A stretch of DNA of 64,000 nt from Fimbriimonadaceae bacterium (lineage in GTDB: Bacteria > Armatimonadota > Fimbriimonadia > Fimbriimonadales > Fimbriimonadaceae): assembly GCA_019638675.1 (NCBI GenBank), contig JAHBTE010000001.1, positions 528,605-592,604 on the forward strand, given 5' to 3'. A program made the translations under genes and the position numbers. How positions within the stretch are numbered: the stretch's first letter is position 1; each line of letters opens with the position of its first letter. The notes under the pieces were generated by a model. It was not told where the DNA came from. It saw only the letters and a list, made by a program, of their open reading frames with translations, and ran no database searches. Positions 1 to 64,000 of the stretch are shown here, in pieces.

Positions 1-131
1 TCAATTTCCTTTGTGCCAGCCTTTGCGAGCGCACGGATAAAGTCTGCCTTTACCGATGTAGGGACGGCTATTTTTTCGTTCTGCAAACCGTCGCGAGGAG
101 AAACCTCAATGATCCGAATTGAGTCACTCAC
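1..131 (-). CDS. mvaB: Hydroxymethylglutaryl-CoA lyase, N-terminal fragment
   Basis: Only the first 43 codons lie in the window; the gene continues past the left edge. The translation carries the segment E-V-S-P-R-D-G-L-Q-N-E-K, the N-terminal signature of HMG-CoA lyase (cleaves HMG-CoA to acetyl-CoA and acetoacetate, last step of leucine breakdown). DRE-TIM relatives such as isopropylmalate synthase share the RDG core but not usually the LQNE. I chose the GTG at 129-131 because it gives the motif at the usual distance from the N terminus. That start overlaps the stop of the upstream biotin carrier gene (GTGAGTGA), implying coupled translation in the same operon. The pairing of a biotin carrier with HMG-CoA lyase is typical of methylcrotonyl-CoA carboxylase clusters. 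Confidence 0.8.
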   Translation of the reverse strand, partial: MSDSIRIIEVSPRDGLQNEKIAVPTSVKADFIRALAKAGTKEI

Positions 132-561
132 CGGGCGCCGTCACCTTGACGAGAAGTTGACCATCGGTTACCTGATCGCCCTTTGCCACGTTCAATTCGC
201 TTACAATGCCATCAATACCAGCGGTGACTGGTTGCTGCATTTTCATTGCTTCCAAAATCAACAGTTGATCGCCTTTGGCAACTTTGTCACCGGTTTTGAC
301 CAACACTTCAACAATCATCCCAGGCATCGGTGCCCGGCCCTCGCCACTGGAAACGCCGCCGCTTGCTTTTCGGGTTGCGGAGAACTTTTCAACTTCGTAA
401 ACCCGCCCGCCGACGGATACATAGGTTTTGTCGCCTTGGCGCACGACAACCGCGGTTCTTGCGCCTTCGGGCGTTTGAACTCGGAGCCGATCTCCATCTT
501 GCCGAATTGTTGCCCCTGATTCGACCAAATCGAACTCAACACCATCTACGAGAACCTTCAT
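124..561 (-). CDS. Biotin carboxyl carrier protein of an acyl-CoA carboxylase
   Basis: A 145-aa protein ending in a biotinyl domain (about residues 77-144) with the biotinylation motif E-A-M-K-M; Lys107 is the expected attachment site. A flexible linker (about 60-78) precedes it, and the N-terminal 55 residues form a small beta-rich region like that before the BCCP domain of acyl-CoA carboxylase alpha subunits. It would carry CO2 as carboxybiotin between a biotin carboxylase and a carboxyltransferase, neither of which is in the window. An upstream in-frame start at 681 exists, but the ATG at 559-561 is preferred: it overlaps the amidotransferase stop (ATGA) and removes an unrelated basic extension. 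The neighbouring HMG-CoA lyase suggests a methylcrotonyl-CoA or related substrate; that is inference. Confidence 0.85.
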   Translation of the reverse strand: MKVLVDGVEFDLVESGATIRQDGDRLRVQTPEGARTAVVVRQGDKTYVSVGGRVYEVEKFSATRKASGGVSSGEGRAPMPGMIVEVLVKTGDKVAKGDQLLILEAMKMQQPVTAGIDGIVSELNVAKGDQVTDGQLLVKVTAPGE

Positions 562-1271
562 CGACTGCTCACCATTCTTGCGGCTTTTGCGTCCAACACA
601 GCTTGAATAAACGCGGAGAACAGCTTTTCCGAATCCTCGCCTTCTGTGCGTTCTGGATGCCACTGCACTCCCACGAACCAACGACCCGAGGTGCTTTCAA
701 TTGCTTCAACGGTTCCATCTTCGTGCCAAGCCGATACTCTCAAATTCTCTCCAGTTTTATCTACGGCTTGATGATGCCAACTCTTGCCTTGGGCTGAGTC
801 TCCAAGAATCCCGGCAAGCCGGGTGTCTGGCTCGATTCGGTAATTTTGAATTGGATCGCCACGGTGATAATCCTCACCAACCACATCCGGCAAGTGCTGA
901 ATCAAGCTTCCGCCAAGGTGGACGTTCAACAGTTGGCAACCGTAGCAGATTCCAAGAACCGGAACTTCTGGTCGCAAGTGATCGAAAATTCCGAGCTCAG
1001 TGTTTGTGCGTTCGGGATTTTCGATGGTGACTTCCGGATGGTTTTCTTCACCCCAATTACTTGCGTCGATATCGTTTCCGCCGGGGATGATGAGCCCATC
1101 GAGAATTGGACCGAGATATACAAAATCTGCCCCAGGTGGGATCAAGATCGGAACTCCGCCCGCTTCAATTACTCGATCAGCGTAATCGCGTTCCAAGTAA
1201 ATCCGACCATGCTCCCGCCCGCTGCGCGGGCTCGTCATAGTTGCGGCCGAAATCCCGATGATCGGCTTCAT
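558..1271 (-). CDS. Class I glutamine amidotransferase-like hydrolase (peptidase C26, PuuD-like)
   Basis: A 237-aa stand-alone class I amidotransferase-fold protein. The nucleophile elbow G-I-C-Y-G places the catalytic Cys at 109, and Q-W-H-P-E gives the His/Glu pair at 205/207. The N-terminal KPIIGIS and the IPGGNDI segment are typical of the gamma-glutamyl-GABA hydrolase (PuuD) family, which cleaves gamma-glutamyl amides; no synthase domain is attached. The elbow has Tyr after Cys where many relatives have Arg. Its start overlaps the E2 stop by 4 bp and its stop overlaps the BCCP start by 4 bp, so it lies inside a tightly coupled operon for acyl-CoA metabolism. Its substrate there cannot be predicted. 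Confidence 0.8.
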   Translation of the reverse strand: MKPIIGISAATMTSPRSGREHGRIYLERDYADRVIEAGGVPILIPPGADFVYLGPILDGLIIPGGNDIDASNWGEENHPEVTIENPERTNTELGIFDHLRPEVPVLGICYGCQLLNVHLGGSLIQHLPDVVGEDYHRGDPIQNYRIEPDTRLAGILGDSAQGKSWHHQAVDKTGENLRVSAWHEDGTVEAIESTSGRWFVGVQWHPERTEGEDSEKLFSAFIQAVLDAKAARMVSSR

Positions 1272-2773
1272 GAATTCACCAGTTGGCGAATTCCCTCTAC
1301 ATTTGATTTGATCGCGTTCAGGAATTCAGCACCACCAACTCCATTAATCAATCGGTGGTCAATCGTGATGCCGATATTCGCACATCGCTGAACCGTGAGC
1401 TTGCCTGGTTCATCGTTCGCCAGACCGTTGTAGACCTCGCCGAGGAAGATTGTCGCGACTCCAGGAGGAACCACGACCGCCATTGCTTCCCGAATACCGT
1501 GACCCTGCATATTCGTGATGCTGAGCGTCACCGATTCGTCGGCTTGATCTTTCCCGTCTCGTGCAAGATTGATCTGGCTTCGGACGTTGGTGGCAAACGT
1601 CTTCCAGTCCAGAGTGTCTGCGTTCTCAACTACAGCGACTACGAGTTCGTCACCGGGCAGAGCGACGGCAATTCCAAGCTGGATGTGGTCATAAGTGCGG
1701 ATGTTAGAGTCACCCACCATGGTTGACCGCATGATCGGGTGATCAGCGGCGGCTTTGGCCACTGCGTAAGCGAAGTAAGTGAAGCTGCTCGGTTGGAAAT
1801 CTCCGCCTGCCGCTTTTTGCTCATCGCGGAGTGATTCGATCTCTCCCCAGTTCGCCACGACCGACATCATGCCAGGCACAACGAGTTGGTTCCCACGCTG
1901 CAACCTGCTCGAAAGTACACGTTGCTTGCCACCCATCGGTTGTTCTGAATAAGATTTGCCAGAACTCGACTTGCCCGCCTTCGCAGTTGGAGTAGCGACT
2001 GCCCCGCCAGAAAGAAATGCATCAACGTCGGCTGGCATGAGTTTGCTTCCGCTGGCCGGAATAGTCTCAAGCTGATCGTAGCTCACGCCTTTTTCCTTGG
2101 CGTAGGCGCGGGTGCGTGGCGGAACGTCACGGCGGCGTCCGCCAGTTGCTACCGGAGCGGCGGATTGAGTTGGTGCGGCACTCGCAGCCGGCGCTGGGCT
2201 GGAAACATCGCCGCCCGCAACAACCTCACTAGTTTGGAAACGCATAACTTCTGCCCCGATGCTGAGAACGTCATCTACCTTAGCGAGCCATTCAACGACA
2301 ACTCCTTCGTACGGGCACTCGACATCCATAACAGCCTTGTCGGTTTCCATTTGGTAGATCACGTCGTCACGCTTGACTTGGTCGCCGGGATTTTTAAGCA
2401 ATGCAACTACCCTGGCTTCTTGCAAACCTTCACCAATGGAAGGGATGCGCAGGCTCACAACGCCGTCAGTCGTTCCTGAAGCCGCCACAACTGGTGCTGT
2501 TTCTGTTGCTGGCTCGGCACTTGCGCCTTCTTCTGCCGATTCAACAACCAGAATAGGTGCACCAATTGAAAGAACGTCATCCGGCGCGGCAAGCCAACGA
2601 ACCACGCGACCGCTGACCGACGATTCCACGTCCATGACGGCTTTATCAGTTTCCATTTGGTAGATCGCTTCGTCTCGGCGGATTTCTTCGCCCGGTTGCT
2701 TCAGCAAAGCGACGACTCGGGCTTCTTGCAGGCCCTCACCAATGGATGGAATGTTCAGCGTGATTTCTGGCAT
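1268..2773 (-). CDS. Dihydrolipoamide acyltransferase (E2) of a 2-oxoacid dehydrogenase complex, two lipoyl domains
   Basis: A 501-aa E2 with two nearly identical lipoyl domains (residues 3-78 and 105-180; lipoyl-Lys 44 and 146 in METDKAV), an Ala/Pro linker, a peripheral-subunit-binding domain (about 215-255) and a catalytic acyltransferase domain (about 275-501). It transfers the acyl group from the lipoyl arm to CoA. The active-site motif reads D-H-R-L-I-N-G: the catalytic His (473) is present, but the usual Asp two residues before the final Gly-side end of HRxxDG is Asn477. No E1 or E3 gene is adjacent. Downstream genes for a biotin carrier and HMG-CoA lyase favour a branched-chain oxoacid role over pyruvate, but sequence alone does not decide. 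First gene of a four-gene overlapping unit. Confidence 0.85.
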   Translation of the reverse strand: MPEITLNIPSIGEGLQEARVVALLKQPGEEIRRDEAIYQMETDKAVMDVESSVSGRVVRWLAAPDDVLSIGAPILVVESAEEGASAEPATETAPVVAASGTTDGVVSLRIPSIGEGLQEARVVALLKNPGDQVKRDDVIYQMETDKAVMDVECPYEGVVVEWLAKVDDVLSIGAEVMRFQTSEVVAGGDVSSPAPAASAAPTQSAAPVATGGRRRDVPPRTRAYAKEKGVSYDQLETIPASGSKLMPADVDAFLSGGAVATPTAKAGKSSSGKSYSEQPMGGKQRVLSSRLQRGNQLVVPGMMSVVANWGEIESLRDEQKAAGGDFQPSSFTYFAYAVAKAAADHPIMRSTMVGDSNIRTYDHIQLGIAVALPGDELVVAVVENADTLDWKTFATNVRSQINLARDGKDQADESVTLSITNMQGHGIREAMAVVVPPGVATIFLGEVYNGLANDEPGKLTVQRCANIGITIDHRLINGVGGAEFLNAIKSNVEGIRQLVNS

Positions 2774-2827
2774 CGTTGCACTCTTACCGCGATTTTGGCA
2801 CAGGTTCGCGGGGAACCTGTTGCCGAA

Positions 2828-3175
2828 CTAAGATTCTCCGAATCCCGGTACGCCGAAATGCCCGAGTTGATCGCCGCCCAGCAAGTGCATGTGGAGGTGA
2901 AATACCGTCTGCCCGGCATCGGGGCCAGTGTTGATCACAAGCCGATAACTACTGAGCCCAAGCTGTTCAGCAACTTTTTTGGCGGCATTCAATAAATGCC
3001 GATGGTCGCCTTCTTCCGGAAGTTCAGCGATACTCACAACTTCCTGCCGAGGAACGATCAGCACATGAACCGGGGCTTGAGGCTGAATATCTTTGAACGC
3101 AACCACATGAGTATCCTCGTATATGATCTCCGCCGGAATCTCGCGGTTGATGATCTTGGTAAACAGAGTCGGCAT
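2828..3175 (-). CDS. HIT (histidine triad) family nucleotide hydrolase
   Basis: A 115-aa protein covering the whole HIT fold, with the triad H-L-H-M-H at 93-97 near the C terminus and the usual N-terminal F-x-K-I-I-x-x-E-I-P-A segment. HINT-branch members hydrolyse adenosine phosphoramidates and acyl-AMPs in the cytoplasm. It lies 54 bp upstream of, and in the same direction as, the E2 operon, so it may share transcripts with it. The start has no Shine-Dalgarno; CATAAT sits 6 nt upstream of the ATG, which suggests a leaderless mRNA. Confidence 0.9.
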   Translation of the reverse strand: MPTLFTKIINREIPAEIIYEDTHVVAFKDIQPQAPVHVLIVPRQEVVSIAELPEEGDHRHLLNAAKKVAEQLGLSSYRLVINTGPDAGQTVFHLHMHLLGGDQLGHFGVPGFGES

Positions 3176-3181
3176 AGATTA

Positions 3182-3187
3182 ATTATG
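3182..3187 (-). promoter_or_regulatory. -10 element (CATAAT), leaderless start of the HIT gene
   Basis: CATAAT on the minus strand ends 6 nt before the ATG at 3175, leaving no room for an untranslated leader or ribosome-binding site. One of the window-wide set of such sites. Confidence 0.5.
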
Positions 3188-3258
3188 TTCTAGGCAGAGT
3201 TAAACCAGGTTGACCCATAGGAGAATTTCAGGGTCCCGCGAACCTAGCCTAAACCGGA

Positions 3259-3264
3259 TATAAT
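3259..3264 (+). promoter_or_regulatory. -10 element (TATAAT) upstream of rplK
   Basis: A perfect TATAAT 82 nt upstream of the rplK ATG, giving a leader of about 75 nt. No convincing -35 hexamer stands 16-18 nt upstream; TTGACC at 3210-3215 is too far away. Confidence 0.45.
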
Positions 3265-3346
3265 TCCCGGTTGCAACCGCATCTGGCGACTTGGCTGACG
3301 CTTCCACAGTTCTTGGCTCCTTTCCGCGGCAATTGGAGAATTTTTC

Positions 3347-3772
3347 ATGGCAAAAAAAGTGACCAGTGTCATCAAGTTGAACATCGACGCAGGAAAAGGT
3401 AACCCCGCTCCTCCAGTCGGTCCCGCCCTCGGTCAAGCCGGTATCAACATGATGGAATTTCTTAAGAAATTCAACGAAATGACCGCAAAGCAAATGGGAT
3501 TCAAACTCCCAGTTGAAATCACCGTTTTCGAAGACCGATCGTACACATTTGTTGTCAAACAGCCGCTGATGAGCGCGTTGATTTTGAACGCAATGGGCAT
3601 CAAAAAAGGAAGCAGCAACCCCAGCAAAGAATCCGCCGGTATGTTGACCAAAGAAAAAGCGATTGAAGTCGCCAAAGCTAAGATGGCCGACTTAAACACC
3701 GACGATGTGGAAGAAGCCATCAAAATCGTTGCGGGAACCGCTCGTTCGATGGGTATTGACACAAACTTTTAA
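3347..3772 (+). CDS. rplK: 50S ribosomal protein L11
   Basis: A 141-aa full-length L11: the N-terminal KLNIDAGKGNPAPPVGPALGQAG segment is the near-invariant proline-rich region, and the C-terminal RNA-binding domain (from about residue 75) ends in the expected GTARSMGI. It binds the GTPase-associated centre of 23S rRNA. A GGAGA ribosome-binding site lies 10 nt before the ATG and a TATAAT further up, so this gene has a normal 5' leader. In most bacteria rplK is followed by rplA and preceded by secE-nusG; here a secreted protein gene follows and a HIT gene lies upstream, so the usual cluster is broken. Confidence 0.97.
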   Translation: MAKKVTSVIKLNIDAGKGNPAPPVGPALGQAGINMMEFLKKFNEMTAKQMGFKLPVEITVFEDRSYTFVVKQPLMSALILNAMGIKKGSSNPSKESAGMLTKEKAIEVAKAKMADLNTDDVEEAIKIVAGTARSMGIDTNF

Positions 3773-3872
3773 GTTAAATCCTGGCTAAATCTGAAAAAGG
3801 CCCAATAATTGATACGACATCACTGCTCGAACATCTAATAATTGATTGAGAGCAGTGATTCTCATTTCCGAA

Positions 3873-4445
3873 ATGAACCGTCTTAATTCCGTGCTCGTCG
3901 CAATTTTGATTCTGACCCCTGTGCTTCAGGCAACCGGGCCGGATAAGGAAGCGTTTGGCCCAGGCCAAGCGATCGCGGACGAAATTAAGCAATTTGCTGG
4001 AACCGATATCGCCTGGATTCCTGCGGGAATGCTGAATGAAGAAGGCAAAGGCGATCTCAGCACTTATATTAAATTTGGTACCGACGAAATCGCGGTCGTC
4101 AATCTGACTGGAAAGCAAATCAAACTCGCGCTTGAGCGGTCAGTGAGCCTTTATCCTTCCGCTAACCCGAGCTTTTTGCAGATTTCTGGATTAGAAGTGT
4201 CATTCAGCAAATCAGCCAATCCGGATGAGCGCATCCGCACGGTATTGGTGGATGGAAACGCTTTGAATGCAGACGGCAAGTACCAGGTTGCGATGCCGAT
4301 TACTTTGGCTCGCGGCGGACTCGGGTTTTTTACGATCTGGGACAAAAAAGCGATTGAGCGAACCGTAGAAAATAGCTCTCTGGAAACCATTCTGAAAGGC
4401 AAGGCAGGGTTCGTACGAACCTCTCGCTGGAAGATGGTTGATTAA
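3873..4445 (+). CDS. Secreted stand-alone 5'-nucleotidase C-terminal domain protein
   Basis: A 190-aa protein with an N-terminal signal peptide (MNRLNSVLVAILILTPVLQA). The mature part matches the C-terminal substrate-binding domain of periplasmic 5'-nucleotidases: the LTGKQIKLALERSV and FLQISGLEVSFS stretches and the closing GGLGFF loop are characteristic. The N-terminal dinuclear-metal phosphoesterase domain that normally precedes it is absent, so it should not be catalytic alone; it could work with a separate metallophosphatase or as a nucleotide-binding protein. A TTG at 3846 would also open the frame, but the ATG at 3873 starts directly with the signal peptide. No clear ribosome-binding site is visible. 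Confidence 0.7.
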   Translation: MNRLNSVLVAILILTPVLQATGPDKEAFGPGQAIADEIKQFAGTDIAWIPAGMLNEEGKGDLSTYIKFGTDEIAVVNLTGKQIKLALERSVSLYPSANPSFLQISGLEVSFSKSANPDERIRTVLVDGNALNADGKYQVAMPITLARGGLGFFTIWDKKAIERTVENSSLETILKGKAGFVRTSRWKMVD

Positions 4446-4469
4446 GTTACTAATTACGGGAATCTGTTG

Positions 4470-4475
4470 TAAAAT
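4470..4475 (+). promoter_or_regulatory. -10 element (TAAAAT), leaderless GTG start
   Basis: TAAAAT ends 6 nt before the GTG at 4482; the transcript would begin at or next to the start codon. Confidence 0.55.
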
Positions 4476-4481
4476 CCCATT

Positions 4482-5138
4482 GTGATATTCCTCCCTCAAT
4501 TAGTCGTCTTGAGCTCACTGCTAACGGCTCAAATTCCTCCTTCCGGTTCAACTGGTCCAACCGTGACTTACTACGATGTGGAGAAGGCAAATTTTGATGG
4601 ATCACCTGATAGAACTGCGACCGAGAATTATTGGAGAGAGGTCAGTGTTTCGACTTTTCTAGTCGCGGATTCCCAAGATATTGTTGCTGATAACAAAGGG
4701 AAAAAGTTAGTTATTCTTCCTGAGCTCAATTTCTATACGAAGTCTTTTGCATCTGACTCACATAAGATTGGAGAATCGGAAAAATCTGCGTTTCAGCGGA
4801 TCACAAGGGATATTCCTGTTGGCCAGTCGCTAAAAGTTGATCGTGGATGGAGTCCACAGTACACAGTTGTTGAGGCCGGTCAACGAAAAATGTACTTTGT
4901 AATAGTACGAACGTTTAGCGAAGTCGAAAAAAGAGTTATTGGGAAGGAAACGATTGTTCGAAAACGTGGCTTTAAAAATGCTGGAGCTATGATTTCAGGA
5001 ATGAATGAAGATCAGTGGTATGACCCATCTGATCATTCTCGTAGCCCACTTAAAATGAAATTATCTTCACCAGAACCAAAATGGAATCGTCGCACAACTG
5101 ACGAGATTCAAAATTTCCTCTGGGAGTCACCCTTCTAA
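4482..5138 (+). CDS. Secreted protein of unknown function
   Basis: A 218-aa protein starting with GTG and a short hydrophobic signal (FLPQLVVLSSLLTAQ); the rest is soluble and charged. I recognise no family. The sequence is more AT-rich than its neighbours and ends with a Lys/Arg/Trp-rich tail. The GTG start is supported by TAAAAT at 4470-4475, six nt upstream, without a ribosome-binding site. It lies between a nucleotidase-like secreted protein and gyrB with no overlap to either. Confidence 0.55.
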   Translation: MIFLPQLVVLSSLLTAQIPPSGSTGPTVTYYDVEKANFDGSPDRTATENYWREVSVSTFLVADSQDIVADNKGKKLVILPELNFYTKSFASDSHKIGESEKSAFQRITRDIPVGQSLKVDRGWSPQYTVVEAGQRKMYFVIVRTFSEVEKRVIGKETIVRKRGFKNAGAMISGMNEDQWYDPSDHSRSPLKMKLSSPEPKWNRRTTDEIQNFLWESPF

Positions 5139-5206
5139 CGTCTCAAACAATACTCAAACCCGCCCCCTTTTAGACCCTTTGATCGTCCTTTATCATGGGG
5201 AAATTG

Positions 5207-5250
5207 CCAGGTATAATCTAGGTTCATTTTAACCTGGATTTTCCAGGCCC
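5207..5250 (+). promoter_or_regulatory. gyrB promoter region with CCAGG/CCTGG repeats around TATAAT
   Basis: A perfect TATAAT at 5212-5217 is framed by CCAGGT (5207-5212), ACCTGG (5232-5237) and a further CCAGG near 5243, an alternating inverted array over the putative start site. gyrB promoters often respond to supercoiling or a repressor; the repeats could be an operator. No ribosome-binding site is obvious before the ATG at 5263. Confidence 0.35.
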
Positions 5251-5262
5251 CATATCACCCTC

Positions 5263-7338
5263 ATGAGCGAAAACGTAGACCCGCAAAATCCAGAGATCGA
5301 AAAGCCACAAGATATTTCATCTCGCGAGGCAACCGCCGCCGATAAACTCACCAAGAAAATTGAAGGCACCTATGATGCAAGCAGCATCACGGTTCTGGAA
5401 GGTTTAGAGGCCGTCCGCAAACGCCCTGGCATGTACGTGGGTGATAACGGCAAGAAAGGCCTTCACCAGATGTTCCGGGAAGCTCTGGACAACGCTGTAG
5501 ACGAGGCCATGGCGGGCCACTGCGACACCATCACGGTTGTTCTGTACGAAAACGGCTCAATCTCCGTAGAAGACAATGGTCGCGGGATTCCGGTGGACAT
5601 GCACGAGAAAGAGGGAATCTCGGCGCTCACCGTTATCATGACCAAGCTCCACGCTGGCGGTAAGTTCGGCGATGGTGGCGGATACAAAGTTTCAGGCGGA
5701 TTGCACGGGGTGGGGATTTCTTGTACTAACGCTCTTTCTGAGTGGATGGAAACCACCGTCAAACGCAACGGCAAACTTTATCGCCAGCGGTTTGAAGCAG
5801 GTACCCCGGTCACGGACGTTGAAGAAATCGGGAAATCCAAGGGCAATGGAACGATCCAACACTGGAAGCCAGATCCAACCGCTCTTACAGTTGTGGAGCA
5901 CGATCCGCACATCATTCGCCGTCGAATGAAAGAACTTGCCTACCTCAACCCAGCAGTTCGATTTGTTTTCACCATTGAAAATGATCCGGAAAACAGCGAG
6001 GAATTCTACTTTGAAAAGGGAATCGTCCAATTGGTTGAAGACGTGAATGATGCGGAGACCGCAATCCACAAACCGATCTATTTCCACCGCGTTCGTGAAG
6101 ACATGGAACTTGAAGTTGCGCTTCAGTACAACACAGGTTTCCACACAAACATCCTAGCGTACTGCAATAACATCCATCAACCGGATGGTGGAACCCACGT
6201 TTCTGGTTTTGGTCAAGCACTCACCCGGGTCATCAACAGCTATGCCCGACGGATGAATTTGCTGAAAGAGAAGGATAAGAACTTCACCGCCGACGACGTA
6301 GCGGAAGGCGTTACCGCGGTTATCTCGCTCAAGATCCAAAACCCGAGCTACAACTCGCAAGATAAAGTCAAGCTCGTTACACCAGAAGTTCAAGGCGCAA
6401 CCAACTCCCTTGTTGGTGACGGGCTTGGCACTTACCTGGAAGAAAATCCTGCGGTCGCTAAACGCGTTGTTGAAAAAGCCCAACTTGCCCAACAAGCTCG
6501 TGAAGCCGCCCGCAAAGCCGCCGAAGCCGTTAAACGCTCTTCAGCCATGGATAGCTTTGGCCTTCCCGGAAAACTCAGCGACTGTGTGAGCCGCAAACCA
6601 GAAGACTGCGAGCTGTTCTTGGTTGAAGGTGACTCGGCAGGTGGAACGGTAAAACAAGCTCGCGACCGAATGACGCAAGCACTCTTGCCGCTTCGAGGGA
6701 AAATCTTGAACGTCGAGCGCGCGCGCATTGACAAAGCACTAGACAACGAAGAAATCAAGTCACTCATCGCGGCTCTCGGTGCGGGTGTTGATATCCAAAC
6801 TAGCCGATCACAAGCGGATGACGGAGGCGAACAGCCAGCCGATGAAGTCGGCAAGTCCGAACACTTCGACATCAACAAGCTGCGTTACCACAAAGTCATC
6901 ATCATGACCGACGCGGACGTTGACGGCGAGCACATCCGCACCTTGCTCCTCACGTTCTTCTACCGTTATATGAAGCCGCTAATCACCGAAGGCTACTTGT
7001 ACTTCGCTCAGCCGCCTCTCTTTGTTATCCGCGCCGGGAAAGACGAACGGTTCTACGCGATGACCGAAGAAGATCGGGACGACATCGTCAAGAATCTCAA
7101 AAAGAAAAACTATTCCGTTACTCGCTTTAAAGGTTTGGGTGAAATGAACTCCGATGAACTTGAGGAAACAACCATGAACATCAACAGTCGTCAGCTCGTG
7201 CGAGTCGGTTATGACAAGGAATTCGATAACGAAATCGAAACCATGTTCATGCGTTTGATGGGTGATAAGGTTGAGCCGCGCCGGGACTTCATCATGAAGC
7301 ACGCACGCGACGCGGGCGATCTCGACTGGCATTACTAA
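5263..7338 (+). CDS. gyrB: DNA gyrase subunit B
   Basis: A 691-aa GyrB with the GHKL ATPase domain (E-A-x-D-N-A-V-D-E; [15 protein letters not shown]), transducer domain, Toprim domain (V-E-G-D-S-A-G-G about residue 456; D-A-D-V-D-G about 548) and the C-terminal A-subunit-binding segment. With GyrA it introduces negative supercoils using ATP. It is slightly longer than the usual 640-680 aa because of a charged 35-residue N-terminal extension and an insertion around residues 520-535 ([10 protein letters not shown]). ParE is a possible alternative, but the overall length and motifs favour GyrB. It is not next to dnaA, dnaN or recF, and a strong terminator follows. Confidence 0.93.
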
Positions 7339-7341
7339 ATA

Positions 7342-7380
7342 AATTGTGGGTTGATTCTAGATCAGAATCAACCCACAATT
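7342..7380 (+). terminator. Bidirectional terminator between gyrB and a convergent gene
   Basis: A perfect 17-bp inverted repeat (7342-7358 and 7364-7380) with a 5-nt loop sits between the gyrB stop and the stop of the opposing gene. The stem ends AATT on both sides rather than a long T-run, so it may act as a strong pause or 3' end stabiliser on either strand. Confidence 0.75.
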
Positions 7381-7383
7381 CGC

Positions 7384-7719
7384 CTATTTTCTGTACTTGT
7401 TGACTTCGGTCATGAAGTTACTAAACTCCTTAGCCGTCACTTTAGCACTAGCAACTTCCTTGACTTCGCCTGAAATATCATTGACCGAAGAAATGTGTAC
7501 TTCAGTCCCTCCTTCCATATGAAAAGCATTGACAATGTCAATCAAGTCAGCAGAAATCATAAGCGTGAAAGATTCTTCTTTGAGCGTAATCAAATGCGTA
7601 CTCTGTGGCTTACCGATCAAATCTTGATTGAATTCAGCATAGGCAGAAGCACCAAATAAAGCACTACCGATAACAAATGTGGCTAGTGAGCCGAGAATGA
7701 ATGGTTTTAGGCTGTCCAT
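7384..7719 (-). CDS. Small exported or membrane-anchored protein of unknown function
   Basis: A 111-aa protein with an N-terminal hydrophobic segment (about residues 6-28, ending ASAYA-E, compatible with signal peptidase cleavage) followed by a soluble region containing ESFTLMISADLIDIVNAF and a Lys-rich C terminus. No family recognised. It is convergent with gyrB across a strong hairpin and lies downstream of tsaE by 91 bp. No ribosome-binding site stands out. Confidence 0.5.
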   Translation of the reverse strand: MDSLKPFILGSLATFVIGSALFGASAYAEFNQDLIGKPQSTHLITLKEESFTLMISADLIDIVNAFHMEGGTEVHISSVNDISGEVKEVASAKVTAKEFSNFMTEVNKYRK

Positions 7720-7810
7720 GCGAAGATGTTGAACGCTGGCAACCCAAAATAGCTACGGATTTATATTCGGAAACTAGCAACTTTCTGAGGGAGCATTTCC
7801 TAGAGCCATC

Positions 7811-8641
7811 TCATAAAAAGGGTTCATCGGAAAAATCGTTATCTATCAAATCTTGGTCTTCTATAGTTGCTCTCCATAATTTCAAAAATCTCTCTCTGAA
7901 TTCATGTATTTCTTGGTACCCATTGAAATCCGTTCCGTAATTCTTGAACAACCGGAATAAGCAAACTTCGGGGCCATCGTGAGCATGCAACAATTCATGT
8001 CCCGCAGATAAATCGCCCTGTTCAGCAAAAAATACTGCGGCGCGATAATATGCAGGTAGCAAAGCTAACTGAGCTTCGTTGCTCAAATAGGTGAAGTAAT
8101 CGCGCGTGACAAACAAGTATTCGGGCGAATAAAAGCTCGTTTTCAAAGTCGGGAAATACTTCAAGGTATGAGTGTAATCAGGCCCCCAATCTTCTGGAAT
8201 TCCGGCGATCTGATCTGGAGTGGCTAGCGGATACTTGGTCGGTAAGCGTACTTCTACCTTCCTACCCTCACTATCGAAGTCAATCTGAACTCTCCAACAC
8301 TCTGCTGGGTCAACTAAATCTCCGAGCCGATCGGGCCATTCGATCAAACACAGGTGGTCCTCAAAATACTCTTCCAATCCAATGCCTGCTGCTCCGGCTA
8401 ATCGGTACAAATCGGCATGAAGAACTGGCACCCTTGTTGGATAAACCTGCATCAAGGTAAAGCTAGGTGAGCGTACGGCTCCTTCCCAATTCAGAGCCTC
8501 CAGAACTCCGCGAACAAGCGTGGTTTTTCCGGCTCCGAGTTCTCCACTGAGTAAAACAATATCCCCGGCCTTCCAGTTGCGAGCAAGCTCGCTCCCTAGT
8601 TCGCGCATCTCCTTTTCACTTCTTACCGAATACTCAGCCAT
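7811..8641 (-). CDS. tsaE: tRNA threonylcarbamoyladenosine biosynthesis ATPase TsaE with C-terminal extension
   Basis: Residues 1-140 form a standard TsaE: P-loop G-E-L-G-A-G-K-T-T at 33-41, S-P-S-F-T-L-M, H-A-D-L-Y-R-L and L-I-E-W-P-D-R-L motifs. TsaE energises the TsaB-TsaD complex that makes t6A on ANN-decoding tRNAs. Typical TsaE proteins are about 150 aa; this one runs on for about 130 more (FYSPEYLFVTRDYFTYLSNE...), rich in aromatic and acidic residues, with an AGHELLHAHDG segment. I do not recognise the extension. It shares one open frame with TsaE, so it is a true fusion or extension. The tsaB/tsaD partners are not nearby; the upstream gene is flagellin, behind a terminator. Confidence 0.88.
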   Translation of the reverse strand: MAEYSVRSEKEMRELGSELARNWKAGDIVLLSGELGAGKTTLVRGVLEALNWEGAVRSPSFTLMQVYPTRVPVLHADLYRLAGAAGIGLEEYFEDHLCLIEWPDRLGDLVDPAECWRVQIDFDSEGRKVEVRLPTKYPLATPDQIAGIPEDWGPDYTHTLKYFPTLKTSFYSPEYLFVTRDYFTYLSNEAQLALLPAYYRAAVFFAEQGDLSAGHELLHAHDGPEVCLFRLFKNYGTDFNGYQEIHEFRERFLKLWRATIEDQDLIDNDFSDEPFL

Positions 8642-8692
8642 TTGACCCTAAAACTAACCGGATGGTCGAACTTCATGGCGACCAAAACAAAT

Positions 8693-8728
8693 AAAGACTA
8701 CCCGGGTGGAGTTTCCCGGGCGGTCTTT
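8693..8728 (-). terminator. Rho-independent terminator of flagellin
   Basis: AAAGAC-TA-CCCGGG, an 8-nt loop and CCCGGG-CG-GTCTTT form a GC-rich hairpin; on the minus strand it is followed by TTTATTTGTTTT. It lies 34 bp beyond the flagellin stop and separates it from tsaE. Confidence 0.8.
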
Positions 8729-8762
8729 TCACGTTATAAGGTTTTTTGAATTTCACTTCATC

Positions 8763-10202
8763 TTATCCACGAAGCAGGCTCAATACGCCTTGCGGGGCTT
8801 GGTTAGCTTGGGCAAGAACGCTCAAACCGCTTTGTTGAAGAATCTGCAACTTGGTGTAGTTGGTCATTTCTTCAGCGATGTCTACGTCGCGGATTGAAGA
8901 TTCGGTAGCAACCAGGTTTTCCTTAGCGATACCGAGAGATCGGACATTGCTTTCCAGTACGTTTCGCATGAACGAACCGATTTCCCCTCGCTTTCGGCTG
9001 AGTTCGCTGATCGCTGATTCCATTTTTGTGATCGCATTGTTCACACCGTTTGCGGTGGTGAGATCAAGATTATCGATACCGAGAGCGCTGCTCAAGAAGC
9101 TACCGATGCTCAGAGTGGTTCGCTGTCCAGCGTTGCCGCCGGTTTGGAACTGAGCCGATCCCACGATGACGTGGCCCGCACCGGTGAGGTTAGCAATCCC
9201 CGCCGCTGGTTGCAAGGTGATGACGTTGCCGTCGGTGTCAGTCAGAGTTAAGCCATCGTGACCCATCATGCCGCCGTTCATCGTGACGGTTTGACCGCCA
9301 ATCGTGACATCAGCAATTGCGTTGGTTGGTGGTACCGCAGGGCCATAAATATTGGCTGCTGTGTGAAGAACGCCGGAGTCAGAGACTCGGAAGTCGCCTT
9401 TGGTACCGTAAGTGGTGCTAGAGAGCTTGATTGAGCCTGTGGTTCCGTTGTGAACCGCTTCTGCAACTACGCCAGTAAATGCGCTTGCTTCATTGATTTT
9501 TGCGATAACTTGTCCCCATGTGTCAGTTGCGCTGACTTGGAAAGTGGTGCCGTTGATCGAAAATTGTCCAGCTGCCGCGCCGACTGCCGCGTTGAGATAT
9601 GCGTTCACGTCAGCAGATGCCACTGTTCGGTTTCCGGTAACGGTAGCAAGAGTTGCCGCTTGGGTGATGTTGATGTCAATTGCGCCAGTTTGGGTAACAG
9701 ATTGTCCACCAAACACACCGCTGAGGCTGATGTTTTTAACGTTTGCCAGGTTGACAACGCTGGCGTTGACCCCACTGGAACCATCAAGAAGTCGTTTGCG
9801 ACCAAATTGGGTTTCGGTTGCAATTCGGTTGATAGAATTGACCATCAAATTCCACTGGTTTTGGTTCGCTTGAATTTGGTTTGCATCAAGCAGAGCCGTG
9901 TTACCACTAGCAACTGCGAGCTGTCGTCCTTCTCGGAGAAGGCGAGCGATTTCTTCTAATGAACCTTCTGCCGTTTTTGCGTAGTTCATTGCGTCTTGGT
10001 TGTTTTGAATCGCTTGGGTTACGCCGGTGATTTGGGCGCGGAAGTTTTCGCTGACGATCAAGCCAGCTGGATCATCGGCAGCACTATTGATGCGCAGACC
10101 TGTTGAAAGTCGTGTGATGCTTTTGGAGAACGATGCTCCGGTCATGCCCAAGTTTCGAAGGGCGTTCATTGCTGCGACGTTTGAGTTAATGCGAAAAGAC
10201 AT
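8763..10202 (-). CDS. Flagellin
   Basis: A 479-aa flagellin with the conserved N-terminal D0/D1 helices (F-R-I-N-S-N, L-S-T-G-L-R-I-N-S-A-A-D-D-P-A-G) and C-terminal D1/D0 (R-D-V-D-I-A-E-E-M through Q-A-N-Q-A-P-Q-G-V-L-S-L-L-R-G). The variable middle (about 160-380) is Thr/Gly/Ala-rich and would be surface exposed. It polymerises into the filament after export by the flagellar type III apparatus. An upstream in-frame start at 10247 is rejected: the ATG at 10200-10202 begins directly with the D0 helix and has a GGAGG site 9 nt upstream. A leader of about 110 nt follows a TATACT -10. A flagellar-type sigma factor is encoded at about 62 kb. Confidence 0.95.
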   Translation of the reverse strand: MSFRINSNVAAMNALRNLGMTGASFSKSITRLSTGLRINSAADDPAGLIVSENFRAQITGVTQAIQNNQDAMNYAKTAEGSLEEIARLLREGRQLAVASGNTALLDANQIQANQNQWNLMVNSINRIATETQFGRKRLLDGSSGVNASVVNLANVKNISLSGVFGGQSVTQTGAIDINITQAATLATVTGNRTVASADVNAYLNAAVGAAAGQFSINGTTFQVSATDTWGQVIAKINEASAFTGVVAEAVHNGTTGSIKLSSTTYGTKGDFRVSDSGVLHTAANIYGPAVPPTNAIADVTIGGQTVTMNGGMMGHDGLTLTDTDGNVITLQPAAGIANLTGAGHVIVGSAQFQTGGNAGQRTTLSIGSFLSSALGIDNLDLTTANGVNNAITKMESAISELSRKRGEIGSFMRNVLESNVRSLGIAKENLVATESSIRDVDIAEEMTNYTKLQILQQSGLSVLAQANQAPQGVLSLLRG

Positions 10203-10316
10203 TTGTGTTTTCCTCCGTGAGTCCTCCTGAGCAAGAACCAACTCCATTCGGTTCCTTTTGTGTGTCCAGGTGGATCAACAAACGTCTTGTTCCCTGTTAG
10301 AATTACTTGTTAACCT

Positions 10317-10349
10317 AGTATAATTACCAGTATTCAGTGTTTTTACCAG
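10317..10349 (-). promoter_or_regulatory. Flagellin promoter with repeated TACCAG sites
   Basis: On the minus strand TATACT (10317-10322) is the best -10. Just upstream lie two copies of CTGGTA (10325-10330 and 10344-10349), the first inside ATACTGGTA. The same 9-mer occurs upstream of the sigma-factor operon at 61535-61543. A canonical sigma-28 promoter (TAAA-N15-GCCGATAA) is not seen. Confidence 0.35.
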
Positions 10350-10447
10350 GATTTTTTGAACCTAGCAAAAATACTTTGGTGAATTTTCTAATTTTGAGAG
10401 CGATTTTTTGTGCTTCTTGTTTAAAGCGTTTTGAGGCCAGCCAGTGC

Positions 10448-10474
10448 CCCTACCTTTGAAGATCAAAGGTAGGG
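10448..10474. repeat. 11-bp inverted repeat over a stop codon
   Basis: CCCTACCTTTG and CAAAGGTAGGG with a 5-nt loop cover the last codons and stop of the 408-aa secreted protein gene. No T-run follows on either strand, so it is not a standard terminator; it could protect an mRNA 3' end. Confidence 0.4.
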
Positions 10475-11676
10475 ATCGCGACGAATTTTGGGAGAGGCAT
10501 ACTGCTGACTGGAATCCAGTCGTAGGTCGGCAACGTTTGACCGCCCCGCATAACAATGCCGTTATTTGAGGTCAACGCATCACGTGAGTTGGAATCATAA
10601 GTTGTGCGAATCGCTTGGATTCCCCAGAGTGTCGCAGGAACTACCTCACCTGGTTCACTTGCCGCGTTTGAATTACGGTCGTGCCAAACGGATATGCCTG
10701 CTAGCTCTCGCCCGCTGAGTTGATTGTCCCCATTGTCGTCTAAAGTTTGCAGAGCAGCATAGCCATCTCGAAATAACATCCACCAAGTGGCATTTCCAAA
10801 TAGTTGTCGACCTGAAGTGATCTTTCCTGTAAGTTTGGGATCCCACACAAGCCAAGCAGCGTTTGGTTTAATCCAAGGCCATTCTTTAACCTGCCTATCA
10901 CCAGACAAATCGAACTTTGCCCGTGCGGATGCGTTGACAAGACTACTGAGCGGGAGAGATTGGTGAATCGGAAAAAGTATGGGAGTTACCGCAGAAGATC
11001 GCTTTTTGCTCCGCGCAATTGCATCTTGAATCTTCTTTTTTTCTCCAGGTTGATATTCTCCAACTTTGCCAACTTCGATCATGCGAATGATGGATTCACC
11101 TGCTTCTTGGCAGAGCCATTGTGATTCGATTCCCCAGAATACGAAGTCATCTCTTTTGAAATCAGATTTCAATCCTATTGAGAAGCACTTTCTGTATGCT
11201 GCCAAAGCTCCAGTAAGATAGTCCTCTTTTGTTACAAGAGTTTTCCCCCAGAACCGCATGGGATCATCAAAACTCATCCATCGCGCTGATTCTTCAAGAG
11301 TAAAGGCTCCGCCCAACCAAGCCAAGCCATTCGATGGCGTATATGCTGTGACTAAATTGTAATGGGAAAGAGCTAACCTTAAATGCTCAATAGATGTATC
11401 GGAGGGGCGGGCAGTTCTAGACTGTTTTACAGATTCATAAGAAGGCATCTTGTCGTCATACATTCCAATCGTATCGGACTTACTCGCATAGCTATAACCA
11501 TAAACTCTGGCAAGCGTCAGGTGAGTTTCCCAGTCTTCAGGGTTATCTTTTAGTTTTGCACTCAAGTTTTCAATAACTCGCCGAGTCGGTACCTCTTCTG
11601 GCATCACCCACATAGCTTGAACTGCACAAAATACGACAAGGGCAAATGCGGTGAGACACAGGCGAGCGAACTTCAT
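10450..11676 (-). CDS. Secreted protein with TPR-like region and EF-hand pair (paralogue 2)
   Basis: A 408-aa protein with a signal peptide (about 1-21). The middle is helical with a tetratricopeptide-like feel (LKDNPEDWETHLTLARVYGYSYA; ALAAYRKCFSIGL). Near the C terminus, D-D-N-G-D-N-Q-L-S-G-R-E is a textbook 12-residue EF-hand loop, followed by a second loop starting at D-R-N-S-N. This GYAALQTLDDNGD...ISVWHDRNSN arrangement recalls the calcium-binding segments of large RTX-like and dockerin-like secreted proteins. It is a close paralogue of the gene immediately upstream (about half the residues identical by eye, especially the last 150). Function unknown; calcium binding is inferred from the loop residues. 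Confidence 0.65.
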   Translation of the reverse strand: MKFARLCLTAFALVVFCAVQAMWVMPEEVPTRRVIENLSAKLKDNPEDWETHLTLARVYGYSYASKSDTIGMYDDKMPSYESVKQSRTARPSDTSIEHLRLALSHYNLVTAYTPSNGLAWLGGAFTLEESARWMSFDDPMRFWGKTLVTKEDYLTGALAAYRKCFSIGLKSDFKRDDFVFWGIESQWLCQEAGESIIRMIEVGKVGEYQPGEKKKIQDAIARSKKRSSAVTPILFPIHQSLPLSSLVNASARAKFDLSGDRQVKEWPWIKPNAAWLVWDPKLTGKITSGRQLFGNATWWMLFRDGYAALQTLDDNGDNQLSGRELAGISVWHDRNSNAASEPGEVVPATLWGIQAIRTTYDSNSRDALTSNNGIVMRGGQTLPTYDWIPVSSMPLPKFVAIPTFDLQR

Positions 11677-11716
11677 ATCTTAAAGAACGATCCAGCTTCC
11701 CCGTAAGTGCAATCTT

Positions 11717-12928
11717 CTACAAATTCTGTTTGAAAAAATCGGCCAGCGGATTGTGCGTATGGCTCACAGGAATCCAGTCGTAGCTTGGCAAAGTCTGACC
11801 ATCCCGCATAATTATTCCAATCTTTGAGGTCAGCGCGTCGCGCGATTTGTAATCATAAGTTGTGCGAATTGCTTGAATTCCCCACAAATTCGCAGGAACC
11901 ACTTCGCCTGGATCACTGACCGCGTTTGAGTTGCGGTCGTGCCAAACGGATATGCCTGCTAGCTCTCGTCCTTGAAGCCAATGATCGCCGTTGTCATCTA
12001 ATGCCGACAAGGCTGAGTAACCGTGGTCAAAAAACATCCACCACGTCGAATTCCCAAACAACTGCCGCCCAGAGGCGACTTTCCCCGTTAACTTGGGATC
12101 CCAAACAAGCCAAGCCGCTTGGTTGGTGATCCAGGGCCAACTCCGTTTTTGCTGATCGCCCACCAAATCGAATTTCGCCCGCGCAGATTGGTTGATAAGA
12201 GAGTTCAGAGGTAATGGTCGGTGAATAGGGAAAAGTATCGGTGTGATCGCCGCCGGACGGGCATTACTTTTTTTGATCGCGGCTTCGATTTTTGCCTTTT
12301 CCCCAACGATGAACTTGCCGAACTTTTCTTTTTCTACAAGACGGATAATTGCTTCGCCCGATTCCTTACTGAGCCATTGCGATTCAATACCGTGCATCAC
12401 ATGATCTTTGAATTTGAAATCTGAATTCAGGCCGATATTAAAACATTTGCGGTAAGCGTTCAGTGCCGCAGTCTGAAAATCTTTTTGTGTAGTCAATTTT
12501 TGCGTGCCGAACTTCAACGTGCCATTTTGGGCCGTCCAGCGAGAGGCTTGTTCCAGCACATAACCAGATCCTAGCCAAGCCAAACCTTCATTCGGCTGGC
12601 TCAGAGTCACTTCACTGTAATAAGCCAAAGACTTTCTCAAATGCATCAGCGAGGTTGCAGATGGCGTTTTTTGAACATGAGGTTGAACCGTATCATAACC
12701 TGGCAATTCTTCGCCGAACAAACCGACTGTCTTCGATTGACTTGCATACGCATAGCTGTGAATGCGTGCCAGAGTCAGCTTGGTTTTCCAACCGCCCGAT
12801 TCCGCCTTCTTTTCAAGATTCTTGATGGCTCGATCAAGCGGCACCTGTTCCGGCATTGCCCATCTTGCCTGCGAAACGCAAGTACCAAGAAGAGCAGCTA
12901 TTAACAAGGTCAACCGAGACAGCTTCAT
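11717..12928 (-). CDS. Secreted protein with TPR-like region and EF-hand pair (paralogue 1)
   Basis: A 403-aa protein of the same architecture as its downstream neighbour: signal peptide, helical repeat-like region, then L-F-G-N-S-T-W-W-M-F and an EF-hand loop D-D-N-G-D-H-W-L-Q-G-R-E, then a second loop D-R-N-S-N-A-V-S-D-P-G-E. In its first loop the position-7 and -9 residues are Trp and Gln, so calcium affinity may differ from the paralogue. Only 40 bp separate the two genes, indicating tandem duplication and probable cotranscription. Divergence is greatest at the N terminus and extreme C terminus (this copy ends NPLADFFKQNL). Function unknown. Confidence 0.65.
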   Translation of the reverse strand: MKLSRLTLLIAALLGTCVSQARWAMPEQVPLDRAIKNLEKKAESGGWKTKLTLARIHSYAYASQSKTVGLFGEELPGYDTVQPHVQKTPSATSLMHLRKSLAYYSEVTLSQPNEGLAWLGSGYVLEQASRWTAQNGTLKFGTQKLTTQKDFQTAALNAYRKCFNIGLNSDFKFKDHVMHGIESQWLSKESGEAIIRLVEKEKFGKFIVGEKAKIEAAIKKSNARPAAITPILFPIHRPLPLNSLINQSARAKFDLVGDQQKRSWPWITNQAAWLVWDPKLTGKVASGRQLFGNSTWWMFFDHGYSALSALDDNGDHWLQGRELAGISVWHDRNSNAVSDPGEVVPANLWGIQAIRTTYDYKSRDALTSKIGIIMRDGQTLPSYDWIPVSHTHNPLADFFKQNL

Positions 12929-12965
12929 ATTCTATGAAACGTGTGAGGCAGCATGATGGTGCCAG

Positions 12966-13877
12966 TCAGACCCGGATTTTTGGGATCGCCAAATTCCGAG
13001 AATTGATCCCTAGGCGATCCTCTATATGCTTCAGCAGTTCAGAGCAATCACCTTTTTCAAGCGGCAATCGAACATCAGAACGAGCAATCACCCCCCATTC
13101 GGAAAGAGATGCTTTGTTTAATGCAGGTTGTGGCCCGCGTCTGATTTCGCTGAGAACATCTACCAGAACCTTAAACTTGACTTCCGCTTTTTCCGAATCT
13201 TCGTGCCACTGCTGATAAATGCGGACTAACCAATGGGGAACCAGATTGGCGGCCCCGCTAATGGAGCCGTTCCAGCCTGCCTCCAGGCTCTGCAACAACA
13301 ATGTTTCGTCGCCAACGAGTAAAACTTTTCCGACCGCCGCTTTGCGATAAGCCGAGAGATTAGCCACTTCGCCACTACTATCCTTGAAACCCAAAACATT
13401 CGGATGCTGGGCGAGCTCAGCCACAAAATCCGGGGACATCGTGAACCCGGAATACTTCGGGAAGTTGTAAGCAATCACCGGAATTGGCGACGAGTCCGCG
13501 ACTGCTTTCATCCAGTTCATCGTTCCGGATTCAGTTGCAACCTTAAAATATCCGGGAGGCATGAGCAGGATCCCCGCCGCTCCTGATTTCCCCGCCTGAC
13601 TGCAAAGCCAATTAGCTTCATCCAAACTCGGTGTGGCTATACCAAGAATCACGGGCAAACTCGTTAGTTGAACGGCTTCCTTAACCAAATCACGTTTTTC
13701 AACTGCACTCAGGCTTGGGCCTTCACCGTTGGTGCCAGCGACCACTACTCCTGAGCATCCACATGCCTCGAAGTACGAAAACAGCTTAGCAAGTGAAACG
13801 AAATCAATTCGCCCGTTTTCATCAAACGGCGTTACACTTGCGGGCATAATCCCTCCCCGGATTTGTGCCACTTCCAT
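12966..13877 (-). CDS. Dihydrodipicolinate synthase/N-acetylneuraminate lyase family aldolase
   Basis: A 303-aa TIM-barrel class I aldolase. The Schiff-base lysine is Lys165 in G-F-K-D-S-S-G; Tyr137 (A-Y-N-F-P) is the conserved proton relay; G-T-N-G-E-G at 48-53 is the substrate carboxylate loop (GTTGE in DapA). The family includes DapA, sialic acid lyase and KDG aldolases. With Asn replacing the second Thr of the loop and no lysine-pathway neighbours, DapA itself is not certain. I prefer the ATG at 13877 over the upstream one at 13904, because TAAAAT lies 8 nt before it and homologues begin near here. It is divergent from corC with about 60 bp between the two transcripts. Confidence 0.8.
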   Translation of the reverse strand: MEVAQIRGGIMPASVTPFDENGRIDFVSLAKLFSYFEACGCSGVVVAGTNGEGPSLSAVEKRDLVKEAVQLTSLPVILGIATPSLDEANWLCSQAGKSGAAGILLMPPGYFKVATESGTMNWMKAVADSSPIPVIAYNFPKYSGFTMSPDFVAELAQHPNVLGFKDSSGEVANLSAYRKAAVGKVLLVGDETLLLQSLEAGWNGSISGAANLVPHWLVRIYQQWHEDSEKAEVKFKVLVDVLSEIRRGPQPALNKASLSEWGVIARSDVRLPLEKGDCSELLKHIEDRLGINSRNLAIPKIRV

Positions 13878-13885
13878 TGCTCGCC

Positions 13886-13891
13886 ATTTTA
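13886..13891 (-). promoter_or_regulatory. -10 element (TAAAAT) of the aldolase gene
   Basis: TAAAAT on the minus strand, 8 nt before the ATG at 13877; no ribosome-binding site. Back to back with the corC promoter at 13921-13926. Confidence 0.5.
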
Positions 13892-13920
13892 CGCATAAAT
13901 CCAAAATTTCGATTTTCTGA

Positions 13921-13926
13921 TAAAAT
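13921..13926 (+). promoter_or_regulatory. -10 element (TAAAAT) of the corC leader
   Basis: TGATAAAAT on the plus strand, 10 nt before the leader-peptide ATG and 71 nt before the corC ATG. The transcript should begin a few nt before the leader ATG. Confidence 0.5.
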
Positions 13927-13936
13927 AACTGCGCGC

Positions 13937-14005
13937 ATGAGTGCCGACCCGCTCCCTACATGGCCCGTAAGGGCTTCCCGCTCATGGCTGAAATGCCATG
14001 AATGA
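13937..14005 (+). CDS. Candidate leader peptide (22 aa) overlapping the corC start
   Basis: ATG at 13937 opens a 22-codon frame, M-S-A-D-P-L-P-T-W-P-V-R-A-S-R-S-W-L-K-C-H-E, whose TGA (14003-14005) falls 3 nt after the corC ATG (13998-14000). It starts about 4 nt after the predicted transcription start. Three Pro codons and an early Asp recall MgtL (M-E-P-D-P-T-P-L-P), whose translation is aborted when magnesium is low. A hairpin with the corC ATG in its 3' arm (CATGGC, TGAAAT, GCCATG; 13983-14000) would be opened by a ribosome finishing the leader. Another small hairpin with a GTAA tetraloop lies at 13963-13974. That it is translated is inference from position and overlap. Confidence 0.4.
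   Translation: MSADPLPTWPVRASRSWLKCHE
13983..14000 (+). promoter_or_regulatory. Hairpin sequestering the corC start codon
   Basis: CATGGC and GCCATG (6-bp perfect stem, 6-nt loop); the right arm contains the corC ATG. It overlaps the end of the leader reading frame, so ribosome position on the leader decides whether it forms. Confidence 0.4.
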
Positions 14006-15302
14006 CCTAGTTTTCACCTTAATTGGGCTGGTACTTGTCCTCTTATCAGGATTTTTTGTTGCCGCCGAATACGCAATGGTCTCGGCTCGGCCGAGCAAAC
14101 TTGAAGCCGCTGCAAAAAAAGGAAGTGCTTGGGATCGCCTTGCGGTTGCCGCTGTTCAACAACAAACAAGCTACGTCGCCGGAATCCAGGTCTGGATTAC
14201 CTTGCTCGGTATCGGAATGGGTGCGGTTCTGGAACCCTGGCTTTCAGAAAAACTAGGATTACTATTCCCGAAATCCGTTCCTGAGTTCGTCGTCAGCATT
14301 ATCTCGGTTCTCATCGTGGCTTTCCCGCTCGTGGTTCTAGGTGAATTGGTGCCGAAATATCTGGCATTACAGTTCCCCGAGAAAGTCTTACGTCTCACGA
14401 TTGCTCCCCTCCGTTTGCTGACCCTGCTGATCAAGCCGATCAGTTTCATGCTTCAAAAGGTCGGACAATTTGTACTGAAGCTACTCCGCATCCCCGCCGA
14501 CGAAGGCGGCCCGGCAATTTCTCGCGAAGAGCTTTATTATATGATTCGCTCCGGTGAAGAAGGTGGAGGTCTGCACGAAGATCACGCCGACTACATCACC
14601 AAAACCCTGCGGCTTGACGAACTCGACGCAGAAGATGCCATGCTCCACCGACTCGACATCAAGTGGATTGATGTTGATACTCACCCAGACCAACTCATTG
14701 CGAAAATAGCAGAAATTCCGCACAGCCGAATCCCGGTTTGCCGTGGAGATATTGATGATGTTGTGGGAATCGCCTATCTACACGACATCGTGTGCAATAT
14801 GGGCAAGCCAGACTTTAATCTCGCTGACGTCGCCCGCCAACCTGTTTACGTTCCGGAATCACTCACTCTCAATCGTTTAATTGAGATCATGCGCGACACC
14901 AAGTCGCAGATTGCAATCGTGCAAGACGAGTACGGCGGAACTCAAGGTTTGGTGACGTTGGAAGACGTGATCGAAGAAGTCTTCGGCGACATGGAGGACA
15001 GCATCGAAAGTGAACGCGCTCCGATTGAACGCACTAGCCCCGGTCGCATTAGCCTTCGTCCAGATGTTCGATACGACGAACTCCTAGAATTTCTGGAAAT
15101 TGAACCGGACGAAGAAGATGAGTTCACCACCCAAACCCTTGCCGGAATCGTCGTCGAAAAACTTGGACGAACCGCAGGGCTGGGAGACGCGATAGAATTG
15201 CCAATCGGTAAGTTCCGCGTAGAGCAAGCCGCTCAGCGGCGAATCACGAGGATTGGTTTTTATCCTCGTCGCCGACCGAAGGCCGAAGAAACGGCTTCTT
15301 AA
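13998..15302 (+). CDS. HlyC/CorC family membrane protein (CNNM-CBS-CorC_HlyC)
   Basis: A 434-aa integral membrane protein: DUF21/CNNM transmembrane domain (about 1-190, beginning with the LSGFFVAAEYAMV helix), a CBS pair (about 205-330, including Q-D-E-Y-G-G-T-Q-G-L-V-T-L-E-D-V) and a CorC_HlyC domain (about 345-425). Members of this family are linked to magnesium and cobalt efflux or Mg2+ homeostasis at the inner membrane. Its start codon is overlapped by a short upstream reading frame and lies in a hairpin, a hint of translational control. A second, diverged paralogue is encoded at 50522-52000. The next gene, serS, begins 60 bp downstream. Confidence 0.9.
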   Translation: MNDLVFTLIGLVLVLLSGFFVAAEYAMVSARPSKLEAAAKKGSAWDRLAVAAVQQQTSYVAGIQVWITLLGIGMGAVLEPWLSEKLGLLFPKSVPEFVVSIISVLIVAFPLVVLGELVPKYLALQFPEKVLRLTIAPLRLLTLLIKPISFMLQKVGQFVLKLLRIPADEGGPAISREELYYMIRSGEEGGGLHEDHADYITKTLRLDELDAEDAMLHRLDIKWIDVDTHPDQLIAKIAEIPHSRIPVCRGDIDDVVGIAYLHDIVCNMGKPDFNLADVARQPVYVPESLTLNRLIEIMRDTKSQIAIVQDEYGGTQGLVTLEDVIEEVFGDMEDSIESERAPIERTSPGRISLRPDVRYDELLEFLEIEPDEEDEFTTQTLAGIVVEKLGRTAGLGDAIELPIGKFRVEQAAQRRITRIGFYPRRRPKAEETAS

Positions 15303-15362
15303 CATCGCTTAGGTCATCCGTAAGGGGCTGATTAGCTTCAAAAAGGTAAATTGCCCCCTACC

Positions 15363-16637
15363 ATGTTGGATCGAAAGCTGATTCGAGAAAACCCCGAACT
15401 CGTGCGGGCCGGGGCTAAACGCAAAGGCATTGATGCGCCAGTTGATGAATTCCTGCGCATCGATCAAGAATGGCGCGCAAGCGTGCAACAACTCGAACAA
15501 AAAAAGGCCGAATCCAACTCAATCAGCAAATCAATCGGCCAACTTATGGGGCAAGGCAAAACTGCCGAAGCAGAAGAGGCAAAGGCTCAAACCGCGCAAC
15601 TTAAATCGGATATCAAAGACCTTGAGCCGATTGAGCGAGAACTTGAAGCCAAACTCCACGAGCTAGAACTTCAATTCCCTAACCTGCCTCACGAAAGCAC
15701 TCCTGACGGACTAACTGCGGATGAAAACGTTGAAGTCAGGGCATGGGGTGAAAAGCCAAATGGCGAATTTCTTCCTCACCAGCAAATCGCAGAAGACTTG
15801 AAAATCATTGACTTCGCCGCTGGAGCAAAAGTGAGCGGATCGGGCTTTGTGGTCTATACGGGCCTTGGCGCAAAACTTGTTCGTGCGCTGGTGAGCTTCA
15901 TGCTTGATTTTCAAACGGAGCGCAACGGCTACTACGAGGTCTATCCGCCCGCACTGGTCAGCAGTGAAAGTCTAACCGGAACTGGCAACCTGCCGAAGTT
16001 TGCCGAAGACCTTTACAAAACCAGCGACGACTTGTGGCTTGTGCCAACGGCTGAGGTTCCCGTAACAAACCTGCTCAGGGATGAAATCCTCGACGGAGGG
16101 CAACTGCCGATCAAATACGCGGCGTATACGCCCTGTTTCCGCCGGGAAGCGGGTGCAGCCGGTCGCGACACCCGCGGAATTTTGCGAATGCACCAGTTCG
16201 ATAAAGTCGAGTTGGTGAAGTATGTCCATCCGAACGAAAGCTACAACGAGCTTGAGCTTTTGACGAGCGATGCCGAATCCATTCTCCAAGCCCTTGGTCT
16301 TCACTATCGGGTTCTTTTGCTTTGCGCGGGAGATATGGGCGACAAGGGATGCAAATGCTACGACCTCGAAGTGTGGGCACCGGGCGAAGAACGGTATCTA
16401 GAAGTCAGTTCGTGTACCAACTTTGAAGCTTTTCAATCTCGCCGAACAAATATTCGGTTCCGTCCAGAAGCCGGCGCCGCTCCCGAATTCGTCCATATCC
16501 TCAACGGCTCTGGGCTTGCGATTCCTCGTCTGATGGTCGCACTGATGGAAACGTATCGCGAGGCAGACGGCGGCATCACTATTCCCGAACCGTTACGGCG
16601 GTATATGGGTGTTGATCGGATTGAACCGATTGGTTAA
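15363..16637 (+). CDS. serS: Seryl-tRNA synthetase
   Basis: A 424-aa class II aminoacyl-tRNA synthetase. An N-terminal antiparallel coiled-coil arm (about 27-100, KKAESNSISKSIG...) binds the long variable arm of tRNA-Ser; the catalytic core carries motif 2 (F-R-R-E-A-G-A-A-G-R-D-T-R-G) and motif 3 (G-S-G-L-A-I-P-R). It charges tRNA-Ser with serine using ATP. The start at ATG 15363 (M-L-D-R-K-L-I-R-E-N-P) matches the family N terminus; a TTG at 15351 would add four residues. TAAATT lies 10 nt upstream, so any leader would be only a few nt. Confidence 0.96.
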   Translation: MLDRKLIRENPELVRAGAKRKGIDAPVDEFLRIDQEWRASVQQLEQKKAESNSISKSIGQLMGQGKTAEAEEAKAQTAQLKSDIKDLEPIERELEAKLHELELQFPNLPHESTPDGLTADENVEVRAWGEKPNGEFLPHQQIAEDLKIIDFAAGAKVSGSGFVVYTGLGAKLVRALVSFMLDFQTERNGYYEVYPPALVSSESLTGTGNLPKFAEDLYKTSDDLWLVPTAEVPVTNLLRDEILDGGQLPIKYAAYTPCFRREAGAAGRDTRGILRMHQFDKVELVKYVHPNESYNELELLTSDAESILQALGLHYRVLLLCAGDMGDKGCKCYDLEVWAPGEERYLEVSSCTNFEAFQSRRTNIRFRPEAGAAPEFVHILNGSGLAIPRLMVALMETYREADGGITIPEPLRRYMGVDRIEPIG

Positions 16638-16673
16638 AAAGTCAGTGAGACCGTTTCAGGTCTCACTGACTTT
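16638..16673. terminator. Bidirectional terminator between serS and rng
   Basis: A perfect 15-bp inverted repeat, AAAGTCAGTGAGACC and its complement, with a 6-nt loop, between the convergent stops of serS and the RNase gene; A-run on the left and TTTAG on the right. Confidence 0.8.
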
Positions 16674-16676
16674 AGA

Positions 16677-18467
16677 TTAGCGCAGAACGCCTTTGCCGGG
16701 AATTACTACGTCAGCAACTGCAAACGCGCGGCGAATATCTTGTAGAACAACCTTCACACGTTGGCCGACCAAATCGTGACCATCGAGCAGTTCCACGTAG
16801 AAACCACCATCCGTCCAGCCGATGGCCTTTGTCGCGCCTTCAACCGCTGAAGACCGAACATTGCACTCCAGAACTTGCGCACGGCGGAAGCCCATCAGAG
16901 TTTTATTGAACTCATCAATCGTGCCACCGACGACTTCAAACTCGTCGATTTCAAAATCGAAATTCGCCCGAATGTAAAGACCGCGACGGAGTTCGTGCTC
17001 AAGTTCTTCAATCGCTTCGCCATCTGCGCCGATGAGATTTTCGATTACCGCTGGGTGACATTCCACTGAGAAAGCGTTACCCGGTTCCGCAATTCGACGC
17101 CGCATAGCGCGCTCGATCCACAAGCTCACTGTATCTGGGCTTGGGATTCGACCGCGTCCTTCACATGTCGGGCAGAGATTTGTAATGGATTCCGTTACGC
17201 TTTCGCCCGTGCGTTTGCGGGTGATCTCTACCAATCCTAGACTACTGACCTTGCCCACTCGGGTGCGTGCGCGGTCGCGTTCCAGAATCTTGGTGAAGTG
17301 ATCCATCAGCCGCTTTTTATCGGCGGCGTCTTCCATATCAATGAAGTCGATAACGATGATTCCGCCCATATCTCGCAACCGGAGTTGACGGCAGACTTCA
17401 TCCGCGGCTTCGAGGTTTGTGCGGAGAATCGTGTCATTCAAGCTCGTTGAACCGACTTGCTTCCCAGTGTTGACGTCTATGGCCGTCAAAGCTTCCATTT
17501 GATCAATGATCAAATATCCGCCCGCTTTCAGCCAAACCTTATGTTCCAATAGAGTGTCAAGGTCTTTTTCGATCTTGTAATGGTCGAAAATCGGCTCTTC
17601 TTGGTCGTAGAGATAAATCTTGTCTTTCAGCTTAGGTGCGACCATCTGGGCGACTAATGCCACCTTTTCATATTCATCTGGATCGTCAATGATCAGGCGG
17701 TCAATTTCGTCGCCGAATACATCGCGAATAGTACGGTAAAGCAGAGTTTGATCGCGGTGGACGACGCACGGTGCGCGGAGTTTCTTCGCACTATCAACAA
17801 CTTGGCTCCAAAGCTGTTCGAGGAATGCAATATCTGCTCTCAGTTCGGCTTCCGTGCGGCCTTCGCATTCGGTTCGCATAATTAAGCCAAATCCTTGCGG
17901 CATCAGCTTGTCGCCAATCTTGCGAAGTCGTTCCCGCTCTTTGCGGTCTTCGATCTTCCGGGAGACTCCCATGTGGCCGCCTTCAGGCACCAGAACCACG
18001 TAGCGGCCAGGCAAGCTGATTCGGGTGGTGACACGGGCACCTTTGGTTCCGCGCGGGCCCTTGGTGACCTGCACCATCAGTTCTTGCCCAGGGCGGATGA
18101 GTTCTTTGATCTTGCGGCGGCGGAGTTCGCTTCTTCGCACAGATGCGGGAGTAGAGTCATCGCCTTCCTCAGGAACGATATCACCAACGTACAAAAATGC
18201 GTTGCGTTCCAGCCCAATATCAACAAATGCGGCATCCATACCAGGCAGAACGTTTTGAACAATTCCCTTAAAAATCGAACCGACAACGCGTTCTTCTCGC
18301 TCCACGCGGTATTCAAAAAGCTTGTTATCTTCCAGCACCGCAATCCGGGTTTCGCGGTTTGCTGAGTTCACAAGGATTTCGATTGCGCCGGGGGCTTTGC
18401 CGCTTCGGCTGGTGTTGCTTGCGTTGGCAGTTTTTCGAGCGGCCCTCGTTTTAGGCCGACTAGTCAT
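16677..18467 (-). CDS. rng: Ribonuclease E/G family endoribonuclease
   Basis: A 596-aa protein. After a Lys/Arg/Ser/Thr-rich N-terminal tail it has the RNase E/G core: S1 insertion (G-M-D-A-A-F-V-D-I-G-L...N-A-F-L), 5'-sensor, and DNase I-like domain with catalytic acids in A-I-D-V-N-T-G and V-I-D-F-I-D-M. C-P-T-C is the zinc-link that joins dimers. It degrades mRNA and matures rRNA. After the small domain there is an additional C-terminal module (about 535-590) rich in Val/Gly/Asp that resembles a TRAM-type RNA-binding barrel; the C-terminal scaffold of E. coli RNase E is absent. I use ATG 18467 rather than the upstream start at 18512; no strong ribosome-binding site is seen. Confidence 0.9.
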   Translation of the reverse strand: MTSRPKTRAARKTANASNTSRSGKAPGAIEILVNSANRETRIAVLEDNKLFEYRVEREERVVGSIFKGIVQNVLPGMDAAFVDIGLERNAFLYVGDIVPEEGDDSTPASVRRSELRRRKIKELIRPGQELMVQVTKGPRGTKGARVTTRISLPGRYVVLVPEGGHMGVSRKIEDRKERERLRKIGDKLMPQGFGLIMRTECEGRTEAELRADIAFLEQLWSQVVDSAKKLRAPCVVHRDQTLLYRTIRDVFGDEIDRLIIDDPDEYEKVALVAQMVAPKLKDKIYLYDQEEPIFDHYKIEKDLDTLLEHKVWLKAGGYLIIDQMEALTAIDVNTGKQVGSTSLNDTILRTNLEAADEVCRQLRLRDMGGIIVIDFIDMEDAADKKRLMDHFTKILERDRARTRVGKVSSLGLVEITRKRTGESVTESITNLCPTCEGRGRIPSPDTVSLWIERAMRRRIAEPGNAFSVECHPAVIENLIGADGEAIEELEHELRRGLYIRANFDFEIDEFEVVGGTIDEFNKTLMGFRRAQVLECNVRSSAVEGATKAIGWTDGGFYVELLDGHDLVGQRVKVVLQDIRRAFAVADVVIPGKGVLR

Positions 18468-18623
18468 TTTTCTCACTAAATTCTTTTCCTCGCAGCCAAG
18501 ATCATTTGGCAACTACCCGGGGTCAAGCGATCCTAGCGGAAGGTCAGTCTTCGTCGCACTCAATCGCGTCCTCGCTGGGTGTGGAAAAGATTACCAGGTT
18601 GAAGAATCGTTTGTGGGCACAGG

Positions 18624-18629
18624 TAACCT
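18624..18629 (+). promoter_or_regulatory. -10 element (TAACCT) of the M29 aminopeptidase
   Basis: TAACCT ends 7 nt before the GTG at 18637; it supports that start over the long upstream open frame. Confidence 0.4.
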
Positions 18630-18636
18630 GAGCCTC

Positions 18637-19761
18637 GTGCTTGATTCCCGAGTTACCCAGCTTGCTGAGATGCTTTGCTCTCACTCCACCAACCTCTCCT
18701 CCGAAGACAATGTTTTGATTCACGCGTTCGATATTCCTGATGAATGCGTCGCCGAATTGGTGCGGGTTGCTCAATCCACGGGTGCTAACGTTGCGGTTCG
18801 GTTGGAATCGAATGTCATCAAACGCCAGCTACTCCACGGAATGAAAGAAAGCAATGTCAACCTAATTGCTGACATTGAACTTCATGAAATGAAGCAGATG
18901 ACAGCTTACATCGCCTTGCGAGGAGGAGCGAATTCGGCTGAACTTAGTGACGTGCCGGGAGACAAAAACACCATGTGGCAGAAGCTATATGCCACGCCAG
19001 TTGTGTTTGGTCAACGGGTTCCACACACCAAATGGGCGGCTCTGCGCTGGCCCTCACCCGGAATGGCACAAATGGCAAATCTTCCAACCGCCGCATTCGA
19101 GGATTTCTACTTCAAGGTCTGCACGCTTGATTACAAGCGAATGGAAGAAGCTGCAAAGCCACTAGTCGAGTTAATGAAAAATACCGACCGGGTTCACCTC
19201 AAGGGGCCAGGCACCGACCTTTCGTTCAGTATCAAGGGCATTGGTTCGGTCAGTTGCCACGGCAAGCGAAATATCCCCGATGGAGAGTGCTTCTCCTGTC
19301 CGGTCAAAGATTCGGTGAACGGCACGGTTCAATACAACACGATCAACTTGTACCAAGGATCAGACTTCAAAGATATTCGCTTTGAAGTCAAAAATGGGAA
19401 AATCGTGGATGCCACCGCCGGCCCAATGACAGAAAAATTGAATCAAATTCTGGATACCGATGAAGGAGGACGTTACTTTGGCGAATGGAGCCTTGGCTAC
19501 AACCCCCACATTCTGCACCCAATGCGTGATACCTTGTTTGATGAAAAAATCGCCGGATCATTCCACCTCACTCCTGGCAACGCGTACACAGGCCCGGGCG
19601 GGAACGGGAATACATCAGCAATCCATTGGGATATCGTCTGCATCCAACGCCCGGAATATGGCGGCGGCGAAGTTTGGTTCGATGATGTTCTCATCCGAAA
19701 GGACGGCATTTTCACATTGCCTCAGTTGCAAGCGCTGAATCCAGATCAGCTGGGCAAGTAG
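18637..19761 (+). CDS. Aminopeptidase, M29 family (AmpS/PepS/T-like)
   Basis: A metallo-aminopeptidase of 374 aa with the chosen GTG start. Family landmarks: an N-terminal L-A-E-M-L-C-x-H-S region, the L-K-G-P-G-T-D-L-S-F strand, N-I-P-D-G-E-C-F with metal-ligand Glu, and near the C terminus H-P-M-R-D-T-L-F-D-E-K-I-A-G-S-F-H-L, which supplies the remaining His/Asp ligands. It removes N-terminal residues from peptides in the cytoplasm. The open frame extends upstream to 18322, overlapping the RNase gene, but that part is not M29-like; GTG 18637 starts where homologues do and has a -10 element 7 nt upstream. It is divergent from rng and followed by a good terminator. Confidence 0.85.
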   Translation: MLDSRVTQLAEMLCSHSTNLSSEDNVLIHAFDIPDECVAELVRVAQSTGANVAVRLESNVIKRQLLHGMKESNVNLIADIELHEMKQMTAYIALRGGANSAELSDVPGDKNTMWQKLYATPVVFGQRVPHTKWAALRWPSPGMAQMANLPTAAFEDFYFKVCTLDYKRMEEAAKPLVELMKNTDRVHLKGPGTDLSFSIKGIGSVSCHGKRNIPDGECFSCPVKDSVNGTVQYNTINLYQGSDFKDIRFEVKNGKIVDATAGPMTEKLNQILDTDEGGRYFGEWSLGYNPHILHPMRDTLFDEKIAGSFHLTPGNAYTGPGGNGNTSAIHWDIVCIQRPEYGGGEVWFDDVLIRKDGIFTLPQLQALNPDQLGK

Positions 19762-19769
19762 CTAATTCA

Positions 19770-19808
19770 AATCAGTTTCTGTCTGATACAGGCAGAAACT
19801 GATTTTTT
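19770..19808 (+). terminator. Rho-independent terminator after the aminopeptidase
   Basis: AATCAGTTTCTG and CAGAAACTGATT (12-bp stem) with a short inner stem in the loop, running into a six-T tract at 19803-19808. Confidence 0.85.
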
Positions 19809-19821
19809 AAGGTTCTTCTTT

Positions 19822-20346
19822 ATGCAAGGAAAAGAGTCCGCAATAGAAAAGAGTATTCGCTTTGTCAAATTCGCTGGGTATTCCATGGCTGTCGTGCCCG
19901 CACTTACATTTGTTGTCTTGATTTCATACTTTGGATCAGACTATCCTCGAACACCGCTTATCTTAGTATTGTTGGGTTGCATTGCAGGCGCGTTTTGGTA
20001 CAAAAACTACTGCTCCACAAATTTTACTAAGTACATTGACTTTGTCGTTTCTGAAAAAGAAAATGATGCTTCTGAACTTACTCGCTTAATCGAATTAGGT
20101 TGCTCCGTCCAATTGGAAGCGCTTGTTTACGACAAGCTCGCAAATGTAGTTTTAGGTTTCAATTCTACGGAGCAGATCCCAAACAGAACAATAGATTTAC
20201 TCGTAAGAAAATCACTACGTGTACCTGTAGTTAACGAAAGACTGCTACCTCACGTTTATAAGCTCGTAAATAAGTTACGTCAATCTGATTTTCCGTTTCA
20301 GCACCAAACGATTCAACTTACTAAGCGAATCTTAGCGCAAAAGTGA
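19822..20346 (+). CDS. Membrane protein of unknown function, two TM helices
   Basis: A 174-aa protein. Two adjacent hydrophobic helices (about 20-38 and 46-62) are followed by a soluble helical C-terminal region containing a D-A-S-E-L-T-R-L-I-E-L-G-C-S-V segment. I recognise no family. Base composition is lower in GC than the flanking peptidase genes. It is preceded by a terminator, so it needs its own promoter; AAGG lies 9 nt before the ATG. The downstream M42 peptidase has its own leaderless-type promoter, so no operon is implied. Confidence 0.5.
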   Translation: MQGKESAIEKSIRFVKFAGYSMAVVPALTFVVLISYFGSDYPRTPLILVLLGCIAGAFWYKNYCSTNFTKYIDFVVSEKENDASELTRLIELGCSVQLEALVYDKLANVVLGFNSTEQIPNRTIDLLVRKSLRVPVVNERLLPHVYKLVNKLRQSDFPFQHQTIQLTKRILAQK

Positions 20347-20389
20347 GACGTGCAACCTGCGAATTCACCTTCGTTTAATAGATTCAGGC

Positions 20390-20395
20390 TAAAAT
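20390..20395 (+). promoter_or_regulatory. -10 element (TAAAAT), leaderless start of the M42 peptidase
   Basis: TAAAAT ends 6 nt before the ATG at 20402, without a ribosome-binding site. Confidence 0.6.
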
Positions 20396-20401
20396 CAACG
20401 A

Positions 20402-21451
20402 ATGCCGAGATTTCAGATCGATGTGGACTATCTCAAGTCCGTGCTACAAGATCTTATCAACACCCCCAGCCCAACCGGAGACACGGCTTGGGCGGTTTCA
20501 TTTGCGCAGAACGAACTGGAAAACCTCGGAGCTTCCACTTTCATCACTCCGAAAGGAGCCCTCGTTGCTCAATATCCCGGGCTAAAAGACAATAAACCCA
20601 GAGCCATCACCGCGCATATTGATACCCTCGGCGTGATGGTCGCCGAGATCAAATCAAGCGGTCGCCTGCGGATGACCGCACTTAACGGCATCATGTGGCC
20701 AACTATCGAGAGTGAAGGCGTTACGATTCAAACAAAATCTGGGCAACAGATTCGTGGCTCTATTGTCCTTGCCAACGGGGCCGTTCATGTCAATAAAGAA
20801 GCGTCAACCGCCCCGCGCAATGCCGATACACTTGAAATCCGAATTGATGAAGTTACCAACTCTGCTGACGAAACCCGAATGCTGGGAATTGATGTCGGCG
20901 ACTTCGTATATCTTGATCCTCGGTACGAAGCCAACAGTAGCGGCTTCATTCGGTCCCGGTTCTTGGATGATAAGGCTTGTGTTGCCTGCGCGATCGCAGC
21001 CCTGAAAGCGCTTCACGATGCAGGGGTTAGCCCCGCTCAACGCACTCACTTTTTAGTCAGTAACTTTGAAGAAGTAGGGCACGGAGGAATGGACAGCCTT
21101 CCCAACGACCTCAACGAGTACCTTGTGCTCGATATGGCGGTTGTCGGCAATGGTCAGAACGGCGACGAAACCCACTGTTCGCTCTGCATCAAAGATAGCT
21201 CTGGCCCATACAGCAAGGCTCTCAACGATAAGCTCTCCAACCTCGCTTCACAAGCGGGGATCGATATCCGCCGCGACATTTATCCGTACTACGGAAGTGA
21301 TGGTTCTGCCTATTGGCGAAGCGGAGGCACCGCTCAGGTCGCCCTGATTGGACCGGGGGTTGATACTTCCCACGGCTACGAACGCACCCATGTGGATGCA
21401 CTGCGAGATACAGCAACTCTTATTGCCGAATATTTAATCGAAGAAGAATAA
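20402..21451 (+). CDS. M42 family aminopeptidase
   Basis: A 349-aa dinuclear zinc peptidase of the M42 (glutamyl aminopeptidase/deblocking aminopeptidase/FrvX) family. Metal and catalytic residues are visible in order: A-H-I-D-T-L-G (His, Asp), L-D-D-K-A-C (bridging Asp), E-E-V-G-H-G-G (catalytic Glu pair), the L-D-M-A-V-V-G Asp and the closing H in S-H-G-Y-E-R-T-H. These enzymes assemble into large tetrahedral complexes that trim short peptides. This is the second peptidase in 3 kb (M29 at 18637), though each has its own promoter. A strong terminator follows the stop. Confidence 0.9.
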   Translation: MPRFQIDVDYLKSVLQDLINTPSPTGDTAWAVSFAQNELENLGASTFITPKGALVAQYPGLKDNKPRAITAHIDTLGVMVAEIKSSGRLRMTALNGIMWPTIESEGVTIQTKSGQQIRGSIVLANGAVHVNKEASTAPRNADTLEIRIDEVTNSADETRMLGIDVGDFVYLDPRYEANSSGFIRSRFLDDKACVACAIAALKALHDAGVSPAQRTHFLVSNFEEVGHGGMDSLPNDLNEYLVLDMAVVGNGQNGDETHCSLCIKDSSGPYSKALNDKLSNLASQAGIDIRRDIYPYYGSDGSAYWRSGGTAQVALIGPGVDTSHGYERTHVDALRDTATLIAEYLIEEE

Positions 21452-21480
21452 AAAAGCGGCTCCGAAAGGAGCCGCTTTTT
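21451..21480. terminator. Bidirectional terminator
   Basis: AAAAAGCGGCTCC, a GAAA tetraloop and GGAGCCGCTTTTT form a perfect 13-bp hairpin with A/T tracts on both sides, between the convergent M42 peptidase and WD40 genes. Confidence 0.92.
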
Positions 21481-21484
21481 AGTT

Positions 21485-22465
21485 TTAGCGTTTCTTTGTT
21501 GGTGCCAAAGCTGGCTGAGGTGGATAGAGCATATGAATCTCAATCGTATCGCCGCTGTTTGTGCTCAGCAGGTACTTACCATCGCCGGTGAACGCAACTG
21601 GTGAACCTACATAGGATCGGTTATCCAACTGTGCCACCTGCTTGTACGCTTTCACGTCCCACACTCTCAAAGTTCCGTCGATTGCGCTAGTGCCAGCGTA
21701 TCGGCCGGAAGGAGTGAAGTCAGCTTCAGAAACAAAGTCGCCGTGCCCTTTGAGTGAAGAAAGCAGTGTTCGCTTGCTCAAATCATAGATGGAAACGACA
21801 CCGTCTCGACCGCAGGTCAAACCAAGAGTTTCATTGCGGTTGATTGCAAAGTTGTTGGCGCCTTGTCCACCCGGAACTTTGACTTTCGCCACAGTAGCGA
21901 GAGTTTTAGGAGCGAGAACGCGCCAGCCGTCAACTTGCGTTCCGGTGTAGATTGCGCCTGTCTTCAGGAAGTACGCACCATAGAAGTTTGCTGGTTCGCC
22001 CGTTACCTTTGCCACCGGATCGCCGCCGCTTACGTTCCAAACACAAATTGCGTCATCTCTACCAACCGAGAGAAATTGAGTGCCTGTGGTGTTAAATGAA
22101 ATCGATTGAATTCCGCGTTGGTGCCCTTTTGCCCGTGGAAATTCTCGAATTTTTTTGCCCGTTTTTGCTTCCCAAAGAAAAATCTTAGCTTGTTCGTCGC
22201 CCGTTAAAATGTATTTTCCGTCTGGAGAAAATGCCGCACCATAAGCTGGTTGAACATGACCCACTAATTTGATCGTTGGAATTTTGCCGCCTGCATCCAT
22301 GATTCGGACTTCCGAATTTTCCAGGCATGCAATGAACTGTGAGCCAGTTGGAGCTGCTGCCACCGCAACCGCGCGAATACCATCCAAGGTTTTCACACGA
22401 GTGAGCTTAAAGCCAGATGTTTGACCCAGCACGAGGCTGGCCGCGAGAGTAGTTGCCGTCAACAT
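21485..22465 (-). CDS. Secreted WD40-repeat protein
   Basis: A 326-aa protein with a short signal peptide (MLTATTLAASLVLG) and about seven beta-propeller blades. WD40-like cores include K-I-F-L-W-E-A-K-T-G-K, A-I-C-V-W-N-V-S-G-G and L-R-V-W-D-V-K-A-Y, each preceded by G-H dipeptides. Such propellers act as binding platforms; nothing here marks a catalytic site. A clear GGAAGGA ribosome-binding site lies about 10 nt before the ATG. It follows the lipoprotein gene by 58 bp in the same direction and may be cotranscribed with it and the GH57 enzyme. Confidence 0.75.
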   Translation of the reverse strand: MLTATTLAASLVLGQTSGFKLTRVKTLDGIRAVAVAAAPTGSQFIACLENSEVRIMDAGGKIPTIKLVGHVQPAYGAAFSPDGKYILTGDEQAKIFLWEAKTGKKIREFPRAKGHQRGIQSISFNTTGTQFLSVGRDDAICVWNVSGGDPVAKVTGEPANFYGAYFLKTGAIYTGTQVDGWRVLAPKTLATVAKVKVPGGQGANNFAINRNETLGLTCGRDGVVSIYDLSKRTLLSSLKGHGDFVSEADFTPSGRYAGTSAIDGTLRVWDVKAYKQVAQLDNRSYVGSPVAFTGDGKYLLSTNSGDTIEIHMLYPPQPALAPTKKR

Positions 22466-22523
22466 TGTTTAGGAATCCTTCCGTAAAAGCCGACGTCTCA
22501 GCTTTGTTGAGGGTTCAGTAAAT

Positions 22524-23459
22524 TTACTTTGTAGGGATGCTAAAGTCCTTGGCTTCAAACTTGCCGCCAAAGTTCCACTGTGCGCTCCAAACCAGTTTCC
22601 TCTCTTTTCCATCGGCAAACTTCTGGTTTGCTCGGAAAGTCACAGGAACATTTCGTTTTGAGTCAACTATGATCTCGATTTCGGTTGGTTCTTTGCCAGT
22701 GGATTTGGCGACGTAGCGATAAAAGGCTCGCTTATCACCGACTGCTTCAAGATTCTTTTCTTCCAAAGAAACTTTGAATCCGTTTTTTGGATCGGCAAGT
22801 CCAGCGATGAAAGCAGACCAAGGGCGGTCACCGTGAGAAAAATAACGGAAGCCTTCTACGGGCATTCTTTCGATGAACTCTTTGATCTCCGCTTTATTCA
22901 TCTTCTTACGAATTTCGCTTTTTCCAAAGGGAGCCAGTTCCTTCACTTTTTGGCCCTCATAGTAAGCTCGTTCCTGACCATCGGCAGCAATAGAATTCAT
23001 CGTCGCTTCTGTTTCTGGCAACGCATATTCAATTACAAAATTGCGATCATCTTTGATCTTAAGAGTAGGACTCATTGAAAGCACGTCTCCCCTATTCAGG
23101 CACTCCAACTTCACGTTTACAAGTGTAGGATCAAGGTTTTCAATGCCGTCATCAATGATTTCGCCAATTCCTCTTTTTGCTATCGGCTTATCAGCGGGAA
23201 CAGTAGGCCAGCTTTGCGGATTGATAATGTGCGCTTGAGGATTTCCCTTCATTCTCTTTTCGATCTCAGCCTTCATGTCTTCGATCTTCTTTTCTTCTTC
23301 CGTCTTGGGATCGTTATTAGCCTGACTATTGCCCGTAGGAACTGAAGTCGGAGCTAATTCGGTTTTCTTGGGCTGGCAACCAACGATAACCACTAAACCA
23401 CAGGCTAGGAGCATCCATCCAAAACGATTCATTACTGCAAGAGACGGGTTCACTTTCAC
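22524..23459 (-). CDS. Lipoprotein of unknown function
   Basis: A 311-aa predicted lipoprotein: hydrophobic signal followed by the lipobox V-I-V-G-C-Q, then a Thr/Pro/Asn linker and a charged KTEEEKKIEDMKAEIEKRM helix. The remainder is a mixed alpha/beta region ending WNFGGKFEAKDFSIPTK. It resembles DUF-type outer-membrane lipoproteins (LolA/LolB-like folds end similarly), but I would not assign one. The start is GTG 23459, which has AAGGAAA about 10 nt upstream; ATG 23432 is an alternative with a shorter signal. It begins 15 bp after the GH57 stop, so the two are probably cotranscribed. Confidence 0.6.
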   Translation of the reverse strand: MKVNPSLAVMNRFGWMLLACGLVVIVGCQPKKTELAPTSVPTGNSQANNDPKTEEEKKIEDMKAEIEKRMKGNPQAHIINPQSWPTVPADKPIAKRGIGEIIDDGIENLDPTLVNVKLECLNRGDVLSMSPTLKIKDDRNFVIEYALPETEATMNSIAADGQERAYYEGQKVKELAPFGKSEIRKKMNKAEIKEFIERMPVEGFRYFSHGDRPWSAFIAGLADPKNGFKVSLEEKNLEAVGDKRAFYRYVAKSTGKEPTEIEIIVDSKRNVPVTFRANQKFADGKERKLVWSAQWNFGGKFEAKDFSIPTK

Positions 23460-23474
23460 TTTTCGTTGTTTCCT

Positions 23475-25190
23475 TTAAGCTTTGTAGGCATCTGGGGGCA
23501 TCAAAGGATGATCGAGCCTCGCCCAATAATGCGTTTCTAAATCTGGGAAGCAGGCATCCTTTTCCTGACATTCCTGCAGAAAATCTTTTTCTTCGCTATT
23601 CAACGTACCACCATTGGCCGTTCGTTCCGCCATGTCGGCGAGTCGGTTAAATCGGTCGATATGATCCTGGAATCGGGCTTCGGCATAGTCACGCGCCGCC
23701 CACGTTGAAATCAAAAATTGCCAATCACTGGCTTCAGCAAGTAATAGTTCCCGAGCTGCTTGGACACTGATTTCATAAGCAATTCCATCCCGAATCGTTG
23801 AAGCGAGAACTCGCATCTTTTTTTGGCACGGATAAAGTTTTTCCCAAGTCCATGCGTTGTCTTCATTGATCCAAACCGAGTGATAGCCGCCTTCGCCCCA
23901 ACTTCCTTCGGGGAGGTGGATCAAGTGGCGAGCCGGATCTTGGTCAATTACATCACCACCGCTACACATCGCAATGTTGCCGTCCTGGTGCATGCGAACA
24001 CCGACCTCATATAAAAACTCTGGCCCTTCCCACCACCAGTGACCGAAAAGCTCCGTGTCGTACATTGCAACAAGTGTGCCTTCACGGTTGTGCTCGCCTT
24101 TGTATTGGGCAAGAACACCTTTCACGATCTCCACAAAGTCAGCGGCATGTACGCCGGTGAGTTCGTGAGCTTGCCAAGGGTCGTAGGGTTGCTTGGCTCC
24201 TAAATCAGCTTTATCTGGGCTGATTCGCCAATATCGATGTCGTCCCGGATACTGCTGTTTGTGGAATTCCAAATACCACTCGCTACCCGGATATCCGACT
24301 TCACCGCTCCACACTTTAACTGTGCTTTGCGGATCGCGAGCGAAAATCGTTACGCCTTCCGGAATCAGGTAATGCTCGTATTCACTGCGTTCTTCCGCGG
24401 GAGGAGTGAATAGCTTTTTGCTTCGGGCGAACATCTCCGCAAGCTGAGGGAATTTCTGCCAATAAGTTCCGAGCGGTTCACCACCGCGAATCATGTGACT
24501 ATCAACAAAAAAGTATTCAAGGTTGTTTTCTTGCAAGAACTGTTCAACGCCTTTGCGTTCCCAAATACTTTCATCGGATCCCGCCGGAGCTTTCCATCCA
24601 TATCCTGGACGGTACGCACACTCGGGAAGCCAAATTCCCCGAGGCTGAAATCCAAATCGCTTTTTGTGAGTGTCGACGGCAATCTTCACCTGAGCCTGGA
24701 TGGACTCATCCGTCCCCGTCAAAGGAAAATATCCGTGGGTTGCGCCGCAAGTAATGAGTTCAATGCATCCATCTTCGTGCAAGCTTTTGAATGCGCCAGT
24801 GATGGACCGTCCCCATTGATGGCGGAACTGCACTAATCCTTTTTTGAATAGGCGTTGCCACATCGCAGCGAGACCAGTCATCCAAAGTTCGCCGCTACCG
24901 GAAAACATTTTTGCGTCTTCTTCGGCGTATCGGATTTTTTCTTCGCAATACTCTTCAAACCCAGCTTTGAACGCAGGGTCGTCGAGTTGCTCCGCGAGGA
25001 TCGGCGTGATGTTTACCGTCCAGCGAGGTTTGATGCCTTGCTGGCGAAGGCGTTCGAGTGCATCCAGTAGCGGCAAATAACACTCAATCGCGCTTTCAAA
25101 AATCCAATCGGTTCCGTGCGGCGACTTGCCGTGGCTCAACACATACGGCATGTGTGAGTGCAAAACCAACATGAATCGCCCAATCGCCAC
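23475..25190 (-). CDS. GH57 1,4-alpha-glucan branching enzyme
   Basis: A 571-aa glycoside hydrolase family 57 protein. The five family motifs are present: H-S-H-M-P-Y near the N terminus, the G-A-T-H-G-Y stretch, W-L-P-E-C-A-Y (nucleophile Glu190), Y-D-T-E-L-F-G-H-W-W-W-E-G (acid/base Asp378), and an E-D-N-A-W-T-W-type C-terminal segment typical of the branching-enzyme subgroup (DUF1957 region). It would introduce alpha-1,6 branches into glycogen. It begins with GTG; TAAACT ends 6 nt upstream. No other glycogen genes are in the window; the downstream lipoprotein and WD40 genes are not obviously related. Confidence 0.88.
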   Translation of the reverse strand: MAIGRFMLVLHSHMPYVLSHGKSPHGTDWIFESAIECYLPLLDALERLRQQGIKPRWTVNITPILAEQLDDPAFKAGFEEYCEEKIRYAEEDAKMFSGSGELWMTGLAAMWQRLFKKGLVQFRHQWGRSITGAFKSLHEDGCIELITCGATHGYFPLTGTDESIQAQVKIAVDTHKKRFGFQPRGIWLPECAYRPGYGWKAPAGSDESIWERKGVEQFLQENNLEYFFVDSHMIRGGEPLGTYWQKFPQLAEMFARSKKLFTPPAEERSEYEHYLIPEGVTIFARDPQSTVKVWSGEVGYPGSEWYLEFHKQQYPGRHRYWRISPDKADLGAKQPYDPWQAHELTGVHAADFVEIVKGVLAQYKGEHNREGTLVAMYDTELFGHWWWEGPEFLYEVGVRMHQDGNIAMCSGGDVIDQDPARHLIHLPEGSWGEGGYHSVWINEDNAWTWEKLYPCQKKMRVLASTIRDGIAYEISVQAARELLLAEASDWQFLISTWAARDYAEARFQDHIDRFNRLADMAERTANGGTLNSEEKDFLQECQEKDACFPDLETHYWARLDHPLMPPDAYKA

Positions 25191-25196
25191 AGGTTC

Positions 25197-25202
25197 AGTT
25201 TA
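25197..25202 (-). promoter_or_regulatory. -10 element (TAAACT), leaderless GTG start of the GH57 gene
   Basis: TAAACT on the minus strand ends 6 nt before the GTG at 25190. The divergent permease has TAAAAT at 25269-25274, so both promoters share the 90-bp gap. Confidence 0.5.
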
Positions 25203-25268
25203 GCTTGTTCCTCTGTATTAACCCAGAACCATTGCAATTCAAGAAAATAGATGCCCCTCCAATGCGTC

Positions 25269-25274
25269 TAAAAT
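25269..25274 (+). promoter_or_regulatory. -10 element (TAAAAT), leaderless start of the permease
   Basis: TAAAAT ends 6 nt before the ATG at 25281; no ribosome-binding site. Confidence 0.6.
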
Positions 25275-25280
25275 AAACCT

Positions 25281-26873
25281 ATGCCCCTCGTCGGAAAGGT
25301 TGGACGCAAACGCCCACGCGCTCGAATAGCGATGGCGTTCGTCTACTTTGCCCTAACACTCGGCGCAATAACCACGATTTACCCTTTCCTCACTATGGTC
25401 ACCACTGGGTTCAAATCGAACACAGACCAGAATGACAACAAACTCATTCCGGTTTATTGGAGCAACGACGAGGAACTACTCACCAAATATCTAGATGACA
25501 AATACAGCGGCAACGCCAGCCTGATCAGTTCGATTCAGAACACTGCCTCCACTTCAACAGATCTCGAAGCCTACGAAGATTTTCTTAACCAACTCCCGCC
25601 CGATCAATGGATCGCCGGATTCAAAACTCCCAGCAATAACGTCACCAGCCGGATGAACGTAGCGTGGCAAGCCTTTCTTAAAACCAAATACAAAACCGTT
25701 GAGGATGTGAACGAAGCCTACAACGAAATTAATGGTGCGTTCCAGCAAGTCACACCTCCACCCGAACGGCTCGAAGACCCTGCCTGGAATCCAAAAGACG
25801 ATCAAAAATGGGCGGATTGGATCGCATTCAAAAAGACGCTTCCGGCGGATTTTCGCATCCCGATCACTGCCAACCGGCTGTATCAAGAGTTTGTTAAGTC
25901 CAAGTACAAAAATCAGTTCGGAGATGTGCCAGCAGACGTTATTGCAACAAATACTATTCTGTTGCCGACCGAATTTGAGCAACTCACTCTTAGCCGGTCA
26001 GGCAAACAATCAGCTGACGAAAAGGCGTTTTTCGCAACTGGGCTACCGAAGACTTTTTTAACCTCCGGCACTATAGAAGCCCAGTGGAGCAATTACCTTG
26101 CCGCATTCGTTGGATCGTCGGCTCAATCCGGCCCGGTAGTTGAACCACCTATCGCAGCTTACGAAAAGCATTTTGTCAACGAGCATAAAAAGGAAATTCG
26201 CGACGAATTTACTTGGCGGAATTACCTTTATGTTTTGGATTACATCCTGCTTAATGGGAGAGCCGTAACAAACACAGTTATTTTTTGCCTTCTCACCATT
26301 CTCATTCAACTGACGGTGAACCCAATGGCGGCATACGCTCTCAGCCGATTCCCCATGAAGACCACCGGGCGGATTCTGCTATTCCTTTTAGCGACCATGG
26401 CATTCCCCGCCGAGGTCGCGATGATTCCATCGTTCTTACTTCTCAAGGATCTTCATTTACTCAATACTTTTGCCGCACTTGTTCTGCCCGCCGCAGCCAG
26501 TGGATATATGATCTTTCTGCTTAAGGGGTTCTTTGATTCTCTCCCGCAAGAAGTATTCGAATCTGGCCAGATCGACGGGGCACCCGAGTGGAAAATGATG
26601 CTGAAAATCGCGTTTCCTCTGAGTAAACCGGTGTTCGGTTATATGGCGTTGCTGGCGTTTATGGGTGCTTATGGAGCATTCATCTACGCGTTCTTGGTCG
26701 CCCAAAGCCGCGAAATGTGGACTCTCATGGTGTTCATCTACCAGCTTCAGTTGACGGCGCCAAAATCGGTGACCATGGCGGCGGTAACACTTGCGGCGAT
26801 CCCAACCCTGTTCGTGTTCTTGGCGGCGCAAAACGTCATCATGCGAGGAATCGTCCTTCCTGGCGAGCGGTAA
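25281..26873 (+). CDS. Carbohydrate ABC transporter permease (MalG-like) with large extracytoplasmic insertion
   Basis: A 530-aa permease. TM1 (about 18-40, ending TIYPFLTMVTTGFKS) and the domain from about residue 325 (N-T-V-I-F-C...A-Y-A-L-S-R-F; the E-S-G-Q-I-D-G-A EAA loop that contacts the ATPase) are MalG type. Between them is an insertion of about 275 residues where MalG has a short loop. Its A-W-Q-A-F-L-K-T-K-Y-K-T-V-E-D-V-N-E-A-Y resembles segments found in GH42-type glycosidases and appears again more weakly (L-Y-Q-E-F-V-K-S-K-Y). The insertion faces the periplasm by topology. No substrate-binding protein, second permease or ATPase is adjacent. It could be a sensor or built-in ligand domain. 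Confidence 0.8.
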   Translation: MPLVGKVGRKRPRARIAMAFVYFALTLGAITTIYPFLTMVTTGFKSNTDQNDNKLIPVYWSNDEELLTKYLDDKYSGNASLISSIQNTASTSTDLEAYEDFLNQLPPDQWIAGFKTPSNNVTSRMNVAWQAFLKTKYKTVEDVNEAYNEINGAFQQVTPPPERLEDPAWNPKDDQKWADWIAFKKTLPADFRIPITANRLYQEFVKSKYKNQFGDVPADVIATNTILLPTEFEQLTLSRSGKQSADEKAFFATGLPKTFLTSGTIEAQWSNYLAAFVGSSAQSGPVVEPPIAAYEKHFVNEHKKEIRDEFTWRNYLYVLDYILLNGRAVTNTVIFCLLTILIQLTVNPMAAYALSRFPMKTTGRILLFLLATMAFPAEVAMIPSFLLLKDLHLLNTFAALVLPAAASGYMIFLLKGFFDSLPQEVFESGQIDGAPEWKMMLKIAFPLSKPVFGYMALLAFMGAYGAFIYAFLVAQSREMWTLMVFIYQLQLTAPKSVTMAAVTLAAIPTLFVFLAAQNVIMRGIVLPGER

Positions 26874-27983
26874 TCAGGGCTGATCAGCACGCTTCATGAC
26901 CCACTTGTAAACGGGCTTTTCCACCCAAAAGTGCGCCAAATAGCCAACTAATATCACGGCTCCGAAAACGATCAACCCCATCAAAACCGGGCGGTTGGCA
27001 AAACCCAGAGATTCCAAAAACGGTTGTGCGATCTCCTTAGTCGGCCAGTGAGTAATGTAAATCGCATAGCTCGCCGCCCCGAGTGATTGGAGAACCGGGC
27101 TTGCTAACCAGTTGTTCAACACCCCACGCGCACCAGCGGCGGTGAGGATCGCCACGCAGTACACAGGAGCCAACAGACCGGAAACAAGCGACGGTGGTAA
27201 GTGAGGCCAACGATACAAGGTCAATGCCAGGGTCAGCGCCAGCGCTGTGCCGTAAATTGCTTCCGGTCGCTTGAAAACCCAGTCTGGAACCCAACCCCGG
27301 TAATACGCCAGCCCGATGAGAGAGCCAGCGATGAACACGGGAATAAAAATCGGCGATCCGAAGTGTGCGAGGCCGTATCCGACCTTAGCAATCACGCCCG
27401 TTCCGAATATCTGCATCAAGCCAAACAAGAGTTGAATTGCAAAGTAACCGATCGAATACCAAGCAAGGCGATGAACCAGCTTGGACTTATCAAACTGCAT
27501 GATCCGGCCTAACACCCAAGGAAACATCAGATAAAACACAAGCTCCGCCGTCAGAGTCCAGGCCGGCACATTACTCCGCCAGAGAGAATTAAATAAGAAC
27601 CCGTCGCGGGCAAATCCCCAAGAACCCACGGAAGTCTCATTTACAAATGGCATCTGAGAATTCCCATTACCGAGCCAAATCAAGTGCATCAGCACGCCCG
27701 GAATGATTGAAAACAGATACAAAGGAACAATTCGCGCTACCCGCGACCAACCGTAATGTTTGATCCGCGATTTCGTAAACCCGCCATCGGTTACGCGGGG
27801 CAGATAAACGACGGTGAGAATAAATCCTGACAAGGCAAAAAAGAAAACGACCGGCAAAATGCCGTAGCCTCTCAAAAACTCTCGAGCAGATTCAGGAAGA
27901 TCGCGCGAATGGAGAGCCTCAATATGAACCAGAACGACCCAAAGTGCCGCAAGAGCACGAAAGCCGTTTAAAGGCTTGATGAT
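26874..27983 (-). CDS. Acyltransferase family 3 membrane protein with no canonical start codon
   Basis: An integral membrane O-acyltransferase (about 370 aa, about ten TM helices), which modifies surface glycans or lipids. The first TTG in frame is at 27875, but coding clearly continues upstream: L-N-G-F-R-A-L-A-A-L-W-V-V-L-V-H is the standard first helix with its conserved Arg and His. Upstream of it no ATG, GTG or TTG is in frame before the gene runs into serC; the nearest candidates are ATC codons at 27978-27983. This is exactly at a perfect 28-bp palindrome (27976-28003). An ATG at 28000 is in another frame and would need a 1-nt insertion or 2-nt deletion. It may be a recent frameshift, a rare start codon or a sequence error. 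Coordinates use the ATC at 27983. Confidence 0.65.
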   Translation of the reverse strand: MIKPLNGFRALAALWVVLVHIEALHSRDLPESAREFLRGYGILPVVFFFALSGFILTVVYLPRVTDGGFTKSRIKHYGWSRVARIVPLYLFSIIPGVLMHLIWLGNGNSQMPFVNETSVGSWGFARDGFLFNSLWRSNVPAWTLTAELVFYLMFPWVLGRIMQFDKSKLVHRLAWYSIGYFAIQLLFGLMQIFGTGVIAKVGYGLAHFGSPIFIPVFIAGSLIGLAYYRGWVPDWVFKRPEAIYGTALALTLALTLYRWPHLPPSLVSGLLAPVYCVAILTAAGARGVLNNWLASPVLQSLGAASYAIYITHWPTKEIAQPFLESLGFANRPVLMGLIVFGAVILVGYLAHFWVEKPVYKWVMKRADQP

Positions 27984-28003
27984 CGCTCGCGAGCGATCAT
28001 CAA
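27976..28003. repeat. Perfect 28-bp palindrome at the acyltransferase 5' end
   Basis: Two 14-bp arms with no spacer (left arm TTGATGATCGCTCG). It lies between the serC stop and the acyltransferase coding region. The chance of a given 28-bp window being a perfect palindrome is about 4 to the power of -14, so it is unlikely to be random in 64 kb. Confidence 0.85.
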
Positions 28004-28042
28004 CAACTGCTACTGATGGAGCCGCTACCTGCGCGGTGGCGA

Positions 28043-29137
28043 TTAGCCGTTCGCCTTGGCAAATTCGCCCATGAATTTGGCAAGTTCAACACAACCTTCT
28101 GCAGGAAAGGCGTTGTAAATGCTAGCCCGGCATCCACCGACGCTTCGGTGGCCCTTGAGTTCATGGAATCCTGCCGCTTTTGATTCGCTGAGGAATTTTT
28201 GCGTCAGGTCTTCATCAGGCAAAGTAAACGAGATGTTCATCAGCGAACGATTATTAAACTGAGCATGACCTTTGAAGAATCCTGCCGATCCATCAATTGC
28301 CTTATAGATGTGGGCGGCTTTGTCTTCGTTGTATTTTTGGACGGCGCTCAAACCACCGAAATCAATCCAGTGCTTGAACACTAATGAGCAAACGTAAACG
28401 CTCCAAGTAGATGGCGTGTTGTACATCCAGTCATTTTCGACTGCTACCTTGTAATCAAGCATCGGCGGCAAACCGCTCGGAACCCGATCCAACATATCTT
28501 CGCGGAGAATCACCAAGCAAGTCCCGGCTGGGCCGAGATTTTTTTGCGCACCTGCGTAAATCATCGCGTAACGACTGACATCAAATTCGCGGCTGGCAAT
28601 ACAACTGCTCATGTCGCAAATCCAATCGGTTCCATCTGCAGGTGGGTCGCCCAAGAAGTCCACACCTTGAATGGTCTCGTTCATCGTGAAATGGCAGTAC
28701 TTGGCCCCGGGTGTGTGGTTCAGATCACCAAAAGCAGGAGCATGGTCGTACCCTGTGGCCTTTGCGTCGAAAATAGCGGTGGCTGTGCCGTGCAAACCGC
28801 CTGCTTCAATCGCTTTCTTGCCCCATGTTCCGGTTGTCACGTAGTCGGCTTGCCCGCCGTTCATGAAGTTCATTGCCAGCATCGTGAATTGCAAACTCGC
28901 TCCACCATGCAAGAACAAAACCTTATAGTTATCCGGGATTCCCATCAATTCGCGAACATATTTGTCAGCATTCGCCGCGATTTCGGTGTAAACCTTGCCC
29001 CGGTGGCTCATTTCCATAACGCCGACCCCACAGCCCTGATAATTCATCATGTTGTCTCGGGCTTCCTCGAGAACCGGAACCGGAATAGCTCCCGGGCCAG
29101 CAGAAAAATTGTAAACGCGACCGTATGGCAGGCTCAT
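28043..29137 (-). CDS. serC: Phosphoserine aminotransferase
   Basis: A 364-aa fold-type I PLP aminotransferase. The N-terminal N-F-S-A-G-P-G-A-I-P, H-R-G-K, L-H-G-G-A-S-L-Q-F, and the PLP lysine in A-G-A-Q-K-N-L-G-P-A-G match SerC closely, as does the C-terminal H-R-S-V-G-G-C-R-A-S-I-Y-N-A. It converts 3-phosphohydroxypyruvate and glutamate to phosphoserine in serine synthesis (and often acts in PLP synthesis). TAAAAT ends 6 nt before the ATG. The acyltransferase gene follows closely on the same strand. Confidence 0.95.
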   Translation of the reverse strand: MSLPYGRVYNFSAGPGAIPVPVLEEARDNMMNYQGCGVGVMEMSHRGKVYTEIAANADKYVRELMGIPDNYKVLFLHGGASLQFTMLAMNFMNGGQADYVTTGTWGKKAIEAGGLHGTATAIFDAKATGYDHAPAFGDLNHTPGAKYCHFTMNETIQGVDFLGDPPADGTDWICDMSSCIASREFDVSRYAMIYAGAQKNLGPAGTCLVILREDMLDRVPSGLPPMLDYKVAVENDWMYNTPSTWSVYVCSLVFKHWIDFGGLSAVQKYNEDKAAHIYKAIDGSAGFFKGHAQFNNRSLMNISFTLPDEDLTQKFLSESKAAGFHELKGHRSVGGCRASIYNAFPAEGCVELAKFMGEFAKANG

Positions 29138-29143
29138 GTTGCC

Positions 29144-29149
29144 ATTTTA
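29144..29149 (-). promoter_or_regulatory. -10 element (TAAAAT), leaderless start of serC
   Basis: TAAAAT on the minus strand, ending 6 nt before the ATG at 29137. Confidence 0.6.
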
Positions 29150-29234
29150 ACCGCCCGATTTCCTTAAACTAAAATCCCTAGACCAAAAAACTGGAATCTT
29201 ATTACAACCAGGTACCTTAACAACCCGCGCACCC

Positions 29235-29903
29235 ATGTCTAAAAATGCCGTCATCCTCCTGAGCGGAGGCCTTGATTCTGCCACTTGCCTTGCTATTGCC
29301 AAGTCACGCGGGTTCATATTGCACTGCCTCACAATCCAGTACGGTCAACGGCACGATATTGAATTAGAGTCAGCCAGGCTAATCGCAGATTCAATGGGCG
29401 CAAAAGAACACAAGATTATTGAGGTTGATCTCTCAGCGTTTGGAGGCAGTGCGCTTACTGATGATATTCCTGTGCCGAAAGATGCTCTGAGCGAAGAGAT
29501 TCCGGTTACTTATGTTCCAGCGAGGAACACGGTGATGCTCTCGCTTGCCCTTGCTTACGCAGAAACCCGCCAAGCAAACGATATTTACGTCGGTGTGAAT
29601 GCAGTGGATTACAGCGGCTACCCAGACTGCCGCCCCGAATTCATCAACGCATTCCAAAATCTCGCCCGTTTAGCCACGAAATCTGGGGTGAACGGAGAAG
29701 AAATCGTGATTCACGCCCCGCTCATTCAAATGACAAAGCCGGAAATCATCCGCACTGGTTTGCAGTTAGGAGTTGATTACGGCATCACTCATTCTTGTTA
29801 CGACCCAGTTGACGGTCGCCCTTGCGAGCATTGCGATTCATGCCTGATCCGCATGAAAGCCTTCGCCGAGATTGGCATGGTTGACCCGGCATTGCAGCGA
29901 TGA
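29235..29903 (+). CDS. queC: 7-cyano-7-deazaguanine synthase
   Basis: A 222-aa PP-loop ATPase (S-G-G-L-D-S at 10-15) that converts 7-carboxy-7-deazaguanine to preQ0 in queuosine synthesis. The C-terminal Cys cluster (C-Y-D-P...C-E-H-C-D-S-C) binds zinc, as in QueC. No preQ1 riboswitch could be recognised in the 97 bp upstream. It overlaps queE by 4 bp (ATGA), so the pair forms one unit. Confidence 0.95.
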   Translation: MSKNAVILLSGGLDSATCLAIAKSRGFILHCLTIQYGQRHDIELESARLIADSMGAKEHKIIEVDLSAFGGSALTDDIPVPKDALSEEIPVTYVPARNTVMLSLALAYAETRQANDIYVGVNAVDYSGYPDCRPEFINAFQNLARLATKSGVNGEEIVIHAPLIQMTKPEIIRTGLQLGVDYGITHSCYDPVDGRPCEHCDSCLIRMKAFAEIGMVDPALQR

Positions 29904-30616
29904 AAACCTTGCGCATCAGTGAAACTTTTACTTCGATTCAAGGCGAAGGCAAGTTCATTGGTGTGCCAAGCGTATTCATCCGCACGAGTGGGTGCAATCT
30001 CCGGTGCGTGTGGTGCGACACCCCTTACGCGAGTTGGAATCCTGAGGGCGACCATCTATCGTTGGAGGAGTTGCATCAAATCGTTCGGGATTCAGGAGTT
30101 AATCATGTCGTCCTGACTGGCGGGGAACCAATGCTGTTCGATCTTCTTGCCGATTTCGCAAATGAATTGATTGCATTGGGGCATCACGTTACTATCGAAA
30201 CTGCCGGGACAATCTATCGCCCCATTCCGGGAGCCTTTTTTTCGATCAGTCCAAAACTCGCGAATTCAGCCCCGCCAATTGAAACTCCGAACGAGTGGCA
30301 TGAGCGCCACGAATCTACTCGCCTCAAGCCGGATGTTATCGCTCAACTGATTGCAAACCACGATTTTCAATTCAAATTTGTTGTCTGCCCAGAAAACGAG
30401 CAAGAAATCGCAGAGATTCAGTCTGTCTTGCGTGAAGTGGAAGCAATCGCAGGGAAGCAAATCCCAGCAGAAAACATCTATTTGATGCCTGAGGGGCGCG
30501 ATGGAAAAATTCTTGCAATGCGGATGAAAGCACTCGTGCCGCTCTGTCTGAAAACGGGCTATCGCATGGCTCCCCGGCTACAAATCGACCTATTTGGCGA
30601 CACAAAAGGAACTTGA
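29900..30616 (+). CDS. queE: 7-carboxy-7-deazaguanine synthase (radical SAM)
   Basis: A 238-aa radical SAM enzyme making 7-carboxy-7-deazaguanine, the step before QueC. The cluster motif C-x3-C-x2-C is at Cys32, 36 and 39 (S-G-C-N-L-R-C-V-W-C-D-T), preceded by the Q-G-E-G substrate loop and followed by L-T-G-G-E-P. The start overlaps the queC stop by 4 bp. queD and queF are not in the window. Confidence 0.95.
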   Translation: MKTLRISETFTSIQGEGKFIGVPSVFIRTSGCNLRCVWCDTPYASWNPEGDHLSLEELHQIVRDSGVNHVVLTGGEPMLFDLLADFANELIALGHHVTIETAGTIYRPIPGAFFSISPKLANSAPPIETPNEWHERHESTRLKPDVIAQLIANHDFQFKFVVCPENEQEIAEIQSVLREVEAIAGKQIPAENIYLMPEGRDGKILAMRMKALVPLCLKTGYRMAPRLQIDLFGDTKGT

Positions 30617-30676
30617 ACCCGACAAATTTACGGTTTATCCTTTACACTGCTTTTAGGTGACCGCCTGAGCAAAGTT

Positions 30677-31369
30677 ATGTCCTACGGAATTGTGACCCTG
30701 GCCTACGACGGCACCCAACTCTGCCACTTGGAAACGGCAATCCCCCAACTTGACCTTTATGGGTTCAAAGGGACATTCTTCGCCGAACCAAGCAACCTAC
30801 TCGATGCTTACCCTGGTTGGCGAACCGCTCAATCGCGAGGGCACGAGCTCGGAAACGGCTCTTTGCTCGCCGCCGCGTTGCCCGATGGCTCTCTTCCCGC
30901 CTGGACAAGCGAAATGATCCTCGACGATCTTGCCGAAGCGCAAGAACTTCTCGCCGAGCTTTTTCCAAGTCAGCCAAGTTTTCCGGTCGGACTGCCATTA
31001 GGCAAAGCTACGTGCGCGGATTCTTCAAACTATCAAAACCTGCTCAAAGCAACCTATCCGCTGGTTAGAAGCGGCAAAACCGGGGTTAATCCAAACGGCA
31101 AAACAGACCTTTCCAACCTGGTCACGGTTGATCCCAGTGACTTAGATGGCCCAGAACTCTGCCAGATCGCTCGGCAAGCGGTTCAATCCACCGGATGGTT
31201 GATATTTACATTCGATGGGATCGGGAGCGGCAAGCGGTCAATTGATGCAGAAGCTCATAAACAGTTGGTGGAATACCTTTCCCAAAATAACGACTTGATC
31301 GAAATTCTTCCGCTTTCCCAAGCCGCCGCCCGCATCAACAGTCAAAGCCACGCGCCAAATTTGATCTGA
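30677..31369 (+). CDS. Polysaccharide deacetylase-like (NodB-fold) protein, probably degenerate
   Basis: A 230-aa protein whose start (I-V-T-L-A-Y-D-G-T) and G-F-K-G-T-F-F-A-E strand match the NodB homology fold of carbohydrate esterase 4. In true deacetylases the first motif is T-F-D-D with two Asp; here only one Asp remains, and the second motif's H-x3-H is replaced by R-G-H-E-L-G-N-G, with one His. Metal binding and catalysis are therefore doubtful. No signal peptide, so cytoplasmic. It lies between queE and the FadF-like gene with its own possible -10 (TACACT, 30643-30648). Confidence 0.6.
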   Translation: MSYGIVTLAYDGTQLCHLETAIPQLDLYGFKGTFFAEPSNLLDAYPGWRTAQSRGHELGNGSLLAAALPDGSLPAWTSEMILDDLAEAQELLAELFPSQPSFPVGLPLGKATCADSSNYQNLLKATYPLVRSGKTGVNPNGKTDLSNLVTVDPSDLDGPELCQIARQAVQSTGWLIFTFDGIGSGKRSIDAEAHKQLVEYLSQNNDLIEILPLSQAAARINSQSHAPNLI

Positions 31370-31413
31370 ATCGCACGGCATTCTATCGGTCAAATCCGGC
31401 AAAATGAACGACG

Positions 31414-33474
31414 GTGAACCCCACACGTCACGAATTCCTTTTTATGGAGAGTCCGCTTCTTAAAGCGGCCTTTTACATTCTGACGTTTGGCAGTATTGCC
31501 ATCATGTTTTGGCAGTTCATCGGGCCAATGCGGTTCTGGATGAAGGGTCGCAAGCTCACATACCGACCAAACTACATTAAAGGAATTCTCACCTACGTCG
31601 TAGCTCAGCGAAAGGTGATGGGATCGCGACCCAAAGAAGGCGCACCCCTTCACCTGCTGATTTTTTACGGCTTTCTCGCTCTCTTGATTGCAACGACTCT
31701 GCTGGCGATGGCGACCTACGCACCACTGCTCGGAATCAAGAACTGGCATCAAGGCAACTACTATCTAGCGTACGAAGCGATTTTTGATGCCCTCGGGTTG
31801 CTTTTTGTTGCTGGCGTTCTTTGGGCGTTACAGAGACGCTACCGGCTGGCAAAAGAAACGATTCCTCCGATGCCTGATCCGGTTACAGGCAAGCTGAATC
31901 GCTCAAAGAATCCGATAACAACCGAGTGGAAAGACTACGCTGCTCTGTATCTTCTGCTGATTCTAGGAATCAGTGGCTACGTGCTGGAAGCCGCTCGGAT
32001 CTCTGCTGACCCTCAGCCGTGGGATCATTTCAGCTTCGTTGGATACGGCATTTCTAAACTTCTTCCCGCCTTGAGTCCTCAGGGCTATGTGTTGATCTGG
32101 TGGCAACACATGGTTTGGGTCTGGCTCTTTTTCGCGACTTTGCCTCAAATGCGACTCAAACATATTGTCGTCGCCACGCTCACTGCCGCTGGCACTCAAG
32201 AATCGCCGATGGGACAACTTCCGCCAGTTGCGGCCGCAGAAATTGAATCTGGTGAACCACTCGGAGCGGCGGTTGCCAGTGATTATTCCCGTTGGCACTT
32301 GATGTCGCTCGATGCCTGCATGTCGTGCGGCAGATGCACCGAAGTCTGCCCGGCTTACAATGTCGGCAAAATTCTTAACCCCAAGCAAGTGATTCAAGAC
32401 ACGCATCGCGCCTTGCGAACTGGGGAACCCGTCGCAGGCATTGTGAGTGAGGAAGCTCTTTGGGCTTGCACGACCTGCAACGCTTGTGTGGAAGCCTGCC
32501 CCGTGCTCATCCGCCATGTTGATGTGATTGTGGATGCTCGCCGGAACTTGGTCAGCGAAGGTGCGTTGACGGGAACAGCGACCGTTCCGCTCAAGCAGAT
32601 TGCAGGAACTGGTTCAGCATGGGGACAAGCAGTCAACGAGCGCGAAGAATGGATGAGCGGTCTCAACATTCAGCTAGCGCGTGAGAACTCAAAGTTCGAG
32701 TATCTATTCTGGGTGGGGTGTGCAGGAGCCACTGATCCGGCGGCAGTTCGTACAACAAAAGCGTTTGCAAAGCTACTCCAAAAAGGGGGAGTTTCGTTTG
32801 CCTGCTTGGGGGCCGAGGAATCTTGCACGGGTGACCCAGCGCGACGTATTGGCGACGAAGCGACCTTCCAAAACCAAGCTGGAATCAACGTTGAAGCTTT
32901 CAAAAAATATGGCGTACGCAAGGTCGTTACTGCTTGCCCGCACTGCCTTAACACTCTCAAAAGCGAATACAGCCAGCTCGGTTTACAGCTTGAAGTTGTT
33001 CACCATACTCAACTTCTTGCGGATCTCGTTGAGCAAGGAAAACTTAAATCCGCACTTCCGGCTAGAGGGAAGGTCACCTACCACGACCCTTGCTACCTCG
33101 CCCGAGTCAACAATATCTCGGATGCTCCGCGGGCTTTGGTCGGAGACAAAACCGATTTAGATTCTGGAACACCTTTATTCCTTCGTGAACTCACCACCGA
33201 GGCAAATCACGACCAAAACCTTGCGGAGCCAGTCAATAAAGGCAAAAAAACACTCTGTTGCGGTGCCGGAGGCGGGCGAATGTGGATGGAGGAAGAGCCA
33301 AATCAACGCCCCGGCAATCGCCGAGCCGAAGAACTTATCGCCACGGGAGCCGATACTGTTGCCGTCAGTTGCCCCTTCTGCCGCATCATGCTGGACGCCA
33401 GTCTCAAGCAAATCAGCGATAAAGAAATCAACCTTGTGGATATGGCAGAAATTCTTCAGGATGCGAATTCATGA
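31414..33474 (+). CDS. FadF-like EtfAB:quinone oxidoreductase (membrane iron-sulfur reductase)
   Basis: A 686-aa membrane protein in three parts: an N-terminal NarI-like transmembrane domain (about five helices, residues 10-260) for haem and quinone; two 4Fe-4S motifs (C-M-S-C-G-R-C-T-E-V-C-P and C-T-T-C-N-A-C-V-E-A-C-P); and two CCG domains of the HdrB/D type (T-A-C-P-H-C-L-N-T...C-C-G-A-G-G-G). This is the architecture of FadF/EMO, which passes electrons from electron-transfer flavoprotein to menaquinone during fatty-acid oxidation. No etfA/etfB are in the window. The start is GTG 31414 (CAAAAT 8 nt upstream), with ATG 31444 as an alternative. The stop overlaps the acpS start (ATGA). Confidence 0.82.
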   Translation: MNPTRHEFLFMESPLLKAAFYILTFGSIAIMFWQFIGPMRFWMKGRKLTYRPNYIKGILTYVVAQRKVMGSRPKEGAPLHLLIFYGFLALLIATTLLAMATYAPLLGIKNWHQGNYYLAYEAIFDALGLLFVAGVLWALQRRYRLAKETIPPMPDPVTGKLNRSKNPITTEWKDYAALYLLLILGISGYVLEAARISADPQPWDHFSFVGYGISKLLPALSPQGYVLIWWQHMVWVWLFFATLPQMRLKHIVVATLTAAGTQESPMGQLPPVAAAEIESGEPLGAAVASDYSRWHLMSLDACMSCGRCTEVCPAYNVGKILNPKQVIQDTHRALRTGEPVAGIVSEEALWACTTCNACVEACPVLIRHVDVIVDARRNLVSEGALTGTATVPLKQIAGTGSAWGQAVNEREEWMSGLNIQLARENSKFEYLFWVGCAGATDPAAVRTTKAFAKLLQKGGVSFACLGAEESCTGDPARRIGDEATFQNQAGINVEAFKKYGVRKVVTACPHCLNTLKSEYSQLGLQLEVVHHTQLLADLVEQGKLKSALPARGKVTYHDPCYLARVNNISDAPRALVGDKTDLDSGTPLFLRELTTEANHDQNLAEPVNKGKKTLCCGAGGGRMWMEEEPNQRPGNRRAEELIATGADTVAVSCPFCRIMLDASLKQISDKEINLVDMAEILQDANS

Positions 33475-33809
33475 TCGTCGCGATCGGTACAGATATTGTT
33501 CAAATAGAGCGAATCGAGTCGGCGATGAAAAATCCAGAATTCATAAATCGAATTCTCACGCCTGCCGAACAAGAACGGGAGGTAACTCCCCAATATGTCG
33601 CCGGGCGGTGGGCCGTTAAGGAAGCGATTAAGAAATGTTTACCAAATATTAACTCTTGGCACGATGCTCAGGTCATCAGCGAGCCGGGTTCTGCGCCTGT
33701 CGTGCATCTTGCTCCAGGTTTATTGCCCTCCCAGCACTCTATTCACGTCTCTATCAGTCACGAATCTCGGTACGCCACGGCGATTGCGATTCTAGAAGGC
33801 CCGGGATAG
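33471..33809 (+). CDS. acpS: Holo-[acyl-carrier-protein] synthase
   Basis: A 112-aa AcpS: I-G-T-D-I-V-Q-I-E-R-I with the Mg2+-binding Asp8, and the R-W-A-V-K-E-A-I-K-K motif with the conserved Glu and Lys. It transfers 4'-phosphopantetheine from CoA to acyl carrier protein. Its ATG overlaps the stop of the FadF-like gene, so translation is coupled; the functional link could be fatty-acid turnover. Slightly shorter than many AcpS proteins (about 120-126) but complete. Confidence 0.92.
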   Translation: MIVAIGTDIVQIERIESAMKNPEFINRILTPAEQEREVTPQYVAGRWAVKEAIKKCLPNINSWHDAQVISEPGSAPVVHLAPGLLPSQHSIHVSISHESRYATAIAILEGPG

Positions 33810-33819
33810 AGGTCCTTTG

Positions 33820-33869
33820 TTAAGACGCATTAATAATTCCTTAACAATTCACTTGTAACTTCGTTGACG
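33820..33869 (+). promoter_or_regulatory. Pho-box-like repeat array upstream of pstS
   Basis: Five TT(A/G)AnA-like hexamers are spaced about one helical turn apart: TTAAGA (33820), TTAATA (33830), TTAACA (33841), TTGTAA (33853), TTGACG (33864). PhoP/PhoB operators are direct repeats of TTAACA-like units at 11-bp spacing, and the array sits just before a phosphate-transport operon. Confidence 0.5.
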
Positions 33870-33880
33870 AAGAGGCACTT

Positions 33881-34927
33881 ATGAAACTGATTCAAATCGC
33901 GGCCATCGCTGGCCTAGCCGTTTTGTTCACCGGACTGGTTATTGGATGCAACCCACCTGCTGAGCCAACCACTGGGGAGACAGGATCACCAAGCACAACT
34001 GCTAAAGGTGGTTACGACGGACAGAAACTAGATATTGACGGCTCCGGAACGGTTTATCCAATCGGCGCAGCATTCACCGAGATGTTCCTTGGAGCAAATC
34101 CAGGGGTCGAAATCACTGTCGGTAAAGCCGGAACAGGCGCGGGATTCGAAAAGTTTGAAAAGGGCGAAACGATGATCTCCAACGCTTCGCGACCGATCAA
34201 AGACAGCGAAATGGAAAAACTCGCTGCCGCAGGAATCGAGTTCATTGAAGTACCAATCGCGTACGACGGAATCTGCATTGTCGTCAATCCAAAGAACACT
34301 TGGCTCAAGTCAATCACTATCGAGCAGCTTAATAAGATGTGGAACCAAGATTCCAAGGTCAAAATGTGGAGCGACGTTGACCCAAGCTGGCCAAAGGAAG
34401 AAATCAAGCTTTACGGGCCAACCGATGCTCACGGCACCTACGAATATTTTAACGAAGTTGTAAACGGAAAGAAAGACAACGTTCGATCCGATTACAGCCA
34501 ACAAGCCGAGTACGACACTCTGATCACTGGCGTCGCAAACGAACCAAATGCACTTGGTTACGTTGGTTACGCTTACGTGGAGCAAAACATGGATAAGCTC
34601 CGCATCATCCCAGTTGATGGTGGCAAGGGCCCAATCACTCCAAGCAAAGACACGATCATTGACGGCACCTACTCGCCATTCTCACGACCATTGTTCATGT
34701 ATGTGAGCAAAAAGGCAATGGACAGTAGCTCGCTCTGTAAAGACTTTGTGATGTACTGCCTTGGCGAAAACGCGGCGGCAGGAGTTGAAGCAGCTCAGTA
34801 CATTCCGTTCCCTGCTCAAACCTACGGCCTGATCAAAGCCCGTGTGGAAAAAGGAATGACCGGAAGCTTGTTTAGCAAGGCTGAACCAGGCAAAACTCTG
34901 GACGAAGTCCTCGCAGAAGCTCACTAA
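33881..34927 (+). CDS. pstS: Phosphate ABC transporter substrate-binding lipoprotein
   Basis: A 348-aa PstS. The signal ends in the lipobox L-V-I-G-C-N, so the protein is lipid-anchored. The phosphate-binding residues are recognisable in I-D-G-S-G-T-V-Y-P-I and in G-T-G-A-G-F-E-K-F, and N-A-S-R-P-I-K corresponds to the PstS S-R loop. It captures phosphate in the periplasm for PstC/PstA. GAAGAGG lies 6 nt upstream of the ATG. It is the first gene of pstSCA behind a Pho-box-like array. Confidence 0.95.
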   Translation: MKLIQIAAIAGLAVLFTGLVIGCNPPAEPTTGETGSPSTTAKGGYDGQKLDIDGSGTVYPIGAAFTEMFLGANPGVEITVGKAGTGAGFEKFEKGETMISNASRPIKDSEMEKLAAAGIEFIEVPIAYDGICIVVNPKNTWLKSITIEQLNKMWNQDSKVKMWSDVDPSWPKEEIKLYGPTDAHGTYEYFNEVVNGKKDNVRSDYSQQAEYDTLITGVANEPNALGYVGYAYVEQNMDKLRIIPVDGGKGPITPSKDTIIDGTYSPFSRPLFMYVSKKAMDSSSLCKDFVMYCLGENAAAGVEAAQYIPFPAQTYGLIKARVEKGMTGSLFSKAEPGKTLDEVLAEAH

Positions 34928-34942
34928 AGCTCAAAAAAGAAC

Positions 34943-35935
34943 ATGGCACTTGCTGATCTGAACCAAAGCCTCACTAAAAGAGCAGCTTTTACACAGGTCA
35001 ACAGTCAAAACCGAGCCCGGACAATTTCTCAAACAATTGTCCGGGCCATCTGTTTTTGCTGCGCGATGTTTTCCATCATCGCGACGGCAAGCATCTTTTT
35101 TATTCTGTTTTCCGAATCCCTCCCATTTTTCCAAAAAGTATCAGTAGTCGAGTTCTTCACTGGTCGCGAATGGACGATGATGGGGGCTCAGCAGAAATTC
35201 GGAGTTCTCCCGCTTTTAGTTGGAACACTGCTCATCACGATTGGTTCAGGGATAGTTTCGATTCCACTTGGTTTATTCGTTGGCATCTATCTCAGCGAAT
35301 ATGCGCCGAGCAAGGTACGTAAAGTTCTCAAACCAATTCTTGAACTCCTCGCTGGTGTTCCTTCAGTTGTTTTCGGTTATTTCGCACTTTCTCTGGTCAC
35401 TCCCGCCCTACGTGGAGGCACCAGTTGGATTGGTGAAATCTTGCCAACTCTCAACCCTCTGCTCCCAGAATTCCGCCCGGCGAACGCGGCGGCGGGTGCG
35501 ATTGTCGTTGGATTCATGACTCTGCCATTGGTCTGCAGTCTTTGCGAAGATGCTCTGACCGCCGTTCCGAAATCTCTGCGCGAAGCCGCTTACGGACTGG
35601 GATGCACTAAAGCTGAGGTCATCGCCAAGATCGTCATTCCGAGCGCACTTAGTGGAATCATCGCCAGTTTCATCCTCGCTCTTTCTCGCGCAGTCGGTGA
35701 AACCATGGCGGTTACGATTGCCGCTGGCGCGACCCCTCAACTGACGTTCAATCCCGGCAACGAGGTAATGACGATGACCGCACAGATTGTCAACGTCAGC
35801 AAGGGCGACGTTTCTCGCGGAGATATGCGCTACCAGAGCATCTTCGCGATTGGTTTAACCCTATTCCTGATCACCTTTGCGCTCAATATCCTCGCTCAGC
35901 GGTTTGTGAGAAAAATGGGGAGGACTGGTTCGTGA
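34943..35935 (+). CDS. pstC: Phosphate ABC transporter permease PstC
   Basis: A 330-aa inner-membrane permease with six TM helices (first at about 37-60). Typical PstC features: a hydrophilic N-terminal tail, F-F-T-G-R-E-W, P-L-G-L-F-V-G-I-Y-L-S-E-Y-A, and the EAA loop L-R-E-A-A-Y-G-L-G-C-T-K-A-E that docks the ATPase PstB. It begins 15 bp after pstS, and its stop overlaps the pstA GTG start. Confidence 0.93.
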   Translation: MALADLNQSLTKRAAFTQVNSQNRARTISQTIVRAICFCCAMFSIIATASIFFILFSESLPFFQKVSVVEFFTGREWTMMGAQQKFGVLPLLVGTLLITIGSGIVSIPLGLFVGIYLSEYAPSKVRKVLKPILELLAGVPSVVFGYFALSLVTPALRGGTSWIGEILPTLNPLLPEFRPANAAAGAIVVGFMTLPLVCSLCEDALTAVPKSLREAAYGLGCTKAEVIAKIVIPSALSGIIASFILALSRAVGETMAVTIAAGATPQLTFNPGNEVMTMTAQIVNVSKGDVSRGDMRYQSIFAIGLTLFLITFALNILAQRFVRKMGRTGS

Positions 35936-36816
35936 GTTCGCCTGCTTTTCTCTCTCCCAGTGCTTCGACCATCAAACGCCGTCGAAAGAATTTCATTTTC
36001 CAGTCTATCTGCACATTTGCGGCTTTACTGGCTGTTTCAATTTTGTTCATCCTCGTCGGGAAAGTAGTAATGGACGGTATGGGCCGGGTTAGCCCGAAAT
36101 TCATCACTTCCATGCCCTCGCAGATGTTTCCTGGCAAAGCAGGGATTCTTAGCCCGCTACTCGGAAGTATTTTTGTGATGCTCCTCACTGTTCTTTTTGT
36201 CGTCCCAGTTGGAGTCGCCGCCGCGATTTATTTGGAAGAGTTCACTGCGCAGAAAACACGCTTAGTCAGGTTTATTCAAGTCAACATTAGCAATCTTGCG
36301 GGTGTGCCATCTATCGTGTTTGGGATGCTTGGCCTCACCGTATTTGTTGTCATCATGGGGCTTGGCAAGAGCGTTCTTACCGGTGCGCTCACTATGAGCA
36401 TCTTAGTTTTGCCGATGGTTATCCTTGTCACCCAAGAAGCACTTAAAGCCGTTCCCAAACACTACCGAGAAGCTTCGCTCGCGCTTGGAACAACCCAGTG
36501 GCAAACCATCCGCCGAGCTGTGCTCCCCAGCGCATTGCCGGGAATCCTCACGGGAATCATTCTTGCCGCTAGCCGGGCGATAGGTGAAACCGCTCCGCTG
36601 ATCGTAGTTGGTGCGGTTGGATTGGTCACTTTTCTTCCCGATTCACTTGACGACCGGTACACCGTATTGCCACTGCAGATTCTCGACTGGATTGGTCAGC
36701 CCCGTGCTGAGTTCCGAACTGCCGCCGCCGCCGCGATTCTTGTGCTTATGGCGTTACTGATTATTCTCAACTCAGCGGCGATTATCATCCGGGCCCGCGC
36801 TCAGAAAAAGGTTTAA
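35932..36816 (+). CDS. pstA: Phosphate ABC transporter permease PstA
   Basis: A 294-aa permease partner of PstC: six TM helices, P-V-G-V-A-A-A-I-Y-L-E-E-F and the EAA loop Y-R-E-A-S-L-A-L-G-T-T-Q-W-Q. It starts with GTG overlapping the pstC stop (GTGA). The next gene is a methyltransferase; the ATPase gene pstB and the regulator phoU, which usually complete this operon, are not in the window. Confidence 0.93.
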   Translation: MSSPAFLSPSASTIKRRRKNFIFQSICTFAALLAVSILFILVGKVVMDGMGRVSPKFITSMPSQMFPGKAGILSPLLGSIFVMLLTVLFVVPVGVAAAIYLEEFTAQKTRLVRFIQVNISNLAGVPSIVFGMLGLTVFVVIMGLGKSVLTGALTMSILVLPMVILVTQEALKAVPKHYREASLALGTTQWQTIRRAVLPSALPGILTGIILAASRAIGETAPLIVVGAVGLVTFLPDSLDDRYTVLPLQILDWIGQPRAEFRTAAAAAILVLMALLIILNSAAIIIRARAQKKV

Positions 36817-36819
36817 TCT
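36814..36819 (+). promoter_or_regulatory. -10 element (TAATCT), leaderless start of the methyltransferase
   Basis: TAATCT ends 6 nt before the ATG at 36826 and contains the pstA stop codon (TAA). Confidence 0.45.
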
Positions 36820-36825
36820 TCGCCA

Positions 36826-37560
36826 ATGCCGAGCTTCGGCCCGATTGCCGCTCATTACGACTTATTGATGGCCAATGTCCCTTACGACATGTGGGCTGGT
36901 TATTATCGTCTTTTGCTCACCCAGCAAGGGCTTGATCCTGACACGTTGCTTGATGTTGCTTGCGGCACGGGAACAGTTGCGGAAATACTAACCGAGCAAG
37001 GCTATCAGGTGACCGGGTTCGATTTGAGCGAGGCAATGATCGCCGAAGCCAAAGCAAAAGCAGTGCGGCAAGAATTGCCTATCACCTATCATGTGGCTGA
37101 CGCCTGCACACTTGATCTCGGCGAAAAGTTTGAAGGCGCGTATTCGTTTTTCGATAGCCTCAACTACATTACAACCTTAGAGGGTTTGCAACAATCCATC
37201 GCTCGCGTCGCTCGTCACTTGGAGCCAGGGGGCAGTTTTATTTTTGACGTCAACACCGCCTATGCGTTTGAAGCGCAGATGTTCAACCAAGAAGATCAAC
37301 GAAAGCGCGCCCTTATCAAGTACGTCTGGACAGGCGAATACGACAAAGAAACCCGAATTATCAGGGTCGAGATGAACTTTGAACGTAATGGCGAAACATT
37401 TCAAGAAGTTCACGTTCAGCGGGCTCACAGCAATGAAGAAATTCGTGATGCATTGCGAATGGCGGGATTTGCCAGTTGCGTAGCTTACGATAGCTACACA
37501 CTCGACCGACCGCGTAAGCGCAGTGACCGAGTGCACTACGTTGCGCTAATGCCGGGATAA
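36826..37560 (+). CDS. Class I SAM-dependent methyltransferase
   Basis: A 244-aa Rossmann methyltransferase: motif I is L-D-V-A-C-G-T-G-T-V (about 43-52), motif II G-F-D-L-S-E-A-M, and F-D-S-L-N-Y-I follows motif IV. The N-terminal Y-D-L-L-M and the second half (V-W-T-G-E-Y-D-K-E-T-R) are typical of small-molecule methyltransferases of the Methyltransf_25/11 group. Substrate unknown. It has its own likely promoter despite lying 9 bp after pstA. Confidence 0.8.
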   Translation: MPSFGPIAAHYDLLMANVPYDMWAGYYRLLLTQQGLDPDTLLDVACGTGTVAEILTEQGYQVTGFDLSEAMIAEAKAKAVRQELPITYHVADACTLDLGEKFEGAYSFFDSLNYITTLEGLQQSIARVARHLEPGGSFIFDVNTAYAFEAQMFNQEDQRKRALIKYVWTGEYDKETRIIRVEMNFERNGETFQEVHVQRAHSNEEIRDALRMAGFASCVAYDSYTLDRPRKRSDRVHYVALMPG

Positions 37561-37585
37561 CTCATTAGCAACCTGAAACGTCGGA

Positions 37586-37591
37586 TAAAAT
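37586..37591 (+). promoter_or_regulatory. -10 element (TAAAAT) of the 763-aa surface protein gene
   Basis: TAAAAT ends 6 nt before the second of two adjacent ATG codons (37598) and 3 nt before the first (37595); the spacing seen elsewhere favours 37598 as the true start. Confidence 0.55.
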
Positions 37592-37594
37592 CAG

Positions 37595-39886
37595 ATGATG
37601 CTTCCCCTCGTGGTATTGCTGGGCGTGACCCAACCGAATTCTATGATAAATCTGCCGGAGCGGGCTTACCTGAACCCCGTTGCCGATACATTTATTGACC
37701 CGAGCGCACCGGATATGAACTTCGGGCGAGAACCAGCCTTGGTTCTAGGGAACCGCCGCGCTATCCTCATGGCGTTCCCCCAGCTATCGTGGGAAGGGTA
37801 TGCAGGAAAAAAAGTGAAATCCGCTCAGCTGGTGTTTGCCTTTTCTCGAGGTTCGGCAAATATGCCATTCACCATTTCGGAAATCCGAACGCCTTGGGGT
37901 GAAGGCGAGGGCAGAAGCCTGAGATTTGATAAACCTGATCCGAAAGTCGTTCCCTATGGTGGAGCCACATGGCGCAACTCACGGCAGGGTCGCGATGGCA
38001 CCAAGTGGCAGACCGAAGGTGCACTTGGAACAAGTGATATCGCTCCGATCTCAGGCGCCGACGTCATTTCAAGCTCAGAGAAGCTGACGCTCACTGGATT
38101 AGCGGGGGTCGTCCAGAACATGATCGACCGCCCGACAAGCTCTTTTGGGATTCGCATTGAATCCGCGGCAGATGTGGCGTTTTTTAGTGGCGAATACACC
38201 GAGCAACGCCCACGGTTAGAAATTGTTTGGGAAGATGCTCCTGCTACCGGGCCTGATTTGGCATTGATCACGCTGATGCCTCAGGTTGAAGCTGGCAAGT
38301 CCCCGCGCAATGGCGAACTGACCACTTACAACGCCATTGTCAAAAATGTTGGAAGTGCGGATGTTCCATCGGCTCGGCTTGAATGGACAGATGCCACTGG
38401 TTCACGTAACTCGGTTGATATTCCTGGCCCGATAGCCGCGAATTCAACGAAGGTTGTGAAGTTCCAAGCAAACTTCCGAGGCGAAGCCACCGACCCTAGA
38501 AAATTTTTCTTGCACGGACAGGTAGTTTGTGACACCGATGTGAATCAAGGCAATAACCACTTGAATCACTACTCGACAGGCTTGAACGTGGCTATTGAAG
38601 CCACTCCGGCTCAGTTAGAAGCTCTCCGTGCAATCAGCCCTTCCAAAGACGCGACTTTGCTCTATCAATGGGCGGCGGCAAGAATGAACAATTACATTCT
38701 TCCGTACAGTCGGTTCATCCGCAATCCGGAAGGCGTTTTCGAGCGCATCAACATTACTCTGAACCCTGCTGAAGCTGATATCCGAGTGGCATTGAGTGAC
38801 GATGACCTTACAGAAGATGGATTGCAGAGTGCCATTACCAAAGCACTCATTCCACTAAGTGAAGCGTACGTCGTCCCACCGGCTAATGCAACTGCGCCAT
38901 GGGACACCGCAACAACCAGCTATGGCTGGCTACCTGATACCCGCGATGACGGAATGCGCATTCCTGGGCTTGAACTGCCTTCCAACGGATTTGCCGTGGA
39001 TCCGCAGGGGCCTCCATTGTTTAGTAATGGACTGATCAGTCGTCAAGAAGCTTGGGCTTTGCAGAGTTTAGTCGGCAAGCGTGGCAAAGACCGAAAGTTC
39101 CCTTGGGTTCCTTTAGATCAAGGTCTTTTAATTCGCACAACTGGGCTAACTGGAGAACCGCTAACCGAAATGGTCATTGGGATTTTCAAACCAGGAGATA
39201 CGAAGCCTCTGGTGATCAGCAACTCTGGTCGAAGCGGATTTGTATATTTCTCTGCGAACCAGTTCAAAGATGGTCTGTTTAAAGATGTTGCTACTTCCCC
39301 CGAAAATGCTTGGTACCGAATTGAAGCGACGAACGGCTACGAATCAGCTTCGGCATGGTTGCCCGCGTGGCAAGTGCTGGATTGGTATTCACGAGGCAAT
39401 TCAAGCATTTCTAACTTTGAAATGCGGTTCCTGATGCCAAATAAGGCCATCGACAAAACTCAAGACTTGGCGGCAGGCAAGCTAGTCATTGATGAAGCGG
39501 ATCGTTTCCCGGCCCAACTCAATGCAGTTGTTGATGGAAACCCAGAGACTTCTGTAGACCTTTTTCCTGGACAGTGGATTGAAGTTGATATGGGTCGAGA
39601 CCGCACATTTGGCCAAGTCGAAATCGAACTCGCTTCGGGCGAACTCAATGCGTTCGACATTCTTGTTTACGGCACCTCACAAACGGCTTCTAGTGCGTTC
39701 CGCTGGGCCAGTATCAACGAAGGCAACTACATTGGCCGAGTTTGGGGCGGTGAAGTAAAAGCTGGAACCCGAATCCCCATCAGTGGACTAGCACGGCAAG
39801 GGCGTTACCTGCGATTAGTCAATAAAAGCCCAGAAAAAGTTGCTTTGAGTGGCTTAGTTATCCGCCCTGTAAGAGTCAACGAATAG
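37595..39886 (+). CDS. Large secreted surface protein (DNRLRE-like, CARDB-like, discoidin-like domains)
   Basis: A 763-aa protein with a short signal peptide. Residues about 25-210 (A-D-T-F-I-D-P-S-A-P-D-M-N-F-G then L-E-I-V-W-E) match the DNRLRE beta-sandwich. About 212-335 (L-I-T-L-M-P-Q-V-E-A-G-K...I-V-K-N-V-G-S-A-D-V-P) is a CARDB-type Ig fold. A long middle domain is unassigned; it holds W-D-T-A-T-T-S-Y-G-W-L-P-D. The C terminus (V-D-M-G-R-D-R-T-F-G-Q-V-E-I-E) resembles a coagulation factor 5/8 carbohydrate-binding fold. It is probably a surface or matrix protein. The second ATG (37598) is the likelier start. Convergent with polA, with 3 bp between stops. Confidence 0.65.
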   Translation: MMLPLVVLLGVTQPNSMINLPERAYLNPVADTFIDPSAPDMNFGREPALVLGNRRAILMAFPQLSWEGYAGKKVKSAQLVFAFSRGSANMPFTISEIRTPWGEGEGRSLRFDKPDPKVVPYGGATWRNSRQGRDGTKWQTEGALGTSDIAPISGADVISSSEKLTLTGLAGVVQNMIDRPTSSFGIRIESAADVAFFSGEYTEQRPRLEIVWEDAPATGPDLALITLMPQVEAGKSPRNGELTTYNAIVKNVGSADVPSARLEWTDATGSRNSVDIPGPIAANSTKVVKFQANFRGEATDPRKFFLHGQVVCDTDVNQGNNHLNHYSTGLNVAIEATPAQLEALRAISPSKDATLLYQWAAARMNNYILPYSRFIRNPEGVFERINITLNPAEADIRVALSDDDLTEDGLQSAITKALIPLSEAYVVPPANATAPWDTATTSYGWLPDTRDDGMRIPGLELPSNGFAVDPQGPPLFSNGLISRQEAWALQSLVGKRGKDRKFPWVPLDQGLLIRTTGLTGEPLTEMVIGIFKPGDTKPLVISNSGRSGFVYFSANQFKDGLFKDVATSPENAWYRIEATNGYESASAWLPAWQVLDWYSRGNSSISNFEMRFLMPNKAIDKTQDLAAGKLVIDEADRFPAQLNAVVDGNPETSVDLFPGQWIEVDMGRDRTFGQVEIELASGELNAFDILVYGTSQTASSAFRWASINEGNYIGRVWGGEVKAGTRIPISGLARQGRYLRLVNKSPEKVALSGLVIRPVRVNE

Positions 39887-39889
39887 CCA

Positions 39890-42490
39890 TTACAGCCCAT
39901 CGGGGGTCATTTCAAGCCAGTTCTTTCCAAACTTGAAATCCACCTCGATGGGAACTGAAAGCGGCAGTGCGTTTTCCATTTTTGACCGAATAGTTTCTTT
40001 GAGTTGCTTGAAGTCATCAGCGCATTCAAAAACAAGCTCGTCGTGAACTTGGAGCAACATTCTAGAATCTGAGCCTTTCATGGATTTGTGGACATCAATC
40101 ATCGCCAACTTAATCATATCTGCGGCCGTCCCTTGAATAGGAGCATTCATCGCCTGTCGCTCAGCGTAGCTGCGTGTATTGCGGTTACCGGCATGAATGT
40201 CCGGGAAATTCCGGCGACGTCCACACGCCGTTACCGTAAAGCCTTTACTCCGCGCTTCTTCCACCATGCTTTCTGTAAATGCCTTGACTTTAGGAAACCG
40301 CTCGTTGTATTGCTTAATCAACCCGTTAGCCGCTTCAACACTAAATCCACGCCCTAACTGCGCGGCAAGGCCAAAACCAGTCACCCCGTACAAAACTGCG
40401 TAGTTGAGCAACTTTGCGTAGCCACGCTGTTCTTTTGTTACCGCCGATTGGTCAATGTCGTACATGAGTGCGGCGGTAACTGTGTGGACATCCACGCGGT
40501 CGTTAAATGCTTGCACAAGAGCTTCGTCGCGGCACATGTGCGCCAGAATTCGGAGTTCAATTTGAGAATAGTCGTAGCTACCTAATGTAAAACCTTCAGC
40601 CGCCACAAACGCCTGACGGATTTTTCGACCAAGTGGTGTACGGTTCGGAATGTTTTGCAGATTTGGCTCGTTTGAGCTCAATCGGCCGGTTACCGCGACG
40701 GCTTGATTAAAGCTAGTGTGAATCCGGCCGTCTGAGCCAATTGATTTCGGCAACGCATCTGAATAAGTTCCTTTAAGCTTGGCAAGTTCGCGGTAGTGAA
40801 GAATCACGGATGCGATTTCGTGCTCGACTTCAAGTTCTTGCAGAATATCTGCGCCGGTGGAGTAGCCGGTCTTAGTCTTCTTGCCCCCGGGAATTTGCAT
40901 CTTCTCAAAAAGCACTTCCCCCACTTGCTTAGGGGAAAGCAGATTGAATTCTTCCCCCGCTAATTGCCAAGCTTGAGACTGACTGGCAATCATTTCTGTT
41001 TCCAAGTCTCGGCTGAATTCACGCAACGTTCCTGAATTGAGTTCTATGCCGAAATCTTCCATCTTGGCAAGAATTGGAACAAGCGGTAATTCGATCTTAT
41101 CAAGAACGTCCGCTTGCTTTTCCCGCTCCAAACGGTCTCGCATAACCCCTTCGAGCGCGTAGAGACAGGCGACTTGATCTTCGGGTTTTACTGGTTGGTG
41201 GTCAAGTTCAAGATAACCTTGGGCAAGTTCGGCAAGTGCATAATTTGACCGACCAGTCTGAAGAACGTAAGCGGCTAAAGTAGCATCGAATCCAGGCTGA
41301 GTATCAACTCCACTTTGGCCTCGGTAAAACATTTTTGTGTCGTGGCCAATCGCCCGACCTGGGTCTGCGAGGAATGCGGCCCTTGCCGCTTCTGGAGTAG
41401 TCCGCCGAACTTGCGAGCCTTTAGCAATGAACGCCATTTGCTCGTTGTCTTCAAGCAACGAACCCTGCGCAGCGATTTGAGCTGTCATCGCTGCGAAGCG
41501 ATTATCACCAAGCCACTTGATGAGTTCCGCATGGTCGAGCAATCGATCTTCGTAATCAACTTCAATACTGACCGACTGGATTTCCACTGGTGCGGACTGG
41601 GCCCCATCGGCACGGTACGGCGCGATAATGGTTTCAAACTTCTTCGCCGGATTTCGGAACTCAAGGCTGGTGAGCATGTTCCGGGCATCTTCAATTTGTT
41701 CAGCTGTCAAACGGTACGGTTCGAATCCGTAATCAATGGGGACATCTCGAATAATCGTCGCCAGCCATTTACTTTTGACCATTTGGTCTTCATTCCCAAC
41801 AATTTTCTTGCGAAACTTCTCTGGAACCTCTTCCATCCGTTCAAGAATCTGTTCAATCGTGCCGAATTCCTTGATGAGGAGCGTCGCAGTTTTATCGCCA
41901 ATGCCGGGCACACCAGGAATGTTATCGCTGGTATCGCCGACCAAAGCTTTGTAATCTGTGACTCGATCCGGCCCGAATCCATATCGCTCCATAACCGCAT
42001 CCTCATCATAAATCTTTACATCGGTGACCCCGCGCAGAGTAGTCATTACGTGCACGCATTTATCCACCAATTGTAGAGAGTCCAAATCGCCCGTTACGAT
42101 GTATGTGTCGTATCCGTTTTCTTCTCCTAGGCGACTCAGGGTTCCGACAATATCATCTGCCTCGTAACCCGTCATTTCGAGAACCGGAATGTGAAGTGCA
42201 TTGATAAAGTCGCGGGAGTAATCTAGCTGGCTGATGAGTTCTTGCGGAGTGTCGCGACGGGTGCCCTTATATTCCGCATACTCGGCGTGGCGGAAAGTTT
42301 TGCCTGGAGCATCCAAAGCCACGACCATAGAATCTGGTTTGATATTTTCCAGCAGCTGGAACAGCATCGAAACAAAGCCAAACAATGCGTTTGTTGGCCG
42401 TCCGTCGCTCGTACTCAAAAAGCGTGTGCCATAAAACGCCCGAAACAGCAGGCTATAGCCATCTATGATCACCATTCTCTTATCGGGCAT
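39890..42490 (-). CDS. polA: DNA polymerase I
   Basis: An 866-aa family A polymerase. The N-terminal 5'-3' nuclease (about 1-290; D-G-Y-S-L-L-F-R-A, E-A-D-D-I-V-G-T, G-D-T-S-D-N-I-P-G-V-P-G-I-G) looks intact. The middle 3'-5' exonuclease domain (about 310-470) lacks the Asp/Glu motifs and is presumably inactive, as in Taq. The polymerase domain has motif A (D-Y-S-Q-I-E-L-R), motif B (R-G-Y-A-K-L-L-N-Y-A-V-L-Y-G) and motif C (V-H-D-E-L). At the O-helix position equivalent to Taq Phe667 it has Tyr697, the residue that lets T7-type enzymes accept dideoxynucleotides. It acts in repair and Okazaki fragment processing. TAGACT lies 8 nt before the ATG. Confidence 0.95.
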   Translation of the reverse strand: MPDKRMVIIDGYSLLFRAFYGTRFLSTSDGRPTNALFGFVSMLFQLLENIKPDSMVVALDAPGKTFRHAEYAEYKGTRRDTPQELISQLDYSRDFINALHIPVLEMTGYEADDIVGTLSRLGEENGYDTYIVTGDLDSLQLVDKCVHVMTTLRGVTDVKIYDEDAVMERYGFGPDRVTDYKALVGDTSDNIPGVPGIGDKTATLLIKEFGTIEQILERMEEVPEKFRKKIVGNEDQMVKSKWLATIIRDVPIDYGFEPYRLTAEQIEDARNMLTSLEFRNPAKKFETIIAPYRADGAQSAPVEIQSVSIEVDYEDRLLDHAELIKWLGDNRFAAMTAQIAAQGSLLEDNEQMAFIAKGSQVRRTTPEAARAAFLADPGRAIGHDTKMFYRGQSGVDTQPGFDATLAAYVLQTGRSNYALAELAQGYLELDHQPVKPEDQVACLYALEGVMRDRLEREKQADVLDKIELPLVPILAKMEDFGIELNSGTLREFSRDLETEMIASQSQAWQLAGEEFNLLSPKQVGEVLFEKMQIPGGKKTKTGYSTGADILQELEVEHEIASVILHYRELAKLKGTYSDALPKSIGSDGRIHTSFNQAVAVTGRLSSNEPNLQNIPNRTPLGRKIRQAFVAAEGFTLGSYDYSQIELRILAHMCRDEALVQAFNDRVDVHTVTAALMYDIDQSAVTKEQRGYAKLLNYAVLYGVTGFGLAAQLGRGFSVEAANGLIKQYNERFPKVKAFTESMVEEARSKGFTVTACGRRRNFPDIHAGNRNTRSYAERQAMNAPIQGTAADMIKLAMIDVHKSMKGSDSRMLLQVHDELVFECADDFKQLKETIRSKMENALPLSVPIEVDFKFGKNWLEMTPDGL

Positions 42491-42498
42491 AGGTTTGC

Positions 42499-42519
42499 AG
42501 TCTACCGCTGGGGCATACT
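42499..42519. promoter_or_regulatory. Back-to-back -10 elements of polA and a Gfo/Idh/MocA gene
   Basis: TAGACT (minus strand, 42499-42504) serves polA with an 8-nt gap to its ATG; CATACT (plus strand, 42514-42519) serves the oxidoreductase with a 6-nt gap. The two start codons are only 35 bp apart, so each promoter's -35 region lies beyond the other's -10. Confidence 0.5.
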
Positions 42520-42525
42520 AAAACC

Positions 42526-43500
42526 ATGTCAGTTCGAGTCGGCATTATCAGTGCAGCCCACGTTCACGCACCTTCTTTCGCGAGTTGTCTCAAAAATCAC
42601 CCTACCGCGGAACTTGTTGGGATCACGGATAACCAGACTGACCGTGGCTCGGAATTTGCCAATCGATTCGAAATTCCTTTTTTTGCTGACCAAAACGAAC
42701 TCATTAGCAAAGTAGATGCGGTTGTGATCGCCAGCGAAAATATGAGTCACAAAGATCATATCGCCGCTGGAATCGGCGCAGGAAAACACGTTCTCTGTGA
42801 AAAGCCGATTGCCCCCACTGCCGCCCATGCCGATGAAATCGAAAAGCTGATTTCAGGTTCAAAACTCACTCTGGCAACTGCATTCCCTTGCCCATTTTCG
42901 CCGAACTACTTGAATGCCGAATCGAGAATCCTCAACGGTGATCTCGGCAAGCTTCTCGCGTTTTCAACCACCAACCAAGGCCGATGCCCTCATTCTTGGT
43001 TTGTTGATCCCGCTCAAAGCGGAGGCGGCGCGATGATCGACCATGTAGTTCATGTTGCCGATTTGCTCCGACGACTCCTTGGTGAAAACCCAATCAACGT
43101 GCAGGCACAAACCGGAAATAAAATGCACGGGCTTCCAGTTGATGACATCGCGATGGTGACCGTTCAGTTCGGCTCAGGAGCGTTTGCTACCATTGATTCC
43201 AGTTGGAGTAAGCCCGCTAACTACCCGATGTGGGGCAACGTTAAGCTCAATATTGTTGGTGAAAAGGGAGTTGTCGAACTTGATCTGTTCAGCCAAGGCG
43301 TCAATACAGTCGGCCCGAACGGGGCAGGATTCGCTGGCTCAGGAACCAACCTCGATGCGCTGATGATGGCGGACTTCATCAGCGCGATTGAAAACGGACA
43401 CTCACCAAAATCCACGCTTGCTGATGGGCTTTGGGCTTCGCGGATTGCGATTGCCGCTTACGAATCAGTAGCAAACCAAGGCCAGCCTGCCGCGGTTTAA
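42526..43500 (+). CDS. Gfo/Idh/MocA family NAD(P)-dependent oxidoreductase
   Basis: A 324-aa oxidoreductase: N-terminal Rossmann fold (V-G-I-I-S-A-A-H-V-H-A), the family E-K-P motif (L-C-E-K-P-I-A at about 89-95) and a C-terminal GFO_IDH_MocA_C domain with G-G-G-A-M-I-D-H-V-V-H-V, where the Asp/His are the usual catalytic pair. It acts on sugars, inositols or similar polyols; substrate unknown. The dinucleotide loop reads S-A-A-H-V-H-A rather than G-x-G-x-x-G, which is unusual and seen in a minority of relatives. Its 3' end overlaps the convergent MlaE gene by 4 bp. Confidence 0.82.
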   Translation: MSVRVGIISAAHVHAPSFASCLKNHPTAELVGITDNQTDRGSEFANRFEIPFFADQNELISKVDAVVIASENMSHKDHIAAGIGAGKHVLCEKPIAPTAAHADEIEKLISGSKLTLATAFPCPFSPNYLNAESRILNGDLGKLLAFSTTNQGRCPHSWFVDPAQSGGGAMIDHVVHVADLLRRLLGENPINVQAQTGNKMHGLPVDDIAMVTVQFGSGAFATIDSSWSKPANYPMWGNVKLNIVGEKGVVELDLFSQGVNTVGPNGAGFAGSGTNLDALMMADFISAIENGHSPKSTLADGLWASRIAIAAYESVANQGQPAAV

Positions 43501-44315
43501 GTAAATAAAGCGGCGGTGAGAAAATAATTCGCCACGTAAATAAGAACCATCGTGATGACAACTGTTCTCGTAGTTGCGTGACCAACACCCACCGCACCGC
43601 CTGATGTTCTGAGTCCCTGCTGACATGCGACAAGTGCGACGATCAGACCGAATACGGCAGTTTTCAGCATCCCCGCCCAAACGTCGTGCATCGTCATGAA
43701 CTGTTCGAGCGAGCGAAAAAATGCACCACTCGGGATTCCGCTCAATGGCACGGCTACAAGGTAACCGCCGAAGATTCCGGAATACATTCCGACTACTGCG
43801 AGAATCGGGAGCATCGTCACGGCAGCGATGACTCTTGGGATAACCAGATAGTTCACGGGTGGAACTCGCAATGCGCGCAGAGCATCGATCTGCTCGGTTA
43901 CTGTCATGGTTCCAATTTGCGCCGCCATAGCTGAACCGCACCTCGCCGCGACCATAATTCCTGCCAGAACTGGGGCAATCTCGCGGGTGACGCTCAAGGC
44001 TATCGTTCCTCCGGCTAGGCTGCTTGCGCCGTATTTCACTAATATCTGCGAAGTGTAAAGAGCAATTACTGCTCCAGAGCTAAATGTTGTTAAGGCGATG
44101 ATCGGAACAGAGGCAACACCAATAAACGACATTTGATTGAATAACTCTTTGGATTCAAACGGCTTCGTCAATAACCGGCTCAGAGTTTGCCAAAATAAGA
44201 TGGCGATTTCGCCAATAAAGGTGAGAGCATCGTAAATCCAACTCCAAGGTGGCGAATCAATCAATCGGCTACCGCTGGTATCTGCAGAACCTGAAACCAC
44301 CGAGCCATCCGCCAT
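43497..44315 (-). CDS. mlaE: MlaE-type lipid ABC transporter permease
   Basis: A 272-aa permease of the MlaE/YrbE family (about five TM helices). Diagnostic stretches: F-I-G-V-A-S-V-P-I-I-A-L-T-T-F-S-S-G, R-E-I-A-P-V-L-A-G-I-M-V-A-A-R-C-G-S-A-M-A-A, and the M-T-V-T-E-Q-I-D-A-L coupling helix. Such permeases move phospholipids or other lipids between inner and outer membrane with an ATPase (MlaF) and an MCE protein (MlaD). Neither partner is next to it, unlike most mla loci. TAAGAT ends 7 nt before the ATG. Its presence supports a diderm envelope. Confidence 0.88.
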   Translation of the reverse strand: MADGSVVSGSADTSGSRLIDSPPWSWIYDALTFIGEIAILFWQTLSRLLTKPFESKELFNQMSFIGVASVPIIALTTFSSGAVIALYTSQILVKYGASSLAGGTIALSVTREIAPVLAGIMVAARCGSAMAAQIGTMTVTEQIDALRALRVPPVNYLVIPRVIAAVTMLPILAVVGMYSGIFGGYLVAVPLSGIPSGAFFRSLEQFMTMHDVWAGMLKTAVFGLIVALVACQQGLRTSGGAVGVGHATTRTVVITMVLIYVANYFLTAALFT

Positions 44316-44322
44316 ACTCGTA

Positions 44323-44328
44323 ATCTTA
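44323..44328 (-). promoter_or_regulatory. -10 element (TAAGAT) of mlaE
   Basis: TAAGAT on the minus strand, 7 nt before the ATG at 44315; divergent from the pyrD unit. Confidence 0.4.
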
Positions 44329-44358
44329 CCGGACGCAATTGAATTCGGCGGATATACT

Positions 44359-44364
44359 TACACT
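44359..44364 (+). promoter_or_regulatory. -10 element (TACACT) of the small membrane peptide/pyrD unit
   Basis: TACACT ends 7 nt before the ATG at 44372; a second candidate, TATACT, lies at 44353-44358. Confidence 0.45.
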
Positions 44365-44371
44365 TGGCAAC

Positions 44372-44518
44372 ATGACGAGCCCGACTAAACCTTCGATCCC
44401 ATGGCTCCCGATTGTAATCTTGATTGCAGGAATCGCCCTGTTTTGGGGATTGCCGTTTATGGAACAAAACCCCACGCTGACCGCTAAACCTGCCCTTCCA
44501 ACTAAAGAATCGCGTTGA
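44372..44518 (+). CDS. 48-aa single-TM membrane peptide upstream of pyrD
   Basis: ATG 44372 opens a 48-codon frame: a short Pro/Ser/Thr-rich N terminus, one hydrophobic helix (P-W-L-P-I-V-I-L-I-A-G-I-A-L-F-W-G-L-P) and a polar tail. Its TGA overlaps the TTG start of pyrD (TTGA), so pyrD translation depends on it. A -10 element sits at leaderless spacing. The hydrophobic pattern, overlap and promoter make a real gene likely. Function unknown; it might anchor or coregulate the membrane-associated dehydrogenase. Confidence 0.6.
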   Translation: MTSPTKPSIPWLPIVILIAGIALFWGLPFMEQNPTLTAKPALPTKESR

Positions 44519-45513
44519 TTTCACAATCTCTCTATCAGCTTTTCAAACCTGCCATTTTCCGAATGGATCCCGAGAAAGTTCACCATTTGGGTTTGCGGAT
44601 GATTTCGAGCGGAGTTTTTCGAGCACCTCAGATTTCAGTTCCTCGCACAGTTTTTGGTGTGAGCTTCCCTAACCCCATCGGTCTTGCGGCGGGGTTTGAC
44701 AAAGATGGGCTTTGCATCAATCAATGGAAGAATCTCGGGTTTGGCTTTGCTGAAATTGGCACAGTGACCCGTCACGCTCAACCAGGTAATCCGAAACCGC
44801 GACTATTTAGATTGCCCGATCAAAAAGCCGTAATCAATCGATTTGGGTTCAATAACGAGGGAGCAGATGCGCTTGCCCAGCGGCTAGAATCAGCGAATCC
44901 CGGAATTCCACTCGGCATTAATCTCGGCAAAAGCAAAATCACGCCGCTAGAAAACGCCCACTTCGATTACGCCTATTCCTTTAAGGCCTTGCACCGATTC
45001 GGCGACTATTTTGTGGTCAACGTGAGTTCACCTAACACTGAAGGCTTACGGAGTCTGCAAGACAAAGATTCTCTCACCCAGATTTTTTCAGAAATGAAAG
45101 CGGTCAATTCCAGCAAGCCGCTTTTTGTGAAAATCGCTCCCGATTTGGAGCACGAGGCAATTGATGAGGTGATTCAGGTGGCAGTTGACATGCAATTGAC
45201 GGGAATCATCGCCACCAACACAACGATTGACCGCTCTATGCTCCGAACGGATCCAGGTGAAACTGGAGGCCTGAGTGGATTGCCACTTAAAAACAAGGCT
45301 ACTGAGGTTCAAAAATATCTTCGAGAAAATATGCCAACGGAAATGACCCTTATTGGCGTAGGCGGAATCATGACTCCCCAAGATGCGGTTGAAAGACTAG
45401 ATTCTGGGGCAGATTTGATTCAGGTGTATAGCGGCTGGGTTTATCACGGGCCGAGCTTCGCTTCAGATATTTGCAAGGTTTTGCGAAATCGAATCCCAAC
45501 CCACTCGTCCTAA
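44515..45513 (+). CDS. pyrD: Dihydroorotate dehydrogenase (quinone), class 2
   Basis: A 332-aa class 2 PyrD, which oxidises dihydroorotate to orotate and reduces membrane quinone. N-terminal helices for membrane/quinone docking (Y-Q-L-F-K-P-A-I-F-R-M-D-P-E-K-V-H-H) precede the FMN barrel: G-L-A-A-G-F-D-K-D-G, N-R-F-G-F-N-N-E-G, N-V-S-S-P-N-T with the catalytic Ser that marks class 2, and G-V-G-G-I. It begins with TTG overlapping the stop of the 48-aa peptide gene. The rest of the pyrimidine pathway is not in the window. Confidence 0.93.
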   Translation: MISQSLYQLFKPAIFRMDPEKVHHLGLRMISSGVFRAPQISVPRTVFGVSFPNPIGLAAGFDKDGLCINQWKNLGFGFAEIGTVTRHAQPGNPKPRLFRLPDQKAVINRFGFNNEGADALAQRLESANPGIPLGINLGKSKITPLENAHFDYAYSFKALHRFGDYFVVNVSSPNTEGLRSLQDKDSLTQIFSEMKAVNSSKPLFVKIAPDLEHEAIDEVIQVAVDMQLTGIIATNTTIDRSMLRTDPGETGGLSGLPLKNKATEVQKYLRENMPTEMTLIGVGGIMTPQDAVERLDSGADLIQVYSGWVYHGPSFASDICKVLRNRIPTHSS

Positions 45514-45525
45514 TGGCGAGGGTTT

Positions 45526-46650
45526 ATGGTTTCCGTTCTCGTTCCTGTCGCAATTGCTTTTAGCCAATCCAACGATGCCAAGGTGGAAGACCTTGTCTTG
45601 CGGATTCAACAGCAAGCACCGAAAAGCCAAAATATCGAGCAACTTGATAAACAGTTGAGTGAGCTTGGCATTGAATCGGCACCTGCCTTGACTAAAACTC
45701 TGCCCAAAATTTACGACCACCACACCTTCAAAAAAGTAGGAGCACAGCTTTGTAAGCTGGATTATCGTCCGGCGATTTCTGCGCTCATTCACATTCTCGA
45801 TAAAAAATTTGTCAGTTCTACGACTCATGAAAATCCGGTCAGGGAAGCCCTTGAGCGATGGGGGTACAAAGCGACTCCTGCTATTCTGAGAGGCATTGAT
45901 TCGCCAAACGCCTTCATACACATGACCTGCGCACAAATGATCTGCGAGCGGGTTTGGAATGAGCGAGAAAACCCTAAGGTAATTGAAGCAGTCTACAAGG
46001 CGGCAGAATCACCAATTCTTGAGATCAGAAAATCGGCTCTCGGTGGGCTCGGTTCAATCTGCTTGGAGTTCCACGTTTGGTCGATGGATGACGTGTTTGG
46101 GCCGATCATCATGAAGGATCATAAGGCCTTCATCAGATACTGCGAGTTAGCTGCTCTGCCGGAAATGAGGGCGGGAAGCTCGGTTCACGATTACGTGTAT
46201 TCGCACCGATATGGGAACAACCTTCACGTAGCCCTTGAATCATCAAAACAACCGCTAAATAAAAAGGTTCCAAACCGTGAGCAGCTGTACGAACGAGTTG
46301 CCGACGACGATGTTTACGTTGCGTTGGCGGCAGCATCCACTCTTGCGGCATTTGATCAGAGCGTAGGAGCGATGTATCGAGCGTTAAGCTCAAAACACAA
46401 ACTCGTGCGAGATTTCGGGGAATATTTACTTGAGGTCACTCTGCAAAGGTATTCAATGTACGATTTTTCTGAATGGCTTGGCAAACTAGCGGAAAACGAA
46501 GATCCTGCTTACCGAATCACGGCAGCATCTGCCTTAGGAAAGACTCGCAAAAGCAACGCCTTGCCGATCTTGAAAAAACTCTTAAGCGACCCAAATACTG
46601 AAGTACGCAAGAGTGCCAAAGAAGCTATCGATTTGATCACTCACTTCTAA
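45526..46650 (+). CDS. Secreted HEAT-repeat protein
   Basis: A 374-aa protein with a short N-terminal hydrophobic segment (M-V-S-V-L-V-P-V-A-I-A-F-S) and alpha-helical repeats throughout; the C-terminal ones (Y-R-I-T-A-A-S-A-L-G-K-T and T-E-V-R-K-S-A-K-E-A-I) are classic HEAT/PBS-lyase-like repeats. Such solenoids bind other proteins; no catalytic residues are apparent. It starts 12 bp after pyrD with GCGAGGG immediately upstream, so it may belong to the pyrD transcript. Confidence 0.65.
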   Translation: MVSVLVPVAIAFSQSNDAKVEDLVLRIQQQAPKSQNIEQLDKQLSELGIESAPALTKTLPKIYDHHTFKKVGAQLCKLDYRPAISALIHILDKKFVSSTTHENPVREALERWGYKATPAILRGIDSPNAFIHMTCAQMICERVWNERENPKVIEAVYKAAESPILEIRKSALGGLGSICLEFHVWSMDDVFGPIIMKDHKAFIRYCELAALPEMRAGSSVHDYVYSHRYGNNLHVALESSKQPLNKKVPNREQLYERVADDDVYVALAAASTLAAFDQSVGAMYRALSSKHKLVRDFGEYLLEVTLQRYSMYDFSEWLGKLAENEDPAYRITAASALGKTRKSNALPILKKLLSDPNTEVRKSAKEAIDLITHF

Positions 46651-46676
46651 TCTCCTGTCCGTAGGAATGGATTGAG

Positions 46677-46682
46677 TAATCT
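46677..46682 (+). promoter_or_regulatory. -10 element (TAATCT), leaderless start of the ChaN-like gene
   Basis: TAATCT ends 6 nt before the ATG at 46689. Confidence 0.5.
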
Positions 46683-46688
46683 CAGTGC

Positions 46689-47573
46689 ATGGTTCCATTC
46701 TTGGCCTTGACTCTTGTCGCGCAAAATCAAACTCCGCCTGATCCTTATCAATTGAATATTGGAGCCCCGGGCCAAGTCGCGGCGAATCTAGGCTACACCT
46801 CCACAAGCAGCGGAAAACCAGCGAATCCCGATGAAATTGCGGCTGCTTGCGATGACGTGCGTTTTCTGCTCGTCGGGGAGTCTCACGCGACGCCCACTCA
46901 TCACCAGGCTCAAGCCGATTTAGTCCAGGCTTTGGTTAAGCGCGGTCGGCATGTTGTGGTTGGTATGGAGATGTTCACCCGTGATAACCAAATGAAGGTT
47001 TACGGCCTTTCATCTGGTCGCCAAACTATTGAAGAGTTTGAAACCGCAAGCGATTGGAAAACCCAATGGGGTCATCCGTTTGCGGCGTATCGACCTCTCC
47101 TAGAAGTTATCCGCGAAAATCGACTTCGAATCGTTGCTCTCAACGTTCCGCGTGATTGGGTACGCCAGGCTTCACGGCAAGGGTTTGATTCATTTGATGC
47201 TATGCAACGCAAATGGGTGCCTTCGCTCGACCTGACCAACGAGAACCATAAGCAGGTTTTCAACGCTCTGATGGGAGGACACCCACCTGATATGGGTGGA
47301 ATCAACATCTACGCTGGGCAAGTGACTTGGGATACGGGAATGGCGAAATCAGCCATTGATTGGTCAAACGATTGGACAAGCGATAAGTGGATTATGGTGA
47401 TCGCGGCAGGTTCGGGCCACGTGATGTATGGGCAGGCAATTAACTACCGGCTCCAACAACTTGCAGGCATGAAGAGTAAGTCGGTCGTTTGTATTTCTGC
47501 CGAACCTGGACATATGGTTAGCCGCGGAATTGCCGACTATGTCTTTATGGGAGAACCTGGACCCGACAAATAA
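46689..47573 (+). CDS. ChaN family haem-binding-like (DUF399) secreted protein
   Basis: A 294-aa protein with a short signal peptide. Landmarks of the ChaN/DUF399 family are present: F-L-L-V-G-E-S-H-A-T-P-T-H-H-Q-A-Q near the N terminus, V-V-G-M-E-M-F-T-R-D, W-G-H-P-F-A-A-Y-R-P-L, and I-A-A-G-S-G-H-V-M-Y-G. In Campylobacter ChaN binds haem as a lipoprotein; the wider fold is shared with TraB/erythromycin-esterase-like proteins, so a hydrolase role is also possible. No lipobox Cys is seen here. Confidence 0.75.
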   Translation: MVPFLALTLVAQNQTPPDPYQLNIGAPGQVAANLGYTSTSSGKPANPDEIAAACDDVRFLLVGESHATPTHHQAQADLVQALVKRGRHVVVGMEMFTRDNQMKVYGLSSGRQTIEEFETASDWKTQWGHPFAAYRPLLEVIRENRLRIVALNVPRDWVRQASRQGFDSFDAMQRKWVPSLDLTNENHKQVFNALMGGHPPDMGGINIYAGQVTWDTGMAKSAIDWSNDWTSDKWIMVIAAGSGHVMYGQAINYRLQQLAGMKSKSVVCISAEPGHMVSRGIADYVFMGEPGPDK

Positions 47574-47613
47574 ATGCCCGAGTGCGGTATCTTTGTCGCT
47601 CTAAGGAATTGCC

Positions 47614-47784
47614 GTGATTTACGTAAGCGTTCACAATAATGAATCGATTGACCAGGCGCTCAAGCGCTTCAATCTGAAAATCCAACAAAGTGGATTGCTC
47701 CGAGAATTAAAAGAGCACAGCCACTACGAAAAGCCGTCTGAAAAACGACGACGCGCATCTCGCCGTCGCCCACAACGCGGTTAA
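47614..47784 (+). CDS. rpsU: 30S ribosomal protein S21
   Basis: A 56-aa S21 starting with GTG: V-H-N-N-E-S-I-D-Q-A-L-K-R-F-N, then R-E-L-K-E-H-S-H-Y-E-K-P-S-E-K-R-R-R-A and a basic tail. S21 helps initiate translation on the 30S platform near the anti-Shine-Dalgarno. TAAGGAATT lies before the GTG as a ribosome-binding site. It heads a row with the PgpH-like gene, ybeY, dgkA and corC, an arrangement common in bacteria. Its presence is notable in a genome with many starts that lack Shine-Dalgarno sequences. Confidence 0.93.
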   Translation: MIYVSVHNNESIDQALKRFNLKIQQSGLLRELKEHSHYEKPSEKRRRASRRRPQRG

Positions 47785-47815
47785 TTGAGTACGCTCCCAC
47801 TTACGGGAGCACCCT

Positions 47816-49357
47816 ATGGCTGATTTCAGCATTAAGAATTGGACTCGACTCTCCGGCGAACGGAAGGTGTCCTTTTTCGCACTCGCAAGCCGCGGTGCGT
47901 TTCGATTGGTGGGAGCTTGCGCAATGGCAGGGCTCCTGCTCTTACACCGTACTTGGCCCGTATCTGTTTCCGCTAATATCGGATCGGTCTTCCTTGCGTT
48001 AATTGCAGGGCTGATGCTCCGCGCTCACCTCAAATCTAACCAAACGTGCGACGAATCTCGCCGTACCACGGAGCGATTAGTCTGGTTCACCTCATTTTTA
48101 GCCGTTGGCGGAACCCAAATTGCGAATTTGAGCATAGATCCGACTTCGTTCAGCCGGGTTGGATTCTTGCTGATGGCGCCGATCGTTGCTCAATCCATGC
48201 TTACTGCCGCCTTGGTTACCCCAGGAATTGGCATCATAGGCATGAGCATGAGTGTGCTCTTGCTTGGAATTACCGGGGCTTTGCCAATGGAACTCGCCGC
48301 CGGAACATGGCTTGCCGGTGCAGTTGCCGTCCATGTAGTTAATCCGCTTAAGCAACGGAGTGATTTGATTCGGGCGATGACCATCCAAGTTGTGGCTCAA
48401 GCTGTGATCTGCGCCTCTATGGTGCTTGTATTGCCTCAGATGGTGGCTCCCGCATGGGAAGCAGCCGTATGGGGCATGATAGCGGCCGTCATCGCAACTG
48501 CGATTTTCTGGCTTGGCGTAGCTGTTCTAGAAAAGCTTTTCCACATTGTCAGCGACTGGACTCTATTAGAACTCTGTTCACCTGAGCAACCGCTTATCCG
48601 AGAACTCGTTCTCCGTGCACCTGGCACCTACGCCCACAGTGTTGGGGTCGGGAACCTCGCCGAAGAGGCAGCGCGGGCCGTAGGGGCCAATCCGCTTCTT
48701 TGTCGGACGATGGCTTACTACCACGACATCGGTAAAACGGCGCGACCGAATTACTTCATCGAAAACCAGATTGGCCCGAATATTCACGATGATCTTTCTC
48801 CGAGCCTCAGCGCACAAATTATCGCGGCTCATGTTTCTGATGGCGTTGACCTAGCTAAAAAACATAAGTTGCCGCAAATTCTCATCGACGGTATTGAACA
48901 ACATCATGGCACTAGCCTGATTACTTACTTCTATCATCGCGCAGTGGAAGAGCGAGGAGCTGAACCTGGGCAAGAACTAGAAAAGCGGTTCCGCTACCCT
49001 GGGCCAAAACCTCAGAGCCGAGAATCAGCGATTCTGCACTTGGCCGATATCACAGAAGCGGCTAGCCGAGTTGTTGCTCGTGACGAGAGCCTTGAACTCT
49101 TTGTCGCCAAACTTATCGAAAACTCCCGAGCAGATGGGCAACTCGATGAATCTGACCTCACTTTCAAAGACTTGGGAATCATAGCCGAATCGTTCTGCCG
49201 TACCCTGCGGGCTGTTCGACATGAGCGAATTAGTTACCCAGAAGGTGAATCGACTGCCTCTCCCATAGGCGCACAATTCGAAATTAATCAAGGGGGAGCC
49301 GCCGATGAAGCCACCGATCCACAAGATCACGATAGTGAATCATCTCACCAAGCGTAA
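47816..49357 (+). CDS. PgpH-like membrane HD-domain phosphohydrolase
   Basis: A 513-aa protein: about seven TM helices (residues 25-245) followed by a cytoplasmic HD domain (R-A-P-G-T-Y-A-H-S-V-G-V, A-Y-Y-H-D-I-G-K, I-A-A-H-V-S-D-G-V, E-Q-H-H-G-T). This is the membrane-plus-HD half of the 7TMR-HD family (YqfF/PgpH), which in Listeria hydrolyses cyclic di-AMP. The large extracellular sensor domain usually found before the TM block is absent, so this is a shortened version. GGGAG lies 8 nt before the ATG. The position before ybeY and dgkA matches the classical yqfF-ybeY-dgkA order; ybeY starts inside its last 53 bp. Confidence 0.88.
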   Translation: MADFSIKNWTRLSGERKVSFFALASRGAFRLVGACAMAGLLLLHRTWPVSVSANIGSVFLALIAGLMLRAHLKSNQTCDESRRTTERLVWFTSFLAVGGTQIANLSIDPTSFSRVGFLLMAPIVAQSMLTAALVTPGIGIIGMSMSVLLLGITGALPMELAAGTWLAGAVAVHVVNPLKQRSDLIRAMTIQVVAQAVICASMVLVLPQMVAPAWEAAVWGMIAAVIATAIFWLGVAVLEKLFHIVSDWTLLELCSPEQPLIRELVLRAPGTYAHSVGVGNLAEEAARAVGANPLLCRTMAYYHDIGKTARPNYFIENQIGPNIHDDLSPSLSAQIIAAHVSDGVDLAKKHKLPQILIDGIEQHHGTSLITYFYHRAVEERGAEPGQELEKRFRYPGPKPQSRESAILHLADITEAASRVVARDESLELFVAKLIENSRADGQLDESDLTFKDLGIIAESFCRTLRAVRHERISYPEGESTASPIGAQFEINQGGAADEATDPQDHDSESSHQA

Positions 49358-49787
49358 GGTTCACAAACCCATCTCCACCGCCGTGAAAACCGCTCTCCAA
49401 CTTTTTGAAGCTCCGGCTGGTGAAGTGGTTGTCACTCTGGCTCATTCAGCAGAGCTACACGAACTCAATCGAACTTATCGGGAGATGGACTGGGCCACCG
49501 ATGTTCTCACTTTCCCTGCCGATCACCGATTCACTATGGTTCTGGGAGACGTCATTCTCAGTTGGGAAATGGCAGAACTTCAGGCCGCAAATCGTGGTGT
49601 TAAGCCAGTAGAAGAAGCAGCAATGCTGGCCGTGCACGGGACATTGCATCTTTTAGGATTTGATGATCATAACGAAAAAGACCGCAATGAAATGATTACC
49701 GCAATGAACCGTGTGATGCGGGAGTCTGGTTTGCCCGAAGACCATAATTGGCACTCGCTCCCCCACGAGTCAGGAGCTCAGAACTGA
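49305..49787 (+). CDS. ybeY: Endoribonuclease YbeY (rRNA maturation factor)
   Basis: A 160-aa YbeY with the zinc motif H-G-T-L-H-L-L-G-F-D-D-H-x-E at about 109-122 and upstream T-D-V-L-T-F-P. It takes part in 16S 3'-end maturation and 70S quality control. The ATG at 49305 lies 53 bp inside the PgpH-like gene in another frame and is preceded by GGGGGAG, so the overlap is probably real. Its TGA overlaps the dgkA ATG (TGATG). Confidence 0.95.
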   Translation: MKPPIHKITIVNHLTKRKVHKPISTAVKTALQLFEAPAGEVVVTLAHSAELHELNRTYREMDWATDVLTFPADHRFTMVLGDVILSWEMAELQAANRGVKPVEEAAMLAVHGTLHLLGFDDHNEKDRNEMITAMNRVMRESGLPEDHNWHSLPHESGAQN

Positions 49788-50497
49788 TGTCTAAACGAGA
49801 CATGGTTGGCCCATTCCGTGTTGCGTTTGGCGGAATTATCCACACGTTCCGTACTCAGCGGCACATGCGGATCCACCTCTACGTAACATTTGCGACGATT
49901 CTCGCGGCTATGTTCTTTAGATTGCGTCTCAGAGAGATTTTGGTTCTCCTCTTCATGATCACTTTTGTACTCGTTGCGGAGATGTTTAATAGCGCAATTG
50001 AAGCCACGGTTGACCTTGCCAGCCCCAACTACCATCCTCTCGCGAAGTTTGCCAAGGATATCGCGGCCGGCGCGGTTTTGATCACTACAATCATGGCGAT
50101 CATAGTCGGTTCGCTTATCGCGATCGGCGAAGGCCAGTGGGAGAGAATAAGGGTATCCATCGCTTCGGAGAGTATCGGGCTTGACACGGTTTCGCGCATC
50201 ATTGCCGGAGTATTTTTGACCGTCGTTGTCGTGATTATTGGCAAAGGCTTGGGCTCTCGCGGGCGAGTTTTGCAAGGTGGGCTTGTTTCTGGACACGCCG
50301 CAATTGGATTCTTTCTTGCTACATGTGCCCTATTGTTGGCAGATAACGTAGTTGTTGGGGGCGTCGCCATCATTCTGGCGGCGATCATCGCCCAAAGCCG
50401 GTGGGAAGCGAAATTCCACTCAATTTTTGAACTTACTCTCGGCGCGGCCGTAGGAGTAATCCTAGGGGTTGTTCTTTTTGGAATTATCCCGAAATGA
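49787..50497 (+). CDS. DgkA-type lipid kinase fused to a PAP2-like phosphatase domain
   Basis: A 236-aa membrane protein in two halves. Residues 1-120 are a prokaryotic diacylglycerol/undecaprenol kinase: E-M-F-N-S-A-I-E-A-T-V-D-L and A-K-D-I-A-A-G-A-V-L. Residues 130-236 look like a PAP2 phosphatase core: S-G-H-A-A-I-G-F and Q-S-R-W-E-A-K-F-H-S-I-F-E, matching the SGH and SR-x5-H motifs, with Glu where Asp is usual and the first K-x6-RP motif poorly preserved. One half would phosphorylate, the other dephosphorylate, a polyprenol or glycerolipid in the inner membrane. I choose ATG 49787 over the upstream start at 49748. Confidence 0.82.
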   Translation: MSKRDMVGPFRVAFGGIIHTFRTQRHMRIHLYVTFATILAAMFFRLRLREILVLLFMITFVLVAEMFNSAIEATVDLASPNYHPLAKFAKDIAAGAVLITTIMAIIVGSLIAIGEGQWERIRVSIASESIGLDTVSRIIAGVFLTVVVVIIGKGLGSRGRVLQGGLVSGHAAIGFFLATCALLLADNVVVGGVAIILAAIIAQSRWEAKFHSIFELTLGAAVGVILGVVLFGIIPK

Positions 50498-50521
50498 TAA
50501 AATGGAACATAAATCGAATCA

Positions 50522-52000
50522 ATGAGCAGTGACCCGATAGAACGTAGGCGGCGAACTGGCTTGGCGAACGCTGGATGGGTTGGAACCCTCACCGTACTTT
50601 TGGTGATTATTCCCGTCCTAGCAGCAGCTCAGGGCCTGTCCGCTGCAAACCGACCAGAGGCAATTGCCCTCTTGGGCAATCCAGCTTTCACAATTGGATT
50701 GATTTTCGCATTTGTGCTGATCATGCTCATCAACGCGATTTGCGTTGCGGGCACTGCCGCGCTCGAAACTCTGCGAAGCCTCCACGTAAAAACGCAAGAC
50801 GAAGGCTCCCGAGCGTTCAAAGTTCTTGAATCGCTGCTTGATCAAAAAGAGAATATTACGGCCGCTACCGTTCTTGGAGCGCAAACCATGCGGGCTTGGT
50901 TGGTTCTCCTCTGCTTTTTGCCTGCGCCAGCGCTCGCCTTCGCTTTTGGATGGATTTCGCTACCAACCGATGCGAACCACTTCTTTTGGGGCTCATTATT
51001 CGGGGCGATTGTGCTCAGCATTCCAGTAATGGCATTGAACGTGATTTTCGCGGAGCTTGTAGCCAAATCCGTTGCCGCTACCCATCCGATTGATACTTTG
51101 CTCCGTCTCGGCTGGATTCTCAAGATTTTCAACGCGATATTCCGCGTCCCGGCGGTGATTTCGGTCAAAATCGCCGATTTGATCACTCAACGATTTGGTA
51201 CAACCGCCCGGTTTGTGATTGACAACCGAGTTGAAGAAGAAATCAAAGAAATCCTTGAATCAGTTGAGCTAGCGGACGACATTGAAGAAGAAGAGCGCGA
51301 CCTACTGAATTCTGTATTTGAGTTTGGAGACACGGTCGCTCGTGAAATCATGACGCCGCGGGTGGACTTGGAAAGCATCCCGGTTGAATCCGATTTACAA
51401 CATGTTGCCGAATTGGTTGAATCTACTGGTCACTCCCGATTCCCTATATTCCAAGATAACGACGACGAAATAGTCGGCATTATCCATGCAAAGGACGTGC
51501 TCCGAGCACTTGCACGTGGTCAAAAAGACATCACTATTGACCAAATCATGCGCCCAGCGCACCACGTTCCAGAAGGAAAGAAGCTCCACGATTTGCTCGC
51601 CGAAATGCGGACAAATAAAACGCAGATGGTCATCATCAGTGACGAATTTGGCGGAACAGCCGGAATTGTCACTATTGAAGACATTGTCGAAGAACTGGTC
51701 GGCGAAATCATAGACGAATACGATCAAGAAACACCTGATATCTCCGAAGTTGACTTTGGGCATAGCGTCAGCGGCAAGGTTCACCTCGACGACCTCAACG
51801 ATGAAATCGAAACTAGCTTCGCGAGCGAAGAATTCGACACGATCGGTGGCTATGTGTTCGGACTTTTCGGGCGGCAACCAGCGGTTGGTGAAGCGGTTTC
51901 AGACGACACTCACACCTTCACGATTGAAGAAAGCGACGGTCGCCGGATTCAACGAGTGCGTGTGGAAGTCAAAGCTCAAGAAGCAGTTGAAGCGGATTAA
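50522..52000 (+). CDS. HlyC/CorC family membrane protein, second copy
   Basis: A 492-aa paralogue of the protein at 13998-15302: four TM helices in a CNNM-like N-terminal domain (to about 215), an acidic stretch (E-E-E-I-K-E-I-L-E-S-V), a CBS pair (V-A-R-E-I-M-T-P-R-V-D through G-T-A-G-I-V-T-I-E-D-I-V-E-E) and a CorC_HlyC domain (about 400-485). It is likely involved in divalent cation efflux or homeostasis. It ends the rpsU-PgpH-ybeY-dgkA row, where a CorC gene is commonly found. TAAAAT at 50499-50504 is about 17 nt upstream, leaving a short leader. Its stop overlaps a convergent small gene by 4 bp. Confidence 0.9.
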   Translation: MSSDPIERRRRTGLANAGWVGTLTVLLVIIPVLAAAQGLSAANRPEAIALLGNPAFTIGLIFAFVLIMLINAICVAGTAALETLRSLHVKTQDEGSRAFKVLESLLDQKENITAATVLGAQTMRAWLVLLCFLPAPALAFAFGWISLPTDANHFFWGSLFGAIVLSIPVMALNVIFAELVAKSVAATHPIDTLLRLGWILKIFNAIFRVPAVISVKIADLITQRFGTTARFVIDNRVEEEIKEILESVELADDIEEEERDLLNSVFEFGDTVAREIMTPRVDLESIPVESDLQHVAELVESTGHSRFPIFQDNDDEIVGIIHAKDVLRALARGQKDITIDQIMRPAHHVPEGKKLHDLLAEMRTNKTQMVIISDEFGGTAGIVTIEDIVEELVGEIIDEYDQETPDISEVDFGHSVSGKVHLDDLNDEIETSFASEEFDTIGGYVFGLFGRQPAVGEAVSDDTHTFTIEESDGRRIQRVRVEVKAQEAVEAD

Positions 52001-52194
52001 CGATTCTTCTGGCGAGTGAGAGGCCCTGAGCGGACGTAAATCAGCTTCTCACGGTGGTCATTGAACGGGCAGATCACCCGCAAACCAAAAATCTTCACCA
52101 TGTCGTTGGCCTGTTCGTACCGTGGCGGGTTGAGTTTGCCATCTTTGCAAACTCTTGCCTCTTGATCGTACCGTCCACAGTCCCGACAGTTCAT
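51997..52194 (-). CDS. Small Cys-containing protein of unknown function
   Basis: A 65-aa protein beginning M-N-C-R-D-C-G-R-Y-D and containing V-C-K-D-G-K-L-N-P-P-R-Y and I-C-P-F-N-D-H-R-E. Four Cys, two in a C-x2-C pair, suggest a small metal-binding fold. GGAG lies 6 nt before this ATG, which favours it over the ATG at 52206. The ordered Cys/Pro/Gly pattern, the ribosome-binding site and the fit between two genes make a real gene likely. It is divergent from the 52205 gene: their start codons are 10 bp apart, so each promoter lies within the other's coding region. Confidence 0.55.
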   Translation of the reverse strand: MNCRDCGRYDQEARVCKDGKLNPPRYEQANDMVKIFGLRVICPFNDHREKLIYVRSGPLTRQKNR

Positions 52195-52197
52195 ACT
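52192..52197 (+). promoter_or_regulatory. -10 element (CATACT) for the secreted 333-aa protein gene
   Basis: CATACT ends 7 nt before the ATG at 52205 and overlaps the start codon of the opposing 65-aa gene. Confidence 0.4.
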
Positions 52198-52204
52198 AAA
52201 CTCC

Positions 52205-53206
52205 ATGATGCTCGCAACGTTAGTCGCCGGATCGGTTCTGGCTCAACAAACTCCTCTGCGAGAAATCACCTTTCAAGACGGAGTGTTTACCTTAAAGGGT
52301 CCAGAAGGTGATTCGCAGATATCCACCCGTCCGAAATTTGAAGCGATGAATACAGCCACCGGACAACTTTGGTTGCCAGTGGATAAATATGTACTGACTT
52401 TCAACGAGAACCATGTTGGATTCCGCCGCGACAATAAGGCAAATTACTCGGGATACTCGATGATTTCCACCTCGCCGAAACTGTTTTCGCAAGCAGAATT
52501 GGATGCCATCCAGCGTGACGTTACGGCTAAAAAGAAGTCTCTTGAGGTCACAGCAATTTCCGGCTGGGAAAAAATCGGCAATCGCGTTTATCTCATCATG
52601 CGGTGGGAAGATTCGACCTCAAATCCGTGGCTAGAAGCTTTGGTCGAACTCGATTTTAATGGCAATGCTCCAGTAGCAAATCTGTTAGGAAAGTTTAACG
52701 GCATGACAACTGCGAAAGGCCGAGTGAACGACAAACTCATGGCTGAGAACGGCAAGCTCTTCGTTGTGACTCAAGGCCCTTCTAACGCTCAGTTGGAAAC
52801 TTATGATATTGCCAGCGGCAAGTTTTCCAGTAAGGCACTTGGAAGTGGGTTTACAGATTCGAAACTGATTGAGGGGAGCCTGAACGGCATGGGATTTGAG
52901 CTGACTCCAGCAAAGACTATGCTCATCAGTTTGATTGACCGAGAAACTTCAACTTCCCGCCAAGTCGCGGAAGTAAGGGGTGCGATTCATGGAGTTTATG
53001 CTCCCGCGATTCTGCATTACGGAACACCGAACCGAAAAGTGCTATTGAATTTAACGAGCGGTGCGGAAATCGTGATTCCGAAAGATTGCGGGATTGAAGC
53101 AGTGAACGCCGGGATTCTGCTCTGGACCCCAAAAATGAACCCAAAAGCCGCCGCGCTCTATTCTTCTGGCAACTTTAGAACCCTCGCCCGGTGGAGCAAA
53201 CCGTGA
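52205..53206 (+). CDS. Secreted protein of unknown function
   Basis: A 333-aa protein with a short signal peptide (M-M-L-A-T-L-V-A-G-S-V-L-A-Q). The rest is beta-rich, with strands separated by short turns (V-N-D-K-L-M-A-E-N-G-K-L-F-V-V; Q-L-E-T-Y-D-I-A-S-G-K-F), reminiscent of a beta-propeller or PQQ-like fold, but without a clear signature. No family recognised. The signal peptide resembles those of the WD40 and other secreted proteins in this window. The AlbA_2 gene follows after 4 bp. Confidence 0.55.
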   Translation: MMLATLVAGSVLAQQTPLREITFQDGVFTLKGPEGDSQISTRPKFEAMNTATGQLWLPVDKYVLTFNENHVGFRRDNKANYSGYSMISTSPKLFSQAELDAIQRDVTAKKKSLEVTAISGWEKIGNRVYLIMRWEDSTSNPWLEALVELDFNGNAPVANLLGKFNGMTTAKGRVNDKLMAENGKLFVVTQGPSNAQLETYDIASGKFSSKALGSGFTDSKLIEGSLNGMGFELTPAKTMLISLIDRETSTSRQVAEVRGAIHGVYAPAILHYGTPNRKVLLNLTSGAEIVIPKDCGIEAVNAGILLWTPKMNPKAAALYSSGNFRTLARWSKP

Positions 53207-53210
53207 CCAC

Positions 53211-54290
53211 ATGGCAAAAAGCATCGCCGCCACAGTTGAAGATTTAGCTCGTTCTCTTAGAGTGGAGTCGGGCAAGCGCAACCTGCCTCCAGCGAAATTA
53301 CAATCAACTATTGCTTTAGACATGGCCGTGCGATGGGCAATTCGCATCGCCTTTCTTAAATTGATCGTAGGAGCTGAGCGGCTTGTTGATCTATATCAAA
53401 GCTCTCTTGACCCTGAATCGTCGCACGACTTCCCACAACTTCTGCGTTTGGTTCTTGAAAACGGCGTTTTTGAGCCAAGCCAATCTGCACGATCCCGGAT
53501 TGAACCATTAGTAGGCAAGCTTGATTATTGGGGTGAACCATTAGAGCCAGTCGAATGGATATCGGCTGACCTATCACACGATTCCAAGAGAATCGTATTT
53601 GAACCAACCGTATTCCGTCCATTACTAGATGCTAAGTATCAATTAGCGGACTTGCTTCAGTTTTGCCCACTCCTTTCAAGAATCCCAAGTCTATCCGAGC
53701 GATTTTCCACCGCTTTCAAGACAGATGCGATGCTCGCTACGTACAATTCAGCACTCGAATCAGGAATCAGTAACTCTTTACAAATGGTCAGCTTTGAGCC
53801 AGAAAATGAATTCATTTCCCTGAATTTTCCACCGGAAGGTCAAACTCGTGAATACAAAGCGACGTTTCGGTTCTACTCTAAATCTGGGCAAAAGAATTCG
53901 AATCAGCAGGCGGCTTGCCTTAAATCGATAGCCGGGTTTTTGAACGCACATGGGGGCACGCTCATCATTGGTATTTCCGATGATTTAGAAATAATTGGTC
54001 TAAAGGGCGATTTTTCACTTATCTCCGCTGAGGCGCCAATTGATGCTTTTGTGCAGATTGTGCACGAAGCGGTGAAAACGTCTTTGAAGCCAATTCCAAT
54101 CGGCCTCGTGGAAGTCACTATTCGACCATGTGGTTTAGGATCCATAGCAGTGATTAGCTGCCGCAATTCAGGTACTCCGATATACTTTAATGAAGAGCTT
54201 TATGTCCGTGACGGCAACCGGACTTTACGGCTCAACGAGCAACAAGCAGCTGACTTTTTGTATTCCAAACGAATAAACTCCACACTATGA
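53211..54290 (+). CDS. AlbA_2 (Schlafen-type) domain protein
   Basis: A 359-aa protein. Residues about 200-355 form an AlbA_2/divergent AAA-4 domain: E-Y-K-A-T-F, A-G-F-L-N-A-H-G-G-T-L-I-I-G-I-S-D-D, G-L-K-G-D, and V-R-D-G-N-R-T. Such domains bind nucleic acid or nucleotides and occur in Schlafen-like regulators, some defence proteins and HTH-linked transcription factors. The N-terminal 190 residues are helical and unassigned; no helix-turn-helix is obvious. It sits 4 bp after a secreted-protein gene, and its stop overlaps the HD-domain gene start (ATGA). There are no other defence genes nearby, so a housekeeping or regulatory role is as likely. Confidence 0.7.
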   Translation: MAKSIAATVEDLARSLRVESGKRNLPPAKLQSTIALDMAVRWAIRIAFLKLIVGAERLVDLYQSSLDPESSHDFPQLLRLVLENGVFEPSQSARSRIEPLVGKLDYWGEPLEPVEWISADLSHDSKRIVFEPTVFRPLLDAKYQLADLLQFCPLLSRIPSLSERFSTAFKTDAMLATYNSALESGISNSLQMVSFEPENEFISLNFPPEGQTREYKATFRFYSKSGQKNSNQQAACLKSIAGFLNAHGGTLIIGISDDLEIIGLKGDFSLISAEAPIDAFVQIVHEAVKTSLKPIPIGLVEVTIRPCGLGSIAVISCRNSGTPIYFNEELYVRDGNRTLRLNEQQAADFLYSKRINSTL

Positions 54291-54847
54291 ACCGCGACGA
54301 AGCTCTTTCACTAATGCAAGAACACACTCCCAATGAAGCATTGCAACGCCATATGCTTGGAGTGGAGAGTTGCATGGCTTGGTACGCGCGGTCCCAGGGT
54401 GAAGATGAGCAAAGCTGGCGGATTGCAGGAATCCTCCACGATTTCGACTACGAACTTCACCCGGAAGAGCATCCTCTATGGGGGATGTCGCTACTCGAAT
54501 CAAAAGGGGTTGATCCAGCGATCATCCGTGCGATTGCCGCCCATTACCCACCAAAAACCGGAGTAGAGCCGGAATCTCGGATGGAGCGGGCGCTATTCGC
54601 TTGCGACGAGCTCAGCGGATTCATCACGGCTTGTTGCTACGTCCGCCCCGGGCGGTCTATACAAGGGCTCGAAGCTAAAAGCGTGCTCAAAAAACTCAAA
54701 ACTGCCAATTTTGCAGCGGGGGTCAACCGCGATGATGTTCACCGCGGAGCGGCACTGCTCGGGATAGAACTGCCGCAACATATCACCAACTGCATTGCAG
54801 CAATGACTGAGGATGCTGAACTTCTTGGATTAGCTGGCTCAGAGTAG
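54287..54847 (+). CDS. HD-domain phosphohydrolase
   Basis: A 186-aa HD-superfamily protein: [15 protein letters not shown] with the H-D metal pair at about 49-50, and A-A-H-Y-P. It belongs to the HDIG group of small predicted phosphohydrolases; substrate unknown. Its ATG overlaps the stop of the AlbA_2 gene (ATGA), so the two are translated together, which suggests joint function in nucleotide metabolism. Its 3' end overlaps the convergent tkt by 9 bp. Confidence 0.8.
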
Positions 54848-56803
54848 CGACTTAGCCACTTCAACCACATGGTCAACCGTCATGTTGACGTGGTCGTAAA
54901 CTTCGTCGCCCGGTCCGGATTCACCAAATCGGTCTATGCCAACGCTTGCGGTTTTGCCGTTGCCGAATCCACCCCAAGCCTGAGTGACACCAGCTTCAAT
55001 CGTCACACACGGAACTCCATCTGGCAAGCAGTCTCCCATGAACAGCTCGCGGCACGGCACAGAAATCACGCTAGATTTGATACCATCAGCCCCTAGCTGT
55101 TTTTGAGCCTTCAGAGCAAGAGAAACCTCGCTGCCCGTTGCGACCAAGCAAACTTGAGGCGATTCAGTTCCACTCAGAACGTAGCCGCCATGCGAAACTC
55201 CTTCGCGAATTTTTTTGGCAAATTCATTCAGAACTGGCAATCCTTGCCGTGTGAGAACCATCGCACTCGCACCACCCCGCGCGATCGCATCCTGATAGCA
55301 AGCCGCCGTCTCCAGCGCATCTGCGGGACGATAAACCAAAAGGTTAGGAATCAGCCGTAGGGCGGAGATGTGTTCGATAGGCTGGTGGGTCGGCCCATCT
55401 TCGCCAACAAATACCGAGTCGTGGGTGAAGATGAACATACTATCAATCGCAGTGAGAGCGGCAAGGCGGATCGCCCCTCGCATATAGTCACTGAACACGA
55501 GGAATGTTGAACCAAATGGTCGAAGGCCACTCAATGCCAAACCATTGACGATTGCGCCCATGGCGTGTTCTCGAACTCCAAACCAGATGTTGCGCCCATC
55601 AGCTTGTGATTCCGCATCAAAATCGCCCGATGATTTGATGATTGTTTTGGTGCTGCTTGCCAGGTCGGCACCGCCGCCGATGAGCCAAGGAATCTTGTTC
55701 GCCACAGCATTCAAAGCCGCTTGACCAGCGTCGCGAGTCGCTACCGAACCATCGGGCCAACTGAGATCGTTGATTTCCGCATCCCAGCCTTCAGGTAGTT
55801 CGCCCGTGATAATGCACTCGAGTTCTCTCCAAAGCCCGTGGTTGCTAGATTGCAGGGCTTCAAATTGCTCATCCCAAGCATTTGTCAAATTCTCGCCAGC
55901 TTTAGAGGCATCAGTTGCGACATCGCCGAATCCTTCCGGAACAAAAAATGGCTCTTCGCTTTCCCATCCCAATGCTTTTTTGGTTGAAATTACGTTATCC
56001 GCACCAAGCGGGGCACCGTGCGATTTGCTCGAACCAGCCACCGGGCTTCCAAAACCAATTTCGGTCTTCACAATAATCAAACTGGGTTGCGCAATATTGG
56101 ATTTAGCCGCATTGATCGCCGCGTCAATGGCATCGATATCGTTGCCGTCTTCTACAACATGAACATCCCAGTTCATCGCTTCAAATTTAGCTTCGGTGTC
56201 TTCACTATACGATTTGTGGCATGGCCCGTCGAGGCTAATGTCGTTGGAATCGTACAGGTACACAATCTTGCCCAATCCCATGTGACCAGCAAGGCTTGCG
56301 GCTTCTTGAGCAACGCCTTCCATCAAATCGCCGTCGCTCACGATCCCATAGATGTGGTAATCCGCTAATTCGCTACCGTAGCGGTTGTTGAGCCATCGCT
56401 CGGCAATCGCCATCCCAACACCGGTAGCTAACCCTTGACCTAATGGGCCAGTCGTACATTCAACACCAGCGGTGAGGCCAACTTCTGGGTGCCCCGGCGT
56501 TTTGCTTCCCAGTTGGCGGAACTGCTTGAGTTCGCTCATTGGCAGGTCATAACCGAACAAGTGCAATAAGCTGTAAAGCAGGGCCGAACCGTGGCCCGGG
56601 CTCAGGATGAACCGGTCGCGGTTGAACCAATCGGGTCGGTTAGGATTGAACCGCAAATGCCGTGCAAAAACGGTGTACGCCATCGGCGCAGCCCCCAGCG
56701 GAAGGCCAGGGTGACCACTGTTCGCGGCCTGAACCATATCAATTGAAAGGCAGCGTAATGCATTAATCAGCAATTGGTCATTGCGCGTGGAAGTGCCGGG
56801 CAT
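54839..56803 (-). CDS. tkt: Transketolase
   Basis: A 654-aa thiamine-diphosphate enzyme of the pentose phosphate pathway. Key segments: [14 protein letters not shown] (catalytic His), the TPP motif S-D-G-D-L-M-E-G-V-x27-N (usually G-D-G), G-P-L-G-Q-G, and in the pyrimidine domain F-G-V-R-E-H-A-M-G and [14 protein letters not shown]. The C-terminal domain is complete. It moves two-carbon units between sugar phosphates. TACACT ends 5 nt before the ATG. Convergent with the HD gene. Confidence 0.96.
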
Positions 56804-56808
56804 GGCTC

Positions 56809-56814
56809 AGTGTA
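56809..56814 (-). promoter_or_regulatory. -10 element (TACACT) of tkt
   Basis: TACACT on the minus strand, 5 nt before the ATG at 56803. Confidence 0.4.
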
Positions 56815-56866
56815 TCACTCGTTAAAGTTCAGGCCCGAAACCTATTCCACATCCAGTAGTCCGTTA

Positions 56867-57430
56867 CTACCAGTTCTTGTTTCCACTACTCAGTTCTAAC
56901 CACCTCTCGCGGGTAAGAACCGTTTCAACATGGTCACGATATTGACCTCGCTTCCAGAACTGTTTTGGAACACGACCGTACTCGGTGTAGCCGCATTTTT
57001 CGTTCATAGCGCGGCTTCGGTCATTCCCTTCCAAATAACCGCTCGTAATCAGGCGTAATCCCAAAACATGGAAGCAGTACCAAGCACGGAGCTTGCTCGC
57101 CTCGGTTCCATAACCTTTGCCGCGTTGGGCTGGATCGCCGATAAAGCTTCCGGTTGTGGCAAACCCATGCCGGAGATCGATCCCATGGATTCCCGTTTGA
57201 CCAATGTGCGTTCCGTCAAGAAGTTCGATCGCGAAAACGACGTTCTTATCGTTGAATTTCAGTTGAGAATCAAACCATTCTTGCTCGGCAAGCTGTCCCA
57301 TCGGGAAGTCACCCACCATAATCCAGTCGGTCACCTCTGGATCGTTGATCCAGGCACATATATTCTTAAAATGACGCTCCTGATCTAACGGAGCGAGTTG
57401 AATTCTATCGCCATGCCAGCCTATTGCCAT
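56867..57430 (-). CDS. GNAT family N-acetyltransferase (RimJ/RimL-like)
   Basis: A 187-aa GNAT. The acetyl-CoA P-loop region reads G-D-P-A-Q-R-G-K-G-Y-G-T-E-A, followed by R-L-I-T-S-G-Y-L-E-G-N-D-R-S-R-A-M-N-E-K-C-G-Y-T-E-Y-G, the motif B typical of RimJ/RimL and spermidine acetyltransferases. Substrate unknown: a ribosomal protein N terminus, polyamine or antibiotic are possible. TAAACT ends 5 nt before the ATG, so if leaderless it does not use the 415-bp region upstream as a leader. Confidence 0.85.
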   Translation of the reverse strand: MAIGWHGDRIQLAPLDQERHFKNICAWINDPEVTDWIMVGDFPMGQLAEQEWFDSQLKFNDKNVVFAIELLDGTHIGQTGIHGIDLRHGFATTGSFIGDPAQRGKGYGTEASKLRAWYCFHVLGLRLITSGYLEGNDRSRAMNEKCGYTEYGRVPKQFWKRGQYRDHVETVLTRERWLELSSGNKNW

Positions 57431-57435
57431 AGTTA

Positions 57436-57441
57436 AGTTTA
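57436..57441 (-). promoter_or_regulatory. -10 element (TAAACT) of the GNAT gene
   Basis: TAAACT on the minus strand, 5 nt before the ATG at 57430. Confidence 0.4.
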
Positions 57442-57686
57442 TCTGAGCAGAAAATAAGTATTAGGCTAAAAACCGACCTCTAAAAAGAAAAAGCACCGGC
57501 AAGGAAGGAGAGGACAGATCCCGGCCGGCGAATTGCGTTGGTGTGGTTTACTTCTTCCGAGTCACTCACATCGATCCAATTCGTCGTGTGATCTGCCCGG
57601 ACGTCTTCCGAGTTAAACTATTGGTTGCAAATCAAATTCCATTAGCTTTTGGAACCAAAAGCAAGTATTTGTAAGGTCAAAAGCAC

Positions 57687-57727
57687 AAAAAAATGCGGGG
57701 TAGGTGCCATTCTTGACCTGCCCCGCA
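57687..57727 (-). terminator. Rho-independent terminator downstream of lpxB
   Basis: TGCGGGG-C/T-AGGT pairs with its complement (12-bp stem with one mismatch, 10-nt loop; 57694-57705 and 57716-57727), followed on the minus strand by seven T residues (57687-57693). It is 118 bp beyond the lpxB stop. Confidence 0.88.
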
Positions 57728-57845
57728 ATGTCTTGCTTTGCTCTGATTGCAGTGGTGATCAAAATCTTTCGCTGGAGTTCTGATCCCTCTTCCGCTACGC
57801 AAATTTCAACAGCGAACTCATTGATTGCGTTCCCAGGCCCAGAAA

Positions 57846-58931
57846 CTAGCTGGGACTCACCATTTTGCGGATGAATTCCGCAGTTTGATCGAGGCAGTCG
57901 GATCTGCCCAAGATGCCGTCTAACTCCGAATATCCTGCGATCTGAGATTCGCGCTTTACAGGGTCGTGAAGCAACCCATCCACCTCAATCCAAATCCGTT
58001 CAGGAGTTGCATCCCACTGGATGAGTTCAGCCAATAAACTTCGGCCAAGCAGAATATTTGGCAAAGAAATAAAGTCGAACTTCGGCTTGCGGATTTTGGC
58101 TTCGATTTCCATCGCTTTGTTGCCGCGATAGACTACAACTTGTGGGCATCCACACAGCGCACATTCCAACGTGGCGGTTCCACTGCACACTACTGCGACC
58201 TCTGACGATTTAAGCGCCGAATAAACGTCTGTCATCAACTTTGGTTCTTGCTTGCCATGCTTGCGCCAAATACTCAAAAGGTCATTTCCGCTCACGTTGG
58301 GAGCTTGGCTCAATAGAATTTCGCCATCGTAGTTTTTTAAAGCTTCAGCAATAGTTGGAATGTTGTTTTCGATTTCGTGCAGACGGCTTCCTGGCAAAAC
58401 GGCAATTCCAGACCGAGTGGAACTCAAAGCTGACGATTCCGCCACCATTTGCTTCAGGGGATGTCCAAACCAATGGGCGTTGGCTCCCATATCATTGAGA
58501 ATTTTTGCGCTCCATTCAAACGGAGTCACGATTTGGTCAGTGATTTGGGGAAGATCAGCCCCTTGCTTGTTTTTCCGCCAGCTCCCGGGAGGAATGAAGT
58601 ACAGAACTTTCCAGCCTGCCGCCTTTGCGTGCCGAGCCACTTTAATGTTGAAGAATCCATAGTCCACACAAATGCACAGACCGGGTGTTCCACTTCTCAA
58701 CGCTCTCAGAACTGACCGATATCCTCTCAGAACCCGAGGGGCGATTTTCAGCGACTCATAAATTCCAATCGAACCCCAGTTGCGGTTATCTGCGATTCGC
58801 TTGATGCCTGCGAGATCGCCTTTTGCGCCGATAGAACCTTCCATTTCTCCCACAAAGCCGCGAATTCGCGTTGCGAGAGCCGCTGCGTAGGCATCACCAC
58901 TGGCTTCTCCGGTCGAAAAAAAGACTCGCAT
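57846..58931 (-). CDS. lpxB: Lipid-A-disaccharide synthase
   Basis: A 361-aa GT19 glycosyltransferase. The N terminus R-V-F-F-S-T-G-E-A-S-G-D matches the LpxB signature; D-Y-G-F-F-N-I-K, A-V-L-P-G-S-R-L-H-E-I, and the C-terminal V-C-S-G-T-A-T-L-E-C-A-L-C-G-C-P-Q-V-V-V-Y are also diagnostic. It joins UDP-2,3-diacylglucosamine and lipid X to form the lipid A disaccharide at the inner membrane, so the organism should make an LPS-like outer membrane. The frame is open upstream to 59018, but the ATG at 58931 starts at the conserved strand, with TAATTT 8 nt upstream. No other lpx genes are nearby. Confidence 0.9.
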   Translation of the reverse strand: MRVFFSTGEASGDAYAAALATRIRGFVGEMEGSIGAKGDLAGIKRIADNRNWGSIGIYESLKIAPRVLRGYRSVLRALRSGTPGLCICVDYGFFNIKVARHAKAAGWKVLYFIPPGSWRKNKQGADLPQITDQIVTPFEWSAKILNDMGANAHWFGHPLKQMVAESSALSSTRSGIAVLPGSRLHEIENNIPTIAEALKNYDGEILLSQAPNVSGNDLLSIWRKHGKQEPKLMTDVYSALKSSEVAVVCSGTATLECALCGCPQVVVYRGNKAMEIEAKIRKPKFDFISLPNILLGRSLLAELIQWDATPERIWIEVDGLLHDPVKRESQIAGYSELDGILGRSDCLDQTAEFIRKMVSPS

Positions 58932-58939
58932 CCGTAACC

Positions 58940-58945
58940 AAATTA
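58940..58945 (-). promoter_or_regulatory. -10 element (TAATTT) of lpxB
   Basis: TAATTT on the minus strand, 8 nt before the ATG at 58931; divergent from the 58989 gene. Confidence 0.4.
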
Positions 58946-58988
58946 CCCTTTGCCGCGCTATTCTTTTAGGGGAATCTTTCCTCCTGCG

Positions 58989-59498
58989 ATGCAAACTCCC
59001 TTCGATGGCACGGAACAAACGCTAAGCTCCCCATTGATTTCTAATGAGGAGCTTCGCTCTGTGCTGGAAGTCATTCACGAGGAGCAGTTTGAAGATGCTG
59101 CTTTAGAAGCATCTCCATACGATGACTGGGCAACCGTTGAAGCCATTTGTGAAGCAACTGGTCACCGACCGGAAGAAGTACAGCGCGTCCTAGAAACTTT
59201 GCGACGGGAAGATCTTGCTTCCCGAATCTCCACCCGTTTGAGGGAAATGGAAGAGCCCACTTTTCGAGTCGAGCGACCAGGGCACCACAAACCATCTGCG
59301 TCAGCCCCAGTAGTGAGATTTGAGCAAATCAATTCGATTCTTGATCGCTTGACCCCCGCCAATAAGTCAACCAGGCACAAAATCGCACTGAGCACTTCAA
59401 AAAGTGAGCAGGTGGTTTCTTCGATCGGAGCGCTTATCGCGTTCCTAATTGTTCTTGGAATTCTGGGAGTGATTTTTCAAGCGATCGTCACCCGCTAA
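58989..59498 (+). CDS. Protein of unknown function with winged-helix-like region and C-terminal TM anchor
   Basis: A 169-aa protein. The central part (W-A-T-V-E-A-I-C-E-A-T-G-H-R-P-E-E-V-Q-R-V-L-E-T-L-R) has the spacing of a helix-turn-helix or winged helix; the C terminus has one hydrophobic helix (V-S-S-I-G-A-L-I-A-F-L-I-V-L-G-I-L-G-V-I) followed by Thr-Arg, as in tail-anchored proteins. A membrane-bound regulator is possible. I use the ATG at 58989 rather than the TTG at 58950. The next gene, another membrane protein, starts 29 bp downstream. Confidence 0.5.
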   Translation: MQTPFDGTEQTLSSPLISNEELRSVLEVIHEEQFEDAALEASPYDDWATVEAICEATGHRPEEVQRVLETLRREDLASRISTRLREMEEPTFRVERPGHHKPSASAPVVRFEQINSILDRLTPANKSTRHKIALSTSKSEQVVSSIGALIAFLIVLGILGVIFQAIVTR

Positions 59499-59527
59499 CT
59501 TTGCAGAATCAAGTACCCTCAAGGCGT

Positions 59528-60034
59528 ATGATGGGCGAGCGACCTCAAAAGTTAATTCTGGGACTTGTCATCGGCGGATTCGTACTCACTATCGGAGCCG
59601 CAATCCTCTTCGTTATTCTCACGGTTTTAAGCTCGGCGAACCAGTTTCCCGAACAATTGGGTGTGGTTATTCCGGTTGTCATTTTCATCGCTGGTGTTCT
59701 ATGTTTTGCGATCGCGGTTGGCGCGGGGTGGAAAAACGTAGGGTTCAAAGATTCTTCCCAACCAATTGCAGTTGAACCAAACTCTTATATTGTCGCCTGC
59801 TTTATTGTCGATAAAAAAAATGAACCTGTTTACGAGCCAGATATGTTTGAACCTGATGAGATCACATATATCGTCCAGATCGCATTCCGCAACGGCGACA
59901 AACATGAATTAACTACTTCGCCCGAAGTTTTCGCTACCCTGGGCGAAGGATTGGTGGGTAAGGTTCATTTTCAAGGCCGAAAGTTATTGAACTTCGAACG
60001 TGATTTAACGGCTAAACACGAACGGAAACGTTAA
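59528..60034 (+). CDS. Membrane protein of unknown function, two TM helices
   Basis: A 168-aa protein with two hydrophobic helices (about 11-35 and 44-66) and a soluble C-terminal domain starting at S-Q-P-I-A-V-E-P-N-S-Y-I-V-A-C-F. This domain looks like a small beta barrel that ends G-K-V-H-F-Q-G-R-K-L-L-N-F-E-R. No family recognised; DUF2500 or NfeD-like membrane-plus-barrel proteins have a similar layout. The ATG at 59528 (AAGG 3-6 nt upstream) is preferred to a TTG at 59501. Part of a four-gene row ending in the PhnP-like hydrolase. Confidence 0.5.
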   Translation: MMGERPQKLILGLVIGGFVLTIGAAILFVILTVLSSANQFPEQLGVVIPVVIFIAGVLCFAIAVGAGWKNVGFKDSSQPIAVEPNSYIVACFIVDKKNEPVYEPDMFEPDEITYIVQIAFRNGDKHELTTSPEVFATLGEGLVGKVHFQGRKLLNFERDLTAKHERKR

Positions 60035-60079
60035 GGCATTCGCCAACGAGATAGACGGAAAAAGACGAAACCAACCATA

Positions 60080-60697
60080 ATGAAAGATATGGCGGCAATT
60101 GCGGAAGCCTGGAAGGAAACACTCCCCGAAATCATGGATCGAGTGACGGGGGTTGGAGTCTGGACAGCCCTGAAATCTTCGGTGCCAGTGGCGCATGAAG
60201 ATAACATGCTCGTGCTTGGCTTGCCGTCCGACGACTCGGAACTCATGGGTCACCTCCGATTGCCGCAAGTCCGCAGTGCGGTCGAAACTCTCATGGGCAA
60301 AAAGCTCAACGAGAGGATCAACCTCATTGTCATTAACGGAACGGCTGAAGCCGACTGGGCGACTGAGAAAAAGCGTCAGGAAGAACGCCGCAAGCTCCAA
60401 CAACATGCGTTAGACCGCCAAAAAGCAGAGATTCTGGCCGGAAAAAGTTGGGAGCAAGTTTACGATCAACTCACCCGCACCTACGCTTCTTTGCCAAACC
60501 GATCTATGCCGCAAGTAAGGGCACGCTACTTTTTGGAAGCGGTTGAGGTCGTTGCAACTGCACTGCAAGAAACCCCGATCACCGATGATCTCGCGGAAAG
60601 AAATTTTGCCCGATGCCTTGAGCGAATCGCGCAATACACTGAACTCCCTAGTGCATACGTTGCGCTAAAAGTTCTTGATCAGTCATTTAAAGGCTGA
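60080..60697 (+). CDS. Protein of unknown function, N terminus reminiscent of DnaA domain I
   Basis: A 205-aa soluble protein. The first 100 residues (W-K-E-T-L-P-E-I-M-D-R-V...L-V-L-G-L-P-S-D-D-S...V-E-T-L-M-G-K-K-L-N-E-R-I-N-L-I-V-I) follow the helix-strand pattern of the DnaA N-terminal protein-interaction domain, but the similarity is only by eye. A charged helix (E-K-K-R-Q-E-E-R-R-K-L-Q-Q-H-A) then joins a helical C-terminal domain. No catalytic motif. Its TGA overlaps the ATG of the hydrolase gene (TGATG), so the two are coupled. Confidence 0.5.
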   Translation: MKDMAAIAEAWKETLPEIMDRVTGVGVWTALKSSVPVAHEDNMLVLGLPSDDSELMGHLRLPQVRSAVETLMGKKLNERINLIVINGTAEADWATEKKRQEERRKLQQHALDRQKAEILAGKSWEQVYDQLTRTYASLPNRSMPQVRARYFLEAVEVVATALQETPITDDLAERNFARCLERIAQYTELPSAYVALKVLDQSFKG

Positions 60698-61473
60698 TGG
60701 CCGGCGAAGCTCAAGCAATCATTCTTGGTTCGGGAACAAGCAATGGCGTTCCCATGCTCGGGATCGAATACCCGCCTGAATTCCTTGCTAACCCGAAGAA
60801 TCACCGCACCAGACCTTCTTGTTTGATTCAAGGGCCCTCGGGCAACGTGCTGGTGGATTGTGGGCCAGAAATGCGCCTCCAGTTGCTACGGGAAAGTATC
60901 ACCTCGCTAAATGCCGTGATCATCACTCACACGCATGCCGACCACATCATGGGAATGGATGATGTTCGTGCATTTTGCAAGCGTGATGACCCTCCCATGC
61001 CCGTATATGCGGCGACGCGATACCAAGACGACATCAAGAGGATTTTCCCATACGCATTCCAAGATCAAAAACCTGGAATTTGGGTTCCCCGCTACGATAT
61101 GCGCGAGGTTCCTAAGTTCATACACGAAGCAGGGTTGGAGATTGAAACACTCTGGGTGGAGCATGGCGATCTACCTGTGCTCGCTTTAAGAGTTGGTGAT
61201 TTCGCCTACGTCACCGACGTGAACCACATTCCCGACAAGGTTTGGACCAGGCTCCTCAACTTAAAAACCTTGATTCTCGACGGTTTGCGTTACCGCCCTC
61301 ACCCCAACCATTACAATTACGAACAAGCGATTGAAGTCGCGACTGCCCTCAATGCAGAAATGACTTACTTCACACACCTTTCGGATGATTACGACCATGA
61401 AAAAGTGAACGCAGAACTTCCCTCACGCATTCAGCTTGCCTACGACGGATTGAAAATTCCCATAACGCTTTAA
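60697..61473 (+). CDS. PhnP-like metallo-beta-lactamase-fold hydrolase
   Basis: A 258-aa MBL-fold protein: L-G-S-G-T-S-N-G-V-P near the N terminus, the zinc motif H-T-H-A-D-H at 78-83, a later T-D-V-N (metal Asp) and T-H-L-S-D-D-Y-D-H at the C terminus. This set matches the PhnP group, which includes phosphoribosyl cyclic phosphodiesterase. No phosphonate genes are nearby, so the substrate may differ; relatives often occur as lone housekeeping hydrolases. The start overlaps the upstream gene's stop by one base. Confidence 0.85.
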   Translation: MAGEAQAIILGSGTSNGVPMLGIEYPPEFLANPKNHRTRPSCLIQGPSGNVLVDCGPEMRLQLLRESITSLNAVIITHTHADHIMGMDDVRAFCKRDDPPMPVYAATRYQDDIKRIFPYAFQDQKPGIWVPRYDMREVPKFIHEAGLEIETLWVEHGDLPVLALRVGDFAYVTDVNHIPDKVWTRLLNLKTLILDGLRYRPHPNHYNYEQAIEVATALNAEMTYFTHLSDDYDHEKVNAELPSRIQLAYDGLKIPITL

Positions 61474-61534
61474 GAAACTTAGTTCAAAAACTTAAAGTAT
61501 TTTTTCAACTTCCCCTAAAGAACCGCAAAATTAC

Positions 61535-61576
61535 TACCAGTATCAATACTGTGACAAACCGAAAACTTGATACTGG
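61535..61576 (+). promoter_or_regulatory. Inverted repeat upstream of the flagellar sigma operon
   Basis: CCAGTATCAA (61537-61546) and TTGATACTGG (61567-61576) are a perfect 10-bp inverted repeat with a 20-nt spacer; the left arm also starts a smaller palindrome CAGTAT-CA-ATACTG. The right arm includes the first two G residues of the GGAG ribosome-binding site of the next gene, so it could be an operator or a hairpin that masks that site. TACCAGTAT (61535-61543) recurs in the flagellin promoter. Confidence 0.5.
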
Positions 61577-61587
61577 AGTTCAAAAAG

Positions 61588-61836
61588 ATGCCTAAAGTCT
61601 TAGGCAGTCTCTTTGCGGTTGTTGCATTGGGCGTGTGCATTCTCGCCGGAATCGAACCTTGGACATCAACCGTCCGGGGTATTGTTGCTTTTGCCGTGGG
61701 CCATGTTTTAGGTGCAATCTGGGAAAGTTTCACCGGGGCGCCTGGCGGTAAAGAATTGAATGCAGAAGACCTTCTTACTGAGGCCAACGAGCCGGAACCA
61801 GAGCCGGAAGAAACGCTTCAAGAGGAAGTCGCCTAA
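61588..61836 (+). CDS. Small membrane protein cotranscribed with a FliA/WhiG sigma factor
   Basis: An 82-aa protein: one or two hydrophobic helices (V-L-G-S-L-F-A-V-V-A-L-G-V-C-I-L-A-G and V-R-G-I-V-A-F-A-V-G-H-V-L-G) and an acidic Glu/Pro-rich tail. No family recognised. GGAG lies 9 nt before the ATG at 61588, which I prefer to the upstream ATG at 61567. It ends 16 bp before the sigma-factor gene, so the two are almost certainly cotranscribed; it might be a flagellar assembly factor or a membrane tether or regulator of the sigma factor. Confidence 0.6.
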   Translation: MPKVLGSLFAVVALGVCILAGIEPWTSTVRGIVAFAVGHVLGAIWESFTGAPGGKELNAEDLLTEANEPEPEPEETLQEEVA

Positions 61837-61852
61837 CTGGGAGTAAACCGAA

Positions 61853-62638
61853 ATGCCTCTTTCACCCGATACCCTCCAAAGAACCTGGATCGAATACAAA
61901 GTCTATAAAAGCCAGGATGCTCGAGTTGAACTCATCAATCATTACTCCTACCTTGTAAAAATTACTTCTGGCCGATTGGTCACCAGCGTTCCCAATGGCT
62001 TAGATCGGGATGATCTTGTGAGTGCCGGCGTTATTGGCCTCATCAAAGCCGTAGATCAATACGATCCAACTCGCGACGTTAAGTTTGAAACATACGCAAT
62101 TGCGCTTGTTCGCGGGGCCATCTTGGAAATGCTCCGGGATGAAGACTGGGTTCCTCGGTCAATCCGCGAAAAGCTCAAAGCTCTTGATAAAGCTAACCAA
62201 AAGCTAGAGACCGAATACGGTCGTCCTCCTAGCCACCGTGAGCTAAGCGACTACCTTGGATATTCCGAACAAGAAGTTTCCGACCTCCTCGTTCGAGTTG
62301 GCCGCACCAGTGTTTACTCGCTCGATGACATCGTTGGGGGCGGCGGTTCTGAAGGCGACGACAATATCCATTTCGTCGAAATGATCGTAGACGAAGATGC
62401 TGACACCGATGGTCAGATTGAGGGCCAAGAACTTCGCCGCGCAATGGCGGCGGGTGTAGACCGGCTTCCAGAACGCGAACGACTCGTAATCGCGCTTTAT
62501 TACTTTGAAGGTTTGACATTCAAAGAAATCGGCAAAGTGTTAACCGTGAGCGAAAGCCGCGTTTATCAACTTCATACTCAAGCGATGGGAAGACTCCGAA
62601 ACTTCTTGAAAGATGAAGGAGTCCCGCACGTCGCATAA
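61853..62638 (+). CDS. RNA polymerase sigma factor of the FliA/WhiG (sigma-28) family
   Basis: A 261-aa sigma-70 family protein with regions 2 (L-D-R-D-D-L-V-S-A-G-V-I-G-L-I-K-A-V-D-Q-Y-D through F-E-T-Y-A-I-A-L-V-R-G-A-I-L-E-M-L-R), 3 (E-T-E-Y-G-R-P-P-S-H-R-E-L-S-D-Y-L-G) and 4 (L-P-E-R-E-R-L-V-I-A-L-Y-Y-F-E-G-L-T-F-K-E-I-G). The R-G-A-I-L-E-M-L-R and R-x-P-S-x-x-E-L patterns are typical of FliA/WhiG. It should direct transcription of late flagellar genes such as the flagellin at 8.8-10.2 kb, although no consensus sigma-28 promoter was found there. An anti-sigma FlgM is not obvious nearby. Confidence 0.9.
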   Translation: MPLSPDTLQRTWIEYKVYKSQDARVELINHYSYLVKITSGRLVTSVPNGLDRDDLVSAGVIGLIKAVDQYDPTRDVKFETYAIALVRGAILEMLRDEDWVPRSIREKLKALDKANQKLETEYGRPPSHRELSDYLGYSEQEVSDLLVRVGRTSVYSLDDIVGGGGSEGDDNIHFVEMIVDEDADTDGQIEGQELRRAMAAGVDRLPERERLVIALYYFEGLTFKEIGKVLTVSESRVYQLHTQAMGRLRNFLKDEGVPHVA

Positions 62639-62656
62639 CCCCAAAGGGGGATGCCC

Positions 62657-62911
62657 ATGGGCGACATCCGTGAAATTAACCGAAGCTACCGAATAGAAAC
62701 GAGATCAACTCTCGAAAATCTGGTCAAGCGCAATCACAAAGATGACCAGCGCAAGCGGGAACATCCCGAACGTGACGAAAAAGGTCACCAAACGCCCCAC
62801 GATGAGGTGGAAATCCATCACGTAGAAGATACTGATGAATTAAAGCCAAAACCTTCTATAGATCGTAAACCGATCACACCAGAAGAAGGCAGTCTCGATA
62901 TCTCCGCGTAA
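62657..62911 (+). CDS. Small hydrophilic protein after the flagellar sigma factor
   Basis: An 84-aa protein, strongly charged and His/Asp/Glu/Lys-rich (H-K-D-D-Q-R-K-R-E-H-P-E-R-D-E-K-G-H), without hydrophobic segments and probably disordered. AAAGGGGG lies about 7 nt before the ATG at 62657, which is therefore preferred to the ATG at 62651. It begins 18 bp after the sigma gene stop. A small disordered protein cotranscribed with a FliA-type sigma could be an anti-sigma factor like FlgM, but no FlgM motif is visible. Confidence 0.55.
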   Translation: MGDIREINRSYRIETRSTLENLVKRNHKDDQRKREHPERDEKGHQTPHDEVEIHHVEDTDELKPKPSIDRKPITPEEGSLDISA

Positions 62912-62999
62912 GTTTGTGGCACACTTTGTGCATTCAGAGTGTTGTATTCACTCAGGAGCGGGTGTTTTGTACGCCTGCGTGAAAATGTCGGAAAAAACC

Positions 63000-64000
63000 A
63001 TGAAATCCAAAGGACTGTATCTGCTTGCTTCAGCCCTTGTTGCATTTACCATTGTCGGATGCAACAAAGATAAAGGCGAAATTGCAAAAGTGAACGGAAT
63101 CGCGATCACGAATTCTGAACTTATCGAATATCTAGAAGCCAAACCAACTGTACGCGTTGTTATTCAAGGACAAACTGTAGACGTACCCGTTCAAGACACT
63201 CTTGGCTTCCAAGCTATGCAAGACCTCGTAGTTCGCAAGCTTGTCCAACAAATGGCAAAGGAAGAAGGCGTAGCCCCAACTAAAAAGGAAGTAGACGAAG
63301 AAATCTCACTTCGAGGCGAGATCAATCCGGGATACGTGAAGAATCTGCAAGCACGCGGACTTTCTATGACTGGTATCCGCGCTCAGGTCGAAGTTGAACT
63401 CGCTCAGCAATTGTTGGTTTCTAAAGGAATTACCGTTACTGATCAAGAAGTAGAAGACTACATCAAGGCTAACAAAGCAGAGTTCCAAGATCCCGCTAAG
63501 GTTGAAATGTACTGGATTCTTGCAACTAGTGCGAATAAAGCCGCGATCGATTCGGAACTAGCAACTGGAGCTAAGTTCCAAGATGTTGCCGCACGTTTAA
63601 GTATGGATCCAGAAGCGAAAGCCTCAGGTGGAAAATTTGGTGCCGTACGATTCCCCAGCGGAGTTCCGATCAACGCTCTTGATGAAAAAATTAGAAACGC
63701 TGTTTCGGCGGCACCTATCGGCAAAGGTACTGATTGGGTTTCTTTGCCTCAAGCTGGTCAAGTCGCTAAGTTTTACGTGATCCGACGAACCGAAGCTCGC
63801 GACATCGAAATGACAGCTGCCCGCAAAAAGCTGATCAAGCGCGGAATCGCAGTTGCCCGCGGACAAGAAACAAAAGACATCAAAGAATCAATCCAGAAAC
63901 GACTAAAGGACGCAAAGATCACAGTTAGTGACAGCAACCTTAAAGGCCTTTGGGAAGCTTTTGAAAAGAACTTGAAGAAAGCAGCAGACGACACAAAGAT
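63000..64000 (+). CDS. PrsA/SurA-like peptidyl-prolyl isomerase lipoprotein, C terminus cut by window edge
   Basis: The first 333 codons are in the window; the gene continues beyond 64000. A signal peptide ends in the lipobox T-I-V-G-C-N. A SurA/PrsA N-terminal chaperone domain follows (A-K-V-N-G-I-A-I-T-N-S-E-L...L-V-V-R-K-L-V-Q-Q-M-A-K-E-E-G-V), then a parvulin-like domain (K-F-Q-D-V-A-A-R-L-S-M-D-P-E-A-K-A-S-G-G-K-F-G) and the helix returning to the chaperone lobe. The parvulin domain starts W-I-L where active enzymes have H-I-L, so isomerase activity may be weak. It would help secreted proteins fold outside the inner membrane. An ATG 15 nt upstream is in frame and equally possible as start. 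Confidence 0.82.
   Translation, partial: MKSKGLYLLASALVAFTIVGCNKDKGEIAKVNGIAITNSELIEYLEAKPTVRVVIQGQTVDVPVQDTLGFQAMQDLVVRKLVQQMAKEEGVAPTKKEVDEEISLRGEINPGYVKNLQARGLSMTGIRAQVEVELAQQLLVSKGITVTDQEVEDYIKANKAEFQDPAKVEMYWILATSANKAAIDSELATGAKFQDVAARLSMDPEAKASGGKFGAVRFPSGVPINALDEKIRNAVSAAPIGKGTDWVSLPQAGQVAKFYVIRRTEARDIEMTAARKKLIKRGIAVARGQETKDIKESIQKRLKDAKITVSDSNLKGLWEAFEKNLKKAADDTK

Follow-up and report, generated by a model that had tools for sequence, protein, structure and literature searches.

Control of a gene by Mg2+-dependent destabilisation of the ribosome on its early codons is so far known from a few enterobacterial genes. In Escherichia coli, ribosomes drop off at EPDP in MgtL at low Mg2+ (PMC11282234), and the N-terminus of CorC (YbeX) has been reported as a sequence of intrinsic ribosome destabilisation (IRD), according to the account given in PMC12421838; we confirmed the E. 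coli starts as MEPDPTPLP for MgtL and MSDDNSHSSD for CorC. In Salmonella, high Mg2+ induces both corC and mgpA; YoaL overlaps mgpA, the translation of which drops without YoaL, i.e. coupling is positive (PMC12421838). In Bacillus subtilis, ribosomes stall on Asp-Pro (PMC11381351). MpfA, a relative of CorC/CNNM proteins, is required for tolerance of high Mg2+ (PMC5122736), and the role of CorC/CNNM proteins as Mg2+ exporters themselves is still debated (PMC8242095, PMC8726484).

Here, we describe a short leader ORF upstream of corC in a 64,000-nucleotide stretch of a Fimbriimonadaceae genome (the window; Table 1). The elements named in the first-pass annotation, i.e. a TAAAAT promoter, a 22-codon frame and a leader stop just past the corC ATG, were all read directly at their positions. 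TAAAAT lies at 13921-13926 and TG at 13918-13919 makes it an extended -10; relatives carry TGn-TACAAT as its counterpart in the alignment of seven congeneric sequences. A scan for consensus sigma-70 -35/-10 promoters at the leader gave no match, as would be expected for an extended -10 that lacks a -35. From this element, the corC transcript is predicted to begin at about 13931-13935 with a 5' UTR of a few bases only, placing the leader ATG (13937, 16 nt past the extended -10 TGATAAAAT) ~2-6 nt downstream of that point. The leader stop is a TGA at 14003-14005 and the corC ATG is at 13998-14000, and the leader end thus overlaps corC by 8 nt. The corC product contains the complete CNNM (DUF21), CBS and CorC_HlyC domain set of CNNM/CorC proteins, and the window sequence has no Shine-Dalgarno (SD) sequence before corC. 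As previously annotated, a hairpin with the core CATGGC-TGAAAT-GCCATG (13983-14000) lies over the corC ATG, but the stem comprises 7 bp rather than 6 bp because a flanking T-A pair lengthens it. In 0.6-0.9% of background cases, a start codon falls within a perfect hairpin with a stem of 6 bp or more, and pairing above 0.95 occurs at just 7% of first-ATG sites genome-wide. Because corC has no SD sequence, has a hairpin over its start and is preceded by a leader close to the transcript start, its translation most probably needs ribosomes entering at the leader; the literature on translational coupling describes such a layout for unfolding or reinitiation (PMC12548453).

Table 1. Features of the corC locus, the second CorC-type gene and leader peptides in the genus (positions in the window; G numbers denote genomes).
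Feature	Position	Strand	Basis or remark
Extended -10, TGA-TAAAAT	13918..13926	+	Sequence read and alignment of seven congeneric sequences
Leader ORF, 22 codons, MSADPLPTWPVRASRSWLKCHE and stop	13937..14005	+	Counterpart in 8/8 genomes of genus
Constrained leader codons 1-7, M S A D P L P	13937..13957	+	Codon substitutions, pattern search
7-bp hairpin TCATGGC-TGAAAT-GCCATGA burying corC start codon	13982..14001	+	Sequence and pairing computation
corC, 434 aa, CNNM transmembrane domain, CBS and CorC_HlyC	13998..15302	+	Pfam PF01595, PF00571, PF03471
Second CorC-type gene, 492 aa, N-terminus MSSDPIERRRR	50522..52000	+	TAAAAT 24 nt upstream
Leader MSADPLPTWP[VA]RASRSWLKCHE			G000, G004
Leader MSDDPVPLC[PH]SYRTRLMAYRP			G002, G001
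Leader MSDDPVPIRPRRRTSAMAPRP			G003
Leader MSDDPVPLWNRYRFCLMAKRP			G007
Leader MDPVPLCRRKVREARRMVSP			G005
Leader MFVGLSTGDDDHPPSCKSIIVALPEVHICS			G006; diverged, acidic/Pro-rich again

The genus belongs to the Fimbriimonadaceae (Armatimonadota), and the isolates ACE_ARM8 and Uphvl-Ar1 are among the relatives compared. CorC of the genus genomes has 52-69% identity to that of the query genome, with the exception of G004, in which it is near-identical. In all eight genomes, corC is separated from a TGNTANAAT-type promoter (in G006, TACAAT without TG) by a short ORF, the stop of which falls at +1, +4 or +8 of corC. The overlap is thus 1-8 nt and there is zero untranslated spacer, so that the stop/start overlap or near overlap known from YoaL-yoaE-like coupling is present throughout the genus, as the first-pass annotation had anticipated for relatives. 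We rejected a programmed frameshift fusing leader and CorC because the length and frame of the overlap differ (+1, +4, +8) and there is no common slippery site. The leader opens with M(S)(D/A)DP(V/L)P in five lineages; four relatives have MSDDPVP and a fifth has MDPVP. This motif is short, and in the query genome itself (G000) the first seven leader codons include just a single Asp and two Pro; the diverged leader of G006 (MFVGLSTGDDDHPPS...) retains an acidic/Pro run. The pairing probability of the corC ATG is at least 0.99 in seven of the eight genomes: a TCATGGC/GCCATGA-type stem is common to six, and in G006 an unrelated 6-bp stem (GTTCAT/ATGAAC) has the same start-burying effect. The exception is G005, in which pairing is 0.66 and there is no simple 3'-arm hairpin. 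In a search of 113 genomes of the order with a pattern of promoter, ATG and Asp-Pro-(V/L)-Pro, eight genomes had matches; seven of these were at corC in this genus (7/8 genomes), compared to one in the other 105 genomes. We conclude with high confidence that this is a genuine and conserved leader, and that it is most probably coupled to corC. In the isolate Uphvl-Ar1 (G001, C1:2745492-2746774), corC matches in two overlapping frames with a frameshift near codon 245, representing either a sequencing error or real decay; this genome is otherwise complete and its leader is intact.

The arrangement in a single genome is within reach of chance. Using 800 kb of stretches from the query genome as background, we found 10 leader-like ORFs that lie next to a -10 and terminate at the start of a gene in 864 kb versus 10-13 for control hexamers, and just two of these 10 matches start with ATG. 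The leader is nevertheless above chance because it is conserved in all eight congeneric genomes and constrained at the codon level (see below). Widespread use of such leaders in this genome was rejected because the counts are no higher than for control hexamers. Separately, an unrelated 315-aa gene of the query genome (L143, near base 14577) starts with MIIEPTPASW beside a -10, probably by chance.

One account of the overlap and the hairpin, an anatomy that fits coupling (reviewed in PMC12548453), is that the leader only delivers ribosomes by combining a 5'-end AUG with coupling to the SD-less corC, in which case its amino acids would sense no Mg2+. The substitution pattern bears on this. In codons 2-7, pS is 0.67 and pN 0 among G002, G003 and G007, all four changes being silent (P about 0.002), and pS is 0.80 and pN 0.07 with G000 added; the first-pass expectation that the Pro/Asp codons would be conserved with synonymous changes thus held. 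For the DPVP core across five lineages, the values are 0.78 and 0.05. Codons 8-14 vary freely (pN 0.49), while the last leader codons have a low pS of 0.18, as would be expected if the DNA there is retained for the hairpin. Therefore, the leader is constrained at its start, free in its middle part and structural at its end. Across deep branches, leaders have an excess of early Asp, Glu and Pro codons compared to shuffled leaders (P about 0.0005). The leader thus has the amino-acid-conserved early acidic and Pro residues of an MgtL-type leader, and it is a short ORF upstream of an Mg2+ transport gene as in that type. A leader that only delivers ribosomes would be compatible with the unconstrained leader body and with the different sequences of the leaders in genera g15 and g20 (see below), but it leaves unexplained why the amino-acid constraint is confined to codons 2-7 and why unrelated leaders are enriched in early acidic and Pro residues; we consider it rather unlikely.

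Leaders ending on corC are also present in two further genera, g15 and g20. These leaders look independent (L021, L022, L023, L030: TTG-DDTASSSAD, TTG-DDTAFCSAD, GTG-HEGEPPPTS and MGDDCVRATADDPLEP); they have acidic starts and no start-burying hairpin, so that the occluded or weak downstream start of YoaL-yoaE-like coupling is found in the genus of the query and not for the g15 and g20 leaders. Elsewhere in the family, numerous genera have the same TACAAT element 12-20 nt upstream of the start of corC itself, which makes corC leaderless-like there. For many Fimbriimonadaceae genera, it seems that an extended -10 (TGNTACAAT) located 13-19 nt ahead of the start codon gives rise to a leaderless corC transcript. 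Asp or Glu is present in positions 2-5 in 27 of 32 such corC genes versus, in the query genome, 21 of 68 leaderless-like genes. We rejected acidity as a general trait of leaderless genes because none of 91 leaderless-like genes had at least four Asp, Glu or Pro in positions 2-8. In a tree of 42 CorC sequences, leaders occur in genus g1 and g15 and separately in g20, requiring three changes; g15 shares a clade with g21, which has no leader and in which CorC starts with MSDPV, and in G062 CorC starts with MSDPVF... at the promoter-proximal ATG. Therefore, it seems that on more than one occasion a leader was inserted between the promoter and corC, or the original acidic start was split off. These data are also what would be expected if the start of the leader were left over as a relic from a former N-terminus of CorC, after corC had come to start at a more internal position: in most of the family it is corC that lies next to the -10, and its N-terminus is acidic, and the sister genus g21 starts with MSDPV. 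However, a pN of about 0 at a pS of about 0.7 is unexpected for a relic, which may fit the origin of the leader and not its present maintenance; as an explanation of the leader we find it improbable. Acidity of the CorC N-terminus could also serve membrane topology, an explanation that is inapplicable to a detached peptide.

The window contains a second CorC gene, which the first-pass annotation described as lacking such a leader. Indeed, no separate leader precedes it; however, the Asp-Pro motif is present in frame at the N-terminus of the protein (50522-50554). In all eight congeneric genomes, this N-terminus retains [SN]SDP or KSDP, and EPPER- or SDPSER-type starts are present in other genera in much of the family. 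Both CorC genes thus carry an Asp-Pro start, one in a leader and one in frame, while mgtE does not. Specifically, an Asp-Pro leader at the Mg2+ importer gene mgtE was rejected because the mgtE N-termini are without the motif and no mgtE gene starts right next to a -10, one being present only in G006, at a distance of 29 nt upstream. We also observed that TAAAAT or TACAAT lies 21-24 nt before the ATG of the second CorC gene in the eight congeneric genomes, and that its N-terminus conforms to M-x-(S/T/D)-(D/E)-P-P/S-E-R across much of the family.

The conservation of Pro codons (two to three) and Asp codons (one to two), together with Asp-Pro being a known stall motif, would also suit a classical attenuation-type leader sensing the supply of aminoacyl-tRNA or of a translation factor (Pro/Asp charging, EF-P) rather than Mg2+. 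However, nothing links CorC to the supply of amino acids, the leader when scanned contained neither a terminator nor a regulatory codon run, and the recurrence of the motif at the second CorC start points to a link with cation transport; attenuation is therefore highly improbable. Among other genes and elements related to Mg2+, CorA had no match in G000 or G006, and the M-box (ykoK) Mg2+ riboswitch (RF00380) had no match in the eight genomes. The query genome encodes bL31, which matters for IRD (PMC11552253), and has no clear copy of EttA, a factor tuning MgtL, the best match scoring 334.6 bits against a curated cut-off of 806.75.

Our working hypothesis is that ribosomes are loaded onto the 5' end of the corC transcript by the near-leaderless leader ORF, that stop/start overlap and the start-burying hairpin couple it to corC, and that the early Asp/Pro codons (M-S-D-D-P-V-P) act as a gate that is hard to translate. 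At high Mg2+, ribosomes would clear the gate, open the hairpin and restart translation at corC, and the presumed Mg2+ exporter would be made; at low Mg2+, ribosomes would drop off at Asp-Pro by IRD, the hairpin would stay closed and corC would be off. This predicts that corC is off at low Mg2+ and that the effect is lost with D/P mutations. Mg2+ sensing is suggested by the motif together with the published work on E. coli and Salmonella; IRD is documented in E. coli and may differ in strength on an armatimonad ribosome. We suggest that Mg2+-dependent gating of corC by the leader Asp/Pro codons is the best single explanation, and give it an even chance of being correct. The predicted sign, ON at high Mg2+, suits an exporter or an Mg2+-protection protein such as MpfA. 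More tentatively, and with somewhat less than even confidence, we propose that CorC-type Mg2+ exporters of the Fimbriimonadaceae are controlled by the ribosome through Asp/Glu-Pro codons starting a leaderless or near-leaderless mRNA, the motif being in frame in some genera and in a separate coupled leader in others, and that this ON-at-high-Mg2+ control mirrors mgtL-mgtA and arose independently of enterobacteria. If true, the principle would recur in a distant, little-studied phylum in an activating sense opposite to mgtL, would provide a compact riboswitch-free route to inducing an Mg2+ exporter, and would account for the recurrent acidic starts in CorC genes.

The first-pass annotation had proposed control resembling that by mgtL and corL. 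The constrained Asp/Pro leader agrees with this, but the sign should be opposite in that leader translation would activate corC and low Mg2+ would lower it, which is closer to YoaL-yoaE. MgtL-mgtA of E. coli and Salmonella shares with this locus a short leader ORF with acidic and Pro residues right after Met that precedes an Mg2+ transport gene. However, MgtL lies 140 nt upstream of mgtA without overlap and represses it via Rho-dependent termination, whereas the corC leader is near-leaderless, overlaps its gene and would activate it; because of this overlap, the locus departs from the MgtL-type layout of a non-overlapping leader, a long 5' region, a Rho-dependent terminator and repression. CorL-corA, also of E. 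coli and Salmonella, is similar in having an Mg2+-dependent uORF before an Mg2+ transporter gene and differs in its few acidic and Pro residues, Rho-dependent repression and long structured 5' region. In YoaL-yoaE (mgpA) of E. coli and Salmonella, the leader likewise runs 13 nt into a CorC-domain gene, overlapping its start, and leader translation is reported to promote the gene; however, YoaL has 52 aa (MDRHRRHFSIRPF...) without an early Asp-Pro motif, and yoaE encodes a TerC-CorC rather than a CNNM-CorC fusion in a different phylum, and homology is not expected. The acidic start MSDDNSHSSD of E. coli CorC (YbeX) is comparable to MSDDPVP, and its IRD, as related in PMC12421838, would raise CorC at high Mg2+; unlike in the leader, this sequence is in frame in the protein and thus closer to the second CorC, MSSDPIERRRR. 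Overall, the corC leader would combine an MgtL-like sensor with a positive, YoaL-like connection to its gene, placing it outside the MgtL system as defined by a separate leader and Rho-dependent repression.
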